Shown piece after piece: positions 1 through 64,000 of a stretch of DNA of 64,000 nt. The stretch covers positions 62,001-126,000 of the forward strand of contig NZ_QLSZ01000010.1 of NCBI RefSeq assembly GCF_003268855.1, written 5' to 3'. A model generated the notes under the pieces. The model saw only the letters and a list, made by a program, of their open reading frames with translations, had not been told where the DNA came from and did no database searches. A program made the position numbers and the translations under genes. How positions within the stretch are numbered: the first letter of the stretch is position 1; each line of letters starts with the position of its first letter. The DNA comes from Flavobacterium aciduliphilum (GTDB lineage: Bacteria > Bacteroidota > Bacteroidia > Flavobacteriales > Flavobacteriaceae).

Positions 1-398
1 GAAACAAAGCAAATGCTGCTCTTAGCACGTTACATGTAGAGGATGCCATCTCTATTTTACAAGCTGAATTCATTTCGAAAAATCGAGCGGAAGCACTTGA
101 TTATGCGATTTTAGCTAAGTGCTTCATTCTTACAAAGCAATTTGACAAAGCTGAAGATGTGTTGAAAACAGCGACTGAAAAATTCCCTACAGATACAAAT
201 TTACAATTGCAAAATGCTCATTTGTATCTCTTTACAGATAGAGTTTCTGAAGCTAAAGAATTACATAAAAAGTTTAAAAATCAGAATGTAAGCACTACTG
301 TTTCTTGGATTCAACAAACAAAGCAAGATTTTGAATTGTTTAAAAAGCAGCATTTACCCGACGATTATTTCAATAAGATTTTGAAAATTTTAGAATAA
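1..398 (+). CDS. C-terminal part of a repeat-like (TPR-type) protein, truncated by the window edge
   Basis: An open frame runs from the left edge (first full codon at base 3) to a TAA at 396-398, so the true start lies outside the window. The visible residues are helical and arranged in short helix pairs, with alternating Ala/Leu/Tyr/Lys positions (for example 'ALDYAILAKCFILT' and 'LQLQNAHLYLF'), which resembles tetratricopeptide repeats. No catalytic motif is visible. It ends three bases before menC and may be cotranscribed with it. The TPR call is inferred from helical pattern only; the function is unknown. Confidence 0.6.
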   Translation, partial: NKANAALSTLHVEDAISILQAEFISKNRAEALDYAILAKCFILTKQFDKAEDVLKTATEKFPTDTNLQLQNAHLYLFTDRVSEAKELHKKFKNQNVSTTVSWIQQTKQDFELFKKQHLPDDYFNKILKILE

Positions 399-401
399 AG
401 C

Positions 402-1457
402 ATGAAAGCTACATACCATCAATATATTCTAGATTTTAAACAACCTTCAGGCACCTCACGTGGTGTTTTGACACAAAAAGAAACCTGGTTTCTCATAGTA
501 GAAGATGAGCATGGTAAAAAAGGAATTGGAGAATGTGGGTTGTTAATAGGGTTAAGCGTCGATGACCAACCCGACTATCAAGAAAAATTGCAATGGGTAT
601 GTGATCATATCTATTTAGGCAGCACTCAACTTTGGGAAAAATTACGGGCCTATCCCTCGATACAATTTGGCGTCGAAATGGCTTTTCAATCGTTGTCTTC
701 CCATACTAGTTTCGAACTTTTCCCTACAGCCTTTACTAGGGGTGAAGATGCAATTGCAATCAATGGGTTAATATGGATGGGAACTCCCGAATTTATGAAA
801 AGTCAAATTGAAGAAAAATTGGCTCAAGGATTTCATTGTATTAAATTAAAAATAGGCGCGATTGATTTTGAACAAGAATTAGAACTCATTGCTTCAATTC
901 GGAGGCATTTTGATGCCACTCAAATTGAAATTCGATTGGATGCGAATGGTGCTTTTGAAGCGTCTAATGCTTTAGATAAGCTAATTCAATTATCAGAATA
1001 TGAAATACATAGCATAGAGCAACCTATTAAAAAAAATCAACTTGAAGCTATGGCTTCTTTGTGTCAACAATCACCCATTCCAATTGCATTGGATGAAGAA
1101 TTGATAGGTGTTTTTACTTATGAAGAAAAGGAACAATTAGTACAACAAATCAAACCACAATATATTATATTAAAACCAAGTTTTATTGGTGGGTTTAAAG
1201 GAACCCAAGAATGGATTGATGTGGCACAACAAAATAAAATAGGGTGGTGGATTACATCCGCTTTAGAAAGCAATATCGGCCTTAATGCCATTGCACAATG
1301 GACGTACACTTTAAAAAACCCACTGCCACAAGGACTTGGTACGGGAACTTTGTACCACAATAATTTTATTAGCCCTTTAGAAATAGCACACGGGAATTTA
1401 CACTACAAGCCTGATCAAAAATGGCAAGTAGAAATTGATAAAACTCATTTTTTTTAA
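402..1457 (+). CDS. menC: o-succinylbenzoate synthase (enolase superfamily)
   Basis: It dehydrates SHCHC to o-succinylbenzoate in menaquinone biosynthesis in the cytoplasm. The 351-residue length is normal for the family. The enolase-superfamily layout is visible: a capping domain at residues 1-110, then a barrel with the KxK catalytic pair (K148 and K150 in 'IKLKIG'), metal ligands D180 ('RLDAN'), E206 ('SIEQP') and D231 ('LDEE'), and the opposite base K258 ('ILKPS'). The glycine-rich C-terminal stretch ('GLGTGTLY') fits MenC of Bacteroidota. The ATG follows the preceding stop by three bases. Dipeptide epimerases share the fold, but the motif spacing and the absence of an epimerase specificity loop favour MenC. 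Confidence 0.88.
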   Translation: MKATYHQYILDFKQPSGTSRGVLTQKETWFLIVEDEHGKKGIGECGLLIGLSVDDQPDYQEKLQWVCDHIYLGSTQLWEKLRAYPSIQFGVEMAFQSLSSHTSFELFPTAFTRGEDAIAINGLIWMGTPEFMKSQIEEKLAQGFHCIKLKIGAIDFEQELELIASIRRHFDATQIEIRLDANGAFEASNALDKLIQLSEYEIHSIEQPIKKNQLEAMASLCQQSPIPIALDEELIGVFTYEEKEQLVQQIKPQYIILKPSFIGGFKGTQEWIDVAQQNKIGWWITSALESNIGLNAIAQWTYTLKNPLPQGLGTGTLYHNNFISPLEIAHGNLHYKPDQKWQVEIDKTHFF

Positions 1458-1511
1458 GTTGATTTTTTAGTAATTTTGATACGTATTCCAAACACTTCAT
1501 TTCATATACCC

Positions 1512-2606
1512 ATGCGTTCCATTCTCACACTTTCAATAGCACTATTTAGTTTTTATTTTTTGTCGTGCTCTTCAAAAAAATCTGACGAAATTAAGCCCAC
1601 CGTTGGCGCCATTACTGAAAGTATCTATGCGTCTGGCGTCATTAAATCGGAAGATCAATATACGGTATTTCCAACCGTGAGTGGGATTATGCAAAAACAA
1701 CTTGTAGCGGTTGGAGCATCAGTTGTAAAAGGGCAGAATCTCTTTCTGATTGATAATGACAAGGCTTCTTTAAACACTGAAAACGCTCGGTTAGCGTATG
1801 AGTTGAGTAAGGCCAGCAACCATTACATTCAAGATAAGATTGCCGATATGGAAGCCAAAGTACAAATGGCAAAAGATAAATTAGCCTTAGATGCATCGGT
1901 ATACAATAGAAACAAAAACATTAAGCAATATAATGTCATTTCTGAAGTGGATTATGAAAAAGTTGAATGGGCGTATAAAAATTCTAAATCCAATCTAGAA
2001 TCCTTACAAAAACAATTAGCGCAGTTGAAAGTGCAACTGTCAAATGAGCAGAAGCGAAATGCAATCAATGTGCAACTAAGTGAAAAAGCTCAGAGTGATT
2101 ACACAATAAAAAGTGCCTTTTCGGGAACATTATATGATGTTTTGGTTAAAGAAGGGGCATTAGTTTCGCCTCAAACTCCTTTGGCTATTGTAGGAAAGAA
2201 AAACGCATTTGTTATTGAATTGGATGTGGATGAAAATGATATGGTTCATGTGGCTGTTGGTAAAAAAGCTTTGATTACGCTAGATAGTTATAGAGGAACT
2301 GTTTTCGAAGCACTAGTGGATAAAATTTATCCTATTATGGATGAACGCTCTAGAACCTTTAAAATAGAAGCTCATTTTCTTACTCCACCACCAAAATTAT
2401 ATCCCAACTTGACTGTTGAAGCCAACCTCATTATTCAAACGAAAAAGAATGTTATGACGATTCCGAGATCATATGTTATAAATGACACCTATGTTCTAGT
2501 TGGTTCGAATCAAAAAAGAAAAATAAAAATAGGTTTAAGCGACTATCAGAATGTGGAAGTCTTGGGTGGATTGCATGCCAACGAAACACTATATAAACCA
2601 CAATAA
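1512..2606 (+). CDS. Periplasmic adaptor lipoprotein of an ABC exporter (HlyD/MacA family)
   Basis: This is a membrane-fusion protein expected to bridge the downstream ABC permease to an outer-membrane channel. I chose the ATG at 1512 rather than the upstream TTG at 1476 because it gives a clean lipoprotein signal peptide ending 'YFLSC' followed by SSKK. Next come a first half-lipoyl segment ('VSGIMQKQLVAVGASVVKG'), a long coiled-coil hairpin at about residues 85-195, the second half-lipoyl segment ('AFSGTLYDVLVKEGALV') and a beta-barrel domain. It overlaps the permease start by one base (TAATG), so the two are translationally coupled. No TolC gene is adjacent. The substrate cannot be told from sequence. 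Confidence 0.85.
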   Translation: MRSILTLSIALFSFYFLSCSSKKSDEIKPTVGAITESIYASGVIKSEDQYTVFPTVSGIMQKQLVAVGASVVKGQNLFLIDNDKASLNTENARLAYELSKASNHYIQDKIADMEAKVQMAKDKLALDASVYNRNKNIKQYNVISEVDYEKVEWAYKNSKSNLESLQKQLAQLKVQLSNEQKRNAINVQLSEKAQSDYTIKSAFSGTLYDVLVKEGALVSPQTPLAIVGKKNAFVIELDVDENDMVHVAVGKKALITLDSYRGTVFEALVDKIYPIMDERSRTFKIEAHFLTPPPKLYPNLTVEANLIIQTKKNVMTIPRSYVINDTYVLVGSNQKRKIKIGLSDYQNVEVLGGLHANETLYKPQ

Positions 2607-3862
2607 TGAATTTTAAACTCATTCTAAATATTGCCATTCATTTGCTAAGAGCCCGTCTCAAACAAAGTATTGTCGCGGCTGTTGGCGTTACTTTTGGTAT
2701 TGCCATGTTTATTACATTAGTCAGTTTTATGCATGGACTTAATAATATGCTGGATGAGTTGATGTTGAATCGGACGCCTCACGTTCGATTGTATAACGAA
2801 ATTAAACCCACTGAACACCAACCCGTTTTTTTGTCAGAACAGTATAAAAAAAGTGTGAATTTTATCAGTTCTATCAAACCTAAAGATCGAGGCAAAGATA
2901 TTTATAATAGTAAAGCCATTATTCATTATTTAAAACAAGATTCTAGAATTATTGATGTGGCGCCCAAAATAACTACTCCCGTATTTTTCAATTCAGGAAC
3001 GATTGAAATTTCTGGGGTTGTTTACGGAATTGACGCTGTTGCGGAAGAAAAATTATTTCGACTAAGCGATTATATTATTGAAGGTAATATTTCCGATTTG
3101 ACACAAAACAACAGCATCATCATCGGAAAAGGCTTAGCCGACAAAATGATGCTTAAGCGAGGCGATATTTTAAAAGTAACTACTGCTAAAGGAAATCTAG
3201 CGTCACTTAAAGTTGTTGGAATTACACAAATTGGCATAGCCGAACTGGATAATACGATGAGTTATACTTCTTTGAGTACTGCTCAAAAATTATTAGGAGC
3301 CCCAAAAAGTTATATTACTGATATTCAAGTCAAATTACATGACATCACTATGGCACCGGCACTCGCTAAAGAGTTTAGTGCCAAATTTAATGTTGATGCT
3401 ATTGATTATCAAACGTCCAATTCCCAATTTGAAACGGGAAGTACTGTGAGAAGTATCATTTCGTATGCTGTGGGTATTGTGTTGCTCATAGTAGCCGGAT
3501 TTGGGATATACAATATTTTGAATATGATGATTTTTGAAAAAATGGATAGTATCGCCATTTTGAAAGCAACAGGTTTTTCGGGAAATGATGTAAAATGGAT
3601 TTTTATTCTATTATCCATGGTCATTGGTGCTGCTGGAGGGCTCTTTGGCTTACTTTTCGGGTTTATTTTTACCTCAATTATTGATGTAATTCCTTTTAGT
3701 ACTGCGGCTTTACCTACTATAAAAACATATCCTATAGATTACAACAGTACGTATTATTTTGTAGGAATTACGTTTGCTTTGAGTACGACATTCATCGCTG
3801 GATTGTTTCCAGCCTTAAAGGCAAGTAAAGTCGATCCTGTTGAAATAATTCGTGGAAAATAA
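2606..3862 (+). CDS. ABC transporter permease, MacB/FtsX type
   Basis: It is the inner-membrane subunit of the exporter encoded at 1.5-4.6 kb. One N-terminal membrane helix (about residues 18-45) is followed by a large periplasmic domain of about 220 residues (MacB core type), then three helices (about 285-305, 335-360 and 385-405) forming the FtsX domain, with the typical 'EKMDSIAILKATGFSG' coupling loop and the C-terminal 'PALKASKVDPVEIIRG' motif. The length of 418 is normal. The start codon overlaps the stop of the adaptor gene. The family includes lipoprotein-releasing LolC/E and macrolide or peptide exporters; the MacA-like partner favours an exporter. Confidence 0.88.
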   Translation: MNFKLILNIAIHLLRARLKQSIVAAVGVTFGIAMFITLVSFMHGLNNMLDELMLNRTPHVRLYNEIKPTEHQPVFLSEQYKKSVNFISSIKPKDRGKDIYNSKAIIHYLKQDSRIIDVAPKITTPVFFNSGTIEISGVVYGIDAVAEEKLFRLSDYIIEGNISDLTQNNSIIIGKGLADKMMLKRGDILKVTTAKGNLASLKVVGITQIGIAELDNTMSYTSLSTAQKLLGAPKSYITDIQVKLHDITMAPALAKEFSAKFNVDAIDYQTSNSQFETGSTVRSIISYAVGIVLLIVAGFGIYNILNMMIFEKMDSIAILKATGFSGNDVKWIFILLSMVIGAAGGLFGLLFGFIFTSIIDVIPFSTAALPTIKTYPIDYNSTYYFVGITFALSTTFIAGLFPALKASKVDPVEIIRGK

Positions 3863-3872
3863 ATGATGGCTC

Positions 3873-4550
3873 ATGATTTCAAAAGTTTTAGAAACCAAAA
3901 AATTATCTAAGTTTTTCTATGACCCTGTAAAATTTCAGGTTCTCAAAGAGATTGACATGAGTATTAGTTCTGGTGAATTTGTTTCTATTGTTGGAAAATC
4001 AGGTTGTGGAAAATCGACACTGTTGTATTTATTATCCACGATGGATACCGATTATGAAGGAGAATTATTTATCAATGATGAGTTGGTTACAGGAAAAACC
4101 GATAAAGAATTTGCTTCCATTCGAAATGAAAAAATTGGATTCGTTTTTCAATTCCATTATTTGTTAACCGAATATAATGTATTGAAAAACGTGATGTTAC
4201 CTGGACTAAAATTAGGAAAGTTATCAGAAGAAGAAATCGAATACCATGCTATGGAACATCTAAGGACACTCGATATGCACGAACAAGCTTTAAAAATGCC
4301 CAATCAATTGAGTGGAGGACAAAAACAAAGAGTAGCCATTGCACGTGCTTTGATTAACAAGCCTCTTATTATTATGGGTGATGAACCTACAGGAAATTTA
4401 GATCATAAAAACAGTAATTTAGTTTTTGATATTTTTCAAAAACTAGCAATTGAACATAAACAAACGCTTTTAATAGTGACACACGATAATGATTTTGCCA
4501 CAAAAACAAACCGAATCATTACTATGGAGGATGGAAAAATAATTAAATAA
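3873..4550 (+). CDS. ABC transporter ATP-binding protein, LolD/MacB type
   Basis: It is the ATPase of the adaptor-permease-ATPase exporter. All motifs are intact: Walker A 'GKSGCGKST' near residue 42, Q-loop 'FVFQF', signature 'LSGGQKQRVAIARAL', Walker B 'LIIMGDEPTGNLD' and the H-loop 'VTHD'. At 225 residues it is the standard length of a stand-alone LolD-like subunit. It begins ten bases after the permease stop. Two upstream ATGs at 3863 and 3866 are out of frame. It is the last exporter gene before a rhodanese. Confidence 0.9.
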   Translation: MISKVLETKKLSKFFYDPVKFQVLKEIDMSISSGEFVSIVGKSGCGKSTLLYLLSTMDTDYEGELFINDELVTGKTDKEFASIRNEKIGFVFQFHYLLTEYNVLKNVMLPGLKLGKLSEEEIEYHAMEHLRTLDMHEQALKMPNQLSGGQKQRVAIARALINKPLIIMGDEPTGNLDHKNSNLVFDIFQKLAIEHKQTLLIVTHDNDFATKTNRIITMEDGKIIK

Positions 4551-4563
4551 TAAGTATAGTAAC

Positions 4564-4881
4564 ATGAAAAATTTATCACAAGAAGAGTGGGCTTCAAAAA
4601 TATCACTCGACGAGAATGCAGTTATATTAGATGTTCGAACAGAAGACGAGTGGAATGACGGATTTATTCCAGGAAGTGTATTAAATGATATTTATAAAGG
4701 GCAAGGGTTTATTTATAGATTAGACGAATTGGATAAAACAAAAAATTATTATGTTTACTGTAAAGCTGGTGGAAGAAGCGCTCAGGCTTGTATGATTATG
4801 GATCAAATGGGGTTTGAAAACACATATAATTTAGAAGGAGGATTTATGAATTGGGAAGGTGCTGTTGATTTTCCAAAATAA
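4564..4881 (+). CDS. Rhodanese-like domain protein
   Basis: A single-domain rhodanese of 105 residues without a signal peptide, so probably cytoplasmic. It has the N-terminal 'ILDVRTEDEW' and the active-site loop 'CKAGGRS' with the catalytic cysteine near residue 68, followed by 'GFENTYNLEGGFMNW'. It is expected to carry persulfide sulfur; the acceptor is unknown. It starts 13 bases after the ABC ATPase gene in the same direction and is followed by a strong terminator, so it is probably the last gene of that operon. A functional link with the exporter is only suggested by position. Confidence 0.85.
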   Translation: MKNLSQEEWASKISLDENAVILDVRTEDEWNDGFIPGSVLNDIYKGQGFIYRLDELDKTKNYYVYCKAGGRSAQACMIMDQMGFENTYNLEGGFMNWEGAVDFPK

Positions 4882-4904
4882 ACAGACAAATCAACACTTA
4901 CAAC

Positions 4905-4939
4905 AAAGGAAACTAGAGCCAATTCTAGTTTCCTTTTTT
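4905..4939 (+). terminator. Rho-independent terminator after the exporter/rhodanese genes
   Basis: A perfect 12-bp stem (4905-4916 with 4925-4936) has an 8-base loop and is followed by a run of T. It lies 24 bases after the rhodanese stop codon. Confidence 0.85.
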
Positions 4940-5060
4940 AGTTTTATTAGGGTATTCTTGAGAGACTTAACATTAACATAACCTTAATAAAATGAAAACA
5001 TAATTTGTATGTAACAAGGACTTTACATTGTTGCAGTTAATTTGCCAAAAAAAACAAATT

Positions 5061-8000
5061 ATGGTTAAAAAATTATTTTTACTTGTTGTGTTCCTACTAA
5101 ATGCAGGAATTTCATTCGCACAAATTACGTCATCTTCATTGAGTGGTAAGGTTTCAGATGGAACAAGTCCGGTTGTTGAAGCGACTGTAATCGTTACACA
5201 TTTACCAACCAATACAAATTATGAAACGACCACAGACAAACAAGGGCGTTTTGGTTTTGATAATTTGAACGTTGGAGGACCATACAAGATTGTTATCAGA
5301 AGTATGGATATTACAGAGTATACCAATTCTCAAATTAATTTGTCACTTGGAGATAATGATTTACAAACCATAAAAGTAAAACGTAACGAAAATGTATTAC
5401 AAGAAGTTACGATTGCTACAAAGAAAAATGCAGTAAAATATGGGGTTAATATCAATCAAGCGGTTATTAATGGTTTGCCTAACATCAATAGAGGTATTCA
5501 AGATGTTACCAAGTTGGTTCCCCAAAGTGCAAACAATTCTTTTGCAGGAACCAATTTTAGATATAACAACGTAACCATTGATGGTTCAATCAACAATGAT
5601 GCAATTGGTTTTAGTCCGTCTTTGGGTGGCCAATCAGGTACTTCTGGGATGCCAGGAAGTAGTACTAGAACCAATTCTATAAGTTTAGATGCCATCCAAG
5701 ATGTGCAAGTGTATATTGCACCTTATGACGTGAAACTTGGAAATTTCTTAGGAGGAAGTGTAAATGCTGTAACGCGTAGTGGAAGCAATACCGTTACAGG
5801 TTCTGCTTATGCTTATGGTAGAAATGCTGCGATAACAGGTCCAAATAAAGTAGGTGATGGTTCTAAAATGCCTAGTGCTTTTGAAGATTATCAAGTTGGA
5901 TTTAGAGTAGGATTGCCTTTGATTAAAGATAAATTGTTTTATTTCACTAACGCGGAATATACAAAAAGAACTGATCCAGTTTTTTATAATGCTGGAGATC
6001 TTGATGCAAATGGAAATGTCTATTCCTTGGTTGACAATACCACAGCACAAACCATATCTGATTTTGTAAAAACAAAATATGGATTTAATGTAGGTTCATA
6101 CAGTGCCTATAACAACTATTCTGAAAGTAAAAAATTCTTTAATAAAATCGATTGGAAAATTAATGGTAAACATGCGCTTTCTTTCCGAAATAATGTTGTG
6201 TTTGCAGAAGCATCAAATTTAGAGCGTGATGCCGCAAATTTTAGATTTTCAAGCATGGATTTTGTGCAAAAAAATAGAGCTATTAGTTCGGTTTTAGAAT
6301 TAAAAAGTCACTTTAATACAAGATGGTCAAACTCTTTAATATTAGGTTATTCAGGGATTAAAGATTATCGCGAACCTACTTCAGAAAACTATATGTTTCC
6401 ACAAGTAGAAATAGGATATAGTGGCGGAACTATCTTTTTAGGAAATGATCGTGAAGCTACAGTATTTAACATGAAACAAAATACTACTGAAATTACGGAT
6501 AATTTAACTTATAAAATAGGAAATCATACCTTACTTTTTGGTACTCACAACGAGCTTTATGACATCAACTACGGATTTGTAAATGCTTTAAACGGACGTG
6601 TTTCTTACAAAACATTAGCGGATTTTTACAACTCATTGCCAGTGAGAGTAAGAGGAACTTACCCATTTGATGGTTCGACACGCGATGATATTTTCAACAA
6701 TCCGTATGCTAAATTTAAAGTAAACATGTATAGTGCATACATTCAAGATGATATTAAAATTGGTAACAAATTGAAAGTATCTCCAGGAATTAGAGTAGAT
6801 TATACAGATTTACCTACCAAGCCAAACTTAAGTAGTCAAGTTCAAAATTCTCCTGTTGACCCCTATTATGGAACAACTTATAACTATACACCGCTAAATC
6901 AAATCAAAAATAATTATTTTTCAACAGCTTCTTTATCTCCAAGATTTGGTTTTACTTATGATGTAAAAGGAGATAAATCATTTATTGTAAGAGGTGGTTC
7001 AGGAGTGTTTACAGGAAGAATTCCTTTTGCATGGTTAGGATATGCGTATTATAATGATGGTGTGGGGTATGGAAGTTATGATAAAAACAATCTTACTGCT
7101 GCAGATGTTGGGTCGTATGGCGATCCTTTAGCTACCAATGGATTGAATGGCTATCACGATGCTTCTCCTAAAGTGCAAGCGGATTTGATTGATAACAAAT
7201 TCAAAATGCCACAAATTTGGAGAAATTCCTTAGCTTTTGACTATACCTTTAAAGGATATAAATTTACTATAGAAGGTCTTTATACAAAAGTGATTACCGA
7301 TTTAATGTTCCAACAAGTAAATAAAACAGATGATGTGAAATATTTTACATATGATGTGAATCATCAAATGCCTATTTACGGTACAAATCCATATCCAAAC
7401 ATCAATCCTTCCTTCTCTAATGCGTATATGTTATCCAATACTAGCAAAGGATACCGTTACAATATTACAGGTATGGTGTCTAAATTGTATGATTTTGGAT
7501 TCAATTTTACTGCAGCCTACACGTATGGTGTAGCTAAAGATATTACGAATGGAATTCGTAACTCAATGGAAAGTAACTATCAAATGAACCAATCGTTAAC
7601 ACCAAATGACCCACAGTTGGCTAATTCAAACTTTGCAATCAAACACAGAATTGTTTCAAATGTTGGGTATATCGTTGGATTGTCTAAAACTAATAAGTTA
7701 TCGGCCAATGTGTATTTTAATGCACAATCTGGAAATCCATTCACTTGGGGATTTGTAAACAGTACACTAGCAGGAACAGGACAAGCAGCAGGATTGGCAT
7801 ACGTATTTAAAGATGCTGCTGAAGCTTCTAAATATATTGGAACGGTTTCTGGAGGTGTATTTACACCTAATGTTCAACAAGTGGCAGATTATGAAAATTT
7901 TATCAATAATAACGAGTATTTAAGTAGTAGAAGAGGACAGTTTACTGAGCGTAATGGAGATTTTACACCATGGAATATTCAAGCTGACATGCGTATCATG

Positions 8001-8291
8001 GACGAAATAAGTTTTAAAACAAAAAAGGAAAATACACATACGATTCAACTGTCATTGAGTATCATCAACGTTGGAAATATGTTAAATAAAAATTGGGGAA
8101 GAAGTTATTTTGTACCTAATACCTATAACTCAACAGTTAGTGTAGGTTTAACAAAAACAGGGAATTTACCAACAGGAACACCAAATGCAGGTGATCCGGT
8201 ATATACATTTAAAACACCGACTTCAACATATGTAGTTGATCAATTTGCATCTCGTTTCCAAGCGCAATTCGGAATACGTTATTCATTCTAA
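5061..8291 (+). CDS. Oar-like TonB-dependent outer-membrane receptor with carboxypeptidase-regulatory-like N-terminal domain
   Basis: A large beta-barrel protein of 1,076 residues from the ATG at 5061. That start gives a clear signal peptide ending 'GISFAQ'; the frame is open to 5028, but the extra residues would precede the signal. After the signal comes a CarboxypepD_reg-like domain (about residues 20-110, 'GKVSDG', 'TDKQGRFGFDNLNVGGPY', 'LSLGDND'), then a plug domain (about 115-240, with 'NNVTIDGSINND' and 'GGSVNAVTRSGSN') and a long barrel ending 'FGIRYSF', whose final aromatic residue is typical of outer-membrane barrels. Oar-type proteins are related to TonB receptors, and their substrates are usually unknown. 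No SusD partner is adjacent. A strong terminator precedes it. The next gene repeats its N-terminal domain. Confidence 0.88.
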   Translation: MVKKLFLLVVFLLNAGISFAQITSSSLSGKVSDGTSPVVEATVIVTHLPTNTNYETTTDKQGRFGFDNLNVGGPYKIVIRSMDITEYTNSQINLSLGDNDLQTIKVKRNENVLQEVTIATKKNAVKYGVNINQAVINGLPNINRGIQDVTKLVPQSANNSFAGTNFRYNNVTIDGSINNDAIGFSPSLGGQSGTSGMPGSSTRTNSISLDAIQDVQVYIAPYDVKLGNFLGGSVNAVTRSGSNTVTGSAYAYGRNAAITGPNKVGDGSKMPSAFEDYQVGFRVGLPLIKDKLFYFTNAEYTKRTDPVFYNAGDLDANGNVYSLVDNTTAQTISDFVKTKYGFNVGSYSAYNNYSESKKFFNKIDWKINGKHALSFRNNVVFAEASNLERDAANFRFSSMDFVQKNRAISSVLELKSHFNTRWSNSLILGYSGIKDYREPTSENYMFPQVEIGYSGGTIFLGNDREATVFNMKQNTTEITDNLTYKIGNHTLLFGTHNELYDINYGFVNALNGRVSYKTLADFYNSLPVRVRGTYPFDGSTRDDIFNNPYAKFKVNMYSAYIQDDIKIGNKLKVSPGIRVDYTDLPTKPNLSSQVQNSPVDPYYGTTYNYTPLNQIKNNYFSTASLSPRFGFTYDVKGDKSFIVRGGSGVFTGRIPFAWLGYAYYNDGVGYGSYDKNNLTAADVGSYGDPLATNGLNGYHDASPKVQADLIDNKFKMPQIWRNSLAFDYTFKGYKFTIEGLYTKVITDLMFQQVNKTDDVKYFTYDVNHQMPIYGTNPYPNINPSFSNAYMLSNTSKGYRYNITGMVSKLYDFGFNFTAAYTYGVAKDITNGIRNSMESNYQMNQSLTPNDPQLANSNFAIKHRIVSNVGYIVGLSKTNKLSANVYFNAQSGNPFTWGFVNSTLAGTGQAAGLAYVFKDAAEASKYIGTVSGGVFTPNVQQVADYENFINNNEYLSSRRGQFTERNGDFTPWNIQADMRIMDEISFKTKKENTHTIQLSLSIINVGNMLNKNWGRSYFVPNTYNSTVSVGLTKTGNLPTGTPNAGDPVYTFKTPTSTYVVDQFASRFQAQFGIRYSF

Positions 8292-8306
8292 TCAAGATTA
8301 AAATAA

Positions 8307-8693
8307 ATGAAAATTGTTATAACTTTTTTTGCAAGTTTCTTCTGTATGCTTGCTTCTGCTCAAATTACATCTGCAACCTTAAATGGAAAAATAACCGATG
8401 GTGAAGTTCCGATTGCTCATGCCAAAATTACCTTAATTCATTTACCAACAAATGCTAAATTTGAAGGAGAAACGGATAAAAAAGGACGATTCAGTATTGA
8501 TAATTTAGATGTAGGAGGCCCTTATCAATTGGTTGTAGACAGCAATGAAATACAAGCCTATTCTAAAAAGAACATACAATTATCCCTTGGAGACAATGAT
8601 TTTCCAAAACCGATAATAGTGAATCGAAAAGAGGAGAAAACTATTCAAGAAGTATCTTTAGAAGAAAAATCGGATGTTATAAAATCGAATTAA
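8307..8693 (+). CDS. Secreted stand-alone carboxypeptidase-regulatory-like domain, truncated paralogue of the preceding receptor's N-terminus
   Basis: This protein of 128 residues has a signal peptide ('FFCMLASAQ') and one CarboxypepD_reg-like domain. It matches the N-terminal domain of the receptor just upstream block by block: 'QITS', 'HLPTN', 'TDK.GRF', 'DNL.VGGPY', 'LSLGDND' and 'QEV' occur in the same order and spacing. There is no plug or barrel. After the domain it ends with a short charged tail. It lies 15 bases after the receptor stop and before a terminator, so it should be cotranscribed. It may be a relic of tandem duplication or a periplasmic accessory protein. The alignment is seen directly; the role is unknown. 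Confidence 0.75.
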   Translation: MKIVITFFASFFCMLASAQITSATLNGKITDGEVPIAHAKITLIHLPTNAKFEGETDKKGRFSIDNLDVGGPYQLVVDSNEIQAYSKKNIQLSLGDNDFPKPIIVNRKEEKTIQEVSLEEKSDVIKSN

Positions 8694-8714
8694 AGTATTT
8701 GTTTTGTTTATAGT

Positions 8715-8747
8715 AAAGGGGCATTTCATAATTTGAAGTGCCCTTTT
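8715..8747. terminator. Bidirectional terminator between convergent genes
   Basis: An imperfect 12-bp stem (8715-8726 with 8736-8747) has a 9-base loop, with A-rich and T-rich flanks on either side. It sits between the stop at 8693 (plus) and the stop at 8751 (minus). Confidence 0.75.
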
Positions 8748-8750
8748 TAG

Positions 8751-10175
8751 TTATTGTTCTAAAGTGATATGCTGACATTTAATAGCATAAATACTTGAAG
8801 TTTCTTTTGTGATAAGAGTTACTTTAGTAAAGTTTTGTGTAGGCTGAATGTGTTGTGTAATGACATATTTTCCTTTATTGGCAAGGATTTCAATCAAGTT
8901 TTGATCTAAAAAAACGTCTAGATTTAATAAATTATCTTCCATAGGGATGCTTTGTGGTTTACTTTCGAAAGTATAGCTTCCTGCCATTCGTCTATCTACA
9001 ATAAGATTTTTTTCTGAAAAGGTCACCGAATACGTTTCGCCCAGTTCATTTGAAAAAAGCAACATACAATCGGAAGCTTTTTGAAACGTTAAGCTTACTA
9101 ATGAACGATTCCATTCTTGAGCTGTTTTTTCATAGGGAGTTTGTATGTTTTTTTCTTCAAACATGAGTTTCATTGGAATTGAAGAGAGCACCTGTTGCCT
9201 AATTTTATAACGATTGTTTTCTTTGTAAAGTTCGATTGTTTTGGGTAGGAGTAAGGTCGATGTTCCTTCATCAATCCCAGACTGATGAAATTCCTTGTTT
9301 GAATTACTCCAACGCAGTAACGTTTTTTCAGGAGTTGATGCTATTGCAGAAGAATAAGCATCGGTACCATAATCGAGTGCGAGAGGAGTTTGTTCATTGG
9401 TAAATTTTGTTCCGTCAAAAGTTCCAATATAACAAAACGAACCTTGATTTTGTTCACTAGTCGTATCCTGTATGTCGACTATTAACAACCATTTTTCTTC
9501 TCCTGTAGTTGTTTTGATTGAAAACAATGAACTTTTTTTCCATAACTTTTCAGATTCATTTTTTATAGGTTTGAAAGTGCTTTCATAATGCCATTCTGTT
9601 AAATTTGGAGAAGACCAAATTTTTATTCCATCATTCAAACATTGGATAAGATGCCATTTCTTGAAAGGTTCATTCCAAATCAATTGGAAGGATTGTATTG
9701 TTTCTTTCTCATCCTTGATAAAATCGGTATTGTATTTTAATTTTTTCCAAGATTTGCCCTCATTTGTACTGTATTCAAATTCGAAAAATTTTGCCCCTTT
9801 TGTGGCATTCTTATCATTTGAACGATGAGAGACTAGAGCAACTAGAGTATTATTTCCTAATCCAGCAGCATTTTCTTGGTCCACCACAACGGTTTCCATA
9901 ACGCATTCTGTATCGCTGTTTGAAAGCGAAATGGGATTTGTTGAAACCCAATGTAATAAATCAGTACTGATAACATGATTAAGGGTAGAAGTTCCTGTTT
10001 TAGCTTCCACAATGCTTGGTAAAAATAGATGATAAGTTCCTTTTACATACACGATATTTTTTACCGCATCAGTACTTTTTTCCATACAAGCGTAGTGGTA
10101 ATAACTAGAGTCTTTAGAAACTTGACTCCATAAAATATTAAGAAACAAAAATGCTCCTAAAACATATCTTTTCAT
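8751..10175 (-). CDS. Secreted GH32-like beta-propeller protein with lost catalytic residues (probable pseudoenzyme)
   Basis: The 474-residue protein has a signal peptide and the fold markers of glycoside hydrolase family 32: 'STDLLHW', 'IGTFDGTKF', 'LDYGTDAYSSA' and a C-terminal beta-sandwich. The catalytic motifs are altered. The WMNDPNG nucleophile motif reads 'KSTDAVKN' (D36 may remain). The RDP stabiliser motif reads 'QSF' near residues 161-163. The acid/base motif WECP reads 'WKKS', giving K203 where the essential Glu should be. Invertase or levanase activity is therefore unlikely; it may bind glycans or have a different activity. It is the last gene of a minus-strand run, 11 bases after an SGNH hydrolase. 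Confidence 0.75.
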   Translation of the reverse strand: MKRYVLGAFLFLNILWSQVSKDSSYYHYACMEKSTDAVKNIVYVKGTYHLFLPSIVEAKTGTSTLNHVISTDLLHWVSTNPISLSNSDTECVMETVVVDQENAAGLGNNTLVALVSHRSNDKNATKGAKFFEFEYSTNEGKSWKKLKYNTDFIKDEKETIQSFQLIWNEPFKKWHLIQCLNDGIKIWSSPNLTEWHYESTFKPIKNESEKLWKKSSLFSIKTTTGEEKWLLIVDIQDTTSEQNQGSFCYIGTFDGTKFTNEQTPLALDYGTDAYSSAIASTPEKTLLRWSNSNKEFHQSGIDEGTSTLLLPKTIELYKENNRYKIRQQVLSSIPMKLMFEEKNIQTPYEKTAQEWNRSLVSLTFQKASDCMLLFSNELGETYSVTFSEKNLIVDRRMAGSYTFESKPQSIPMEDNLLNLDVFLDQNLIEILANKGKYVITQHIQPTQNFTKVTLITKETSSIYAIKCQHITLEQ

Positions 10176-10186
10176 ATTTTCTGCTA

Positions 10187-10870
10187 TTAATTTTCTAGTT
10201 CTTTTAAAAGGAGTTGTTCCATTACTTTATAACCAGAAGTATTAGGATGTACACCATCTTCAGAAAAATTCTTATCCAAACCCAAATGCTCATCCACCAT
10301 TGCCGAATAGTAGTCGATAAAATTGAGATGATTGACTAAGGCATACGTTTTTAATTTAGTATTGAGTTCGGCGATTTTTTCAACCGGATTTATTTTAGGA
10401 TTCCAATACAAATGATTGGATGGTAATACCGAACACAACACCACTTTAAAATGATTGCTTTTGGCTAATTCAACCATAGAAACAATATTTCCAAAAATGG
10501 TTTCAACTGAAATAGGTCCAGTGTTCTCTGCAATATCATTGATTCCTGCCAAAATAATAACTTTAGACGGTTTTAAATTGATGACATCTTGTCGAAACCG
10601 CAATAACATTTGTGAGCTTGTTTGGCCACTAATGCCCCGATTCATAAGGTTGTTGTTTTCAAATAAATCGGGATTGTTTTGTTTCCAAAACTCTGTAATA
10701 GAATCCCCAAATAAGATGATAGGATTCTTATTTTTTTGCTTTAAATAAGCAGTGTTTTCAGCTGTATATTTCTTCAAATTGGCCCAATCTTTTTTCATTT
10801 GATCCTCTTGTGCGTATGTGAAATAAATGGTAAATGGTAGTAAAAAGAATACAAATATTGTTTTTTTCAT
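10187..10870 (-). CDS. Secreted SGNH/GDSL-family hydrolase
   Basis: A 227-residue esterase or lipase-like enzyme of the SGNH family, related to platelet-activating-factor acetylhydrolase-type and sialate or acetylxylan esterases. The signal peptide ends near 'YFTYAQ'. Block I is 'ILFGDSITEFW' with Ser57, block II is 'NRGISGQT', block III is 'LAGINDI', and block V is 'DGVHPN' with D205 and H208, so all four blocks and the catalytic residues are present. It probably deacylates an extracytoplasmic carbohydrate or lipid. It begins six bases after the stop of the exonuclease-like gene and lies 11 bases before the GH32-like gene, consistent with one operon. Confidence 0.87.
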   Translation of the reverse strand: MKKTIFVFFLLPFTIYFTYAQEDQMKKDWANLKKYTAENTAYLKQKNKNPIILFGDSITEFWKQNNPDLFENNNLMNRGISGQTSSQMLLRFRQDVINLKPSKVIILAGINDIAENTGPISVETIFGNIVSMVELAKSNHFKVVLCSVLPSNHLYWNPKINPVEKIAELNTKLKTYALVNHLNFIDYYSAMVDEHLGLDKNFSEDGVHPNTSGYKVMEQLLLKELEN

Positions 10871-10876
10871 ATGTAC

Positions 10877-11473
10877 TTATTTAAATCCAAGTCTCGTTTT
10901 TAATTTTAAAAACAAAAGCGCGATTGAATACGCATATTCCGTAGTTGTATTAGATTCTTCATGGTTTAGTTTATATGCTTGGCATATATCGGCCAACGAA
11001 TATTTTTTATCCATGGTTTCGTTTAGTTTTTGATACATGATTTCGATATCAATCGCTTCATTTTTTAAACGGCCACAACCCATTTTTTCTAAAGCTTCAT
11101 TTAGGATATCTAACCCATTATGTAAACGGTAACCTACAAGAGTGGCGCTTCCTATAAAGTCAACACACTTTTCGATAGCTTGAGATTCCGATAATTTTGT
11201 TTGTTCCGATTCCATTACAAAATCATTAGATAAACCGTTATCGTGTAAAAAGCGGTATTGCGGAATAGTAACCTCATAGCCTTGACCAATGTATACTGCG
11301 TCCTCAGCAATAGTCAAAGCCCCAATAGACAGAATAACATCTTTTTTTACGTTAAATCCCGTTGTTTTAATATGTATGGCAATATACTTAGGTTCTTTAT
11401 GTTCAAATTTACCTAAATACGCTTTCCAAAATTCAGGATACTCTTTGTTTATGTTTTTTAACCAATCTAACAT
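10877..11473 (-). CDS. DnaQ-like (DEDDh) 3'-5' exonuclease fold with degenerate active site
   Basis: The 198-residue protein resembles the epsilon/PolC exonuclease family: 'TTGFNVKKDVILSIGALTI' matches Exo I and its following strand, and 'LVGYRLHNGLDI' matches Exo II. The metal-binding Exo I motif DxETTG reads 'HIKTTG', so both the Asp and the Glu are replaced. Exo II keeps its Asp. In Exo III a His may remain ('NHEES'), but the following Asp is not evident ('NTTTEYAYS'). It is probably not an active exonuclease. Its ATG directly follows the TAA of the cNMP/CBS/DUF294 gene with no gap, so it is translationally coupled to it. Members of this family pair with DUF294 proteins in many bacteria. 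Confidence 0.75.
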   Translation of the reverse strand: MLDWLKNINKEYPEFWKAYLGKFEHKEPKYIAIHIKTTGFNVKKDVILSIGALTIAEDAVYIGQGYEVTIPQYRFLHDNGLSNDFVMESEQTKLSESQAIEKCVDFIGSATLVGYRLHNGLDILNEALEKMGCGRLKNEAIDIEIMYQKLNETMDKKYSLADICQAYKLNHEESNTTTEYAYSIALLFLKLKTRLGFK

Positions 11474-13387
11474 TTATGAAAATTGAGTGAGTTGAAATTT
11501 TCCTTTAATAACCTCTTCTAAATCTCGCATCGGCATCAGTGCATTTTTTAGGCGTTCTTTATCAGGTTTTGAAAGTTCGTCTAAGTTAATGTATTGACCA
11601 TTGTCATCATTTTTTATGCCTTCAAGAGCTCTAAATTTCGACAAGACCAAAAACGCTTCGGCACAATTTAAATAGACTTCCGAAAATTTAGCATCAAGCA
11701 TTGCTAATTGTTTGTAACGCAAATATGTGCTATTTATTCCCCGAATTCCCATACTTAAAACCAAAAGACGGGCACTATCTATTAATGGCATCAAAGCTCT
11801 GGTTTTTATGTCAAACTTTCCTTTAAATTCGCCATCTTCTTCCAGATTGAATTTTTTGAAAAAATTTAAAGGTGCTGGTTTTTTTATAGCATCATTTCCT
11901 AAATAGTCAAAAAAGAGTTGATTGTTGGATGAGGAATTAAAGACAATATCCGTAATGCTATCTTCAATTTTTTGATCCCCAAAAGCGATTTCATAATCAA
12001 AAAAGACACTGCTAATTTCATTCGATTTCTCACCTGGATTTTTCATCCAATTAACATATTGTTTTGTCCAATCTGTCAATGACTTACACCAGAGCATATT
12101 CCCTGCAATATGTCCTTGTTGACAAATAGGGTAGCCTACTTTTTCTAGGGTATTGGTCGCTTTTTTAGCTAGTTTTAAAAAATAATCCCGAACATCTCGA
12201 TATCGGTCCGTTGTAACGTCATCAAATATTAAAATGCTATCTTGATCGGTAAGAAGTAATTGCTCTTTTCTTCCTTGGCTTCCTATACATAGCCATGCAA
12301 AAGGAACAGGAGGGGAGCCCAAATCTAAAATTGCCAATTCTATAGAACGTCTTATTAGAGCTAAAGTAATTTCGCCTGCAATACTATTGATGTGCGTGAG
12401 CGGAATATTTTTGTTTAATGAGGTTTGAATAATTTCATCCAACTTATTTCGTACAAGTTTGAGCTCTTTACCATTTTGAGCCCTCTTAATTTCCTTTAAC
12501 AAAACCCCTGGATTGTTTGCTTGAGCTACTACTAAATCATGTTCAGAAATGATTCCTTTAATTTCTGATTGATCTGTTCCATCGCTTGTGACACAAAGAT
12601 GCGTTACATCGTGTTTGAGCATGATTAACTGAGCTTCAGCAACCGATATGGATTCACTTACCGTAATAACTGGAGCCACCATAATTTTATCGATTGTATT
12701 GGAAAAAGCTACTTTTCCTGTAGCAACTTTCGAACGAAAATCTTTATCGGTGGCAATTCCTTTGGGAGTTCCATTTTCGGTAATTAAAACACAATCTTGT
12801 AAATCATTAGTAACCAACTGAGCTGCGTCTTTAATTATAGTTGAATGAGGAATAACAATTGGTTTTTTAGTATAGGATAGGGATTGAAAATAGAGCGCAT
12901 CAAATTGTTTTTCTTGCAAATCAATATTTTCAGAAATTAAGCCATGTTGTTCCATTAAAGAACCACTTTTGGTATTGGTTGTAAAACTTTCCAATAAAAA
13001 GTCGAGAATATCAGAATTTTGCGCCACAAAAGGCTTGAATGTTGTAATAGGTATGGCATAGACAATGGATTCTTCTCGGGCTTTGGCTGTCATTTGGTAA
13101 TTATTTTTTGCAAAAAAAGGTCGTAAACCAAACACATCACCAGCATAACATTTATTAAGAAGTGTTTCTTCCGCATCCGAAATTACAGTAAGATGAATGA
13201 CCCCAGAAGCCACTACATAAAAGCAATCATGCAAAGAATCATTAATCTTGAATAAGGTTTTGTTTTTATTCAAATTGAGCACTCGAATGGAATTTGCAAT
13301 TTTTTCCAAACTTTCATCGGGTAAGTATGAAAAGGGTAAAAAATCTTTTAAAAATACTGCAACTTGTTGTACAATAATATTACTCAT
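11474..13387 (-). CDS. cNMP-binding/CBS/DUF294 nucleotidyltransferase-like signalling protein
   Basis: With the ATG at 13387 the protein has 637 residues. The frame is open to 13423, but that extension would overlap a -7 promoter element. An N-terminal cyclic-nucleotide-binding domain (about residues 5-130, 'CFYVVASGVIHL' and 'AGDVFGLRPFF') precedes a CBS pair (about 160-290). Next is a DUF294/GlnD-like nucleotidyltransferase domain with 'GSQGRKEQLLLTDQDS' near residue 370, which keeps the GSxxR and DxD residues, and then a helical DUF294_C domain. It is probably cytoplasmic and senses nucleotides. In Vibrio-like genomes the family is a neighbour of acs, acetate symporters and CrbS kinases; here those genes lie 37 kb away. 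Confidence 0.88.
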   Translation of the reverse strand: MSNIIVQQVAVFLKDFLPFSYLPDESLEKIANSIRVLNLNKNKTLFKINDSLHDCFYVVASGVIHLTVISDAEETLLNKCYAGDVFGLRPFFAKNNYQMTAKAREESIVYAIPITTFKPFVAQNSDILDFLLESFTTNTKSGSLMEQHGLISENIDLQEKQFDALYFQSLSYTKKPIVIPHSTIIKDAAQLVTNDLQDCVLITENGTPKGIATDKDFRSKVATGKVAFSNTIDKIMVAPVITVSESISVAEAQLIMLKHDVTHLCVTSDGTDQSEIKGIISEHDLVVAQANNPGVLLKEIKRAQNGKELKLVRNKLDEIIQTSLNKNIPLTHINSIAGEITLALIRRSIELAILDLGSPPVPFAWLCIGSQGRKEQLLLTDQDSILIFDDVTTDRYRDVRDYFLKLAKKATNTLEKVGYPICQQGHIAGNMLWCKSLTDWTKQYVNWMKNPGEKSNEISSVFFDYEIAFGDQKIEDSITDIVFNSSSNNQLFFDYLGNDAIKKPAPLNFFKKFNLEEDGEFKGKFDIKTRALMPLIDSARLLVLSMGIRGINSTYLRYKQLAMLDAKFSEVYLNCAEAFLVLSKFRALEGIKNDDNGQYINLDELSKPDKERLKNALMPMRDLEEVIKGKFQLTQFS

Positions 13388-13420
13388 AGTGTGCACGGAA
13401 TAAAAATATTTTCGAAAGTA

Positions 13421-13428
13421 CAAAAATA
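13421..13428 (-). promoter_or_regulatory. -7 element of the DUF294-exonuclease-SGNH-GH32 run
   Basis: TATTTTTG on the minus strand matches the Bacteroidota TAnnTTTG consensus 33 bases before the ATG at 13387. No clear TTG is present at -33, so this is a partial match. Confidence 0.45.
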
Positions 13429-13548
13429 AAGATAAATCTTATTGCATTTAAATAAAATTATTGATAGAACTTTATTCTAAGCATTAAATGTGGAAAAGTA
13501 AGAATGACCTTGTTATATTCTGTTTTTATTCGAAATACTTCGAGCATT

Positions 13549-14202
13549 TTATAGTCTTTTGCGACCAATAAATCTAATTACCGACCCTATTCCATTATGA
13601 TATAACCCTTCGCTTAATTCGATTTCCTGTTCTTCCAATTCAACAAATTCAAAATTTGGAAAATCCGATTTTATTTCGTCAATTGAAAATAAACTATCGA
13701 TATCTTTTGGTCCGCCAACTTTTTCATTGGCCGTTACATAGGCAATATGCTTTTTGCTAAAAGCTTCAAAAATTATTGTCCCATTGACTTTTAAGTACTT
13801 GTCAAAGGTTTTATGGTATAAAGATTTAATTTCTGCAGGAAAGTGTGCATATATAAGAGCTATGGCATCAAAGGCTTCGTTTTCAATATCTAATGTGTCT
13901 AACTCACCAACCTTGTAGTCTAAAGTAACATTATTTTTTTCAGCCAGTTTTATGGCTTTGTTTTTACCTTCTTGACTTATATCAAAAGCCGTAACCTTCC
14001 AACCAAGAGTAGCTGCAAAAACAGCATTACGTCCTTCTCCTTCTGCTGGAAATAAAATTTTTCCAACAGGTAGTTTGGATAGTTCTTCTTTTAAATAATT
14101 GTTTGGTGCTTCGCCATAGGCAAATTCCTCTATACTATATCTATCATTCCATCGTGATGTCCAGATATCGTTTATTTTCGTGTCATTCCTATTTCCTTTC
14201 AT
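13549..14202 (-). CDS. Class I SAM-dependent methyltransferase (TehB-like)
   Basis: The 217-residue cytoplasmic protein carries the Rossmann-fold motifs: motif I is '[16 protein letters not shown]', then '[10 protein letters not shown]' with the ribose-binding Asp, '[12 protein letters not shown]' as motif IV and '[10 protein letters not shown]' near the C-terminus. The N-terminal '[17 protein letters not shown]' is typical of the TehB/tellurite-resistance-like methyltransferases common in Bacteroidota. The substrate is unknown. It stands alone, with 125-160 bp spacers on its downstream side. Confidence 0.85.
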
Positions 14203-14497
14203 TAAATGTCAGCTTTTTAATTGTTTCATAATCATTACTATGGGACTGTAAAAACCTACAATCTTTTTTCAAAAATATAACAAAATCAGGAGTAATTATC
14301 TTAAAAGCTTAATATAAAAGCATTGGAAGAACTTATAAAAACTCAATTCCCTTTTTTTAAATAAATAACGAATCAAAAAAGTATTGGAAATCATTTATAA
14401 ACATTATTTCCTCATTCTCGAAATTGTATTTACCAAAAACGACTGAAATGCACGAAAATTAGCATCCCAAAAGAAGGATATCTACTGGTTTATCTAA
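14203..14497. other. Intergenic region with an imperfect direct repeat
   Basis: About 295 bp with no gene seen. Two similar AT-rich stretches begin near 14322 and 14383: both read ATTGGAA, then a TTATAAA block, then a TTCC block, 61 bases apart. No promoter or RNA could be assigned with confidence. Confidence 0.4.
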
Positions 14498-15700
14498 TTA
14501 CAATATACCCAATTCTATCATACACGATTTCATTAATCCATACGTGCGTTCGATATCGTTGTCTAATCCAATAGAAAAACGAATCAATCCATCTGTCAAG
14601 CCCATTTCGATTTGTTCTTCCAACGGAATTTCAGACGACGTGGAAGTACCTGGTGCACTAAACAAGGTTTTGTAAAATCCTAAACTCACGGCTAGATAAC
14701 CCAAATTGCGGTGTTGCATCAATTCCATCAATGCATTGGCTCGGTCGAGGGTACCTACATCTAGTGTCAGCATGCCTCCAAAACCGTATTCTTTATTAAG
14801 CATTTTAGAATATACCGCATGACTAGGGTGGCTTTCCAATCCGGGATACACGACTTTCAATCCGTCTTTTTCAAATTGAGTTGCCAAATATAATGCATTA
14901 TGACTGTGTTGCTTCATTCTGATGTGTAGGGTTCGTAAATTTTTCAAGATACTCGACGCACGCAAACTATCCATCGTAGCCCCAAAAAGCATCATGGCGC
15001 CATTGTTTACATTTTTTAGATCGTTAATGAATTCTTGTGACGCACAAACCACGCCTCCCACTGTATCGCTACTTCCGTTGATGAACTTGGTCAAACTGTG
15101 AATCACCACATCGGCACCTAACTTAGCTGGTGCAACAGACAAAGGCGAAAACGTATTATCTACAACCAGTTTTAAGTTGTATTTGCGCGCCAAATTGGCC
15201 AAACCTTCAATGTCAGCTACTTCTAGTAGCGGATTGCTCACCGTTTCACAATACAATACTTTGGTTTGAGCATTGATAGCAGCCTCTACTACCTCTAATT
15301 TGGTGATATCAACAAAATGAGTTTTGATGCCCCAATTAGGCAACATATTTTTCATAAAAGCATACGTACCTCCGTAAATAGTTCGGCTCGACACAATCTC
15401 ATCGCCCGCATGGCATAATTGCATTATAACTGAAGTAATGGCTCCCATGCCCGAAGCGGCTACATTAGCACTCTCTGTACCTTCCATGGCTGCTAACGCC
15501 TGACTCAGATACAAATTCATAGGAGAGGAGTGACGCGAATACAAATAGCATCCTTCAGCATTTCCTTCAAAGGTATCAAACATAGTTTTTGCCGAAAGAA
15601 AGGTATAGGTAGATGAATCTGAAATTGAAGGGTTAACGCCTCCAAATTCGCCAAAATATTGTAAATCTTGAATTTTATCTGCGGGATGAAATGGTTCCAT
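14498..15700 (-). CDS. Cys/Met-metabolism PLP enzyme (methionine gamma-lyase / cystathionine synthase-lyase family)
   Basis: A fold-type I trans-sulfuration enzyme of 400 residues. Family features are the phosphate/PLP-binding region 'AASGMGAITSVIMQL', 'SRTIYGGTYAF', the Asp that pairs with the PLP ring ('LVVDNTFSPL') and the Schiff-base lysine in 'HSLTKFINGSSD' near residue 205. The final third ('GGMLTLDVG', 'SLGFYKTLFSAPGTSTSSE') resembles methionine gamma-lyases more than cystathionine gamma-synthases, but the substrate cannot be fixed from sequence. It is divergent from an Lrp/AsnC regulator, which suggests amino-acid-responsive control. Confidence 0.82.
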   Translation of the reverse strand: MEPFHPADKIQDLQYFGEFGGVNPSISDSSTYTFLSAKTMFDTFEGNAEGCYLYSRHSSPMNLYLSQALAAMEGTESANVAASGMGAITSVIMQLCHAGDEIVSSRTIYGGTYAFMKNMLPNWGIKTHFVDITKLEVVEAAINAQTKVLYCETVSNPLLEVADIEGLANLARKYNLKLVVDNTFSPLSVAPAKLGADVVIHSLTKFINGSSDTVGGVVCASQEFINDLKNVNNGAMMLFGATMDSLRASSILKNLRTLHIRMKQHSHNALYLATQFEKDGLKVVYPGLESHPSHAVYSKMLNKEYGFGGMLTLDVGTLDRANALMELMQHRNLGYLAVSLGFYKTLFSAPGTSTSSEIPLEEQIEMGLTDGLIRFSIGLDNDIERTYGLMKSCMIELGIL

Positions 15701-15782
15701 AAAAAGTTGTTTTTAATTTATTAGTCAAAATTCATAAAACACTTTAGTATTTTCAATAGATTGAATAAAATTTAGAAAAAAA

Positions 15783-15818
15783 TAGATTATTTTATTATTT
15801 AATTAGAATAAAAATCTA
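15783..15818. promoter_or_regulatory. Candidate Lrp-type operator between divergent genes
   Basis: TAGATT at 15783-15788 and AATCTA at 15813-15818 form an inverted pair across an AT-rich centre in the 160-bp gap between the PLP enzyme and the lrp-like gene. The position suits autoregulation by the Lrp protein. No binding data are available. Confidence 0.35.
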
Positions 15819-15860
15819 AATATTTTCTATTTTTACCTCATAAACAAACAATTTTAAAGT

Positions 15861-16319
15861 ATGATTATGGATTCCACCGATAAAAAACTTCTCGAATTGC
15901 TTCAAAAAGATGCCAAAATGACTACAAAAGCTTTGGCATTAACATTAAATTTGTCTGTTACCGCTGTTTATGAACGTATTAAGAAATTAGAACGAGAAGG
16001 AATCATTACGAAGTATGTTGCCTTGTTAAATAGAAATACCATTCAAAAAGGATTTGTAGTGTTTTGCCACATCAAACTCATTCAACATGCCAAAGAATAT
16101 CTTACCACATTTGAAAGGGAAGTGGGCAAACTTACAGAGGTTTTGGAATGTTTCCATGTGAGTGGGGACTATGATTATATTCTAAAAATATGTGTGAAAG
16201 ATATGGAAGCCTATCGCGAATTTATGGTAACCAAACTCACTACATTACAGCACATTGGGAGTACTCACAGCACTTTTATGATAGGTGAAGTTAAAAATTC
16301 GACCGCTTTTGTGCTTTAA
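15861..16319 (+). CDS. Lrp/AsnC family transcriptional regulator
   Basis: A regulator of 152 residues. The N-terminal winged-helix domain (about 5-60) includes 'LLELLQKDAKMTTKALALTL' and the recognition helix 'SVTAVYERIKKLEREGII'. The C-terminal RAM/AsnC ligand domain (about 65-145) includes 'CFHVSGDYDYILKICVKDM'. It is expected to form dimers or octamers that respond to an amino acid. It is transcribed away from the trans-sulfuration enzyme, its probable target. A second ATG two codons in (15867) is an equally possible start. Confidence 0.9.
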   Translation: MIMDSTDKKLLELLQKDAKMTTKALALTLNLSVTAVYERIKKLEREGIITKYVALLNRNTIQKGFVVFCHIKLIQHAKEYLTTFEREVGKLTEVLECFHVSGDYDYILKICVKDMEAYREFMVTKLTTLQHIGSTHSTFMIGEVKNSTAFVL

Positions 16320-16330
16320 CGATAAAAAAA

Positions 16331-16376
16331 ATTCGCCACCGAAGTCTTGTTTTGAGGCATAGTTCAAGTGGCGAAT
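16331..16376. terminator. Bidirectional terminator between lrp-like gene and proline dehydrogenase
   Basis: ATTCGCCAC at 16331-16339 pairs with GTGGCGAAT at 16368-16376 around a 28-base loop, with an A-run before and a T-rich stretch after. It lies between convergent stop codons. Confidence 0.6.
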
Positions 16377-16398
16377 GGGATTTTTATATAAAAAGTTC

Positions 16399-17571
16399 TT
16401 ATAATTTTCCTTTTCTTCTGTCTCGTTCTGTTTTTAATAAATTCAATTCTCTACTGGTTTGACCTGCGACAGAAGTGTTTTCTTCAGCACGACGAATCAA
16501 GTAAGGCATCACATCGCGAACAGGACCAAAAGGTAAATACTTCGCCACATTGTATCCATGAGAAGCCAAGTTGTAACTGATGTTATCACTCATACCATAC
16601 AATTGTCCAAACCAGATTCGGGAATCATTGATGGCGATTGAGTTTGCTTGAAGCATTTCCATCAATTTATAAGAACTTTCTTCGTTGTGGGTCCCTGCAA
16701 AGATGGCCATTTTGTCTAGGTGTTGCATCATATAGTCAACTGCAGCGTTATAATTGTCGTCGGTTGCTTGTTTGGAAGCACAAATAGGCGTAGGATAGCC
16801 TTTTTCTTTAGCACGTTCGTGTTCTTTTTCCATGTAGGCTCCACGTACCAATTTCATTCCGATGTAGAACCCATCTGTTTTGGCTCTTTCGTGTAAGGCT
16901 TTAAGGTAGTCTAATCGGTCCCAACGGTACATTTGTAACGTGTTGAAAATAACCACTTTTTCGCGGTTGTATTGACGCATCATGCTTTCTACTAAATCAT
17001 CGGCGGCGTCTTGCATCCAACTTTCTTCGGCATCAATCAATAAAGCGACGTCTTTGTCGTGTGCTGTTTTACACACGATTTCGAAACGCTCTTTCACTTT
17101 AGTCCATTCTGCTTGTTCTTCTGCTGTTAGGATTTGTTTTTCTCCTACTTTAGTATATAAATCCAAACGCCCTAAGCCGGTTGGCTTAAATACTGCAAAA
17201 GGAATGGCTTGACGTTCTTTGGCAAATTCAATAGTTTTTAACGTCATTTCTAAAGCAGCATCAAATTGCGTTTCCTCTTCTTTGCCTTCTACAGAATAGT
17301 CTAAGACCGACGATACGCCTTTGGTGTACATTTTATCTACTACCGACAAACAATCCATTTCGTTGACTCCGCCACAAAAATGATCAAATACCGTAGCGCG
17401 AATCAATCCCTCTACGGGTAAATGGGCTTTGATGGCAAAATTGGTAACGGCTGTCCCAATTCGAACTAAAGGCTCGCTGGCAATCATTTTAAAAAGAAAA
17501 TACGCTCTATCGAGTTCGGTGTCGCTTTTAAGTGCAAAAGCCACTTCAGTATTGTTGAATATTTTATCCAT
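16399..17571 (-). CDS. Proline dehydrogenase (FAD-dependent)
   Basis: It oxidises L-proline to pyrroline-5-carboxylate, passing electrons to the quinone pool. This is a stand-alone PRODH barrel of 390 residues, not a PutA fusion. Recognisable parts are the barrel strands 'MKLVRGAYMEKE', 'ATDDNYNAAVDYM', 'FAGTHNEES' and 'FGQLYGMSDNISYNL', and the C-terminal 'YLPFGPVRDVMPYLIRRAEEN' region, where the RRxxEN residues bind the substrate carboxylate. No P5C dehydrogenase is adjacent, so the pathway would be completed elsewhere. The gene stands alone with its own -7 element. Confidence 0.92.
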   Translation of the reverse strand: MDKIFNNTEVAFALKSDTELDRAYFLFKMIASEPLVRIGTAVTNFAIKAHLPVEGLIRATVFDHFCGGVNEMDCLSVVDKMYTKGVSSVLDYSVEGKEEETQFDAALEMTLKTIEFAKERQAIPFAVFKPTGLGRLDLYTKVGEKQILTAEEQAEWTKVKERFEIVCKTAHDKDVALLIDAEESWMQDAADDLVESMMRQYNREKVVIFNTLQMYRWDRLDYLKALHERAKTDGFYIGMKLVRGAYMEKEHERAKEKGYPTPICASKQATDDNYNAAVDYMMQHLDKMAIFAGTHNEESSYKLMEMLQANSIAINDSRIWFGQLYGMSDNISYNLASHGYNVAKYLPFGPVRDVMPYLIRRAEENTSVAGQTSRELNLLKTERDRRKGKL

Positions 17572-17591
17572 GTCAAAATTTATTAACTATG

Positions 17592-17599
17592 CAAATATA
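17592..17599 (-). promoter_or_regulatory. -7 element for proline dehydrogenase
   Basis: TATATTTG on the minus strand matches TAnnTTTG 20 bases upstream of the start codon. It lies inside a small palindrome, AACTAT (17585-17590) and ATAGTT (17597-17602), which could be an operator. No clear -33 TTG is visible. Confidence 0.45.
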
Positions 17600-17693
17600 G
17601 TTAGAGTTAGATAATATTTTTTATGATTTTTTGCTAAAAAAGCCATTTATTTTAGCGTAATAATAATAAGGGTGATTTTTTTGTAGTATCCTA

Positions 17694-17841
17694 TGCTAGT
17701 GCGCGCGTTATGCTCGTACCTATTAAGATTTTAGAAATAAAGATTACTACTTTCTTTTTCATCTTTTAAATTTGTTCTTGGTAGAAAAAATTATCGCTAA
17801 CAAGATTATTCCATGGCACGAATGTGAAACTTGCACTAGCA
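17694..17841. repeat. Small non-coding element with ~27-bp imperfect terminal inverted repeats (MITE-like)
   Basis: The left arm (17694-17720) begins TGCTAGTGC and ends CTCGTACC. The right arm (17815-17841), read on the other strand, begins TGCTAGTGC and ends TTCGTGCC. The two arms therefore match end to end across about 27 bp, enclosing about 95 bp of AT-rich DNA with no evident gene. This fills most of the 300-bp gap between proline dehydrogenase and the next gene. It may be a MITE or an intergenic repeat; copies elsewhere cannot be seen from here. Confidence 0.5.
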
Positions 17842-17858
17842 AAGAGAGAATCATATCG

Positions 17859-17883
17859 TTTTTATTTTATTTTATTTTATTTT
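17859..17883. repeat. (TTTTA)n pentanucleotide microsatellite
   Basis: Four to five tandem TTTTA units overlap the stop codon of the secreted hypothetical protein on the minus strand. The last codons, AAA ATA AAA TAA, are made of the repeat, so a change in copy number would shift the C-terminus. Confidence 0.7.
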
Positions 17884-18471
17884 GATTGTTTTTATTAGTT
17901 CTTCGAATTCTTTTGTACAATCATCTTTCTCTAGTCCATCAATAAAATTAAAACATAAATAGTATTTCCCAATTGGAATAAAATAATTTAGACTTTTTAT
18001 TTTTAAAATTTCTCCATCTTTAGTTTTCATTGAATATTTACAGCGATATTCCATTCCTTTTCTATTTGATAATTGTATTTCTTTGGGTTCAATAATATAT
18101 TCAAAATCGTCTAAGTATTTTTTTAATCCTTTAGAGCTTTCCTTTTGAAAGGTTTTAAAATCTTCAAAATTTTTAGTTTGATTGATTCTAACATTTATTG
18201 TTATCGTAGGAATCAAACCAATATGATTATTTATATCATATTTATAAAAACTAGCTAATACAATCATTCCTTTATTAGCTTTTATTAGTTCAGCTGTCAC
18301 TTCATTTGAAAAATCAAGTTTTTCTAAATTTTTTAAAAGTAATTGATTATCAGATACATTCCAATTTGTTGGATTTTGCATTGAAATTCCAAATTGTTTG
18401 TTTTCAAAAAAGGTTTGTCCAATAGAATTTATTGAACATAAAATAAATAATAAAAGTAAAATTCTTTTCAT
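17872..18471 (-). CDS. Secreted hypothetical protein (PsbP/DUF1795-like size and layout)
   Basis: I do not recognise a precise family. From the ATG at 18471 it has 199 residues with a signal peptide ('MKRILLLLFILCSINSIGQ'); six further codons upstream are open but would precede the signal. The body is a mixed alpha/beta domain that begins 'FENKQFGISMQNPTNW', a beginning typical of PsbP-like secreted proteins of Bacteroidota, and contains 'GMEYRCKYSM' and 'YYLCFNF'. It is richer in AT than its neighbours. The stop codon lies inside a (TTTTA)n tract and the gene abuts the inverted-repeat element, which hints at a flexible locus. Confidence 0.65.
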   Translation of the reverse strand: MKRILLLLFILCSINSIGQTFFENKQFGISMQNPTNWNVSDNQLLLKNLEKLDFSNEVTAELIKANKGMIVLASFYKYDINNHIGLIPTITINVRINQTKNFEDFKTFQKESSKGLKKYLDDFEYIIEPKEIQLSNRKGMEYRCKYSMKTKDGEILKIKSLNYFIPIGKYYLCFNFIDGLEKDDCTKEFEELIKTIKIK

Positions 18472-18565
18472 ACTATAATTTTTAATCAATTATATTTTTT
18501 GTCGTGTACTAAAAAAATATTTTTAAAATTGTTAGTTGCAAAATAGTTGCTACTATTAAAGGCTG

Positions 18566-20044
18566 TTAATTTTTGAACTTGTTGGGATTAATCACATGTT
18601 TTTGCAAGATTCTAGCGCCTTCTTTTTTTACGTTTTCTTGTTTTCTATAACTCCATACTTTCTCACTAGCATATTTACGTGTTTCTTCAATGTCAACAAT
18701 AGGAAACGGATAGTCTTTACCGATTTCGCAATGATAAAATTGTTGTTCAATGGGATTTAATTTCCAAGGTTCATGGATTAATGGGGCGGGAATTTGTGCC
18801 AATTCGGGAATCCATTTTTTTATAAACGTACCATCTGGGTCGTGATCTTCAGAATTCTTTATAGGATTATAAATTCGAATGGTATTGATGCCTGTGGTAC
18901 CCGATTGCATTTGTAATTGTGGATAATGAATTCCGGGCTCATAATCTAAAAACTGACGAGCTAGAAAATGGAGATCGCGCCAATCTTGCCACAAATTAAA
19001 AACGAAGAACGATACAATCATAGCCCGCATTCTGAAATTGAGATACCCTGTAGCCACGACACACCGCATGCATGCATCAACAATAGGAACACCCGTTTTT
19101 CCTTCTTGCCAAGTTTTGATGTATGCTTCGTTCTTGGGCTTGACCAGACTTTCATACGCTCGATTTATGTGTTCAAACTCCATGCGACATTCGTCTTCAA
19201 ATTTCTGAATGAAATGACAATGCCAATGCAAACGAGAAATAAAATTGGCCAAAGCTCTCTTGTTTTTTGAGGTTTGATAATGTGGCATCGTATATTGATA
19301 CACCATACGCATACTGATGTTTCCGTAGGTCAAATAGGGTGACAGCCGACTGCAACTTTTTCTACTCAAACTAGGTTTGGAGATGTGGGAGCTGTAGTTT
19401 ACATAGCGCTGTTTTACAAAACTGTCCAAATAGCGCCAAGCCCAATATTCACCACCTGGTTGAAAGTTTTCATTAGGTGTGGTGATTTCTTTTGCCAACT
19501 TTTTTCCCATCCATTTTGTGTAAAAATCGATGTCTAATGATTCCAATTTCAAGACCTTTAAATCTATCATTCTTGGAGTTTCTCGCATTACACGTTCCCA
19601 TCGTTTGTCCCAATCACCTCTTGATTTTAATTTACGAATCACACCGTGCATTTGCGATTGTTTCCAAACAATTTGATGGTCGTCAAAAAAAGTTTGTATG
19701 GCAATATCTCGGTCAAAAGTCAATTGGTTCCCAATTTCTTGATGCGAATAGACTTTTTTGATTGTATAATTTTGTACTAAGGCTTCAAATACGGTCGCAA
19801 CCTCATTGTGAAAATAATACAATTGAGACCCCACTGCTGCTAGTTTCTGTTGCATTTCTTGAATGGATTGATATATAAAGCGCCAATGTCTTACATCAGC
19901 ATCAACATAGGACATGACTGAAGGTTCAAAGAAATAGAGCAGCAGCACAGGAATACCGTCTTGTTGCGCCAAATAAAGAGGCTCGTGATCTACAAAACGC
20001 AAATCCCGCTTGAACCAGACGATATTGATTTCTTTTGAGTTCAA
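18566..20044 (-). CDS. Cryptochrome/photolyase family flavoprotein
   Basis: A flavoprotein of 492 residues with an N-terminal antenna-binding Rossmann domain ('[16 protein letters not shown]', about residues 8-140) and a C-terminal helical FAD domain. The FAD part includes '[15 protein letters not shown]', '[13 protein letters not shown]', '[20 protein letters not shown]' and '[19 protein letters not shown]'. In classical CPD photolyases the segment before RIYNP is a GWQW/AAS-type sequence; here it reads '[13 protein letters not shown]', so subclass and repair specificity are uncertain. It overlaps the flavin reductase stop by four bases and is cotranscribed with it, which could help reduce its flavin. 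DNA photorepair or blue-light sensing is inferred from the family. Confidence 0.85.
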
Positions 20045-20685
20045 TCTTTGAGCAGTGAGGTAATTTCTTTATCAGGTTTCGCATAACTCAGGCGATCCAA
20101 TTGTATTGTTCTATGGTAACTGTCCAATCCGGAGCAAGTGAGGGTATTGGCTTTCTCTAAATTGATAAACCCATCTTTTTCAAGACATGTTTCTGGGATG
20201 TATATTTGGATAATTTCTCCAATCAATAAGGTGGTATGGTTGATTGTAATATCGATTTTCTCTCGGAATTGTATACCAAATTTCAAATGACTTTCAGCAA
20301 CGTAAGGAGCACTAAAATCATCCAGATAGGTAGGTGTTAGTCCAGTCATTTCAAACTCAGAAATTCCTTTCTCATATCGTGCAGATGTTTGATGGGCTTG
20401 TCTATAGATGGATTCGTTGATGTGGTTAATCGTGTACCTCCCCGTAGCTAATATGTTACTATAGGTATCCCGTTCGGGCGGCGTGGGACGAAAGACAAGT
20501 CCAACCAAAGGTGGATTCGCCCCAATGTGAAATAGCGAACTGAAAATAGCAACGTTTGGTTTTAGTTTTTGACATGAAGTGCCCACAAGAACCACACTTT
20601 TAAAACCACCTAAACTGTTGATTACATGCACTCGTTCTTGTTTATCCATTTCGGATAATTCTTTAGACGTTATATGTCGTGTCAT
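20041..20685 (-). CDS. Flavin reductase family protein (FMN-binding split barrel)
   Basis: A 214-residue flavoprotein of the flavin-reductase-like split-barrel family. Visible features are '[21 protein letters not shown]', '[20 protein letters not shown]' and 'GRYTINHI', which form the FMN site, and a later beta segment ending '[12 protein letters not shown]'. It probably uses NAD(P)H to reduce flavin. It lies between a DUF2452 gene (5-base gap) and the photolyase (4-base overlap), so it is translationally coupled to the photolyase. This arrangement suggests supply of reduced flavin or a shared light-related role, which is inference. Confidence 0.85.
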
Positions 20686-20690
20686 CTGAT

Positions 20691-21092
20691 TTATTGTTCA
20701 ATGAGTATCCATTTTTTATCACTATTCAAACGAAAGGTACCAAGATGTTCTTTATTCCACTCTTGTGGCGCAATTAAAGACAAAAAGTTTTTTCCATTGA
20801 TTCCTTTATACAAATGGTATATTTCTCCCACCACAGGCTCAAATTGAAATGTTGCATTGTATACCATTTCATTATATTGGTATTCTTTCATGAGGTTTTC
20901 ATATTGATTTTTTAACTCTAGGAATTTGCTTTCCATCTCTTTGTTCACCTTATGAATACCTATGTTTTTCCACGACACGATATCATCGGTTTTAATCACT
21001 GGAGCACCTACATGAGTAGGGTAGGGTGTAATGTTAGCGTGGTATCCCATTTCGTCTGAGTAGACCACATTATCTGGTTTTTTGGGTTTCAT
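20691..21092 (-). CDS. DUF2452 domain protein
   Basis: This 133-residue cytoplasmic protein matches the DUF2452 pattern: 'KPKKPDNVVYSDEMGYHANITPYPT' at the N-terminus (key residues only: KPDN, HAN, YPT), a central amphipathic helix and a C-terminal 'GEIYHLY...LSLIAPQEW' segment. The family is of unknown function and is frequent in Bacteroidota and some proteobacteria, often near photolyase-type genes. It is the first gene of the photolyase operon here. Confidence 0.75.
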   Translation of the reverse strand: MKPKKPDNVVYSDEMGYHANITPYPTHVGAPVIKTDDIVSWKNIGIHKVNKEMESKFLELKNQYENLMKEYQYNEMVYNATFQFEPVVGEIYHLYKGINGKNFLSLIAPQEWNKEHLGTFRLNSDKKWILIEQ

Positions 21093-21293
21093 GGGAATGT
21101 TTTAAAGGGTTTGATAACTTAACACAATTTGTTTTTTCAAAGGTTTCACTTTCTAATTTTTGTACGTTTTAATTAAATTTATGAACAATAAAAACAGTCT
21201 TATTTTTTTGTTTAACATTGTTAAAATATAATTAAACAAAAGTACATGATTATGGGTATATATGTCAAGGGAAAGACTTTAAATTTTGAAGTC

Positions 21294-21326
21294 TTGAGAT
21301 TTTCCTGATTTTTATCTGTATTTTTG
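21294..21326 (+). promoter_or_regulatory. Promoter of aroB
   Basis: TTG at 21294-21296 and TATTTTTG at 21319-21326 match the Bacteroidota -33/-7 consensus with 22-base spacing, 18 bases before the aroB start. Confidence 0.6.
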
Positions 21327-21344
21327 CCCTAAACAAACACATTC

Positions 21345-22409
21345 ATGAGAGCACTTGCGGCCAATGGCTACACGATTTATTTCAACGAAACGGGGTATGA
21401 GGCACTTCATTCCCTAATTCAAGGAAATACTTATTCCAGTATTTTTGTTTTAGTTGATGAGCATACCAACGAGTATTGTTTACCTCAATTTTTGGGTCAA
21501 ATAGCCACAGAAACTCGTATTGAAATTATCGAAATAGAAGCTGGTGAAGACACAAAAACCATCGCTACTTGCATGGAAATTTGGTCTATTTTATCCGATT
21601 TAGGGGCAGATAGAAAAAGTTTGATGATTTCTTTAGGGGGCGGAGTAGTGACCGATATTGGCGGATTTGTGGCAGCGACCTACAAACGCGGGATTGATTT
21701 TATTAATGTCCCAACTAGTTTATTAGGCATGGTGGATGCTGCTATTGGCGGGAAAAATGGTGTTGATTTAGGAAGTTTGAAAAACCAAATTGGCCTCGTA
21801 TCTGTCCCAAAAATAGTTATTATCGATTCTACTTTTCTTGAAACATTGTCTCCGCGTGAAATGCGATCGGGATTGGCTGAGATGTTAAAACATGGCTTGA
21901 TTTACGATAAAAAATATTGGGAACAATTTTTAGATTTAAAAACTCTAGATATGTCCGATTTTGATTCGTTGCTGTATCGCTCTATTGAAATAAAAAATGA
22001 GATTGTGTTACAAGACCCCAAAGAACACAGTATTCGAAAAGCTTTAAATTTTGGGCATACGTTAGGACATGCCATTGAAAGTCATTTTTTAACATCTTCA
22101 TTTCCGTTAGTACACGGTGAGGCAGTGGCTATTGGAATGCAACTAGAAAGTTTTATTTCTATGAAAAAAGGGAGTCTTTCTTCTGAAGAGTATTATCAAA
22201 TTAAATACGTCTTGACCAACCTGTATGAGGTGCGTGCCTTTACTCACAATGATATACAATCTGTATTGGATTTATTGATTCATGACAAAAAAAATGAATA
22301 CGGAAAAGTACAATTTGTATTGTTGCAAGGAATAGGTGCGACAGCAATAAATCAAATCGTTGAAAATGAATTGATTGAAGCGGCTTTTGAAGATTATTTT
22401 TTTCAATAA
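21345..22409 (+). CDS. aroB: 3-dehydroquinate synthase
   Basis: It converts DAHP to 3-dehydroquinate, the second step of the shikimate pathway, using NAD and a divalent metal. The length of 354 is normal. The NAD-binding stretch 'SLGGGVVTDIGGFVAATYKRG' and 'NVPTSLLGMVDAAIGGKNGV' are diagnostic. The metal ligands are in 'GLAEMLKHG' (Glu), 'NFGHTLGHAIE' (His) and 'VHGEAVAIGM' (His). A typical promoter sits just upstream. A second promoter follows immediately downstream, so it appears to be a single-gene unit. Confidence 0.95.
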   Translation: MRALAANGYTIYFNETGYEALHSLIQGNTYSSIFVLVDEHTNEYCLPQFLGQIATETRIEIIEIEAGEDTKTIATCMEIWSILSDLGADRKSLMISLGGGVVTDIGGFVAATYKRGIDFINVPTSLLGMVDAAIGGKNGVDLGSLKNQIGLVSVPKIVIIDSTFLETLSPREMRSGLAEMLKHGLIYDKKYWEQFLDLKTLDMSDFDSLLYRSIEIKNEIVLQDPKEHSIRKALNFGHTLGHAIESHFLTSSFPLVHGEAVAIGMQLESFISMKKGSLSSEEYYQIKYVLTNLYEVRAFTHNDIQSVLDLLIHDKKNEYGKVQFVLLQGIGATAINQIVENELIEAAFEDYFFQ

Positions 22410-22425
22410 AAATTTCAAAAAAATC

Positions 22426-22457
22426 TTGCAAATCGCTTATAATATTTTATAAATTTG
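22426..22457 (+). promoter_or_regulatory. Promoter of the polyamine operon
   Basis: TTG at 22426-22428 and TAAATTTG at 22450-22457 match the -33/-7 consensus with 21-base spacing. Transcription should begin close to the ATG of the small ORF at 22463, leaving a leader of about 230 bases before the decarboxylase. No comparable TAnnTTTG occurs between 22643 and 22695. Confidence 0.6.
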
Positions 22458-22462
22458 CCCTG

Positions 22463-22642
22463 ATGATAAAAAATAACTTTTCTAACAAACAGCGTGCTTT
22501 TACACTTAAAACAAGTAGTGGTTTTCAAGTGTTATGCGTAGCTTTTTTAACATCTGTGCGAACTATTCTTGGGTTGTTTTTAGAATTGTTTAAAACCGAA
22601 ACACCAAAATTACCCATAATTTATGCGAACATTAGAGTTTGA
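22463..22642 (+). CDS. 59-residue leader ORF upstream of arginine decarboxylase
   Basis: An open frame of 59 codons from ATG to TGA, basic and with a hydrophobic middle ('GFQVLCVAFLTSV', 'ILGLFLELF') and a C-terminus 'YANIRV'. I do not recognise a family. The promoter's -7 element ends five bases before the ATG, so the message may be nearly leaderless. It ends 54 bases before the speA start. It could be a small membrane peptide, a regulatory leader peptide for polyamine control, or chance coding within a structured RNA leader. Confidence 0.4.
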   Translation: MIKNNFSNKQRAFTLKTSSGFQVLCVAFLTSVRTILGLFLELFKTETPKLPIIYANIRV

Positions 22643-22695
22643 AAAATGATATTATTTAGTTTTTTAAATTATTCATTTTTTCAAATTTTTAAAGC

Positions 22696-24096
22696 ATGAA
22701 CACAAAATATTACGATCTCATCAATCAAACCTTTTACTTTCCTCAAGAAGGATTTTCTTTGAATAAAGATTCGCTTCAATTTCACAACATTGATTTGATG
22801 CATTTAGTAGAACAATATGGAACCCCCTTAAAATTTACTTATTTGCCACAAATATCAACCAACATTAATAAAGCTAAAGGTTGGTTTCGAAAAGCAATGG
22901 ACAAACTGAACTATGATGGTAAATATTATTATTGTTATTGTACCAAAAGTTCGCATTTCGAATTCATCATGAACGAGGCGTTCAAAAACAAGATTCATAT
23001 TGAAACTTCTTCGGCATTTGATATCAATATAGTAGAAAATTTATTAGAATCGGGTAAAATCAATAAGAATACCTATGTGGTTTGTAACGGTTTCAAACGA
23101 GACGAGTATATTGAAAATATTGCTCGATTGATTAATAACGGACATAAAAACACCATTCCTGTTATAGATAATTTTGAAGAACTTGATTTGCTGCAAGACA
23201 GCATTAAAGGAAAATTTAAAATTGGGATTCGAATTGCTGCAGAGGAAGAACCAAAATTTGAGTTTTACACCTCTCGTTTGGGTATCGGATATAAAGATAT
23301 TGTGCCCTTTTACAGAAAACAAATCCAAGAAAATAAAAAAGTAGAGTTGAAAATGCTACACTTTTTTATCAATACGGGGATTCGTGATACGGCTTACTAT
23401 TGGAACGAGTTATTAAAATGTATGAAAGTATACATTGCTTTGAAAAAAGAGTGCCCTACCTTAGATAGTTTAAACATTGGGGGTGGTTTTCCTATTAAAA
23501 ATTCCTTGGCTTTTGAATACGACTATCAATATATGGTAGAAGAAATTCTAAATCAAATTAAAATAGCTTGTGACGATGCGGAAGTTCCCGTACCCAATAT
23601 TTTCACTGAGTTTGGTTCCTTTACCGTAGGAGAATCAGGCGGCGCGATTTATCAAGTATTGTATCAGAAAAAACAAAACGATAGAGAAAATTGGAACATG
23701 ATTGATTCTTCTTTCATTACTACGTTACCCGATACTTGGGCCATCAACAAGCGATTTGTCATGCTGGCAGTAAACCGTTGGAATGATACCTATGAACGTG
23801 TGCTTTTAGGTGGTATGACGTGTGATAGCGATGATTATTACAATTCTGAACAACACATGAATGCGGTGTATTTACCCAAATATAACAAAGAGAAACCTTT
23901 ATATATAGGTTTTTTTAATACAGGCGCTTATCAAGAAACCATAGGTGGATTCGGAGGATTACACCATTGTCTTATTCCGCAACCTAAACATATTCTTATT
24001 GATAGAGATGAGAATGGGATACTAGCTACAGAAGTGTTTTCAGAACAGCAAACCTCTGAGGACGTGTTGAGTATATTAGGATACAATAAAAAGTAA
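22696..24096 (+). CDS. speA: Arginine decarboxylase, PLP fold-type III
   Basis: It converts arginine to agmatine, the first step of polyamine synthesis in the cytoplasm. The protein has 466 residues, the shorter Bacteroidota form. The PLP lysine is K84 in 'CYCTKSSHFEF', the phosphate-binding Gly-rich loop is 'LNIGGGFPI', and the C-terminal substrate motif is 'GMTCDSDDYY' near residue 376. It lies downstream of a strong promoter and a small leader ORF, and 74 bases upstream of a deoxyhypusine-synthase-like gene. No agmatinase or agmatine deiminase is present between them, so the next step must be encoded elsewhere. Confidence 0.88.
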   Translation: MNTKYYDLINQTFYFPQEGFSLNKDSLQFHNIDLMHLVEQYGTPLKFTYLPQISTNINKAKGWFRKAMDKLNYDGKYYYCYCTKSSHFEFIMNEAFKNKIHIETSSAFDINIVENLLESGKINKNTYVVCNGFKRDEYIENIARLINNGHKNTIPVIDNFEELDLLQDSIKGKFKIGIRIAAEEEPKFEFYTSRLGIGYKDIVPFYRKQIQENKKVELKMLHFFINTGIRDTAYYWNELLKCMKVYIALKKECPTLDSLNIGGGFPIKNSLAFEYDYQYMVEEILNQIKIACDDAEVPVPNIFTEFGSFTVGESGGAIYQVLYQKKQNDRENWNMIDSSFITTLPDTWAINKRFVMLAVNRWNDTYERVLLGGMTCDSDDYYNSEQHMNAVYLPKYNKEKPLYIGFFNTGAYQETIGGFGGLHHCLIPQPKHILIDRDENGILATEVFSEQQTSEDVLSILGYNKK

Positions 24097-24170
24097 AAAT
24101 TTATTTGACAGTATACAAAAAAGTTTTTTCTTTGGTTTAAAAAAAAATAATATAAATATTACATATTCAA

Positions 24171-25145
24171 ATGAGTAAAGGACCTATAAGTCAGTTTATT
24201 GAGAAAAATTACTTGCATTTTAATTCGGCAGCTTTAGTAGATGCAGCAAAAGGTTATGAGCAGCATTTATTAGAAAACGGTAAAATGATGATTACTTTGG
24301 CTGGGGCCATGAGTACTGCCGAGTTGGGAAAATCGTTAGCTGAAATGATTCGTCAAGATAAAGTTCATATTATTTCCTGTACGGGAGCTAATCTTGAAGA
24401 AGATATTATGAATTTGGTGGCCCATAATTCCTATAAAAGAGTACCAAATTACAGAGATTTGTCTCCACAAGAGGAATGGGATTTATTGGAAAACCACTAT
24501 AATAGAGTTACTGACACCTGTATTCCTGAAGAAGAGGCTTTTAGAAGATTACAATCTCATTTATATGATATTTGGAACAAAGCGGATAAATCTAACGAAC
24601 GTTATTTTCCACACGAATTTATGTATCAAATGTTAAATTCTGGAGTTTTGGAACAATATTATGAAATTGATCCTAAAGATTCTTGGATGATAGCTGCAGC
24701 AGAGAAAAATTTACCAATTGTTGTGCCTGGTTGGGAGGACAGTACGATGGGTAATATTTTTGCTTCCTATTGTATTAAAGGAGAATTTAAACCTACTACA
24801 ATGAAAAGTGGGATTGAATACATGATGTGGCTAGCCGATTGGTACCCGAAAAATTCAGGAGGAAAAGGAGTTGGTTTCTTTCAAATTGGTGGAGGTATAG
24901 CGGGAGACTTTCCAATTTGTGTGGTACCGATGTTGTATCAAGATATGGAAATGCACGATGTTCCTTTCTGGAGTTATTTTTGTCAAATATCTGATTCCAC
25001 AACAAGTTATGGGTCTTATTCAGGAGCAGTTCCTAATGAAAAAATCACTTGGGGAAAATTGGATATTCACACGCCAAAATTTATCATAGAATCAGATGCA
25101 ACCATAGTGGCCCCTTTAATTTTTGCTTATTTACTTGATTTATAA
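24171..25145 (+). CDS. Deoxyhypusine-synthase-like enzyme, probable homospermidine synthase
   Basis: The 324-residue protein has the deoxyhypusine synthase fold: 'LAGAMSTAELGKSL' and 'HIISCTGANLEEDIMNLV' bind NAD, 'GKGVGFFQIGGGIAGDFPI' is the Gly-rich core, and the catalytic lysine is K296 in 'TWGKLD', followed by 'ESDATIVAPLIFAYL'. Bacteria lack eIF5A, and bacterial members of this family transfer aminobutyl groups between polyamines, often making homospermidine. That fits the neighbouring arginine decarboxylase and the known homospermidine content of flavobacteria. The exact donor and acceptor are inferred. The next gene follows after 11 bases. Confidence 0.82.
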   Translation: MSKGPISQFIEKNYLHFNSAALVDAAKGYEQHLLENGKMMITLAGAMSTAELGKSLAEMIRQDKVHIISCTGANLEEDIMNLVAHNSYKRVPNYRDLSPQEEWDLLENHYNRVTDTCIPEEEAFRRLQSHLYDIWNKADKSNERYFPHEFMYQMLNSGVLEQYYEIDPKDSWMIAAAEKNLPIVVPGWEDSTMGNIFASYCIKGEFKPTTMKSGIEYMMWLADWYPKNSGGKGVGFFQIGGGIAGDFPICVVPMLYQDMEMHDVPFWSYFCQISDSTTSYGSYSGAVPNEKITWGKLDIHTPKFIIESDATIVAPLIFAYLLDL

Positions 25146-25156
25146 TAGCCTGTTTT

Positions 25157-25564
25157 ATGAAAAGAATTATTGTTGATTATGCCAAGCTCACGAGCGATAT
25201 TTTAAATTTATTAGTTGAAAAATTTCCAGATGGATATGATGATACAGATATTATTCGCTTTCGAAATGCTCATAACGAATTAGTAGAAGCTGTAGAAGTT
25301 CGTACAGAAGATACCATCTATTTGGTTAAAGTAAGTACTAAATTAGCGAGTAGAATGGAAAAATTTGAAGATGATGAGGATCTTGATGCGGTAATCGAAC
25401 CTATTGCTCCAGTAAAAGGTATTGATTTAGATGATGATGATTTACCAAGCGAAGAAGAAGAAGATGATCATTATAACGACAAGAATGACTTAGATGATGA
25501 GGATGATGAAGATTCAGATTCAAGTCCTTCTGACAATTTTGATGATGCCGATGATGAAGAGTAG
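25157..25564 (+). CDS. Hypothetical protein with conserved N-terminal domain and long acidic tail
   Basis: A protein of 135 residues. Residues 1-75 form a small alpha/beta domain ('DYAKLTSDILNLLVEKFPDGYDD', 'VRTEDTIYLVKVS'). Residues 76-135 are almost entirely Asp, Glu and Ser, a disordered tail. The N-terminal domain appears to be widespread in Bacteroidota, where it is often labelled hypothetical or, without good reason, primase. It is 11 bases after the deoxyhypusine-synthase-like gene and probably ends the polyamine operon. An acidic tail could bind polyamines or a basic partner; this is speculation. Confidence 0.72.
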   Translation: MKRIIVDYAKLTSDILNLLVEKFPDGYDDTDIIRFRNAHNELVEAVEVRTEDTIYLVKVSTKLASRMEKFEDDEDLDAVIEPIAPVKGIDLDDDDLPSEEEEDDHYNDKNDLDDEDDEDSDSSPSDNFDDADDEE

Positions 25565-25565
25565 T

Positions 25566-25588
25566 ATTCTATTATTCAATAATAGAAT
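25566..25588. terminator. Bidirectional terminator
   Basis: A perfect 9-bp stem (25566-25574 with 25580-25588) with a 5-base loop lies immediately after the stop at 25564 and touches the stop codon of the convergent OmpA gene. Confidence 0.6.
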
Positions 25589-26424
25589 TATTTCTTTTGA
25601 TTCTTCATTTCTTTTTCTATCATATCGTAGAATTCGTCAATTTTAGGGAGCACAACAATACGAGTTCGTCTGTTTATCGCTCTGTTTTCTGCCGTATTGT
25701 TATCGACTAAAGGAATGTATTCACTTCTTCCAGCTGCTATGAGTTGGGCAGGTTTTACTCCAAGTTCTTTAGTTAATACACGAATAATAGCCGTCGAACG
25801 TTTCACACTCAAATCCCAATTGTCAAGTAAGATTGCATTTCTTGTAAAAGGAACATTATCGGTATGACCTTCCACCATACACTCAAAAGTAGGCTTGTCG
25901 TTGATTACTTTGGCTACTTTAGCTAATACTTCTTTTGCCTTATCACTTACGACATAACTACCACTTTTAAAAAGTAATTTATCGGAAATCGAAATAAAAA
26001 CAACACCCTTATCTACATTGACTTCAATGTCTGGATCAGCTACTCCAACAGAGCCTTTTAGGCTTGTTACCAAAGCTAATGTAACGCTATCTTTTTTGGT
26101 TAAAGCATCTTGTAAACGTGCAATTTTGAGGTCTTTTTCTTTTAAGCTTTCCAGTGATTTTTCTAAGTTTTGAGCTCCTTTTGTAGTAAGTACAGTCAAC
26201 TCTTTTGAACTGTTAATAAGATCAGTATTATTTTGTTTAAGATATTCGTTTTGTTTTGAAAGCGCCTCTTTTTCAGACAAACACATGTTTAATTTTACTG
26301 TTGTTGAATTCAGTAAATCTTGACATTCTTTATTCTTTTGTTCTAATTCGGCAATTTTCTTTTTGGAACCACAAGAACTGAGTGTAAGTGCAGCTAGCGA
26401 AAGTATAAAAACGGTTTTTTTCAT
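25588..26424 (-). CDS. OmpA/MotB-domain lipoprotein
   Basis: An outer-membrane lipoprotein of 278 residues. The signal peptide ends in the lipobox 'LTLSSCGS'. Residues 22-125 form a coiled coil rich in Lys, Glu and Leu. The C-terminal OmpA domain (about 135-265) has 'VEGHTDNVPF' and 'NWDLSVKRSTAIIRVL', containing the Asp and Arg that bind diaminopimelate of peptidoglycan. It probably tethers the envelope to the cell wall. It stands alone with a convergent neighbour on one side. Confidence 0.9.
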   Translation of the reverse strand: MKKTVFILSLAALTLSSCGSKKKIAELEQKNKECQDLLNSTTVKLNMCLSEKEALSKQNEYLKQNNTDLINSSKELTVLTTKGAQNLEKSLESLKEKDLKIARLQDALTKKDSVTLALVTSLKGSVGVADPDIEVNVDKGVVFISISDKLLFKSGSYVVSDKAKEVLAKVAKVINDKPTFECMVEGHTDNVPFTRNAILLDNWDLSVKRSTAIIRVLTKELGVKPAQLIAAGRSEYIPLVDNNTAENRAINRRTRIVVLPKIDEFYDMIEKEMKNQKK

Positions 26425-26496
26425 GTTGTATTTTTTTTATTATACAAAAGTATAATTTCTTAAGATTTGATTAAAATAAAAGGTTGTAAAATATTG

Positions 26497-27495
26497 TTAA
26501 TTTTGTTCAAAAACCTTACTACCTTTAATATAGTATTGAAATAGAATGCTTTTGGATTTAAAATAATCAGGTTTTTGTATGGCAGTTCTTTTTTTTAAGG
26601 TCTTTAAAAACAACTTATAAAAATCGAAATGCGCCCTAATAATGGCTCCACAATGCTTAGGATTACCCGAGAATAAAAACGTAAGCCCTGCAATACCGTC
26701 TAAGCATAATCGACTGAAAATAATAGGAGCTATTTTGTTTTTTGGTAAATTTTTGAGAAGCATCAGTAATGAATTTCTGAAATTTAGAAAGGTCTTATGA
26801 GGATTCGCTTTGCTTAGAGTAGCTCCTCCAACGTGATACACTTTGGATTGGTTACAAAATTTTATAGCATAACCTGAATTCCGAGCACGCCAACACAAAT
26901 CTATTTCTTCTTGGTGAGCGAAAAAATCATCATCAAATCCATTTAGTTCTCTGAACACAGCTTTTCGAATAAAAAAACAAGCTCCTGATGCCCAAAAAAG
27001 ATCTATATTATTATCATATTGCCCGAAATCTTCCTCAAGCGTTTCAAAAATTCGCCCTCTACAATAGGGGTAGCCAAATTGATCTATAAATCCGCCAGCG
27101 GCTCCAGCATATTCAAAATAATTTTTGTCTTTGAAATCTAATAATTTAGGTTGAATAATAGCAGTATTGGGTTCGTTTTCAAAAATAGAAAGAATAGGAG
27201 TTAGCCAATTTTCGGTTACTTCGACATCAGAATTTACTAAAACATAATAGGGTTCCTCAACATTTTGTAGCGCTACATTATAGCCTTTAGCAAATCCAAA
27301 ATTTCCCGAATTAGAGATGATTTTAACACTCGGGAATTTGTTTTTTAAAAGTGTTAGGGATTGGTCAGTCGAATTATTATCAGCCACATAAACTGTAGCT
27401 TCTGTAGAAAAGGCTAGGAGTGTAGGTAAAAATTGTTCAAGGAGTTGTTCGCCATTCCAATTTAAAATGACCACAGCTATTTTTTTTAATGACAT
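26497..27495 (-). CDS. Glycosyltransferase family 2
   Basis: The protein has 332 residues and a GT-A catalytic domain at residues 1-230: the nucleotide-binding start 'IAVVILNWNGEQLLEQFL', 'VADNNSTDQSL', the DxD-like 'VNSDVEV', 'FWASGACFFIRK' and the acceptor region 'DDDFFAHQEEIDLCWRAR'. A C-terminal helical part may associate with the membrane. It resembles rhamnosyl- and other sugar transferases for surface polysaccharide. It overlaps the end of the HsdR_N-like gene by ten bases, so the two are coupled. Confidence 0.88.
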   Translation of the reverse strand: MSLKKIAVVILNWNGEQLLEQFLPTLLAFSTEATVYVADNNSTDQSLTLLKNKFPSVKIISNSGNFGFAKGYNVALQNVEEPYYVLVNSDVEVTENWLTPILSIFENEPNTAIIQPKLLDFKDKNYFEYAGAAGGFIDQFGYPYCRGRIFETLEEDFGQYDNNIDLFWASGACFFIRKAVFRELNGFDDDFFAHQEEIDLCWRARNSGYAIKFCNQSKVYHVGGATLSKANPHKTFLNFRNSLLMLLKNLPKNKIAPIIFSRLCLDGIAGLTFLFSGNPKHCGAIIRAHFDFYKLFLKTLKKRTAIQKPDYFKSKSILFQYYIKGSKVFEQN

Positions 27496-27941
27496 AAAGT
27501 ATTGTATTCGGGCAATTCGTGTAAAAAAATGTATTGTTCCTGCTCAAAATTCATTTTACAAAAGTAATGATTTAAACCATTGGTAACCATTAAATACTTG
27601 GCTTGAGCTACAAGATTGTATTGTGCAATTTGATCAAATGTTTTTTGAGAAATTGGAACTGAAGGCGCTTTACATTCTATTAATAATTCTATCGCTCCAT
27701 TTGTTTGAAAAACAACAACATCGTATCTTTTATTTAAACCATTAATCTTAATAAGTTTTTCAACATTGATCAATGCTTTTGGATATTTTTTTTCGTTAAT
27801 TAAGTATTGAATAACATGCTGTCTTACCCATTCCTCTGGTGTGAGAAGAATAAATTTTTTACGAATTTCATCAAAGATAGCAATTTTATTTTCACTATTT
27901 TTGAAGCGAAATGTATAGGTCGGAAAATGGAGCTTTTGCAT
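27486..27941 (-). CDS. HsdR_N / PD-(D/E)xK nuclease-fold protein, stand-alone
   Basis: I chose the ATG at 27941 (151 residues) because the longer frame would overlap the divergent holA gene and begin with an unlikely hydrophobic stretch. The protein matches the type I restriction enzyme R subunit N-terminal domain. The nuclease residues are intact: D74 in 'RYDVVVF' and E89-x-K91 in 'LLIECKAP'. No methylase, specificity or helicase subunit is nearby, so it is not a restriction system. A widely conserved house-keeping nuclease role in Bacteroidota is likely but unproven. A TATCTTTG -7-like element lies only four bases before its start codon. Confidence 0.8.
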   Translation of the reverse strand: MQKLHFPTYTFRFKNSENKIAIFDEIRKKFILLTPEEWVRQHVIQYLINEKKYPKALINVEKLIKINGLNKRYDVVVFQTNGAIELLIECKAPSVPISQKTFDQIAQYNLVAQAKYLMVTNGLNHYFCKMNFEQEQYIFLHELPEYNTLCH

Positions 27942-27945
27942 AGCA

Positions 27946-27953
27946 CAAAGATA
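27946..27953 (-). promoter_or_regulatory. -7 element of the HsdR_N-like gene, nearly leaderless
   Basis: TATCTTTG on the minus strand lies four bases before the chosen ATG, in a 43-base gap shared with the divergent holA gene. Transcription would start at or near the start codon. Confidence 0.4.
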
Positions 27954-27984
27954 CTTTTTTTGTATAAAATAGCACGTATTCAAA

Positions 27985-28989
27985 ATGGAAGAAGTTATTA
28001 AAATTATCAATGATATTAAATTAGGTATGGTTAAACCTATATATCTTTTTATGGGAGAAGAACCTTATTATATTGATAAATTAACCGAATATATTGAAAA
28101 CAATGTGCTCACAGAGGATGAAAAGGGATTTAATCAAATGGTGATTTATGGAAGAGATACCACCATTGAAGAACTCATTGGACAAGCGAAACGATACCCC
28201 ATGCTGTCCGAAAAGCAAGTAGTTATAGTCAAAGAAGCGCAAGAATTATCACGAACTATTGAAAAGCTTGAAAGTTATGCAGAACATCCACAACCTTCTA
28301 CCGTTCTTGTATTAGCCTATAAGTACAAAACTCTTGACAAAAGAAAAAAATTATACAAACAGATCGATAAAACGGGAGTTGTTTTTGAAAGTAAAAAATT
28401 ATACGAAAATCAAGTAGGTAGCTGGATTCAAAGAGTATTGAAAGGGAAGGACTATGGAATTGATCCGAAAGCTAATGCCATGCTCGTTGAGTTTTTAGGG
28501 AATGACCTTAGTAGAATTAGTAACGAATTGGATAAATTACAAATTATTTTACCCAAGGGACATACCATTACTCCTCAGGATATCGAAGAGAATATCGGAT
28601 TTAGTAAGGATTTTAATGTATTTGAACTCCAAAATGCTATCGGTTCTAAAAACGAGGTAAAAGCATATCAAATTGCACAATATTTTGCCGATAATCCTAA
28701 AGACAACCCCATGGTTGTTACCACAAGTTTGGTCTTTAGCTTTTTTGTTAAATTATTGAAATATCATGGTTTGAAAGACAAGTCTCAAAAAAATGTCATG
28801 GCGGCTTTGGGAATCAGTAGCTATTTTTTTAAAGATTATGAACGGGCATTACAAAACTACCCTATGAAAAAAGTAAGCGCCATTGTAGCCACTTTACGCA
28901 CTATTGATGTAAAAAGTAAAGGTGTGGGGGCTAATGCGTTATCAAATCACGACTTACTCAAGGAAATGTTAGTTAAGATTTTTAATTAA
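27985..28989 (+). CDS. holA: DNA polymerase III subunit delta
   Basis: This is the clamp-loader subunit that opens the sliding clamp. The protein has 334 residues, normal for the family, with the N-terminal 'KPIYLFMGEEPYYIDKLTEYI', 'VIVKEAQELS', 'VLVLAYKYKTLDKRKKLYKQI' and the C-terminal 'LSRISNELDKLQI' and 'VFELQNAIGSKNEVKAYQIA' segments. It has no P-loop, as expected for delta. It is divergent from the HsdR_N-like gene and precedes a small membrane protein. Confidence 0.9.
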   Translation: MEEVIKIINDIKLGMVKPIYLFMGEEPYYIDKLTEYIENNVLTEDEKGFNQMVIYGRDTTIEELIGQAKRYPMLSEKQVVIVKEAQELSRTIEKLESYAEHPQPSTVLVLAYKYKTLDKRKKLYKQIDKTGVVFESKKLYENQVGSWIQRVLKGKDYGIDPKANAMLVEFLGNDLSRISNELDKLQIILPKGHTITPQDIEENIGFSKDFNVFELQNAIGSKNEVKAYQIAQYFADNPKDNPMVVTTSLVFSFFVKLLKYHGLKDKSQKNVMAALGISSYFFKDYERALQNYPMKKVSAIVATLRTIDVKSKGVGANALSNHDLLKEMLVKIFN

Positions 28990-29038
28990 CCATATTATTT
29001 CACGATATTTGCCGTCCTTATATTTAAATACATGATTT

Positions 29039-29221
29039 ATGGGAATGAATAAAAATACCGTATTGGGTTGGGCTACTTTTATTATGATACTCATGGGGCT
29101 TATTCTTATCGGTCTAGGGGTTTATCGATATGCCGATGTAGCTGGTTGGGGATTTGGCGCTGTTGGGGTTGGATTTTTAGCAAATGCATGGGTTTTTAAT
29201 GCATTAAAAGGAAGAGTTTAA
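29039..29221 (+). CDS. CAL67264-family small membrane protein
   Basis: A 60-residue protein with two transmembrane helices ('WATFIMILMGLILIGLGVY' and 'WGFGAVGVGFLANAWVFNAL'), separated by 'RYADVAG'. The sequence matches a small membrane family common in flavobacteria, named after a Gramella locus. The ATG at 29045, two codons in, is an alternative start. The function is unknown. It lies 17 bases upstream of ettA and could be cotranscribed with it. Confidence 0.82.
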   Translation: MGMNKNTVLGWATFIMILMGLILIGLGVYRYADVAGWGFGAVGVGFLANAWVFNALKGRV

Positions 29222-29237
29222 ATTAAAAAATTATAAA

Positions 29238-30932
29238 ATGTCAGAAGATAAAAAAGTCATTTTCTCTATGCAAAAGGTAAGTAAGGCTTACCAAGGAAGT
29301 GACAAGCAAGTATTAAAAAATATTTACCTCAGTTTTTTTTATGGGGCTAAGATTGGAATTCTAGGGCTTAATGGCTCTGGAAAATCATCATTATTGAGAA
29401 TTATTGCTGGAGTCGATAAAAATTACCAAGGCGATGTGGTTTTTGCTCCAGGATATACCGTTGGCTATCTTGAACAAGAACCACAATTGGATGAATCCAA
29501 AACAGTTATAGAAGTGGTTCGAGAGGGAGTTGCTGAAATTATGGCGCTTTTGGATGAATTCAATAAGATAAACGATATGTTTGGCTTACCTGAGGTATAT
29601 GAAGATGCCGATAAAATGCAAAAGCTCATGGATAGACAAGGTGAACTGCAGGATAAAATAGATGCATGTGGGGCTTGGGAAATAGATACAAAACTCGAGA
29701 TTGCTATGGATGCTTTGAGAACACCTGATGGAGATATGCCTATAAGCGTTTTATCAGGTGGAGAAAAAAGACGCGTAGCATTGTGTCGTTTGCTTTTGCA
29801 ACAGCCAGATGTACTTTTATTGGATGAGCCAACCAACCATTTAGATGCTGAGAGTGTGTTGTGGTTGGAACAACATTTGTCACAATATGCAGGAACAGTG
29901 ATTGCCGTTACACACGACCGTTATTTTCTTGATAATGTAGCTGGTTGGATTTTAGAATTGGATCGAGGAGAAGGCATTCCATGGAAAGGAAATTATTCTT
30001 CTTGGTTGGATCAAAAATCGAAACGCATGGAGCAAGAGGAAAAAGTGGCTTCCAAAAGAAGGAAAACCCTTGAGCGTGAGTTGGACTGGGTACGACAAGG
30101 CGCTAAAGGAAGACAGACAAAACAAAAAGCACGTCTTCAAAATTATGACAAACTCTTGAATGAAGACCAAAAAGAATTAGAAGAAAAATTAGAAATCTAC
30201 ATCCCTAATGGTCCAAGATTAGGAACAAATGTAATTGAAGCCAAAGGCGTTTCTAAAGCGTATGGTGATAAATTATTATATGAAGATTTGAATTTCAAAT
30301 TACCTCAAGCTGGAATTGTTGGAATCATAGGTCCTAATGGCGCAGGAAAATCAACCATCTTCAAAATGATTATGAACGAAGTTCAAGCCGATTCGGGAAC
30401 ATTCTCCATAGGAGAAACGGTAAAAATTGCCTATGTCGATCAGTCTCATGCAAATATTGATGTGAATAAATCCATTTGGGAAAATTTTAGTGATGGACAA
30501 GAGTTAATCATGATGGGAGGGCGCCAAGTCAATTCAAGAGCCTATTTGTCACGTTTTAATTTTGGCGGAAGTGAACAAAACAAAAAAGTTTCTGCTTTAT
30601 CTGGCGGTGAACGAAACAGACTTCATTTGGCCATGACGCTCAAAGAAGAAGGAAATGTATTGTTGTTGGATGAGCCAACCAATGATTTAGATATTAATAC
30701 GCTGAGAGCCTTAGAAGAAGGATTAGAAAATTTTGCGGGTTGTGCTGTGGTGATTTCTCACGACAGGTGGTTTTTAGATCGAATTTGTACTCATATCCTA
30801 GCTTTTGAAGGTGATTCTCAAGTGTATTTCTTTGAAGGTAGTTTTTCCGATTATGAAGAAAACAAGAAAAAACGATTGGGTGGTGACTTAACCCCTAAAC
30901 GAATAAAATATAAAAAACTGATTAGAAGTTAA
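29238..30932 (+). CDS. ettA: Energy-dependent translational throttle protein EttA (ABC-F)
   Basis: An ABC-F ATPase of 564 residues that binds the ribosomal E site and gates the first peptide bonds according to energy state. Domain 1 has Walker A 'GLNGSGKSS' at residues 43-51, signature 'LSGGEKRRVALC' and Walker B 'VLLLDEPTNHLD'. A helical arm and linker follow ('KVASKRRKTLERELDW'). Domain 2 has Walker A 'GPNGAGKST' near residue 355, signature 'LSGGERNRLHLA' and 'LLLDEPTNDLD'. 'YLEQEPQLDESKTV' is characteristic of EttA. No membrane segments are present. Confidence 0.93.
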   Translation: MSEDKKVIFSMQKVSKAYQGSDKQVLKNIYLSFFYGAKIGILGLNGSGKSSLLRIIAGVDKNYQGDVVFAPGYTVGYLEQEPQLDESKTVIEVVREGVAEIMALLDEFNKINDMFGLPEVYEDADKMQKLMDRQGELQDKIDACGAWEIDTKLEIAMDALRTPDGDMPISVLSGGEKRRVALCRLLLQQPDVLLLDEPTNHLDAESVLWLEQHLSQYAGTVIAVTHDRYFLDNVAGWILELDRGEGIPWKGNYSSWLDQKSKRMEQEEKVASKRRKTLERELDWVRQGAKGRQTKQKARLQNYDKLLNEDQKELEEKLEIYIPNGPRLGTNVIEAKGVSKAYGDKLLYEDLNFKLPQAGIVGIIGPNGAGKSTIFKMIMNEVQADSGTFSIGETVKIAYVDQSHANIDVNKSIWENFSDGQELIMMGGRQVNSRAYLSRFNFGGSEQNKKVSALSGGERNRLHLAMTLKEEGNVLLLDEPTNDLDINTLRALEEGLENFAGCAVVISHDRWFLDRICTHILAFEGDSQVYFFEGSFSDYEENKKKRLGGDLTPKRIKYKKLIRS

Positions 30933-30991
30933 ATGATAAGATTAATAAACTAGTGAAATTAGTTTTATTGGTCTTAAAGATAGTTAAAACT

Positions 30992-31007
30992 ATGCACTTT
31001 AGTGCAT
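30992..31007. repeat. Perfect short palindrome in the gap after ettA
   Basis: ATGCACT and AGTGCAT form a 7-bp stem around a 2-base loop. No T-run follows, so it is not a convincing terminator; it may be an operator or part of a repeat. Confidence 0.4.
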
Positions 31008-31036
31008 TTCGCTTTCAGATTCTAAAAATATTTTTT

Positions 31037-31095
31037 ACCACGAATTACACAAATTTCCGCAAATTAAACTCGTGTAGATTCGTGTAATTTGTGGT
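31037..31095. repeat. 59-bp imperfect palindromic repeat
   Basis: The left half starts ACCACGAATTACAC and the right half, read on the opposite strand, starts ACCACAAATTACACGAAT; the arms stay similar for about 28 bases. This would fold into a long hairpin. It resembles dispersed intergenic palindromes I associate with Flavobacterium genomes. It is the main content of the 394-bp gene-free region 30933-31326, which otherwise shows no coding sequence. Confidence 0.6.
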
Positions 31096-31326
31096 TGAAA
31101 TTATAATGCTGCAATCTTGCTGACTTTCAGTCTGCTAACAAACCTATGTACTTCAAGTCCATAGTGGCTTAGTTTGTTTAATGGAGTTACTCAGATTCAC
31201 TTTTGAAAGCACTCGTTTTTATTATTGAATATTGCTTGTTATTAGCTTTCAAAAGAAATATAAATTGATGTCTCGCAAACTTTTAGTTGGCTAGGACAAG
31301 CCTATTGACTTCATGTTTAGAGTAAT

Positions 31327-32529
31327 TTATTTTCCATCTACATAATCTTGTAAATACTGAAAGCGTTCCGTTAGTTTACCTTGTTCAGTAATTTTTGCTC
31401 GTTGTAAAATCCCATCTTGATCACTATTGAAAAAAGCAGGAATTACATGCTTCATAAACATTTCTCCAAATCCCTCACTGGCATCTTTTGGCAATTCACA
31501 GGGTAAATTATCAACCGACATAACCATGATTGAACCCGGATGTGTATAGGGAACTTCCTGATGTGAACTAGGTAAATATCCAAAGAAAGGGTCGGCAATT
31601 GTAGATGCTTTTATGGTACAAGCAATGGGGCCATTCACATCACAAGAAATATCGGCAACCACTTGAATTTTATTTTTCGGTGATTGCAACATTTCCCTTG
31701 TGAGGATATCGGGCGCTCCATTTCCATGAAAATGTCCAGCCATAAAAATGTCGGCAACTTGCGAGAAACGTTCAAAATTTGACGAATATTCTTGAGGGTT
31801 TTTATAAAAATCTTTATTATCTAATATTTGACCATCTATTCGTTTGTTGTAGTCTAATACATCAATTTGTGTGTAGACGGGTTCTGTATAAATTTTATTC
31901 AAGAAATCATCGGGAGTGACTTGTTTAATTTTCATGTCATCGAGAATTTCTTTGGCACCCATTCCCACTTTTCCATGGCCCGTTAAAACGATTTTAATAT
32001 TAGGCAATATTTGACGTCTCAAACGAACGACAAGATCTTCCTTACTTTTTAAAGTTTCCGCTTTTGGGAGCGTGTATAAATCATATTTAATTCCGAATGC
32101 TCTAAATCCGTTATATGCGCCAACAATACCTGCATAACGTCCAAATCCTATTAAACGTTTAAAATTTGCATCGACAATCGTTTCGTGATCATACAATTCA
32201 ATATTTTTTTCCAATATGGCTTGTAATAATTTTCTATTATAGGGCTGAAATTTTATGGTGTGAGAGAAGAAAAAATATTTTTTATTTGGAATTAATGCCT
32301 CAATAGGAACTTCTTTTACCCCAAAAAGCACATCACAATCAGACATATCTGTTGTTACATCAATTCCTAAGTCTGCGTACTGCGCATCATCAAAAACTCT
32401 AATATCAGAAGATTCTACTTTTATCACAGCTTCGGGATGTTCTTTTTTTAATCGAACTAATTCTTCAGGAGTAAATACAACTCTTCTGTCTGGGGGTGTT
32501 TTACGTTCTTTTATAATACCAAATATCAT
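31327..32529 (-). CDS. NAD(P)-dependent dehydrogenase of the alanine dehydrogenase / saccharopine dehydrogenase (Lys1) type
   Basis: A 400-residue protein with the AlaDH/PNT N-terminal domain ('IIKERKTPPDRRVVFTPEEL', 'CDVLFGVKEVP', 'YFFFSHTIKFQPYNR') and an NAD-binding domain with 'IKIVLTGHGKVGMGAKEIL'. The 'SHT.K.Q.YN' motif and the ending 'LPCELPKDASEGFGEMFM' are closer to Lys1-type saccharopine dehydrogenases than to classical alanine dehydrogenase. The substrate is uncertain. The gene stands alone on the minus strand after a 394-bp spacer. Confidence 0.75.
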   Translation of the reverse strand: MIFGIIKERKTPPDRRVVFTPEELVRLKKEHPEAVIKVESSDIRVFDDAQYADLGIDVTTDMSDCDVLFGVKEVPIEALIPNKKYFFFSHTIKFQPYNRKLLQAILEKNIELYDHETIVDANFKRLIGFGRYAGIVGAYNGFRAFGIKYDLYTLPKAETLKSKEDLVVRLRRQILPNIKIVLTGHGKVGMGAKEILDDMKIKQVTPDDFLNKIYTEPVYTQIDVLDYNKRIDGQILDNKDFYKNPQEYSSNFERFSQVADIFMAGHFHGNGAPDILTREMLQSPKNKIQVVADISCDVNGPIACTIKASTIADPFFGYLPSSHQEVPYTHPGSIMVMSVDNLPCELPKDASEGFGEMFMKHVIPAFFNSDQDGILQRAKITEQGKLTERFQYLQDYVDGK

Positions 32530-32722
32530 TTTAAGGCTTTATTTTAGTGATGCAAAAGTATCATTAACGAAAACGTTTTCAAAACTTTTTTTAAAAATTA
32601 ATCAGGTCGTAAAAAGTTTTATAAAAATTGATAAACAAGGAGTTACTTACAGTACTGTTAAAATTGTGGAAAATATGTTGAAACCTTTCTCTTAAAGTCG
32701 AATTATGAGGCATGTGTTTCTT

Positions 32723-32730
32723 TATATTTG
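32723..32730 (+). promoter_or_regulatory. -7 element of the serine hydrolase gene
   Basis: TATATTTG matches TAnnTTTG 19 bases before the ATG at 32750. It lies inside the longer reading frame, which supports the later start. No clear -33 TTG is visible. Confidence 0.45.
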
Positions 32731-32749
32731 CTGTCCCAAAATAAATTTC

Positions 32750-33949
32750 ATGAAAATTCGACATATAATCTTTAAAACAATCCTACTAAGTTCAGTTGCT
32801 TTTTTTATCATAGCTTGTGGCAAAGAAAGAGAGCGCAAAAAGGAAATTGTTAAAAACAATGAAAATGGACTGCCTATTATGCATCCGCTAGAGGAATCCT
32901 TTCCAAAACTTACAGCTGGATATGTGAATGAGAAGAAGCATAAAATTGAACAATTTTTTAATAAAATTTGGAATCAAAACGATAATGTAAGTTTTCTTGT
33001 GGCTCAAAATGGACAAGTAATTTATGAAAATTATCTCGGATTTGCTAACAGAGCTAAAGGAATTGATATTACTGCTAAAACCCCTTTACATATCGCTTCT
33101 GTTAGCAAAGTATTGACAGCAACAGCAGTACTTTTATTGATCGATGCAGGAAAAATTCGATTAGAACAAAAAGTAACCGAGTTTTTACCTGATTTTCCTT
33201 ATCCAGATGTGACTGTCTTAACCCTTTTAAATCATCGCAGTGGCATGAAAAATTATGCATATTTCACCTATAAAACAGGCGTTTGGGACATAAAAAAAGA
33301 ACTTACCAATGAAGATATTGTTTCCGTGATGAAGAACTATTCTATTCCATTGGAATCGAAAATAGATTCTCGATTTGGATATTGTAATACGAACTATGCA
33401 ATATTGGCTTTACTTATTGAAAAAGTTACACATTTAAAATACCCCGAAGCGATGCAAGAAATGATTTTTAAACCCTTAGGGATGACGCATACTTTTGTAT
33501 ATGAAACTGCAAAACATTTGGGTAAAGTCTCACTTTCTTATCGAGGGAATATGGATTTGGCTGTAGAATATTTAGATGGAGTCTATGGGGATAAAAACAT
33601 TTATTCTACACCAAGGGATTTATTAAAATTTGATATGGCACGTTATTCGCAAACTTTTTTAACTCCCGAATTATTGAAACAAGTCTATAAAGGATATAGT
33701 TATGAAAAAAAAGGGGAACGCAATTATGGTTTAGGCATTCGTATGTTGGAATTTGATCAAGGTACTCCATTTTATTATCATAATGGTTGGTGGCATGGCA
33801 ATACGTCTTGTTTTATAAATATGAGAAAGGAGAGAGTTACCATGTTTGTTATTTCTAATAAGTTTACACGAAAAACGTATCAAACTAAGAAACTGGCCCC
33901 TTTATTTGGTGACTATCCTTTTAAAACAATTGATGAAGGGGAAGAGTAG
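32750..33949 (+). CDS. Beta-lactamase-family serine hydrolase lipoprotein (class C/penicillin-binding-protein-like)
   Basis: From the ATG at 32750 the protein has 399 residues and a lipoprotein signal ending 'FFIIACGK'. The frame is open to 32705, but a -7 element lies inside that extension. The catalytic motifs of the family are present: SxxK in 'IASVSKVLTA', YxN in 'FGYCNTNYA' and the third motif as 'YHNGWWHG'. Such proteins include peptidases, esterases and D-aminopeptidases; true beta-lactamase activity is unlikely. It lies just upstream of the tmRNA, which has its own promoter. Confidence 0.85.
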   Translation: MKIRHIIFKTILLSSVAFFIIACGKERERKKEIVKNNENGLPIMHPLEESFPKLTAGYVNEKKHKIEQFFNKIWNQNDNVSFLVAQNGQVIYENYLGFANRAKGIDITAKTPLHIASVSKVLTATAVLLLIDAGKIRLEQKVTEFLPDFPYPDVTVLTLLNHRSGMKNYAYFTYKTGVWDIKKELTNEDIVSVMKNYSIPLESKIDSRFGYCNTNYAILALLIEKVTHLKYPEAMQEMIFKPLGMTHTFVYETAKHLGKVSLSYRGNMDLAVEYLDGVYGDKNIYSTPRDLLKFDMARYSQTFLTPELLKQVYKGYSYEKKGERNYGLGIRMLEFDQGTPFYYHNGWWHGNTSCFINMRKERVTMFVISNKFTRKTYQTKKLAPLFGDYPFKTIDEGEE

Positions 33950-33954
33950 GGATA

Positions 33955-33984
33955 TTGTAATTACTACAAAAGTATGTATATTTG
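33955..33984 (+). promoter_or_regulatory. Promoter of the tmRNA gene
   Basis: TTG at 33955-33957 and TATATTTG at 33977-33984, spaced by 19 bases, form a near-ideal Bacteroidota promoter about 45 bases before the mature tmRNA end, implying a short precursor. Confidence 0.7.
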
Positions 33985-34029
33985 TAGGCACGATTTTTGT
34001 TACTATGAAGATTAAAAGCAATACTATTT

Positions 34030-34427
34030 GGGGTCGACTGGTTTTGACAGCGAGTGGAATTGATTAGTAAGCACGTCGAGCTTTGTACTTTTAGCTCGTA
34101 AATCCAAAGGTACGACCTTATAAACGGCGAAAATAATTACGCTTTAGCTGCTTAATCCGAAGTTTAGTACGATTTGCCCAGTTCCTACAAGGTAGGAAAG
34201 CTGAATTCACCTCAAAAGCCTTGGTTTGTGGCGGTTGGTTATGGTGAACCGGAAAAATAAACCTAGGAAAGGTAATGCTTTAAATCCTTTCTGACACTAA
34301 TAAAGCTAAGCAAAAAGTGGCTGTTTTTGGCCTGCCTTTTTGTCGAAAAAATAATCAAAAACTAAGCGTGTAGAAAGCTATTTGATTGCTTGTTTGGACC
34401 CGAGTTCGATTCTCGGCGACTCCACCA
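34030..34427 (+). ncRNA. ssrA: tmRNA (transfer-messenger RNA), one-piece
   Basis: It rescues stalled ribosomes with SmpB. The 5' end GGGGTCG (34030-34036) pairs with CGACTCC (34417-34423), followed by an encoded ACCA. The T-arm sequence GAGTTCGATTCTC is present. The tag-coding part, 34126-34155, starts at a GGC resume codon and reads GENNYALAA followed by TAA, the type of tag found in flavobacteria. Total length is about 398 bases. A strong promoter precedes it and a terminator follows. Confidence 0.96.
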
Positions 34428-34430
34428 GAG

Positions 34431-34467
34431 TGGACAACTCGATTTTTTTCGATAGTTGTCCATTTTT
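34431..34467 (+). terminator. Rho-independent terminator of tmRNA
   Basis: TGGACAACT (34431-34439) pairs with AGTTGTCCA (34454-34462) and is followed by a T-run. It begins four bases after the mature tmRNA end. Confidence 0.9.
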
Positions 34468-34707
34468 AATATTTAGTCATTATATTTAAAATTATTAAAT
34501 CTTTTAGTGTTAATATAATAAACAAAAAGGCGCTTTGTATTTGTGGCATAATCCTTGAAATATAATTATAACTAAATGAATTATGAGTTATTATTTTTTT
34601 TATAATGTATTGTTTTTCCTTTAGTTAAAATAATTAACTTACAATAAAATGATTTTTTGTAACTGTTAAAAACTATTAATTTAATGTCATTTTGACTTTT
34701 AAAAATT

Positions 34708-37161
34708 ATGTCAAACCATAAAATACTAACTATTGACAATTTGTCACTTCAAGAATTTGATACTGAAGCCGAATTAATTCCGTTATTAACTCCAGAAGAT
34801 GAAGAAGAAATGGCAAATGAAGATTTACCCATTTCACTACCTATTTTACCTTTACGAAACACTGTTCTATTCCCTGGCGTAGTAATCCCTATTACAGCGG
34901 GTCGCGATAAATCCATTAAGTTGATTAATGAAGCGTATTCGGGTGATAAAATCATTGGGGTAGTGGCTCAAAGAAATGAAGAACATGAAAATCCTAATTT
35001 TGATCAAATTCATCATGTGGGAACAGTGGCTCGCATTTTAAGAGTTTTAAAAATGCCTGATGGAAATGTTACGGTGATATTGCAAGGGAAAAAACGTTTT
35101 GAAATAGATACTATTCTTACAGAAGAGCCTTATTTACAAGCAGCTATTCGCGAAGTTCCTGAATTACGTCCAGATAAAAGCGACACCGAATTTAGTGCTA
35201 TTGTAGACTCCATTCGTGAGCTTTCTATTCGCATTATTAAAGAAAGTCCAAATATTCCAACAGAAGCTACTTTCGCAATTAAAAATATTGAAAGTCAATC
35301 GTTTTTAATCAATTTTGTTTCCTCTAATATGAATCTTACGGTAGAAGAGAAACAAAATCTATTGATGACTAATGTTTTGAAAGAACGCGCACTAGAGACC
35401 TTGCGTTATATGAATATCGAACTTCAAAAATTAGAATTGAAAAACGATATTCAATCTAAAGTACGCTTCGATTTAGATCAACAACAGCGAGAATATTTTC
35501 TGCATCAACAAATGAAAACCATTCAAGAAGAATTGGGTGGCGTTTCAAACGAGCAAGAATTTGAAGACATGCGTCAGCGAGCTAAATCAAAAAAATGGGA
35601 TGAAAAAACAAGTTTGCATTTTGAAAAAGAATTTTCAAAGTTACAACGAATGAATCCACAAGCCCCCGATTTTGGAATTCAAAGAAATTATCTTGAATTG
35701 ATTTTGGATTTGCCTTGGGGTGAGTATTCAAAAGATAATTTTGATTTAAAAAATGCTCAAAAAATTCTAGATCGCGATCATTTTGGATTGGAAGATGTTA
35801 AAAAACGTATCATAGAACATTTAGCTGTGTTAAAGTTACGCAACGATATGAAGTCGCCTATTTTATGTTTGACAGGACCTCCAGGAGTTGGAAAGACCTC
35901 AATAGGAAAGTCTATTGCAGAAGCTTTAGGTAGAGAATATATTCGAATTTCTCTAGGAGGTTTGCGTGATGAGGCTGAGATTCGCGGTCATCGTAAAACA
36001 TATATTGGAGCGATGCCGGGTAGAATTATACAAAGCATTAAAAAGGCGGGCACTTCAAATCCAGTGTTTATTTTAGATGAAATTGACAAACTTTCTGTGA
36101 GTCATCAGGGCGATCCCTCTTCGGCTTTATTGGAAGTTTTAGATCCTGAGCAAAATAATTCGTTCTATGATAACTTTTTGGAAATGGGATATGATTTATC
36201 AAAAATCATGTTTATTGCTACATCTAATTCGATGTCTACCATTCAACCTGCATTAAAAGATCGTATGGAAGTAATCAAAATGTCGGGATATACTACCGAA
36301 GAAAAGGTGGAAATCGCCAAGCAACATTTATTTCCAAAACAGCTTAAAGAACATGGCTTGACATCTAAAGATTTAACAATTGGAAAAAAAGAATTAGAAA
36401 AGATAGTCGAAGGCTATACACGTGAATCGGGTGTTCGTAGTTTAGAACAAAAAGTTGCTCAAGTCATTCGAAATGCTGCCAAATCGGTCGCGATGGAAGA
36501 AGAGTATAATAAAAAAGTAACTTCAGAAGATATCGAAACTGTTTTAGGAGCTCCAAAATTGGAACGTGATAAGGCCGAAGGAAATGATGTTGCGGGAGTA
36601 GTGACTGGGTTAGCATGGACTTCTGTAGGAGGTGATATATTATTTATTGAATCCTTGATTTCTAAAGGAAAAGGAGGTTTAACTTTAACTGGAAATTTAG
36701 GTTCGGTTATGAAAGAATCTGCCACTATCGCGTTGGAATATATTAAAGCAAATGCCGATTTATTTGATTTAAATCCAGATATTTTCAGTACCTACAACAT
36801 TCATTTGCATGTTCCAGAAGGCGCTACTCCAAAAGATGGACCTAGTGCAGGAATTGCAATGCTAACGTCTTTAGTTTCATTATTGACGCAACGTAAAGTT
36901 AAGAAAGGATTAGCCATGACAGGTGAAATTACTTTACGAGGAAAAGTATTACCTGTGGGCGGAATTAAAGAAAAAATATTGGCTGCGAAACGTGCTAACA
37001 TAAAAGAACTTATTCTTTGTCATGAAAATGAAAGTGACATCAAAGAAATCAAATCAGATTATTTGACAGGACTGACATTTCATTATGTAAAAGAAATGCG
37101 TGAAGTGATAGACATAGCTTTAACCACGCAAAAAGTTAAAAATGCCAAATCGCTAGATTAA
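34708..37161 (+). CDS. lon: ATP-dependent protease Lon
   Basis: This cytoplasmic AAA+ serine protease of 817 residues degrades misfolded and regulatory proteins. It has the N-terminal substrate-binding LAN domain ('LPILPLRNTVLFPGVVIPI'), a coiled segment, the AAA+ module with Walker A 'GPPGVGKTS' near residue 390 and 'VFILDEIDKL', and the protease domain with the Ser-Lys dyad: Ser near 713 in 'PKDGPSAG' and Lys near 754 in 'LPVGGIKEK'. The start follows a 240-bp AT-rich spacer after the tmRNA terminator, in which I see no further gene. It precedes porQ and cmk. Confidence 0.97.
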   Translation: MSNHKILTIDNLSLQEFDTEAELIPLLTPEDEEEMANEDLPISLPILPLRNTVLFPGVVIPITAGRDKSIKLINEAYSGDKIIGVVAQRNEEHENPNFDQIHHVGTVARILRVLKMPDGNVTVILQGKKRFEIDTILTEEPYLQAAIREVPELRPDKSDTEFSAIVDSIRELSIRIIKESPNIPTEATFAIKNIESQSFLINFVSSNMNLTVEEKQNLLMTNVLKERALETLRYMNIELQKLELKNDIQSKVRFDLDQQQREYFLHQQMKTIQEELGGVSNEQEFEDMRQRAKSKKWDEKTSLHFEKEFSKLQRMNPQAPDFGIQRNYLELILDLPWGEYSKDNFDLKNAQKILDRDHFGLEDVKKRIIEHLAVLKLRNDMKSPILCLTGPPGVGKTSIGKSIAEALGREYIRISLGGLRDEAEIRGHRKTYIGAMPGRIIQSIKKAGTSNPVFILDEIDKLSVSHQGDPSSALLEVLDPEQNNSFYDNFLEMGYDLSKIMFIATSNSMSTIQPALKDRMEVIKMSGYTTEEKVEIAKQHLFPKQLKEHGLTSKDLTIGKKELEKIVEGYTRESGVRSLEQKVAQVIRNAAKSVAMEEEYNKKVTSEDIETVLGAPKLERDKAEGNDVAGVVTGLAWTSVGGDILFIESLISKGKGGLTLTGNLGSVMKESATIALEYIKANADLFDLNPDIFSTYNIHLHVPEGATPKDGPSAGIAMLTSLVSLLTQRKVKKGLAMTGEITLRGKVLPVGGIKEKILAAKRANIKELILCHENESDIKEIKSDYLTGLTFHYVKEMREVIDIALTTQKVKNAKSLD

Positions 37162-37284
37162 AAATCTTAATTAATAACGCATAGAAGAAAGGTATGTTGA
37201 TTCATGCCTTTTTTCTTTTTTTATGTTGTTGTAAAAATAATATCTTCGCATTTTCGTTATAAAAACATTATTTCCCATTTATAT

Positions 37285-38307
37285 ATGTTTAAAAAGATAC
37301 TTTTTTCCTTTTGTGTTCTGTTTAGTGCTGCTTCATACAGCCAAATAGGAGGGAAGTCAGTATATTCTTTTTTAAACCTAGTAACCTCACCAAGACAAGC
37401 CGCTTTGGGAGGAAAAGTAATCACTATTTTTGATGAGGATGTCAATCAAGGACATTTTAATCCTGCGGCCATCAATGCAGAAATGGACAATCACTTGGCG
37501 GTAAATTATGGCAATTATTTTGGTGCTGTAACGTATGGTACTGCGGCGTATGCGTATACCTATGACCGTCATTTACAAACGTTTCATGCAGGAGTGAATT
37601 ATGTCAACTACGGAAAATTTGATGGGTATGACGAAAATGGAATTGCGACATCATCATTTACGGGAAGTGAGATTGCCTTGTCAATCGGATATTCTTATAA
37701 CATTCCGTTTACCAATGTATATTTTGGCGCTAATGCAAAATTGATTTCTTCTACATTAGAAAGTTATACTTCCTATGGTGGGGCGATCGATTTAGGTGCG
37801 CTTTATATAGATGAGGAGAACGACATCAATTGGGCATTAGTGGTTCGCAATATGGGTACTCAAATTACGACCTATTCTGGACTGCAAGAGAAACTTCCAT
37901 TTGAACTTTTGGCAGGAGTTTCACAACAAGTAGAAAATGTGCCCATTCGATGGCATTTAACCCTAGAAAACCTACAACAATGGAATATTACTTTTTCCAA
38001 TCCCAATCGGGCCGTGGGTAGCCTTGATGGAAGTTCTACGCCAGAGAAAATAGGCTTTTTTAATAACGCCTTACGGCATGTGATTTTTGGTGCCGAATTG
38101 TTTCCTACGAAAGGCTTTAACATTCGGGTGGGGTATAATTTTAGAAAAGGAGAAGAATTACGTGTGGTCGACCAAAGAAATTTTTCAGGTATATCCCTTG
38201 GTTTTGGTTTAAAAATGGGAAAAATGAAATTTAACTACTCGCATTCTCGTTTTTCTTTAGCTGGAAACACAAGTCTTTTCGGACTTACCATAAATTTTAA
38301 CGATTAA
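37285..38307 (+). CDS. porQ: Type IX secretion system protein PorQ
   Basis: From the ATG at 37285 it has 340 residues with a signal peptide ('SFCVLFSAASYSQ'). The upstream open frame to 37204 would add a non-signal stretch. It is an outer-membrane beta-barrel of the PorQ/PorV-like (FadL-related) type: 'YSFLNLVTSPRQAALGG', 'GHFNPAAIN', 'AVNYGNYFGAVTYG' and the ending 'SLFGLTINF'. PorQ belongs to the attachment complex of the type IX secretion system, which exports proteins and supports gliding in this phylum. It sits 22 bases before cmk and after lon, a neighbourhood common in flavobacteria. Confidence 0.87.
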   Translation: MFKKILFSFCVLFSAASYSQIGGKSVYSFLNLVTSPRQAALGGKVITIFDEDVNQGHFNPAAINAEMDNHLAVNYGNYFGAVTYGTAAYAYTYDRHLQTFHAGVNYVNYGKFDGYDENGIATSSFTGSEIALSIGYSYNIPFTNVYFGANAKLISSTLESYTSYGGAIDLGALYIDEENDINWALVVRNMGTQITTYSGLQEKLPFELLAGVSQQVENVPIRWHLTLENLQQWNITFSNPNRAVGSLDGSSTPEKIGFFNNALRHVIFGAELFPTKGFNIRVGYNFRKGEELRVVDQRNFSGISLGFGLKMGKMKFNYSHSRFSLAGNTSLFGLTINFND

Positions 38308-38329
38308 TTAAAAAAAAAAAAAACTTATT

Positions 38330-39022
38330 TTGAAAAACATTACAATTGCCATTGATGGATTTTCTTCTACTGGAAAAAGTACCTTAGCAAAACAGTTAGC
38401 AAAACATCTGGGATACGTTTACGTAGATACAGGTGCAATGTATAGAGCAATAACATATTTTGCGATGAAGGAAGGGTTTATTAACTCGGATTTTTTTAAT
38501 AAAAAAGCTCTTATTGAGCGACTTCCTTCCATTCAACTGCACTTTGAGTTTAATACTGATTTAGGTTTTGCTGAGATATTTTTGAATAATGAAAATGTAG
38601 AAAAACAAATACGAACTCTAGAAGTGTCAGCTTTTGTAAGTAAGGTTGCTGAAGTCTCTGAAGTACGTGCAAAATTGGTTGAGCAACAACAAGCTATGGG
38701 GAAAAACAAAGCTATTGTCATGGATGGACGTGACATTGGAACTGTAGTATTCCCTGATGCAGAATTAAAAATATTCATGACAGCCAGTCCTGAGACTCGT
38801 GCCCATCGTCGTTTTGAAGAACTTCAAGCGAAGGGCGATTCTGTTTCTTATGAAGATGTGCTTAAAAACGTTCAAGAACGTGATTATATTGATACGCATC
38901 GTGAAGACTCTCCTTTGGTTATTGCAAATGATGCCGTTGAGATAGACAATTCCTACCTTTCTAGAGAAGAACAATTCACTGCTGTACTAGAATTGGTTGA
39001 AGAAGTTGCTAAAACAATATAA
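38330..39022 (+). CDS. cmk: (d)CMP kinase
   Basis: It phosphorylates CMP and dCMP in pyrimidine nucleotide recycling. The protein has 230 residues with the P-loop 'GFSSTGKST' at 10-18, 'YVDTGAMYRAI', the CMP-binding 'VMDGRDIGTVVFPDAELKIF' and the lid region 'RAHRRFEELQAKG'. The start codon is TTG: no ATG is in frame between the upstream stop and the P-loop, and the first Met after the start lies beyond the essential motif. A run of 14 A precedes it. It follows porQ closely and may be expressed from the same message. Confidence 0.92.
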   Translation: MKNITIAIDGFSSTGKSTLAKQLAKHLGYVYVDTGAMYRAITYFAMKEGFINSDFFNKKALIERLPSIQLHFEFNTDLGFAEIFLNNENVEKQIRTLEVSAFVSKVAEVSEVRAKLVEQQQAMGKNKAIVMDGRDIGTVVFPDAELKIFMTASPETRAHRRFEELQAKGDSVSYEDVLKNVQERDYIDTHREDSPLVIANDAVEIDNSYLSREEQFTAVLELVEEVAKTI

Positions 39023-39088
39023 TTTTTTTGCAAATCTTATTTTTAATAGTAGATTTACAATCTATTTACATTACAAAACACTATTATT

Positions 39089-40342
39089 ATGAGTATAAAG
39101 TTTAGATTAACTCTTATGAGTTTTCTTCAATTTTTTGTTTGGGGAGCTTGGTTGATTACTGTAGGAAATTATTGGTTTGGCACAAAACAATGGAGTGGAG
39201 AACAATTTGGAGCTATTTTTTCTACACTTGGATTGTCTTCAATAGTAATGCCTGCTTTGACAGGAATCCTTGCAGACAAGTGGATAAATGCTGAAAAGTT
39301 ATATGGTATTTTACACATTATAGGCGGTTTAGCGCTTTGCTATATTCCTCAAGTAGAAAATCCAACGACATTTTATTATGTCATCTTTTTGGCGATGTTA
39401 TGTTACATGCCAACTATTTCGTTATCTAATTCTGTGGCATACAACATTTTAAAAAACAATAATTATGATGTAGTAAAAGTTTTTCCTCCCATTAGAGTGT
39501 GGGGTACAGTTGGATTTATTGCCGCCATGTGGATAACAAATCTTACAGGAAATAAGGCTTCATCAAATATGTTTTATTTATCCGCTTTTGCTGCCTTTGC
39601 TTTGGGGTTGTATTCTTTTTCTTTACCAAAATGTCCTCCTCAAAAACTAATTGCTAACGATGCTACTTTTGTTGAAAAATTTGGTTTGAGTGCTTTTAAA
39701 TTGTTTGGCACCTACAAAATGGCATTATTCTTTTTGTTTTCAATGTTTTTAGGTGGAGCCTTGCAGTTAACAAACATGTATGGGGATGTTTATTTATCTG
39801 AATTTTCAAAAGTTCCAGAATATGCTAATTCTTTTGTGGTAAAATATTCAACCATCATCATGTCAATTTCTCAAATATCTGAAACCTTATTCATTTTAGC
39901 CATTCCCTTCTTTTTGAAGCGTTTTGGAATCAAGCAAGTAATGTTACTTTCGATGGTTGCTTGGGTTTTACGATTTGGTCTGTTAGCATTTGGAAATCCA
40001 ATAGAAGGGCTTTGGATGATTATTTTATCTTGTATTGTTTATGGTATGGCTTTTGATTTCTTTAATATTTCAGGATCGCTTTTTGTGGAAACTACTACTG
40101 ATTCTAAAATACGTTCCTCAGCTCAAGGGTTGTTTATGATGATGTCTAATGGATTTGGTGCCTTTTTTGGAGGTTTAGTAAGTGGCTATGTAATTGATAA
40201 TTTCTTTACAATCAACGGTGTGAGAGATTGGCACAACATCTGGCTAACGTTTTCGGGATATGCTTTAGTGATTGCAATTCTTTTTGCAATATTCTTTAAG
40301 CATAAACACAACCCTGATGAGGTGGCAAATGTGAGCCATTAA
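39089..40342 (+). CDS. Nucleoside/H+ symporter family MFS transporter
   Basis: A 417-residue inner-membrane protein with about 12 transmembrane helices. The opening 'LTLMSFLQFFVWGAWLITVGNYWF' and 'VRVWGT'-like 'IRVWGTVGFIAAMW', together with 'DFFNISGSLFVE', match the nucleoside:H+ symporter (NupG/XapB) family of the MFS. It probably imports nucleosides. It follows cmk by 66 bases and is closed by a strong terminator, so a functional link with nucleotide salvage is plausible. Confidence 0.87.
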   Translation: MSIKFRLTLMSFLQFFVWGAWLITVGNYWFGTKQWSGEQFGAIFSTLGLSSIVMPALTGILADKWINAEKLYGILHIIGGLALCYIPQVENPTTFYYVIFLAMLCYMPTISLSNSVAYNILKNNNYDVVKVFPPIRVWGTVGFIAAMWITNLTGNKASSNMFYLSAFAAFALGLYSFSLPKCPPQKLIANDATFVEKFGLSAFKLFGTYKMALFFLFSMFLGGALQLTNMYGDVYLSEFSKVPEYANSFVVKYSTIIMSISQISETLFILAIPFFLKRFGIKQVMLLSMVAWVLRFGLLAFGNPIEGLWMIILSCIVYGMAFDFFNISGSLFVETTTDSKIRSSAQGLFMMMSNGFGAFFGGLVSGYVIDNFFTINGVRDWHNIWLTFSGYALVIAILFAIFFKHKHNPDEVANVSH

Positions 40343-40357
40343 TATTTTAAAAAAGAT

Positions 40358-40405
40358 AAACGATAGCCTTTTAAGATTTTACTCTTAAAAGGCTATCGTT
40401 TTTTT
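40358..40405 (+). terminator. Rho-independent terminator after the nucleoside transporter
   Basis: A long stem of about 18 bp (40358-40375 with 40383-40401) has a short loop and a T-run. Confidence 0.9.
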
Positions 40406-40447
40406 GACTTATTTAGTTCGTTTTAGGTGTTTTAGTAGATAAATATT

Positions 40448-40476
40448 TTGTAGTTAATAAAATATGTGTAATTTTG
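40448..40476 (+). promoter_or_regulatory. Promoter of rpsA
   Basis: TTG at 40448-40450 and TAATTTTG at 40469-40476 with 18-base spacing fit the consensus. The 5' leader is about 110 bases and contains a small hairpin, AACAC (40528-40532) with GTGTT (40537-40541), which might take part in S1 autoregulation. Confidence 0.65.
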
Positions 40477-40593
40477 CGCACCTTTTGGCGAAGAAGAGTT
40501 TCCTTTAGGTATCAACTATTTAAATCTAACACTGTTGTGTTTTTATTTGCATTATGAAACTCGAAGAACATAACATACAAATTTTTTATCAGC

Positions 40594-42366
40594 ATGGCTG
40601 TATTAAACAAAGAACAAGAAGCGTTTTTAAATGAATTTAACTGGCATAACTACGCCGAAGGAATTGACGCTGTAGATGCAAAAAATTTACAAGAGTTTGA
40701 AGATTTAGTTTCTAAAACATTCATCTCTACAGATCAGGAAGAAGTAGTTGAAGGTGTAGTAGTTCGTATCACTGATCGTGACGCAATTGTTGACATTAAT
40801 GCAAAATCGGAAGGCGTTATTTCTTTAAATGAATTCCGATACAACCCAAACTTAAAAGTGGGTGACAAAGTAGAAGTATTAATTGACGTTCGTGAGGACA
40901 AAACAGGTCAATTAGTATTATCTCACAGAAAAGCAAGAACTATCAAATCATGGGATAGAGTTATCGCTGCTAATGAAACTGGAGAAATTGTTACTGGTTT
41001 TGTTAAATGTAGAACTAAAGGAGGTATGATTGTAGACGTTTTCGGAATCGAAGCGTTCTTACCAGGTTCACAAATTGATGTGAAACCAATCCGTGATTAC
41101 GATGTATATGTAAACAAAAACATGGAATTCAAAGTAGTGAAAATTAACCACGAATTCAAAAATGTTGTTGTTTCGCACAAAGCGCTTATCGAAGCAGATA
41201 TCGAAGTTCAGAAAAAAGAAATCATAGGTCAATTAGAAAAAGGACAAGTACTAGAAGGTGTAGTGAAAAACATTACTTCTTATGGAGTGTTTATTGACTT
41301 AGGTGGTGTAGATGGATTAATCCACATTACAGACCTTTCTTGGTCAAGAATCAACCACCCAAGTGAAGTTCTTGAATTAGATCAAAAACTAAACGTAGTT
41401 ATCCTTGATTTCGATGATGAGAAAACAAGAATCCAATTAGGATTAAAACAATTAAACGCACACCCATGGGATGCTCTTGGAGCTGACTTAAAAGTAGGTG
41501 ACAAAGTGAAAGGTAAAGTAGTAGTTATTGCGGATTACGGTGCTTTCATTGAAGTAGCTGAAGGTGTTGAAGGTTTAATCCACGTGTCTGAAATGTCGTG
41601 GTCTACGCACTTAAGAAGTGCTCAAGACTTCGTAAAAGTAGGTGATGAAGTAGAGGCAGTGATCTTAACTCTTGATAGAGACGAAAGAAAAATGTCTTTA
41701 GGTATCAAACAAATGACTCAAGATCCTTGGACTGACATTACAGCAAAATACCCAGTAGGTTCTAAACATGTAGGAACTGTTAGAAACTTTACTAACTTTG
41801 GAATTTTCGTAGAATTAGAAGAAGGAATCGACGGTTTAGTTTATATTTCTGATTTATCTTGGACTAAAAAAATCAAACATCCATCTGAATTTGTTAACGT
41901 AGGAGACAAATTAGACGTAGTTGTATTAGAGTTAGATGTTGACGGACGTAAATTATCTTTAGGTCATAAACAAACAACTGAAAATCCATGGGATAAACAC
42001 GAAGATGCTTTTGCAGTTGGAACGATCCACTCTGGAACTATTGCAGAAATCGTTGACAAAGGTGCTACTGTAGACTTTGGTGATGATGTAATTGCTTTTG
42101 TACCAGCACGTCACCTTGAAAAAGAAGATGGTAAAAAATTGAAAAAAGGAGATGCAGCCGAATTCAAAGTAATTGAATTTAATAAAGAATTCAAAAGAGT
42201 TGTAGCTTCTCATACTGCTATTTTCAGAGAAGAAGAAGACAAAGCGGTGAAAGCTGCTGCGGAAGCTACTGCTGCAAATAACAACAATAACCAAACTTCA
42301 ACGCTAGGGGACAATAATGACATTTTAGCTGAATTAAAAGCTAAAATGGAAAAAGGAGGCAAATAA
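40594..42366 (+). CDS. rpsA: 30S ribosomal protein S1
   Basis: It binds mRNA on the small ribosomal subunit. The 590-residue protein contains about six tandem S1 (OB-fold) repeats from residue 50 to 540, each with a 'G.V..I..YG.FV...G..GL.H.S..SW' pattern such as 'YGVFIDLGGVDGLIHITDLSW'-type segments. The C-terminal tail is Ala/Asn-rich. It is highly expressed and shows the codon regularity of such genes. It has its own promoter with a long leader and a strong terminator. In Bacteroidota, where Shine-Dalgarno sites are weak, S1 is thought to be important for initiation. Confidence 0.97.
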   Translation: MAVLNKEQEAFLNEFNWHNYAEGIDAVDAKNLQEFEDLVSKTFISTDQEEVVEGVVVRITDRDAIVDINAKSEGVISLNEFRYNPNLKVGDKVEVLIDVREDKTGQLVLSHRKARTIKSWDRVIAANETGEIVTGFVKCRTKGGMIVDVFGIEAFLPGSQIDVKPIRDYDVYVNKNMEFKVVKINHEFKNVVVSHKALIEADIEVQKKEIIGQLEKGQVLEGVVKNITSYGVFIDLGGVDGLIHITDLSWSRINHPSEVLELDQKLNVVILDFDDEKTRIQLGLKQLNAHPWDALGADLKVGDKVKGKVVVIADYGAFIEVAEGVEGLIHVSEMSWSTHLRSAQDFVKVGDEVEAVILTLDRDERKMSLGIKQMTQDPWTDITAKYPVGSKHVGTVRNFTNFGIFVELEEGIDGLVYISDLSWTKKIKHPSEFVNVGDKLDVVVLELDVDGRKLSLGHKQTTENPWDKHEDAFAVGTIHSGTIAEIVDKGATVDFGDDVIAFVPARHLEKEDGKKLKKGDAAEFKVIEFNKEFKRVVASHTAIFREEEDKAVKAAAEATAANNNNNQTSTLGDNNDILAELKAKMEKGGK

Positions 42367-42387
42367 TATTTTTCTTTAATTATACTT

Positions 42388-42416
42388 AAGCCTCGTGTTT
42401 TCACGAGGCTTTTTTT
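42388..42416 (+). terminator. Rho-independent terminator of rpsA
   Basis: A perfect 10-bp stem (42388-42397 with 42402-42411) has a 4-base loop and a T-run. Confidence 0.93.
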
Positions 42417-42475
42417 ATTTTAAAAGGAAGGAATACAAAACAAAAAAACTTAGTATTTTAGCAAAAAAAACTAAA

Positions 42476-44575
42476 ATGAAAAAAACAGTTCTTTTCATAT
42501 TCTTTTTTTGTGTTCTTGCTCAAGCCCAAGATATCGAATCTCCCTCAAAAAAGATCACGTTACATTTTGCGATTTCTTCAACGGGAGTTCCAACGTATTC
42601 AGTATCTTATTCAGGTAAAAAAATCATTACCGAAAGTACTTTAGGAATATTATTGAAAGGAGAAAAATCCTTAGACAATCATTTTACACTGATCCAACAA
42701 GACAATAAATCGGTCGATGAACCCTGGAATCCTGTATTGGGAGAACAAAAAACAATCCAAAATCGATACCATCAGGTGACTTTCTTTTTACTTCAAAATG
42801 AGACTAACCGTAAAATGAATATATGCTTTAAAATATACGATGAAGGGGTCGCTTTTCGTTATGAATTTCCAAAACAAGAAAACCTCAATTATTTTGTAAT
42901 TTCAGAGGAACACACCCAATTTAATCTTACTGGAAATCATAAAACATTTTGGTTGCCTGGTGATTTTGATAGTCAGGAGTATCCCTACACAGAATCAAAA
43001 TTTTCAGATATCAATACCGATTTAGTCGATAAAAATAATGGTATTGGATTAAAATCTATCGCAGGAAACTTTGTTGTTCAATCTCCCTTAATGATGAAAT
43101 CTAATGATGGGATTTATATTAATATTTTTGAAGCAGCCGTTGTTAATTATCCCGTAATGCATTTAGATGTGATACCTAATGAATTCCGATTAGGTTCTCA
43201 TTTAGTTCCCAATACGCTAGGAGATAAAGCTTATTTACAAACACCATGTACTTCTCCATGGCGAACAATTATGATTAGTAATGACGCCCGAGATATTGTA
43301 AGTTCTAAAATGATCTTAAATCTTAATGAACCTTCAAAAATTTCTGATACATCTTGGATAAAACCTATGAAATATGTAGGAATCTGGTGGGAAATGCATG
43401 TAGGAAATTCTACTTGGGACTATGCTGGGTCACAAAATGCTCAAAATGCAGCCGATGGACAATTAAAACCTACAGGTAAACATGGTGCTACTACGGGTAA
43501 TACTAAAAAATATATTGATTTTGCAGCCAAAAATGGTTTTGATGCGGTTTTAGTTGAAGGTTGGAATGTAGGTTGGGAAGATTGGTTTGGCAATTGGAAA
43601 GAAAATGTTTTTGATTTTACAACACCCTATCCAGATTTTTATGTAAAAGAGGTAACCGATTATGCTCAATCTAAAGGAATTAAAATGATTATGCATCATG
43701 AAACTTCAGGTTCTGTAGCTAATTATGAGCGCCATTTAGATCGAGCCATGGAACTCATGAAACAGTATGGCTATCCTGCCGTTAAAACAGGGTATGTAGG
43801 ACGAATCATCCCAAGAGGGGAGTACCATGACGGACAAACAATGGTCAATCATTACAACTACATCGCTCAGCGTATGGCGGAGAATAAATTAATGGTGAAT
43901 TCCCATGAAAGTTCGAGACCGACAGGATATTCAAGAACCTACCCAAATTATATTGCCGCGGAAGCAGCGCGTGGAAATGAGTTTAATGCTTGGAGTGTAG
44001 GCAATCCACCAATGCATGAAACCATACTGCCATTTACTCGACTTTTAGGAGGTCCGATGGATTATACTCCTGGAATTTTCGAAATTAAGATGAGCTATTA
44101 TAATCCAACAAAAAAAGAGCAAGTACATACCACATTAGCAAAACAATTGGCACTTTATGTTACGATGTATTCACCATTACAAATGGCAGCCGATTTACCT
44201 GAAAACTACGAACGATATGCTGATGCATTCCAATTTATTAAAGATGTTGCCGTTGATTGGCAAGAATCTAAATATTTAGAGGCAGAACCTGGCGACTATA
44301 TTACAGTGGCTCGCAAAGAAAAAAATGGGGAGCGTTGGTTTTTAGGAGCTATAACTGATGAGCATGCTCGTATGACTACCTTAAAACTCGATTTTCTTAC
44401 TCCTGGACAATACTATGATGCAACGTTTTATGAGGATGGCGAAACTGCAGATTGGAAAAAAAATCCAAAAAGTTATTCCGTTACTAAAATGCGAGTCACA
44501 AATACATCAAAAATTATATTACATTTGGCAAATGGAGGTGGAACAGCCATAAGTTTTAAACCAATTTTTAACTAA
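42476..44575 (+). CDS. Glycoside hydrolase family 97 (SusB-like alpha-glucosidase)
   Basis: A secreted or periplasmic enzyme of 699 residues from the ATG at 42476, with the signal peptide 'MKKTVLFIFFFCVLAQAQ'; the frame is open to 42395, but that extension overlaps the rpsA terminator. It has an N-terminal beta-sandwich (about 20-280), a TIM barrel (about 285-580, 'YVGIWWEMHVG', 'DAVLVEGWNVGWEDW', 'GIKMIMHHETSG') and a C-terminal domain. 'MVNSHESSRPTG' and 'EAARGNEFNAWS' carry the Glu residues of the inverting, calcium-dependent branch represented by SusB. It probably removes glucose from alpha-glucans. The sugar transporter follows after 11 bases, forming an operon. Confidence 0.9.
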   Translation: MKKTVLFIFFFCVLAQAQDIESPSKKITLHFAISSTGVPTYSVSYSGKKIITESTLGILLKGEKSLDNHFTLIQQDNKSVDEPWNPVLGEQKTIQNRYHQVTFFLLQNETNRKMNICFKIYDEGVAFRYEFPKQENLNYFVISEEHTQFNLTGNHKTFWLPGDFDSQEYPYTESKFSDINTDLVDKNNGIGLKSIAGNFVVQSPLMMKSNDGIYINIFEAAVVNYPVMHLDVIPNEFRLGSHLVPNTLGDKAYLQTPCTSPWRTIMISNDARDIVSSKMILNLNEPSKISDTSWIKPMKYVGIWWEMHVGNSTWDYAGSQNAQNAADGQLKPTGKHGATTGNTKKYIDFAAKNGFDAVLVEGWNVGWEDWFGNWKENVFDFTTPYPDFYVKEVTDYAQSKGIKMIMHHETSGSVANYERHLDRAMELMKQYGYPAVKTGYVGRIIPRGEYHDGQTMVNHYNYIAQRMAENKLMVNSHESSRPTGYSRTYPNYIAAEAARGNEFNAWSVGNPPMHETILPFTRLLGGPMDYTPGIFEIKMSYYNPTKKEQVHTTLAKQLALYVTMYSPLQMAADLPENYERYADAFQFIKDVAVDWQESKYLEAEPGDYITVARKEKNGERWFLGAITDEHARMTTLKLDFLTPGQYYDATFYEDGETADWKKNPKSYSVTKMRVTNTSKIILHLANGGGTAISFKPIFN

Positions 44576-44586
44576 AATTTAATAAT

Positions 44587-46023
44587 ATGAATACACAAGA
44601 AACTAAAACCAATTGGGGTCAATTTATTCCGCTAGTCTCTGTTTTTTTCTTTTGGGGATTTGTTGCGGCAAGTAACGATATCTTAATTCCAGTGTTTAAA
44701 AAAGCTTTTAATTTATCTCAAGGTGAAAGTCAGCTGGTATCCTTAGCATTTTATATAGCTTATACTGTTGGTTCTATTATATACATGCTCATTTCTTTAG
44801 TAATAGGAAAAGATTTGGTAAACAAAATAGGTTACAAAAATAGTTTAGCACTTGGTTTGGTGGTTTCAGCTTTAGGAACCTTATTATTCTATCCTGCTGC
44901 TAATCTACATTCGTTTCCTTTGATGTTGTCTGGTTTATTTACTGTAGCCCTTGGTTTTTCGCTACAGCAAACCGTTGCTAATCCACTTGCTATAGCGTTA
45001 GGTCCCATCAGTACTGGTTCGCAACGCCTCACTCTAGCAGGAGGAATCAATAATTTAGGCACCACAATTGGACCTTTACTCGTAAGTTTTGCCATTTTTG
45101 GAGCTGCGAGTTCAACAAGAACAACAATGGATATAGAAAGTGTGAAAATTCCTTATCTAGTTTTAGGAGTTGCCTTTTTAATAGTAGCACTTTTATTAAA
45201 AATGTCAAGTTTACCAGAACATCCACAAAATATAGAAGAAACGAATGAAAATTCTAATGGAATAAGAACATCAGCTCTTCAATTTCCTCAATTAGTCTTA
45301 GGAATGGTTGCTATTTTTTTGTACGTAGGCGTTGAAGTATCTACTGCGAGTAACTTACCTGCTTATATGGAAAAAGGATTAGGATTTTTAACAAAAGATA
45401 TTGCTCCATTTATTTCACTTTATTGGGCAAGTTTAATGATTGGACGTTGGACAGGAGCTGTAGAAGCTTTTACTGAAAATGTTTCTACTCAAAAAATATT
45501 GCGTTTTGTAGCGCCATACCTAACATTTATACTTTTCTTGGGGGTTAACAAATTTATGGATCATGATTTGGCTCCTTTTTATGTATACGGATTTATCATC
45601 CTGATTTTAATTCTTGCGGACATGGCTTGTAAAGGAAATCCGGCGCGAATGTTATTATTGTTTTCTTTATTTGGAATCGTGGCATTATGTGTGGGAATGG
45701 TAACAACAGGAATGGTTAGTGTTTATGCTTTTACGTCGGTTGGATTATTTTGCAGTACATTATGGCCTTGTATTTTTACCCTTGCAGTTAGTGGTTTAGG
45801 AAAACATACCAGTCAAGGAAGTAGCTTTTTAATTATGATGATTATGGGAGGCGGTATCATAAGTTGGTTTCAAGGGACAATTGCTGATAGACTAGGAATT
45901 CATCAAAGTTATATTGTAGGCGTCTTTTGTTTTGTGTATTTGGCTTTTTATGCTTGGAATGTAAGTCGAATTTTAAAAAAACAAGGAATTGATTTTGATA
46001 AAAAAATAGCTGGAGGTCACTAA
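44587..46023 (+). CDS. Sugar MFS transporter (fucose/glucose/galactose permease family)
   Basis: A 478-residue inner-membrane symporter with about 12 transmembrane helices, of the FucP-like FGHS family: 'FFFWGFVAASNDILIPVFKKAF', 'GFSLQQTVANPLAIALGP' and 'LTLAGGINNLGTTIGPLL' are typical. It lies 11 bases after the GH97 gene, so the likely substrate is the glucose or related hexose released by that enzyme. Confidence 0.88.
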   Translation: MNTQETKTNWGQFIPLVSVFFFWGFVAASNDILIPVFKKAFNLSQGESQLVSLAFYIAYTVGSIIYMLISLVIGKDLVNKIGYKNSLALGLVVSALGTLLFYPAANLHSFPLMLSGLFTVALGFSLQQTVANPLAIALGPISTGSQRLTLAGGINNLGTTIGPLLVSFAIFGAASSTRTTMDIESVKIPYLVLGVAFLIVALLLKMSSLPEHPQNIEETNENSNGIRTSALQFPQLVLGMVAIFLYVGVEVSTASNLPAYMEKGLGFLTKDIAPFISLYWASLMIGRWTGAVEAFTENVSTQKILRFVAPYLTFILFLGVNKFMDHDLAPFYVYGFIILILILADMACKGNPARMLLLFSLFGIVALCVGMVTTGMVSVYAFTSVGLFCSTLWPCIFTLAVSGLGKHTSQGSSFLIMMIMGGGIISWFQGTIADRLGIHQSYIVGVFCFVYLAFYAWNVSRILKKQGIDFDKKIAGGH

Positions 46024-46062
46024 TTTTCAGAAATTCCGTAACCCTACAAAAAACACTAATTT

Positions 46063-46455
46063 ATGAGATTTCATACTAGAAAATGGGTAAAACCCGAAGA
46101 TTTAAATCCAAATAGTACCCTTTTTGGAGGTCGTTTATTAGCTTGGATTGATGAAGAAATAGCACTTTACGCTATTATTCAGCTCGAAAGCCCAAGAATT
46201 GTGACCAAACATATGTCTGAAATTAATTTTAGAAGTTCAGCCAAACAAGGAGATATTGTAGAAATAGGAATTGATGTATTAAAATTTGGAACCACCTCAT
46301 TAACTTTGATGTGTGAAGTTCGAAACATGATGACTCGTGAAACCATTATCACGATTGATACCATTACCATGGTGAGTGTTGGACTCGACGGAAAACCACA
46401 ACCACATGGAAAAACAAAAGTTGAGTTTATTGATGATCGGTTAAAACGACCATAG
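46063..46455 (+). CDS. Acyl-CoA thioesterase (hotdog fold, YciA-like)
   Basis: A cytoplasmic thioesterase of 130 residues. The hotdog fold and active-site pattern are visible: 'STLFGGRLLAWIDEEIALYA' with the conserved Asp in the central helix, 'FRSSAKQGDIVEIGIDV' and 'TIDTITMVSVG'. It hydrolyses acyl-CoA esters of unknown chain length. It may be expressed with the transporter, 39 bases upstream, or alone. It is convergent with the MscS gene. Confidence 0.85.
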   Translation: MRFHTRKWVKPEDLNPNSTLFGGRLLAWIDEEIALYAIIQLESPRIVTKHMSEINFRSSAKQGDIVEIGIDVLKFGTTSLTLMCEVRNMMTRETIITIDTITMVSVGLDGKPQPHGKTKVEFIDDRLKRP

Positions 46456-46470
46456 AAAATTAATTTTCTA
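46453..46470. terminator. Perfect 18-bp palindrome spanning both stop codons
   Basis: TAGAAAATT followed by AATTTTCTA includes the TAG of the thioesterase gene and the TAA of the convergent MscS gene. It probably acts as a compact bidirectional terminator, though loop space is small. Confidence 0.4.
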
Positions 46471-47716
46471 GATTTTTATTGCTAGGCATTTCATAAAGTT
46501 CTAAATCAAAATACGAAATAGAGGCAATGACATGGTCAAAAATATCAGCCATAATGTATTCGTATGGAATGAAGCGCTGATCTTTTGAGAAGCAATAAAT
46601 TTCTAATGGAATTCCTTGGGCTGTAGGTTGTAATTGTCGACATAATAAAGTCATATTTTTATTTAAACCCGCATGATGCTCCAAATAGCTTGTGATATAC
46701 TTTCTAAACAAACCAAAATTAGTCATATTTCTTCCGTTAATTAATTCGGATTTATCAATATGATGCGTTTGATTGTATTTGGTGATTTCATGTTGTTTCG
46801 TTTCAATGTACTCCGCAATCAGTTGGATTTTTTTTAAATTTTCAAGCTCTGAATCGGTTAAAAAACGAACGCTATTCGATTTTACTAAAATATGTCTTTT
46901 GATGCGTCGTCCGTCAGAGTCGAGCATGCCACGCCAATTTCTGAATGAATCGGAAATCAAACTGTAGGTTGGAATAGTGGTAGTGGTGTTGTCAAAATTG
47001 CGCACTTTTACAGTGGCTAAATTGATTTCGATAACATCACCATCGGCACCGTATTTGTCAAAGGTAATCCAATCACCAATTCGAACCATGTCATTGAGTG
47101 AGACTTGTACACTCGCAACAAATCCGAGAATGGTATCTCTAAAAATTAATATGACGATAGCCGAAATCGCTCCTAATGTCCCTAACAACGTGGATTTATC
47201 AATATCAAAAATTTTTGAAATAATGATTCCAACGCCATAAATCCATAGGACAATCATAATCACTTGAATATAGCTATCAATAGGTTTGTCACTAAATTTT
47301 GGGACGTCTTTTAAGTAGTCTTTAATGGCATTCAATACACTTCGTATTATCCAAAGTGATAATAAAATAATATATACGCCAACAACTTTTCCAAACATAG
47401 CTTCCCAATACACATAATGTTCTAAGATAACCGGCACCGATTTATAGATAAATAAAAACGGAATTAAATAGGCGATATACCGTGCTGTATTGTTGGAAAC
47501 TAATAAATCGTCAAAGTTTGTTTTTGTTTTTTTGGCTATAAGTGTAAAAAGCGAAACCAATATTGTTCTGAAAAAAACAAAAATGATGAAAGCACAAATG
47601 CACAAGACAATAAGGTTTACTAAAAGGCTGAGATAGGAAGATAATGTATCCCCAAAATGAATTTTTTGTAAAATAAGGTAGCACCAACCAAAAAGTTTTT
47701 CTAAAAAATTATGCAT
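46460..47716 (-). CDS. Mechanosensitive ion channel of the MscS family (YbdG/MscM-like)
   Basis: An inner-membrane protein of 418 residues with about five transmembrane helices. The MscS core has 'VSLNDMVRIGDWITFDKYGADGDVIEINL' split around the pore-lining helix ('LGTLGAISAIVILIF', 'TILGFVASV') and the beta-domain region 'VKVRNFDNTTTTIPTYSLISDSFRNW'. The C-terminal cytoplasmic part is longer than in MscS itself and matches the YbdG-type subfamily. It protects against hypo-osmotic shock. It stands alone. Confidence 0.9.
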   Translation of the reverse strand: MHNFLEKLFGWCYLILQKIHFGDTLSSYLSLLVNLIVLCICAFIIFVFFRTILVSLFTLIAKKTKTNFDDLLVSNNTARYIAYLIPFLFIYKSVPVILEHYVYWEAMFGKVVGVYIILLSLWIIRSVLNAIKDYLKDVPKFSDKPIDSYIQVIMIVLWIYGVGIIISKIFDIDKSTLLGTLGAISAIVILIFRDTILGFVASVQVSLNDMVRIGDWITFDKYGADGDVIEINLATVKVRNFDNTTTTIPTYSLISDSFRNWRGMLDSDGRRIKRHILVKSNSVRFLTDSELENLKKIQLIAEYIETKQHEITKYNQTHHIDKSELINGRNMTNFGLFRKYITSYLEHHAGLNKNMTLLCRQLQPTAQGIPLEIYCFSKDQRFIPYEYIMADIFDHVIASISYFDLELYEMPSNKNLEN

Positions 47717-47847
47717 GTTGTATCATTTTAAACACAAAGTTAATGAATCATGCGAATACGATTTTTGTTCTTTAGATTATTTTAGCATTTTGGAAATAAA
47801 TACAAATTAAAAGTGGTATAAAATTCAGAACGAATACTTCTTTAGTG

Positions 47848-47855
47848 TATTTTTG
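47848..47855 (+). promoter_or_regulatory. -7 element of the helicase gene
   Basis: TATTTTTG matches TAnnTTTG 21 bases before the ATG at 47877. It overlaps the alternative ATG at 47853, supporting the later start. Confidence 0.45.
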
Positions 47856-47876
47856 CAAAATTGCTATTTTAACATC

Positions 47877-49415
47877 ATGTCTAAAAAAGATTTACTTGCC
47901 GAAATTGAAGAAAAAAAAGAACTGTATGGCTATCAAAAAGGCGATATCGATAAAATCTTTGATCGGATTCATCAAGCAAAGTACAATTATCATTTATTAT
48001 ATCAGTTGCCGACAGGTGGTGGGAAAACAGTTATTTTTTCAGAAATCACAAGACGTTATTTAGAACAAAATCCATCCAAAAAAGTTATTGTTTTAACACA
48101 TCGTATCGAATTGTGTAAGCAAACATCTAAAATGTTAAAGGCATTTCAAGTAAAGAATAAAATCATTAATAGCTCCATAAAAGAACTTCCTGACTATCAT
48201 GATTATTCCTGTTTTGTAGCCATGATTGAAACCTTAAAAAACCGCTTGTATGATGAAAAAATTTTGTTGCAAGATATTGGTTTAGTGATTGTTGACGAAG
48301 CACACTTCAACTCTTTTAGAAAGTTATTTAAATCTTTTGAACACGCCTTTATATTGGGAGTTACAGCCACACCATTAAGTTCCAATATTAAACTCCCAAT
48401 GTATGAAAACTACAATGAATTAATTGTTGGAGATACCATTCAGAATTTAATTGATAAAGGCTTTTTAGCTAAGGCGATTACATATTCCTATGATGTAGGA
48501 TTAACCTCCTTAAAAGTAGGGATTAATGGTGATTATACTGTGAAATCATCTGATTTTCTATACAGCTCGATGTATATGCAAGAAAAACTTTTACATGCCT
48601 ATACTGAAAAATCATTAGGAAAAAAGACTTTGATTTTTAATAATGGCATTCATACATCAATACATGCTTATGAAAGCTTCAGACAAGCTGGATTCAATAT
48701 TAGGCATCTAGACAATACAACTCCGAATGAAGAACGGAAGGAAATTTTACATTGGTTTAAAAAAACACCCGATGCTATATTAACATCTGTAGGAATACTA
48801 ACGACAGGCTTTGACGAACCAACAGTCGAAACTATAATTCTAAATCGCGCAACAAAATCATTAACACTTTATTTTCAAATGATTGGAAGAGGTTCGAGAA
48901 GATTGGAAAACAAGCATGAATTTACCGTTATCGATTTAGGAAACAACGCCTTGCGTTTTGGATTATGGAATGATCCTATAGATTGGCAATATATTTTTAA
49001 ATCGCCTGAATATTATTTAGAACATTTAAGAGATGATGCAGAGATTGAAAGCCATTTTAAGTACGTCATGCCCGAAGAATTGCAAAAAAAATTCAGTAAA
49101 AGCGCTTCGATTTTTATGGATATTCCTAAAGAATTCAAACAAACCCTTAAAAATAATATCAAAGCTAAAACCATAATTGATAAATCAGTTGCACAACATG
49201 CTCAAATGTGCATAGAAAATACGGATGATTTAAAGGACGCCAAAAGTTTAGCTAAAGAATTACAAGATGAAATTGAAGAACGAATTAAGCAATATTGTAA
49301 TTGTCTTGGAAATGTAACAAAAAATTATCGTTCGTGGCTGATAGAGGATTATGCACAACGACTTAGTTTGAGTATTGGAAAACTATATAGAATAAAAATA
49401 TTGCAAGAAATATAA
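47877..49415 (+). CDS. DEAD/DEAH-box helicase (superfamily 2, XPB/type III restriction-like)
   Basis: A protein of 512 residues from the ATG at 47877. The motor is complete: 'YQLPTGGGKTVIFSEI' (motif I), 'LTHRIELCKQ' (Ia), 'GLVIVDEAHF' (II), 'LGVTATPL' (III), 'SVGILTTGFDEPTVETIIL' (V) and 'YFQMIGRGSR' (VI). The C-terminal part (from about 385) is helical and of unknown role. It resembles the general DEAD/DEAH helicases of Bacteroidota. No defence genes surround it, so a DNA-repair or RNA role cannot be separated. Confidence 0.87.
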   Translation: MSKKDLLAEIEEKKELYGYQKGDIDKIFDRIHQAKYNYHLLYQLPTGGGKTVIFSEITRRYLEQNPSKKVIVLTHRIELCKQTSKMLKAFQVKNKIINSSIKELPDYHDYSCFVAMIETLKNRLYDEKILLQDIGLVIVDEAHFNSFRKLFKSFEHAFILGVTATPLSSNIKLPMYENYNELIVGDTIQNLIDKGFLAKAITYSYDVGLTSLKVGINGDYTVKSSDFLYSSMYMQEKLLHAYTEKSLGKKTLIFNNGIHTSIHAYESFRQAGFNIRHLDNTTPNEERKEILHWFKKTPDAILTSVGILTTGFDEPTVETIILNRATKSLTLYFQMIGRGSRRLENKHEFTVIDLGNNALRFGLWNDPIDWQYIFKSPEYYLEHLRDDAEIESHFKYVMPEELQKKFSKSASIFMDIPKEFKQTLKNNIKAKTIIDKSVAQHAQMCIENTDDLKDAKSLAKELQDEIEERIKQYCNCLGNVTKNYRSWLIEDYAQRLSLSIGKLYRIKILQEI

Positions 49416-49550
49416 TGTTTTAGCATAGTTATTCATTGAATTATAATTTATATTATGTAAAATAGATTTCATATTAAATATGTTTATTATCCTCATAAAA
49501 ACTATTTTTATTGGCAAATTTATAAAAATAGCTCTTCTCTTTATTCTTCA

Positions 49551-49558
49551 TATCTTTG
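49551..49558 (+). promoter_or_regulatory. -7 element of the DUF421 gene
   Basis: TATCTTTG matches TAnnTTTG 29 bases before the ATG. The nearest TTG is too far upstream, so the match is partial. Confidence 0.4.
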
Positions 49559-49587
49559 TTTTAAAAACTTATTAAATAAAAGCTAAA

Positions 49588-50106
49588 ATGATTAATCAAT
49601 ATTTAGAAATTGTAGTACGAAGTATTTCGGTTTATTTTTTCATGATCCTTGCTCTACGGTTATTCGGTAAAAAGCAATTATCGCAATTAAATACTGCAGA
49701 TGTTATTTTAATCTTACTTATCAGTAACTCGGTTCAAAATGCAATGGTTGGTGAAAACACATCACTTACTGGTGGAATTGTAGCTGCATTAGCCTTGTTT
49801 GTAATTAATTTTAGTTTTAAAAAAATTATGCAACATTCAAAATTAATTAAAAACTTTATTCAAGATAAACCCGAAATACTCATTCATAATGGTCATCTAT
49901 TTTTTAGAACATTAACTCGAATTGGCATAACAGATGATGAATTAAAAGAAGCCATGAGAGAGCATGGTGTTGAATTTTATAAAGATGTTAAGTTAGCGAT
50001 GTTTGAAATAGATGGAAGCATTAGTATTATTTCAGGTAATACCAATTTGAAACAAACGCATCACAAACGTAAAATACACAAAACTTTAAGAAATGTAAAC
50101 ACTTAA
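49588..50106 (+). CDS. DUF421 (YetF-like) membrane protein
   Basis: The protein has 172 residues with three transmembrane helices (about 8-30, 38-52 and 58-75) followed by a cytoplasmic domain. Family markers are 'ALRLFGKKQLSQLNTADVILILLIS', 'DKPEILIHNG' and 'FYKDVKLAMFEIDGSISII'. The function is unknown; Bacillus homologues are membrane proteins linked to spores and envelope stress. It stands alone with its own -7 element and terminator. Confidence 0.85.
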   Translation: MINQYLEIVVRSISVYFFMILALRLFGKKQLSQLNTADVILILLISNSVQNAMVGENTSLTGGIVAALALFVINFSFKKIMQHSKLIKNFIQDKPEILIHNGHLFFRTLTRIGITDDELKEAMREHGVEFYKDVKLAMFEIDGSISIISGNTNLKQTHHKRKIHKTLRNVNT

Positions 50107-50135
50107 TTTTGATTTATTTTTGAGTTAAACTTAAT

Positions 50136-50172
50136 AAAAAAACCGCTTTATCACAATAAAGCAGTTTTTTCT
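50136..50172. terminator. Bidirectional terminator between DUF421 gene and acs
   Basis: The stem AAAACCGCTTTAT with ATAAAGCAGTTTT has one mismatch, a short loop, and A- and T-runs on both sides, between convergent genes. Confidence 0.8.
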
Positions 50173-50194
50173 TTAAACTAAATAAACTTAAAAA

Positions 50195-52102
50195 CTATAT
50201 TTTACCATTCTTAATTTCATCCACAATTTCAGGATTTAATAACGTAGACGTATCTCCAAAATTAGAGAAATCTCCTTCCGCAATTTTTCTTAAAATTCTA
50301 CGCATAATTTTCCCTGAACGTGTTTTTGGAAGTCCAGAAACAAATTGAATTTTGTCTAATTTGGCGATAGGTCCTATTTGATCTGAAATCAATTGATTGA
50401 TCTCTTTAGCTAAGTTATTTCGATCTCGACCCTCTCCTATTTCTTTCAAAATAATAAAGCCATACAATGCATTTCCTTTAATATCGTGTGAAAAACCTAC
50501 AATCGCACTTTCCGCAACTGCTGGGTGTTCGTTAATCGCATCTTCAATCGGCGCAGTGCCCAAATTATGTCCTGAAACAATAATAACATCATCTACACGA
50601 CCCGTAATTCTGTAATAACCTACCTCGTCTCTCAACGCTCCATCTCCTGTAAAATACTTTCCTGGAAACGCTGAAAAATAGGTCTCTTTGTAGCGTTGGT
50701 GATCGCCCCAAATGGTCCGAGCCATTGAAGGCCAAGGGAATTTTATACACAAACTTCCTGTGACTTGATTTCCTTCAATTTCATTGCGTAATTCATCCAT
50801 CAACACCGGTTGGATTCCTGGTAAAGGTAATGAAGCATACGTGGGCTTTGTTGGAGTTACAAATGGAACTGGAGAAATCATAATTCCACCTGTTTCTGTT
50901 TGCCACCATGTGTCTACAAGAGGACAACGCTTTCCTCCAACATGATCGTTATACCAATGCCAAGCCTCTTCATTAATAGGTTCCCCAACGGAACCAATCA
51001 CTTTTAGTGAGCTTAATGGAAATTTTTGCACATAATCTAAACTTTCTTTTGCCAACGCTCTAATTGCTGTTGGAGCAGTATAAAACTGATTCACTTTATG
51101 TTTTTCTATGACCTCCCAAAAGCGACTAAAATCTGGATATGATGGCACTCCTTCAAAGATAACTGTAGTAGCCCCATTCAATAATGGGCCGTACAAGATA
51201 TACGAATGTCCCGTAATCCACCCAATGTCTGCGGTACACCAATACACATCTTCTTCCTCATAGTTGAAAATATTTTTAAACGTATAAGCTGTATAGACCA
51301 TATATCCCGCAGTAGTATGAACCATGCCTTTAGGCTTTCCTGTTGAACCTGAAGTATACAAAATGAAAAGCGGGTCTTCTGCATCCATAATCTCTGCAAC
51401 ATTATTTGGAATTGCCTGATCCATTAATGGCTGCAACCATTGGTCTCTTCCCTCAACCATATTGACTTCAGTATGAGTTCTTTTAACTACTAAAACTTTT
51501 TCAACACAAGAACATTTTTCTAAAGCTTCATCAACAATCCCTTTCAAATCTATAGCCTTATTTCCTCTGTAACTTCCATCCGAAGTAATGACCATTTTAC
51601 AATCACAATCATTGATTCGTGCGGCCACGGCAGAAGCAGAAAAACCTGCAAAAACAACCGAATGGATAGCGCCAATACGAGCACAAGCCAAAACGGCAAC
51701 CGCCAACTCAGGAATCATAGGCAAATATATGCATACCCGGTCGCCTTTTTTAACACCTTGCTCTCGCAACACATTGGCCATTCTTGAAACTCTTGCATAC
51801 AACTCATTGTAAGAAATATGTTGCGCTTCTTCTTTGGGATCATTAGGTTCAAAAATAATAGCCGTCTTCTCCCCGCGTTTTGCTAAGTGTCTGTCGATAC
51901 AATTTTTAGTGATGTTCACTTTGGCATCAACAAACCATTTGAATTGAGCTTCTTGCATATCAAACTCAAGGACTTTATCCCATTTTTGATACCATGTGAA
52001 GTTTTCATCTGCGATACGATCCCAAAATTTTCTGGGTTCGCGTACCGACTTTTTATACATTTTAAAATAATGTTCTAAGTTTTGAATTTTATAGTAACTC
52101 AT
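50195..52102 (-). CDS. acs: Acetyl-CoA synthetase (AMP-forming)
   Basis: It activates acetate to acetyl-CoA via acetyl-AMP. The length of 635 is typical. The ANL-superfamily motifs are clear: P-loop 'LYTSGSTGKPKGMVHT', 'YWCTADIGWITGHSYILYGP', 'DTWWQTETGG', 'FTGDGALRDEVGYYRITGRVDDVIIVSGH' and the C-terminal 'PKTRSGKIMRRILR', whose Lys is the usual acetylation site. It is followed upstream on the same strand by a propionyl-CoA synthetase and a CrbS-like kinase, which suggests regulation by that kinase. Confidence 0.95.
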   Translation of the reverse strand: MSYYKIQNLEHYFKMYKKSVREPRKFWDRIADENFTWYQKWDKVLEFDMQEAQFKWFVDAKVNITKNCIDRHLAKRGEKTAIIFEPNDPKEEAQHISYNELYARVSRMANVLREQGVKKGDRVCIYLPMIPELAVAVLACARIGAIHSVVFAGFSASAVAARINDCDCKMVITSDGSYRGNKAIDLKGIVDEALEKCSCVEKVLVVKRTHTEVNMVEGRDQWLQPLMDQAIPNNVAEIMDAEDPLFILYTSGSTGKPKGMVHTTAGYMVYTAYTFKNIFNYEEEDVYWCTADIGWITGHSYILYGPLLNGATTVIFEGVPSYPDFSRFWEVIEKHKVNQFYTAPTAIRALAKESLDYVQKFPLSSLKVIGSVGEPINEEAWHWYNDHVGGKRCPLVDTWWQTETGGIMISPVPFVTPTKPTYASLPLPGIQPVLMDELRNEIEGNQVTGSLCIKFPWPSMARTIWGDHQRYKETYFSAFPGKYFTGDGALRDEVGYYRITGRVDDVIIVSGHNLGTAPIEDAINEHPAVAESAIVGFSHDIKGNALYGFIILKEIGEGRDRNNLAKEINQLISDQIGPIAKLDKIQFVSGLPKTRSGKIMRRILRKIAEGDFSNFGDTSTLLNPEIVDEIKNGKI

Positions 52103-52226
52103 GTTTTTTTGAGATTTTTTATTTTACCTAATTATAAGCTATTTAGTTTTGTAAAAATAAACAAACTATTCATGTGAAAAAGATTTTTATTGCTAAATAA
52201 CTATAGCTGTTTCCATTGTTAAAAAT

Positions 52227-54128
52227 TTATTTCTTTTTAAAGACTCCGATTTTTCCTTCATTTAGAGTCTCGGCGATTTCATCAATAATGGCCTCATCGT
52301 CTATCGTAGAAGGAATTTGAAAGATGTCTCCATCGGCAATACTTCGCAATAGTTTACGCAATATTTTTCCCGAACGGGTTTTGGGTAATCGCTCTACGAT
52401 GACGACATCTCGTAACGATGCCACTGCACCAATTTGTTCACGAACCAACTGCACTACTTCATGTTGTAATTGAAAATGTTCAATCGTTTCTCCAGTTTTA
52501 GTAACCACTAGCGCTAGAGGAATCTGTCCTTTTAATTCATCATGTATGCCAATAACCGCACATTCTGCGACCGAATGATGTGAAGAAACAATTTCTTCCA
52601 TTTCAGCTGTTGATAAACGATGTCCCGCAACATTAATGACATCATCTACTCGACCTGTAATATAAATATAGTCATCCGCATCTTTATACCCTCCATCTCC
52701 TGAAAAATAATATCCAGGAAATTTTTGTAGGTATCCTGCTTGAAAACGGGCGTTGTCTTGCCATAGGTCTTTCATGGTTCCTGGTGGAAGGGGTAATTTT
52801 ATAACTACATATCCCTCCTCATTAGGTCCCAATTCTTGACCTTCTTCTGAAAGAATTCGAATGTCATACCCTGCAACTGCTTTCCCTGCTGAACCGGGTT
52901 TAACGGGTAGATATTCAACCCCCATCATATTGGCTATCATAGGCCACCCAGATTCGGTTTGCCACCAATGATCTATGGCGGGCACCGGAATATGTTGATT
53001 ATACCATTCAAGAGTAGCTACGTCGCAACGTTCACCAGCCAGAAATTGAGTTCTCAAAGAGGATAAATCATATTGCTTAATGAATTCTCCCTGAGGATCT
53101 TCTTTTTTTATCGCACGAATAGCCGTGGGTGCAGTAAACATAATACGTACCTGATGATCATCTATGATTCTCCAAAATGTACTGGCATCGGGTGTCTTGA
53201 TGGGTTTCCCTTCAAAAATTATTGTCGTATTTCTATTTAGTAAAGGACCATAAACAATATAACTATGTCCTACCACCCACCCCACATCGGATGCCGCCCA
53301 AAATACTTCATCTTGCTGCGAACCATAAATGTATTTCATAGAAAACTTTAAAGCCGTAGCATACCCTCCCGTATCACGCACAATTCCTTTAGGTTTTCCT
53401 GTGGTTCCAGATGTATACAAAACATAAAGAGGATGTGTAGCAGGTACAGAAATACACGGTGCTTCCTCTGAACCATAAACCAAAGCATCATAATCAACAT
53501 CATATTTTTTAAACGGAATTCGCGCCCCCAACTTTCGATTAAAAACAACCACTTTTTTAGGTTTGTGTTCAGCCAAAGCAATAGCTTCATCTACTAAAGG
53601 TTTATAGGCTATCAAACGATCGATTTCAATTCCAGAAGAAGCCGTAATAACTACCCTTGGTTTACAATCGTCTATTCTAATGGCTAGCTCATGAGGTGCA
53701 AATCCTCCAAAAACGACAGAATGAGTAACCCCAATTCGGGCGCAAGCCAACATAGCGAAGGCAGCTTGTGGAATCATAGGCATATAAATGACAGCGGTAT
53801 CGCCTTTCTTAAGCCCTAATGCCAATAGTCCTCCCGCCAACTTGGCGACTTCTGTTTTCACCTCATTATAGCTGTATCGTTTTATTGTTTGAGTAACAGG
53901 AGAATCATAAATTATAGCGGTTTGGTTGCCATAGCCTTCTTCAATATGCTTATCCAAAGCAAGATAACACACATTCAATTCGCCATCGGCATACCACAAA
54001 GGATAATCATTTTCATCTTTAGAAAGGATGGTTTTTGGGGCCTTATACCACGATATTTCTTTAGCTTGTGTCTCCCAAAAACGTTCAGGAGCTAAAATAC
54101 TGTCAGAATAAAACGTTTCGTAATTCAT
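52227..54128 (-). CDS. Propionyl-CoA synthetase (PrpE-like, AMP-forming)
   Basis: An acyl-CoA synthetase of 633 residues, similar to but clearly distinct from the adjacent acs. The motifs are 'LYTSGTTGKPKGIVRDTGG', 'FWAASDVGWVVGHSYIVYGP', 'DHWWQTESGWPM', 'YFSGDGGYKDADDYIYITGRVDDVINVAGH' and 'PKTRSGKILRKLLR'. The 'TASSGIEIDRLIAYKPLVDEAI' and 'KDLWQDNARF' segments are those of PrpE-type propionate-CoA ligases. It lies 124 bases upstream of acs in the same direction, and its other neighbour is the receiver protein. Confidence 0.87.
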   Translation of the reverse strand: MNYETFYSDSILAPERFWETQAKEISWYKAPKTILSKDENDYPLWYADGELNVCYLALDKHIEEGYGNQTAIIYDSPVTQTIKRYSYNEVKTEVAKLAGGLLALGLKKGDTAVIYMPMIPQAAFAMLACARIGVTHSVVFGGFAPHELAIRIDDCKPRVVITASSGIEIDRLIAYKPLVDEAIALAEHKPKKVVVFNRKLGARIPFKKYDVDYDALVYGSEEAPCISVPATHPLYVLYTSGTTGKPKGIVRDTGGYATALKFSMKYIYGSQQDEVFWAASDVGWVVGHSYIVYGPLLNRNTTIIFEGKPIKTPDASTFWRIIDDHQVRIMFTAPTAIRAIKKEDPQGEFIKQYDLSSLRTQFLAGERCDVATLEWYNQHIPVPAIDHWWQTESGWPMIANMMGVEYLPVKPGSAGKAVAGYDIRILSEEGQELGPNEEGYVVIKLPLPPGTMKDLWQDNARFQAGYLQKFPGYYFSGDGGYKDADDYIYITGRVDDVINVAGHRLSTAEMEEIVSSHHSVAECAVIGIHDELKGQIPLALVVTKTGETIEHFQLQHEVVQLVREQIGAVASLRDVVIVERLPKTRSGKILRKLLRSIADGDIFQIPSTIDDEAIIDEIAETLNEGKIGVFKKK

Positions 54129-54247
54129 TATTTTTTGTTTAAGGTTGTGTTAAATAGTTGAGTAAAAGTAACTATAAATACCTTACAACCTAAAAATATC
54201 TTGCTAAATAGATATACACGAAATCGTTTTCGGAAGGAAGTCCTTAT

Positions 54248-54613
54248 TTATGTTGGTAAAAGTTCGAATACCTGATCGACAACTTTTTTTATAGAAAATG
54301 GCTTAGTCAAATAGGCGTCAGCTCCTAATGCTAATCCTTTTTGAATATCACTATCTTTATTTTTTGCTGATAAAAACAGCACTTTAGTATGGGTTAAATG
54401 GGGATCTTTTTTAATATGTTCTAAGGTAGCATATCCGTCTACCAAAGGCATCATCACATCCAATATAATGACATCTGGGAAAGTTGTTTTTACAATATCG
54501 AGAGCTTCTTGACCGTCTCGAGCAATAAATACTTCAAAGCCATTCTTTTTAAAGGTATATTCTAGAGACATGACAATGTTAGGTTCGTCGTCTACAATTA
54601 AAATCTTTTTCAT
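54248..54613 (-). CDS. Receiver-only response regulator
   Basis: A CheY-like protein of 121 residues with no output domain. The phosphoacceptor is D52 in 'VIILDVMMP', with acidic D8 and D9 ('LIVDDEP'), switch residue S82 ('LFLSAK') and K104 ('LTKPF'). Its start overlaps the stop of the histidine kinase by four bases, so the pair is translationally coupled. CrbR, the partner of CrbS in Vibrio, carries a DNA-binding domain; here none is present, so output must pass through another protein or a phosphorelay. Confidence 0.93.
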   Translation of the reverse strand: MKKILIVDDEPNIVMSLEYTFKKNGFEVFIARDGQEALDIVKTTFPDVIILDVMMPLVDGYATLEHIKKDPHLTHTKVLFLSAKNKDSDIQKGLALGADAYLTKPFSIKKVVDQVFELLPT

Positions 54614-57312
54614 GCGTAACTGTTTTCTAATTTTGTTTTAGGAAGTGAAAATACAATACACGCACCCTCTTTGGTGGGTTCTGCCCAAATTTTCCCTTTA
54701 TGGTGCTCTATGATTTGCTTACAAATCGCTAACCCAAGTCCGCTTCCTACTGGCTTTTTTATGTTTTGATTGTTAGATTGATAAAACTTGTCAAAGATAG
54801 CATCAAAATCATTTGGATGAATCCCTTTTCCGTTATCTTTTACAAAAGTAGTGATAAAAGTATCGTCTTGAACAATTTTAATAGTTATAACACCCTGTTG
54901 TTCTGGACAAAATTTAATGGCATTAGATAGTAAATTGGTAATGACTTGAATCATACGATCTTCATCATAATACGCCATGACTTCTTCCTTATATTCCTTT
55001 TCTATTGTAATCGTTTTGTTTTTAATGAGTTGTACCAATGGCTCAATAGATTTTTCAATTGTTGCTACTAAATTGTAGTGCTCTGGGTGTATGGTTTGTT
55101 TTCCTGTTTCAAATTTTTCCAGATCAAGAATTTTGTCAATTAATCTATTGAGACGATCTGACTCAGAAATAATATTTTGTAGAAATTGTTTTTTAAGTTC
55201 TGATGGAATTTCTTCATCATCGTGCAAAATTTCGCTAGCAGCACGAATCGCGGTTATAGGGGTTCGTAGTTCGTGTGTCACCGTATCTAAAAACTCATCT
55301 TTTTGCTTGTCTTTTGAAATCAAAGCCGCATTGGCATTTTGTAGCTTTTCTGTTATTTCCTTAAGTTCGTTTGACGTTTCTGTTAATTTCTTATTCAAAA
55401 TGATGTTCTCTTTCGATTCTTCAAGAATTTTAAGAACTTCTGTAAGAGTCACTTTTTCTTCTTTTACAACACTAGAAATTAGAATTTTGGCCGAAGCGGT
55501 CCCAATATGACCTGTAAGCAAATTCTCAGAAAATTTAATCAAACGCGCATCAGCCAATTCCTGATTGCTGTCTACGTTGTACTTAGTATTAAAAATTGTC
55601 ATTGCACGACGAGTTCGATTTAGTCCAAGAAAACGAACAAGCACTTTTTCAATATCATTTCGATACGCTGTACCTTTCCATATAAACGCATTTTCATGAT
55701 TGGTGATGTACTTATCAATATCAACAAACATTTCGGCATAGTTTCGTTCTCTATAATTTCCTTTAAAACTTACAGAAACTGCAAAATAGGTTATGGTATT
55801 AAACAATAAACTCCAAAACAACGCATGAGGAACGGGTTGCAAATAATCCAACCCAAAAAGTTGGAAAGGTTTGAGTAGATGACACCCAAATAATCCCTTT
55901 GATATAAACGTATCACCACTATTAGTAAGTCCTGTAGCATAAGGTATTAATAAGGTGTAAATACAAAATATAAAGCCAATTAAAATTCCATAAACCGCTC
56001 CCAATCTCGAGCCTCTTCTCCAAAATAGCGCCCCAAAAAAAGCAGGTGCTAATTGTGAGATAATGACAAAAGCAACCAATCCTATCGACACTAAGCTGTA
56101 ATCTAATCCGAAATAGCGGTATATAAAGTAAGCCAAAATGATGAGTGAAAAGATGCTTATTTTACGCGTATTCAAGATTTTTCGGGAACTTATAGTTTGT
56201 TCATTTCCTTTTAAATTACCTATTAAATTGTAGGGTATTAAAATATTGTTTGTCAACATAGTAGATAGTCCGATAGAAGATACTACAATCATAGAAATTG
56301 CCGCTGAAAAACCTCCTAAAAAAACCAGAACTGTTAGAGTCGTATTGTTAAAAAACTGCGGAATCAATAACGAGTACACGTCTGAGTTTACCTTATGTCC
56401 TTGAAATAAGATATTACCACCCCAAGCGATGGGGTATACAAACAAATTGAAAAGTAACAAATACAATGGAAACAACCATACAGCTGTATTGATATGACTT
56501 TCTCTATTATTTTCAATGACCGATACTTGAAATTGTCTAGGCAATAAAAAGATGGCAAACATCGATAAGACGCACAATAAAAACCAATTAATAGCTTGAG
56601 GCAACCCTCCTATGGTATTTTTTTGTTGAAAGGATTTGAGTAAGGAGGCTTTGGTATAAATAGTATCAAATCCATCAAACACATAATACGTCACATACAC
56701 ACCAATTATAACAAAGAAAAGTAATTTAAGAATGCTTTCCATTGCTACGGCAGTGACGATTCCTTTGCGTTTTTCAGAAGCATCTGCATATCTAGTGCCA
56801 TAATAGGATGAAAATAGCGCTAAAGCAATGGCTACATACGTGGTTGTGTCAGCAAAAAGGAGTGAACTTATGGTTGTTTTGGTTACAATATGAAAGGTTT
56901 CTGAAATGGCTTTTAATTGTAGGGCGATATAGGGAATAATCCCAGTCAAACAAATTACGGTTACTATGGCACCTAAAAAACGACTGTTGCCATATCGCAA
57001 AGAAATGAAATCGGCAATACTTGAAATCTTATTTACTCTAGCAATCCGTATGATTTTTTTCAAAATGAGAATCCATACTGGAGCAATCATAACTGGACCA
57101 AGATAGATGGGAAGGTAATTCAAACCACTATCAGCAGCAACACCAATACTTCCATAATAGGTCCACGCCGTACAATATACCGCCATTGACAATGTATAAA
57201 TGTAGGGATTATTAGTCCATTTACTCGTTCCATTTTTCTCAGCCCAATGCGCAATGTAGAAGAGCATGGCCAAATAACAAGTGAGGATACAAAGTAAGGC
57301 TATACTATTCAT
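54610..57312 (-). CDS. CrbS/CbrA-like sensor histidine kinase with N-terminal sodium:solute symporter domain
   Basis: This 900-residue protein starts with an SLC5-type symporter domain of about 13 helices ('YTLSMAVYCTAWTYYGSIG', 'LRYGNSRFLGA', 'RQFQVSVIENN'), followed by a linker domain and a cytoplasmic kinase. HisKA has the phospho-His near residue 680 in 'VTHELRTPI'. The ATPase lobe has 'NLLSNAIKF', 'DNGKGI' and 'GSGLGLAICKQI'. Proteins of this architecture control acetate use (CrbS and acs) or C/N balance (CbrA). The neighbouring acs and prpE-like genes point to the acetate/propionate role. Whether the symporter domain transports or only senses cannot be seen. Confidence 0.9.
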   Translation of the reverse strand: MNSIALLCILTCYLAMLFYIAHWAEKNGTSKWTNNPYIYTLSMAVYCTAWTYYGSIGVAADSGLNYLPIYLGPVMIAPVWILILKKIIRIARVNKISSIADFISLRYGNSRFLGAIVTVICLTGIIPYIALQLKAISETFHIVTKTTISSLLFADTTTYVAIALALFSSYYGTRYADASEKRKGIVTAVAMESILKLLFFVIIGVYVTYYVFDGFDTIYTKASLLKSFQQKNTIGGLPQAINWFLLCVLSMFAIFLLPRQFQVSVIENNRESHINTAVWLFPLYLLLFNLFVYPIAWGGNILFQGHKVNSDVYSLLIPQFFNNTTLTVLVFLGGFSAAISMIVVSSIGLSTMLTNNILIPYNLIGNLKGNEQTISSRKILNTRKISIFSLIILAYFIYRYFGLDYSLVSIGLVAFVIISQLAPAFFGALFWRRGSRLGAVYGILIGFIFCIYTLLIPYATGLTNSGDTFISKGLFGCHLLKPFQLFGLDYLQPVPHALFWSLLFNTITYFAVSVSFKGNYRERNYAEMFVDIDKYITNHENAFIWKGTAYRNDIEKVLVRFLGLNRTRRAMTIFNTKYNVDSNQELADARLIKFSENLLTGHIGTASAKILISSVVKEEKVTLTEVLKILEESKENIILNKKLTETSNELKEITEKLQNANAALISKDKQKDEFLDTVTHELRTPITAIRAASEILHDDEEIPSELKKQFLQNIISESDRLNRLIDKILDLEKFETGKQTIHPEHYNLVATIEKSIEPLVQLIKNKTITIEKEYKEEVMAYYDEDRMIQVITNLLSNAIKFCPEQQGVITIKIVQDDTFITTFVKDNGKGIHPNDFDAIFDKFYQSNNQNIKKPVGSGLGLAICKQIIEHHKGKIWAEPTKEGACIVFSLPKTKLENSYA

Positions 57313-57499
57313 GATACCGTTTTACAATAAGAAAAGAAGCCAAGATTGAAAATACCCACAACGAAAAAATGTAGATATACATCACAGGAAAACCAAAAAG
57401 ATTTTTGGAAGTATCAAAAAGCAATAAAATAGGTAAATTTAATCCTATGAGTAAAATCAGGGATACAATAATAAATTTCTGCTGATGTCGTCTTTTCAT
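57305..57499 (-). CDS. Small two-helix membrane protein coupled to the CrbS-like kinase
   Basis: The protein has 64 residues with two transmembrane helices (about 10-30 and 36-58) and basic ends. It overlaps the kinase start by eight bases. Small two-helix proteins (DUF485, DUF3311 and DUF4212 types) often accompany SSS transporters as partner subunits, so it may be the accessory subunit of the kinase's symporter domain. I cannot assign it to a named family with confidence. Confidence 0.65.
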   Translation of the reverse strand: MKRRHQQKFIIVSLILLIGLNLPILLLFDTSKNLFGFPVMYIYIFSLWVFSILASFLIVKRYHE

Positions 57500-57582
57500 T
57501 GCTTATTCAATTGAAATGAAACAAATATATTAAAAACTTAATCAATCATAAATTTATTATGAAATATATGTAACTCTTACGT

Positions 57583-57623
57583 AAAAATCCCATTGTCTAT
57601 GTAATGCTAACAATGGGATTTTT
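57583..57623 (-). terminator. Terminator of the RND efflux operon
   Basis: A perfect 14-bp stem (57583-57596 with 57610-57623) has a 13-base loop and T-rich sequence on the minus side, 22 bases after the DUF2892 stop. Confidence 0.9.
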
Positions 57624-57644
57624 GGGAAAAATCTAAAATCTTTA

Positions 57645-57830
57645 TTAATCTTTTACACCTAATCTGGTTAAAATATCTTCCATAAGACACCATTTGGTAA
57701 CGGAAGATTGGAGTAAATTAACTCCTACAAATGCAGTAAACCAAAGCCAGTTTTGATTTACATAAATAGAAAGTACTACACTGATTAGCACAAAACTTCC
57801 TGCTATAGCTCTGATGATTCTGTTTTTCAT
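57645..57830 (-). CDS. DUF2892 small inner-membrane protein (YgaP C-terminal-like)
   Basis: The 61-residue protein has two hydrophobic helices, 'IIRAIAGSFVLISVVLSI' and 'WLWFTAFVGVNLLQSSV', followed by 'CLMEDILTRLGV'. This is the DUF2892 pattern, found as the membrane part of rhodanese YgaP and as a stand-alone protein near efflux systems. The role is unknown. It starts one base after the PII-like gene and closes the RND operon. Confidence 0.82.
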   Translation of the reverse strand: MKNRIIRAIAGSFVLISVVLSIYVNQNWLWFTAFVGVNLLQSSVTKWCLMEDILTRLGVKD

Positions 57831-57831
57831 A

Positions 57832-58137
57832 TTAATTTGATTTTTCGATGTTTAACACAGCCGAATGGATATGTGATGCTGTTTCTTGTTTGTTATTAAA
57901 GGCTTCTATTTCATGGCATACTGTATCTACATTTTCTTTTTCTACAAAAGCATAAAACATTATAGATTCGTTTTCATACATTTCAGTGCCAAACCAGTTA
58001 GTTCCTATAGCCTCCTCTGAGGTATTGCGATACCCCGTTACTTCTTTATAAGAATAGGTTTTGACTTGAGCTTTTTTAAGAATTTGTTTAATTTCTTTTC
58101 CAAATTCAGCAACTGCAGTGATTAATAATAGTTTCAT
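57832..58137 (-). CDS. PII-like (ferredoxin-fold) small protein in an RND operon
   Basis: The 101-residue protein has a beta-alpha-beta-beta-alpha-beta pattern: it begins 'MKLLLITAVAEFGKEIKQIL', has a middle loop 'TGYRNTSEEAI', and ends 'HSAVLNIEK'. This resembles PII/CutA and DUF3240-type proteins often encoded beside heavy-metal or drug RND pumps. No signal peptide is present, so it is probably cytoplasmic and could be a regulator or metal sensor. It lies five bases after the pump gene and one base before the DUF2892 gene. Confidence 0.6.
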   Translation of the reverse strand: MKLLLITAVAEFGKEIKQILKKAQVKTYSYKEVTGYRNTSEEAIGTNWFGTEMYENESIMFYAFVEKENVDTVCHEIEAFNNKQETASHIHSAVLNIEKSN

Positions 58138-58142
58138 TTTTT

Positions 58143-61100
58143 TTAGGATTTAATATCTTGGTCAAGGGTTTTGGTTGAATTTGTTTTTTGGGTTTCCCAT
58201 TTTTTTCTTTCTGTGATGTAATAAATAATAGGCACTACCAATAAAGTTAACAAGGTCGAAACAATAGCTCCAAATACTAAAGAGATTGCTAATCCTTGAA
58301 AAATAGGGTCAAACAAAATGATGGAAGCCCCAATAACAACAGCACCAGTAGTCAGTAAAATTGGTGTTGTTCGCACAGCCCCCGCTTCAATAATAGCTTG
58401 TTTTAATGGAATTCCTTCGTGTAATCGGATTTCAATAAAATCGATAAGCAAGACGGAATTTCGCACCATAACACCTGCTAGAGCAATCATTCCGATAAAT
58501 GAAGTAGCAGTAAAGAACGCACCTAACAACCAGTGACCAAGCACAATCCCCACTAATGAAAGTGGAATGGCCATCATCATTACCATAGGTGTTTTAAAGT
58601 TTTGGAACCAACCTACAATGAGCATATAAATAATTACTATAACCACCATAAATGCTACGCCTAAATCACGGAAAACTTCTAACGTAATTTGCCATTCGCC
58701 ATCCCATTTTACTGTATAATCACTTTCATCGGCTGGTTGTTCCATGTACAATTCATTTACTTTATACCCTTTAGGCAAGGTCATTTTTTGCAGTTTTTCG
58801 TTCATTCCCAAAATGGCATATACAGGACTTTCTAATGCTCCCGCCATATCGGCAGTAACATAAACCACGCGTTTTTGATCTTTTCGATAAATGGTTTTCT
58901 GTAAAGTGTCTTGTACGACTTGAACCAAATCACTTACGGGGATTACATTACCACGGTTTCCTTTAATTTTAAGGTTTTCAATATCTTGTAATGAGGTTTT
59001 TTCTTTATCATCTAAAGCCAGCACGATACCAACAGTATCATTTGAGTGCTCATCATATAAATTAGATACAGGATATTCTTTTAACAAATAGGTTAAATTC
59101 CCAACAACCTGCTGGGGAGCAATTCCGTTGAGCATTGCTTTTTCTTTGTCAACAACCAATTTGTATTCAGTTTGGTTATCTTCAGTCATCCAGTCAATAT
59201 CAACAATATCAGATGTTTTTTCTAAAATACCTTTTACCTGATTGGCAACTTTAATTTGCTCTTTATAGTTTGGTCCATAAATTTCAGCCACTAAGGTAGA
59301 AAGTACAGGGGGGCCTGGTGGCACTTCAATAATTTTGATGTTAGCACCATATTTTTTGGCTATTTGTTGTACTTTAGGACGTACCGTTTTGGCTATATCA
59401 TGACTTTGTAGTTTACGATCTTCTTTGTGTAATAAATTCACTTGAATATCAGCCATATTGCTACCACCACGCATATCATAATGGCGTACCAATCCGTTAA
59501 AGGTAATTGGTGCTGATGTACCCACATAGTTTTGATAACTTACTACTTCTGGCACGATTGCTAGGTATTGTGCAACTTCTTTAGTTACAGCAGCGGTGCG
59601 TTCTAGTGTGGTTCCTTCTGGCATATCTATGACCACTTGGAATTCGTTTTTGTTATCGAAAGGCAGCATTTTTACCAAAACCGATTTTGTAAAAAACATA
59701 ACTACCGAACCTACTAAAAGCAAAACGGTAACCCCAACTAACAAGCGACGTTTTTTACTGCTATCTAGTAATGGGCGTTCGAGTTTGTTGTATATTTTAT
59801 AAATCCATGAAGTTTCAAGACCTTGTTCGGCTTTATGCTCTTGACTTTCTCTTTCTTGCAACAAATGATAGCCTAAATAAGGAGTTACGGTTAAAGCAAC
59901 AAACAATGAAAGTAACATGGCAATCGAAGCTCCAATTGGCATTGGACTCATATAAGGCCCCATCATTCCTGAAACAAAGGCCATAGGAAGTATGGCTGCA
60001 ATCACTGTGAATGTGGCCAAAATTGTAGGGTTTCCAACTTCATTAATGGCATAAATGGCCGCTTGTTTGAATGGCAATCGCTTCATTTTGAAATGTCGGT
60101 GCATGTTTTCGGCAATAATGATACTGTCGTCCACCACAATCCCAACAACAAAAACTAAAGCAAAAAGCGTAATTCTATTTAAAGTATAACCCAATAAATA
60201 ATATGCAAATAATGTTAACGCAAAAGTTAAAGGCACTGAAAAGAAAACGACTAATCCGCCACGCCAGCCCATAGCAAGGATTACTAAAAGTGTCACGGCA
60301 ATAATAGCAATCCCCAAATGCATTAACAACTCCCCTACTTTATCTGAAGCGGTTTCGCCATAATTACGAGTAACTTCAACATGAACATCATTTGTGATTA
60401 GCGTTTTCTTTAATGTGGCTACTTTATCCAAAATCTTTTCCGAAATTTTCATGGCATCGGCACCTTTTACTTTCCCTACAGAAATGGTTACAGCAGGATA
60501 TTCAGTATTGTTTTTCACAAAATTTTCGTTGGCTTTTCCATATCCAAAAGACACATAACTTCGTGGAGTTGATGGACCATCCTCTACCTGAGCCACTTGT
60601 TTTAAATAGACAGGCATATTGGCATTAACCCCCACAACTAAATTTTCAATATCTTCTGAAGACGTTAAAAATTGTCCCGTAGTTACTAAGTATTCTTGAT
60701 CATTTTTCACAAAACTACCTGATTGAGAGCTACCATTGTTCGCTTGAATCATTTGCATTATACCCAAAGCATCTACGCCGTTTTCGGCCATTTTATCTTT
60801 GTCTAAAACTACTTTTACCTCGCGATTGCGTCCGCCAATTTCTTTAGTGATCGCTACATCTTTAATTTTTTCAATTTCTGAGGTTACTTCTTCGGCAACC
60901 TGACGAATTTCAAAATCATTCATTGTGTTGCTCCAAAGCGTCAATCCTAACATAGGAACATCATCAATAGAGCGGGTTTTGACCATAGGCTTGTACACCC
61001 CTTGTGGGAACATATTTTCGTGTTTAGCCAATTCGTCGTATAATTTCACATACGAGCGTTCTACATCTTGTCCTACATAAAATTGTACAATCAACATAGC

Positions 61101-61379
61101 TTGACCGTTCATGGCCATACTATGTACGTGTTCTACTCCTTTTATATTGGAAAGAATTTTTTCTAGGGGTTTAACCACACGACTTTCTACTTCGCTTGGG
61201 CTTGCTCCTGGATAGCCAACCATCACGTCGGCCATAGGAACGTTAATTTGTGGTTCCTCCTCTCTAGGAATTAAGAATGAACTGTATACGCCTATTATCA
61301 TCAATCCTACCATTAACAAAATGGTTAGTTTAGAATTGATGAAAAAATGAGCTATTTTACCTGATATACCTTCTTGCAT
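58143..61379 (-). CDS. RND efflux transporter permease subunit (HAE1/AcrB type)
   Basis: The inner-membrane pump of a tripartite efflux complex. The protein has 1,078 residues with about 12 transmembrane helices and two large periplasmic loops. The helix-4 proton-relay pair is intact in 'GIVVDDSIIIAEN', which is the drug-pump (HAE) form rather than the metal-pump (CusA) form. Other markers are 'YPGASPSEVESRVVKPLE' and 'LAGVMVRNSVLLIDFIE'. The adaptor and TolC genes are upstream on the same strand; the small PII-like and DUF2892 genes follow. The substrate is unknown. Confidence 0.92.
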   Translation of the reverse strand: MQEGISGKIAHFFINSKLTILLMVGLMIIGVYSSFLIPREEEPQINVPMADVMVGYPGASPSEVESRVVKPLEKILSNIKGVEHVHSMAMNGQAMLIVQFYVGQDVERSYVKLYDELAKHENMFPQGVYKPMVKTRSIDDVPMLGLTLWSNTMNDFEIRQVAEEVTSEIEKIKDVAITKEIGGRNREVKVVLDKDKMAENGVDALGIMQMIQANNGSSQSGSFVKNDQEYLVTTGQFLTSSEDIENLVVGVNANMPVYLKQVAQVEDGPSTPRSYVSFGYGKANENFVKNNTEYPAVTISVGKVKGADAMKISEKILDKVATLKKTLITNDVHVEVTRNYGETASDKVGELLMHLGIAIIAVTLLVILAMGWRGGLVVFFSVPLTFALTLFAYYLLGYTLNRITLFALVFVVGIVVDDSIIIAENMHRHFKMKRLPFKQAAIYAINEVGNPTILATFTVIAAILPMAFVSGMMGPYMSPMPIGASIAMLLSLFVALTVTPYLGYHLLQERESQEHKAEQGLETSWIYKIYNKLERPLLDSSKKRRLLVGVTVLLLVGSVVMFFTKSVLVKMLPFDNKNEFQVVIDMPEGTTLERTAAVTKEVAQYLAIVPEVVSYQNYVGTSAPITFNGLVRHYDMRGGSNMADIQVNLLHKEDRKLQSHDIAKTVRPKVQQIAKKYGANIKIIEVPPGPPVLSTLVAEIYGPNYKEQIKVANQVKGILEKTSDIVDIDWMTEDNQTEYKLVVDKEKAMLNGIAPQQVVGNLTYLLKEYPVSNLYDEHSNDTVGIVLALDDKEKTSLQDIENLKIKGNRGNVIPVSDLVQVVQDTLQKTIYRKDQKRVVYVTADMAGALESPVYAILGMNEKLQKMTLPKGYKVNELYMEQPADESDYTVKWDGEWQITLEVFRDLGVAFMVVIVIIYMLIVGWFQNFKTPMVMMMAIPLSLVGIVLGHWLLGAFFTATSFIGMIALAGVMVRNSVLLIDFIEIRLHEGIPLKQAIIEAGAVRTTPILLTTGAVVIGASIILFDPIFQGLAISLVFGAIVSTLLTLLVVPIIYYITERKKWETQKTNSTKTLDQDIKS

Positions 61380-61444
61380 GATTTTTTGTTTAAAGTTTTA
61401 AGGCTTAGATAGATGAACTTCTATACTAAAAAAGACTTTTATAA

Positions 61445-62533
61445 TTACTGAATACTAACTTTTGCGCCATTATATAATTTTCCTTCAGCAGAAATAATAT
61501 ATTGCTCATTAGCCGAAAGACCTGATAAGACTTCTACCTGATTGCCTATAGTTTTTCCAATTCGAATCCAACGTAAAATAGCAATATTATTCGTTCCAAC
61601 TGTGTATATTCCAATTAATTGTCCTTGTTCAACTAAAGCGTTTTTTGGAACTAAAACAATATCTGATATTGGTGTAGCAACTGCTTTTGATTGCCTTGCA
61701 ACAGGAAATTGTACATTAGCAAACATTCCTGAAAGTACATCTTTTCCTGCATTTATTAAGTTTATTTTTACCAAATATTGTCCGCCTGTATTTTTAGCAG
61801 AACCACTCACTTCAATCACTTTTCCCGCTATTTCTTGATGCGTTGATTTTACTAACACTTTTACATTCATCCCATTTTTGATTGCCGTAATATCACTTTC
61901 TGATACCATCGCTGTTACTTGTAAATGGGAAGCCCCTTCAACACTCACTAAAGGCATTCCGGGATTAGCCATATCGCCTTCTTTAACAAAAGTATTGGTG
62001 ATTTCTCCAGCAAAAGGCGCTGTGATATTAGCATAAGAAAACTGAGCCATTACTTCATTTCGCATTTGTTTAGCAGCTTCTAATCCAGCTTTTGCCATTT
62101 CGTAGCGAGAGGTCATATCGTCTAATTCTTTTTGTGACGCACTTTGCTGATTGAACAAGGCAGTAAATCGCTCGTAATCTTTTTTAGCATTAGTATAAGC
62201 TGCAGAGGCTTGTAGAATAGCAGCTTCTACCTGTGCTTTTTTTGCTTGCAAATCGGTGTTATTAATACTTACCAGTAGTTGTCCAGCACTTACTTTTTGC
62301 CCTACTTTCACATATATTTTTGTTACATACCCCATCATTCGGGTAGAGACATTGGCACTGTTTTCGGACTCAATTTTTCCGCTCGCACTTACTGTTGTAC
62401 CATTATTATTGTTTATACTACCGCTAACTTTTACTGCAATGGCAGATTCATTAGCGATTGTTTCTTTTTTTTCCTTTCCGCATGAAATGAATAAGAAACC
62501 TGAAAGCGTTAGGATTGTTATCGTTTTTTTCAT
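61445..62533 (-). CDS. RND efflux periplasmic adaptor lipoprotein
   Basis: The 362-residue membrane-fusion protein has a lipoprotein signal ending 'FLFISCGK'. A lipoyl half-motif ('GYVTKIYVKVGQKVSAGQLL') is followed by a coiled-coil hairpin (about 95-160), a second lipoyl half ('APFAGEITNTFVKEGD') and beta-barrel and membrane-proximal domains. It lies between the TolC gene (49 bases) and the pump (65 bases), and links the inner and outer membrane components. Confidence 0.92.
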   Translation of the reverse strand: MKKTITILTLSGFLFISCGKEKKETIANESAIAVKVSGSINNNNGTTVSASGKIESENSANVSTRMMGYVTKIYVKVGQKVSAGQLLVSINNTDLQAKKAQVEAAILQASAAYTNAKKDYERFTALFNQQSASQKELDDMTSRYEMAKAGLEAAKQMRNEVMAQFSYANITAPFAGEITNTFVKEGDMANPGMPLVSVEGASHLQVTAMVSESDITAIKNGMNVKVLVKSTHQEIAGKVIEVSGSAKNTGGQYLVKINLINAGKDVLSGMFANVQFPVARQSKAVATPISDIVLVPKNALVEQGQLIGIYTVGTNNIAILRWIRIGKTIGNQVEVLSGLSANEQYIISAEGKLYNGAKVSIQ

Positions 62534-62582
62534 TGTAAAATCTTTTTATTGTCTTTGTTCTATTTTCTATTAATCTGTTCTC

Positions 62583-63899
62583 TTACTTGGTTAAAAATTG
62601 TAAATATTGTTTGGTAAAATTGTATTCAAAAACCGATTGTAAATGCTCTAATTCTTTTTGAATCATTTGGGTTTCTGATTGCAATAAATCGGTGGTTTTT
62701 TCTAACCCTTGTGCAAAACGATTTTGTCTAATTCGGCAGGCTTCTTGAGATTGTTCGAAAGCAAGTTGTGATAAACCGACTTTGTTTTCAGCATCTTTCA
62801 GTTGACGATTGGTTTTGTTGAGTTCTAACTGACTTTGCTTTTTATATAGGTCCGTTTCAGCCTCTGCTTTTTGATAATCGGCTTTGGTTTTTTCAAATTT
62901 TCCAATCGATTTGTAGCCATCAAACACATTCCAAGATAATTGTGCACCAATAAGATAGCCTCTTGCAGTTGTTCCTAAAAAATTTCTATCGTACCATTCG
63001 TAACTTCCAAAAGCATTTAGGCGCGGTAAGAAATTCATTTTACTTGACAAAAACATTTTTTTATAAGCTTCAGTAGATTTATCCATTGCCTGGATGTCTT
63101 TTCGATTCTCCGTAAACTTAGGATTTATTGGTTCGATAATAATTGTGTTATCTAAAGCTTCGGCTGGCTTATAGATTTTATCAGAAGCGTCTTCATTGAG
63201 TAAAAAAGCTAAATAATCAGAGGCATTTTGAGTGTTACTTTTAGCCAATTGCAACTGATTGGTAATTTCATTCACACGTACTTGCACATTCAGCAAATCG
63301 GTTTTTTGTAACAATCCTTGTTTGAAATAGTTTTCGACTAGTTTTAAGTTGGCTTTACCAGTAGCATTGGCTTTTTCTAAAACTTTCACCGCTTTATAGG
63401 CTAATTGTAACTGCATATAAGCTTTAGATACTTCAAGTTCTAGGTATTCCTTAGTACGTTCGCTTTGCAACTGATAGGCAATCATTTTAGATTTTGCCGC
63501 TTGTCTACCATATATCCCGTCTATGTTGAGCAAGGGTTGTTGCACTTCAATTTTGGTTGCAAAGTTTTGCGTTCTAGTAGGATTGTTTAGCAGGCTTGGA
63601 TCAAAATCCATAGGTGATACTATAGCCTGATTCAGTTTAGAGCCAAAAGCCATAAGAGGATTCGTGGTAATCATTCCAGTATGCGACACATTAATGTTAG
63701 GCAAAAAAAGTGCATTAGATTGACGATAATCTGCTTGTGCTGATTGAAAGCTTTTTTCGCTAATTTTAAGTTGTAGGTTTTTATCAGAAAGTTTTTGGAT
63801 TAATTCGCTTTTAGAAATAGACAAGGTATCTTGACCAAAGGAAATACTGGATACTAGTGCAATTAGTGTGAGTGTTGCTATTATTTTTATGTTCTTCAT
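62583..63899 (-). CDS. TolC-family outer-membrane efflux protein
   Basis: The 438-residue protein has a signal peptide ('LIALVSSISFGQ') and two repeats of the OEP fold with long coiled helices ('LELEVSKAYMQLQLAYKAVKVLEKA' type segments; key ends 'EVSKAYMQ' and 'LQSETQMIQKELEHL'). It is the channel of the RND tripartite pump. It is the first gene of the operon. Confidence 0.92.
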   Translation of the reverse strand: MKNIKIIATLTLIALVSSISFGQDTLSISKSELIQKLSDKNLQLKISEKSFQSAQADYRQSNALFLPNINVSHTGMITTNPLMAFGSKLNQAIVSPMDFDPSLLNNPTRTQNFATKIEVQQPLLNIDGIYGRQAAKSKMIAYQLQSERTKEYLELEVSKAYMQLQLAYKAVKVLEKANATGKANLKLVENYFKQGLLQKTDLLNVQVRVNEITNQLQLAKSNTQNASDYLAFLLNEDASDKIYKPAEALDNTIIIEPINPKFTENRKDIQAMDKSTEAYKKMFLSSKMNFLPRLNAFGSYEWYDRNFLGTTARGYLIGAQLSWNVFDGYKSIGKFEKTKADYQKAEAETDLYKKQSQLELNKTNRQLKDAENKVGLSQLAFEQSQEACRIRQNRFAQGLEKTTDLLQSETQMIQKELEHLQSVFEYNFTKQYLQFLTK

Positions 63900-63923
63900 A
63901 ATTCTTTATTGTGATTTATGAGG

Positions 63924-63972
63924 CAAAATTAAGAGGCTAAAAAAAGCCTTACAGTTACAAATGTTACAAACC
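63924..63972 (-). promoter_or_regulatory. Promoter and possible operator of the RND operon
   Basis: On the minus strand TAATTTTG (63924-63931) matches the -7 consensus 25 bases before the TolC start. Just upstream is AGGCT-A6-AGCCT (63934-63949), an inverted repeat, and then tandem GTTACAAA copies (63954-63961 and 63963-63970). These lie where a repressor or activator would act. Confidence 0.45.
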
Positions 63973-64000
63973 AAAACATCTATTAGTAAACCTAAAGAAA

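Follow-up and report, generated by a model that had tools for sequence, protein, structure and literature searches.

A predicted leader peptide and a co-evolving hairpin in front of the arginine decarboxylase gene speA in Flavobacterium, with a structured RNA at the leader start in related genera

Results

The speA locus and its promoter

The stretch of DNA analyzed here (the window) comprises 64,000 nucleotides of Flavobacterium aciduliphilum (contig NZ_QLSZ01000010.1, positions 62,001 to 126,000). On its forward strand lies a gene for a speA-type, PLP-dependent arginine decarboxylase (22696 to 24096), the product of which matches arginine decarboxylases, yet scores below the NCBIfam cutoff for speA; the majority of its 80 named relatives are from Flavobacterium. 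It is followed on the same strand by genes for a deoxyhypusine-synthase family protein (PF01916; 24171 to 25145), with a homospermidine biosynthesis protein as best NCBIfam match, again below the cutoff, and for a small acidic protein (25157 to 25564); aroB lies upstream of the speA leader. The best agmatinase match in this genome, under the cutoff, is located on another contig (G000:C2:131917), and visual inspection of a locus in another genome (L389, genome G247) indicated speA, then an agmatinase-like gene and then a deoxyhypusine-synthase-like gene.

The preliminary description of this locus had pointed out a TTG-N21-TAAATTTG promoter 239 nucleotides before speA and an uninterrupted 59-codon open reading frame (ORF) at the predicted transcript start, and both could be confirmed. 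The TTG (22426 to 22428, forward strand), representing the -33 element, is separated by 21 nucleotides from the -7 box TAAATTTG (22450 to 22457, forward strand), the end of which is 239 nucleotides away from speA. The ORF (22463 to 22642, forward strand) ends, after the ten codons LPIIYANIRV (22610 to 22639), with a UGA stop codon (22640 to 22642) and is separated by a 53-nucleotide spacer from the speA ATG at 22696. No Pfam or NCBIfam match to the ORF was found, and an Rfam scan of the whole window at gathering score returned only a tmRNA, with no cis-regulatory family over the leader. This tmRNA gene (RF00023) is found at 34030 to 34427.

Of 84 distinct Flavobacterium loci, 78 have a -7 box that ends exactly 5 nucleotides before the leader ATG (4, 6, or 7 nucleotides in the remaining 6), a regularity that argues against chance. 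A TTG occupies the same position as in the window, -37 relative to the ATG, in 58 of these upstream regions, and 68 have one within -41 to -33. Promoters of Flavobacterium johnsoniae have their start site 4 to 5 nucleotides after the box, and Bacteroidota mRNAs are described as devoid of Shine-Dalgarno sites (PMC6847099). From the 5-nucleotide spacing combined with the F. johnsoniae rule, the speA mRNA is predicted to begin with the leader ATG itself or with a single base ahead of it (22462 to 22463, forward strand; not mapped in this strain) and should thus be leaderless or carry a 1-nucleotide leader. Such a transcript, if it starts at the ATG, would have a leader region consisting of the ORF and about 55 nucleotides, leaving no room for an aptamer before the ORF. 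A -7 box within 40 nucleotides of speA was present in 0 of 93 Flavobacterium loci and 1 of 115 loci of the family set, compared to 8 of 20 loci from elsewhere in the order and 5 of 20 from the class; in other families, the box is more often located near speA itself.

Conservation of the leader ORF in Flavobacterium

The leader ORF was identified in 109 of 111 Flavobacterium loci (a set in which some genomes are present in both collections), its frame ending 50 to 69 nucleotides before speA with the same C terminus; the two loci without a call (L102 and L114) lie at a contig end with too little upstream DNA and were dropped. Among 93 distinct leader coding sequences, 77 have 59 codons and 11 have 57, the other five ranging from 54 to 58. 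An additional 26 divergent members from Flavobacterium, not counting a partial speA (L350) and a second copy in one genome (L351), were inspected, and the leader was intact in 22, with a spacer of 136 nucleotides in two and 93 nucleotides in one. Of the others, L341 has a short leader with the same C-terminal end, and L332 has that end as well, in a leader interrupted by in-frame stops. Finally, L327 and L333 (G039 and G081; genomes of 2.0 to 2.1 Mb) have no leader, and their -7 box is located 49 nucleotides before speA.

Across 179 pairs of leaders, pN/pS was 0.143 in the leader frame, compared to 1.55 and 1.43 in the other two, so that protein-like selection is confined to this frame; the ratio was 0.106 for the last twelve codons and 0.021 for speA itself. 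The body of the peptide diverges greatly among clades, and its length, last ten residues, and stop are held. When 199 Flavobacterium genomes were searched for the peptide, 120 had a match at an E value of ≤1, but just 13, including the window's genome, had one at ≤0.001. Many of the weaker matches lay elsewhere in the genomes and were judged to be due to chance; in the window's genome, the sole match was the ORF itself.

The last ten residues follow the pattern L-x-I-x-[YF]-[AES]-N-[IL]-R-V, directly followed by UGA, with N at -4 and R at -2 invariant (93/93 distinct sequences each) and L at -10, I at -8, and V at -1 present in 92. The stop codon is TGA in 89 of the 93 leaders, as opposed to none of the 93 speA genes in the same loci, and among the 39 ORFs of the window that have at least 180 codons, only 2 end with TGA. 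While the conserved arginine is written with six different codons in these leaders, which indicates that the residue matters rather than one particular tRNA, the rare codons AGG and CGG together account for 42 of the 93, compared to about 7% of arginine codons in the window's long ORFs. The valine codon before the stop is GTT in 89 of 93. These biases at the arginine and valine codons could be due to RNA pairing or to slow decoding. A frameshift at GUU-UGA into speA was considered and rejected: the +1 frame in the window stops after two codons, and spacer length varies. On the basis of these sequence comparisons, we conclude that the ORF is a conserved, putatively translated leader peptide of speA.

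A pairing signal may also be present within the leader bodies, where a clade-specific fold outperformed codon-shuffled alignments in all four clades analyzed (z scores of -9.3, -2.8, -3.1, and -3.3), with pair changes in the largest clade being nearly all one-sided.

A hairpin between the leader stop and the speA start

The region from 22610 to 22725 is predicted to fold at -19.3 kcal/mol (z score of -3.47; only -1.66 for the longer stretch from 22463 to 22740). The putative hairpin (22634 to 22689, forward strand) has a 5' arm (22634 to 22649) spanning the arginine and valine codons, the stop codon, and seven further bases, and a 3' arm (22673 to 22689) ending at position -7 of speA. The window fold also contains an outer helix (22620 to 22626 with 22694 to 22700, forward strand) that would pair with the speA AUG, the conservation of which has not been shown. 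In 62 nonredundant loci, the median fold z score was -1.96, and the stop region formed at least 6 pairs with the region of the speA start in all 62; shuffled sequences reached this in 44.9 loci on average and in 50 at most.

Native arms outpaired chimeric, cross-species arms in 85% of the 62 Flavobacterium loci (P = 6.6e-9), with three of four controls not significant and one significant in the opposite direction (P = 0.024). The same test on 72 other loci of the family yielded a P value of 2.8e-10, with two nonsignificant controls. The stem base (last codons against the speA start) gave a weaker signal in Flavobacterium (P = 0.0014) and none outside the genus (P = 0.5). Since the sequences are related, all of these P values are too small.

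When the RNA covered by a ribosome at the leader stop was removed, the predicted accessibility of speA positions -20 to +3 rose from 0.390 to 0.670 in native Flavobacterium sequences and from 0.491 to 0.533 with shuffled spacers, that is, a gain of 0.280 versus 0.041. Loci from elsewhere in the family showed a gain of 0.137 versus 0.019, and the accessibility of the free RNA was there not clearly below that of shuffled sequences (P = 0.094).

RNAalifold proposed no consensus pairs in intergenic alignments of 44 and 18 sequences; because A-U stems with variable loops align poorly, we relied on duplex, shuffle, and named-stem tests instead. In the last of these, based on 18 hand-picked sequences, 76.9% of cells were paired, compared to at most 50% for slid versions, with only modest covariation: among 500 shuffles, the covariation score was equaled by 3, the number of pairs with double changes by 44, and the number of pair types by 235. 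Comparison, in the form of alignment-free tests and in spite of the negative RNAalifold result, supports a modeled hairpin that co-evolves and covers the speA initiation region.

The preliminary description had suggested a leader peptide or structured RNA before speA, a proposal borne out by the protein-level selection, the near-invariant C terminus, and the co-evolving hairpin, and had called for a comparison across flavobacteria of conserved peptide versus conserved RNA pairing; that comparison returned both, the pairing by alignment-free tests.

Leader ORFs and a structured RNA in other genera

In 79 of 110 unique Flavobacteriaceae loci from outside Flavobacterium, speA is preceded by an ORF of 45 or more codons that ends with [RQMLK][IVLM]. 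In a larger set of 115 loci, the one used for the -7 box count above, which includes a duplicate (L276, of L250) and four loci from other families (L273, L277, L279, and L280), all five of which were dropped from later family counts and from the arm test, 94 have such an ORF; 82 of these end with I or V. The penultimate residue is R or Q in 67 (R in 34 and Q in 33), and the stop codon is TGA in 74. Reverse-complement sequences, used as a control, gave 25 ORFs; in the order set, 1 of 20 loci had one, and in the class set 7 of 20, none ending with [RQ][IV].

A conserved block, FGLLKIRKSYSKAAYRLSNRILKLTS, was initially considered as a conserved peptide and rejected on the basis of its pN/pS ratio (0.90 in frame versus 0.80 and 0.73); the absence of protein-level selection in this frame led us to a structured RNA. 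Examples (L208:195-307, minus strand; L195:446-558, plus strand) overlap the beginning of the leader ORF of speA. In an alignment (A4) of 36 nonredundant copies, from which the L208 row was left out, 98.0% of cells are paired over 34 pairs, pseudoknot included, with 79 double changes in 20 pairs; none of 500 shuffles did as well, and slid versions reached at most 55.3%. On nearly the same alignment, RNAalifold proposed 29 of these pairs unaided, 19 of them with double changes. The invariant ends of the RNA are partly a selection artifact, as copies were chosen by a seed motif. The predicted architecture is a branched fold of five helices and a pseudoknot, associated with an ORF of about 55 codons. 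No Rfam match at an E value of ≤5 was found over the RNA in ten loci. A Flavo-1 RNA (RF01705) was located in L195 (276 to 355) and L181 (261 to 351), above the gathering score in L195 only; it lies about 90 to 95 nucleotides upstream of the RNA in both and was rejected as the leader.

The leader start codon sits in the loop of the first hairpin of the RNA (TTG in 46, ATG in 10, and GTG in 5 of 61 leaders), and 60 of 61 of these frames run for at least 45 codons before a stop, which is TGA in 55 of the 60. Protein-level selection is absent from the 32 codons that follow the start and are inside the RNA (pN/pS of 0.84 versus 0.78 and 0.68) but evident in the last 16 codons (0.34 versus 1.43 and 1.62). 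With selection confined to the C-terminal codons, a single ORF carries two modules, one of RNA and one of peptide.

A model of the RNA (R1) matched 105 of 199 Flavobacteriaceae genomes (about one per genus), the copy with the highest score being in G367, and 76 of the 110 non-Flavobacterium speA loci (71/100 plus 5/10; the weakest counted, L070, at an E value of 0.0046). By these criteria, 68 of the 110 loci have both RNA and ORF, 8 the RNA only, 11 the ORF only, and 23 neither. In another family of the order, one weak match (E value of 0.0055) was found. R1 had no match in the window at an E value of ≤10, in the window's genome at ≤0.01, or in 58 Flavobacterium loci at ≤1. The RNA was absent from 196 of 199 Flavobacterium genomes (E value of ≤0.1), the other three having weak hits in other contexts, by visual inspection inside coding sequence. 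A broader model (R2), run without filters on 20 Flavobacterium loci, gave nothing below an E value of 0.95; one of its matches (E value of 1.1) is inside a Flavobacterium leader (L031, 1324 to 1374). As far as sequence can tell, this type of speA leader is widespread in Flavobacteriaceae, and its peptide form is the one found in the window.

Discussion

We consider it fairly probable, though by no means settled, that speA is controlled by translational attenuation, with a leader peptide made from the mRNA 5' end, the slow termination of which opens the hairpin over speA. Translation of the leader would begin at the extreme 5' end of the speA mRNA. While halted at the UGA codon, a ribosome would cover the 5' arm, so that the hairpin cannot form and the speA start is free, and its departure would allow the hairpin to close; a waiting ribosome would thus mean that speA is on, because the hairpin is kept open. 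The sequence ANIRV-UGA probably slows termination. Such arrest is inferred only: fixed last residues and a UGA codon, combined with a body that is free to vary, are what would be expected if the nascent chain governed slow release. The locus shares with known ribosome-arrest leaders the conserved residues near the stop, the protein-conserved ORF upstream of a gene, and, by prediction only, structured RNA that covers the downstream start and could be opened by a stalled ribosome. Termination is probably tuned by a small molecule from the arginine/polyamine pathway, although the identity of this molecule is a guess; the simplest guess would be that arginine switches speA on, and a polyamine shortage slowing release is an alternative. 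Sensing of arginine or polyamines by the leader has not been shown.

Plain translational coupling, in which ribosomes translating the leader melt the hairpin at a constant rate without arrest or sensing, would require no more than the leader, the hairpin, and the 50- to 69-nucleotide spacing seen in the 93 leaders; the last ten residues, the UGA codon, and the fixed length are not needed for it, yet all three are held, and we regard it as unlikely, without dismissing it. A classical attenuator counting charged tRNA-Arg at the penultimate codon, to which the invariant arginine and its frequent rare codons might point, seems improbable to us: a stretch of codons specifying the same amino acid is lacking, the conserved end offers one arginine codon only, written six ways, and in the other genera glutamine is as frequent at that position as arginine (33 versus 34 of 94). 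Moreover, arginine shortage would in that case open speA, the product of which consumes arginine.

Protein-level selection across the whole ORF might instead reflect a small protein that acts after its release, for instance, on SpeA; with a body that varies greatly by clade next to a fixed C terminus and stop, and without any peptide match in the window's genome beyond the ORF itself, this appears very improbable. Even less credit, in our judgment, is due to transcription attenuation between leader and speA, by Rho or at an intrinsic terminator. Rho does act in the SpeFL/orf34 system (PMC6386406), but just 50 to 69 nucleotides of AT-rich RNA separate the stop from speA here, and the hairpins are A-U rich and, judged by eye and not by a terminator scan, have no clear U-tract.

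Slow termination at the leader stop, the reading preferred here, has parallels in known systems. In Salmonella, SpeFL/orf34 comprises 34 codons starting at +32 of the mRNA and ending with Arg34 and a UGA stop, and its translation opens a structure over the speF ribosome site, with Rho-dependent control and the speF start at nucleotide 516 (PMC6386406); SpeFL is an ornithine sensor that blocks RF1 (PMC8429421). The likeness is one of layout, that is, a leader peptide ahead of a polyamine decarboxylase gene (PMC6386406). The window leader differs in its 59 codons, leaderless promoter geometry, 53-nucleotide spacer, C-terminal motif, and occurrence in Bacteroidota, and, judged by spacer length (50 to 69 nucleotides in the 93 leaders), the long spacer with a Rho site has no counterpart here. 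The two peptide sequences are not known to be related.

TnaC, which arrests at UGA through inhibition of RF2, resembles the speA leader in its UGA stop and penultimate arginine (Arg23, adjoining the last residue, Pro24), but its sequence and target gene are different, and arrest has been demonstrated for TnaC and is only inferred here (PMC8429421). In vitro arrest has also been described for a peptide from Bacteroidota that has a conserved NSP-stop, the stop codon apparently being of importance; this class shares with the speA leader the phylum and a C-terminal motif directly before the stop, but is found upstream of secDF (by the name uA, also secA) and ends with proline (PMC10987492). In F. 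johnsoniae, structure near the start codon accompanies weaker translation (PMC6847099).

In most other genera examined, folded RNA around the leader start codon appears to add a second control, on leader initiation. We tentatively, and with somewhat less than even confidence, extend this to a two-module speA leader across Flavobacteriaceae, in which a riboswitch-like RNA near the transcript start would gate the leader start codon and the peptide and UGA would then open the hairpin, with Flavobacterium having a leaderless, peptide-only form. The odc1 motif of alphaproteobacteria similarly combines a pseudoknot and an upstream ORF with a UUG start at a polyamine decarboxylase gene, but has one hairpin and 11 codons rather than five helices, a pseudoknot, and about 55 codons (PMC8632094); the window lacks the family RNA. 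The spermidine riboswitch, a SAM-I variant, is likewise linked to polyamine biosynthesis genes, but has a SAM-I fold and acts by transcription termination (PMC10853860), whereas no Rfam match overlapped the family RNA in the ten loci scanned. In Flavobacterium psychrophilum, 64 structured 5' regions have been described (PMC9723704).

While leader peptides and translational attenuation are already known as kinds of control, we did not find this family, the leaderless start, or the pairing with a new RNA in print, and a search limited to open-license literature returned no published leader or RNA at speA in flavobacteria. If the proposed mechanism is correct, it represents a polyamine control element of Bacteroidota that can be traced across the family as RNA plus peptide or as peptide alone. 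With almost no 5' untranslated region before it, the speA leader would also be a clean case of leaderless initiation in a phylum without Shine-Dalgarno sites (PMC6847099).

The strong covariation, combined with the absence of an Rfam match in the ten loci scanned, makes the family RNA a testable riboswitch candidate, and its partner genes, encoding SpeA, a small acidic protein, and a small exported-looking protein, may inform on the ligand. In L383 and L384, both from genomes without a speA match, the RNA precedes a gene for a small acidic protein homologous to the product of the window ORF at 25157 to 25564 (76% identical over 75 residues in one case and 68% over 68 in the other), which suggests that this protein is part of polyamine physiology. 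Second copies of the RNA were observed before a gene for an exported-looking protein of ~100 to 113 amino acids (..DGYEDGTYYFTDS..) in L385, L386, and L387, and the one member scanned had no significant Pfam match. By visual inspection, the RNA in L388 precedes a glyoxalase-like gene.
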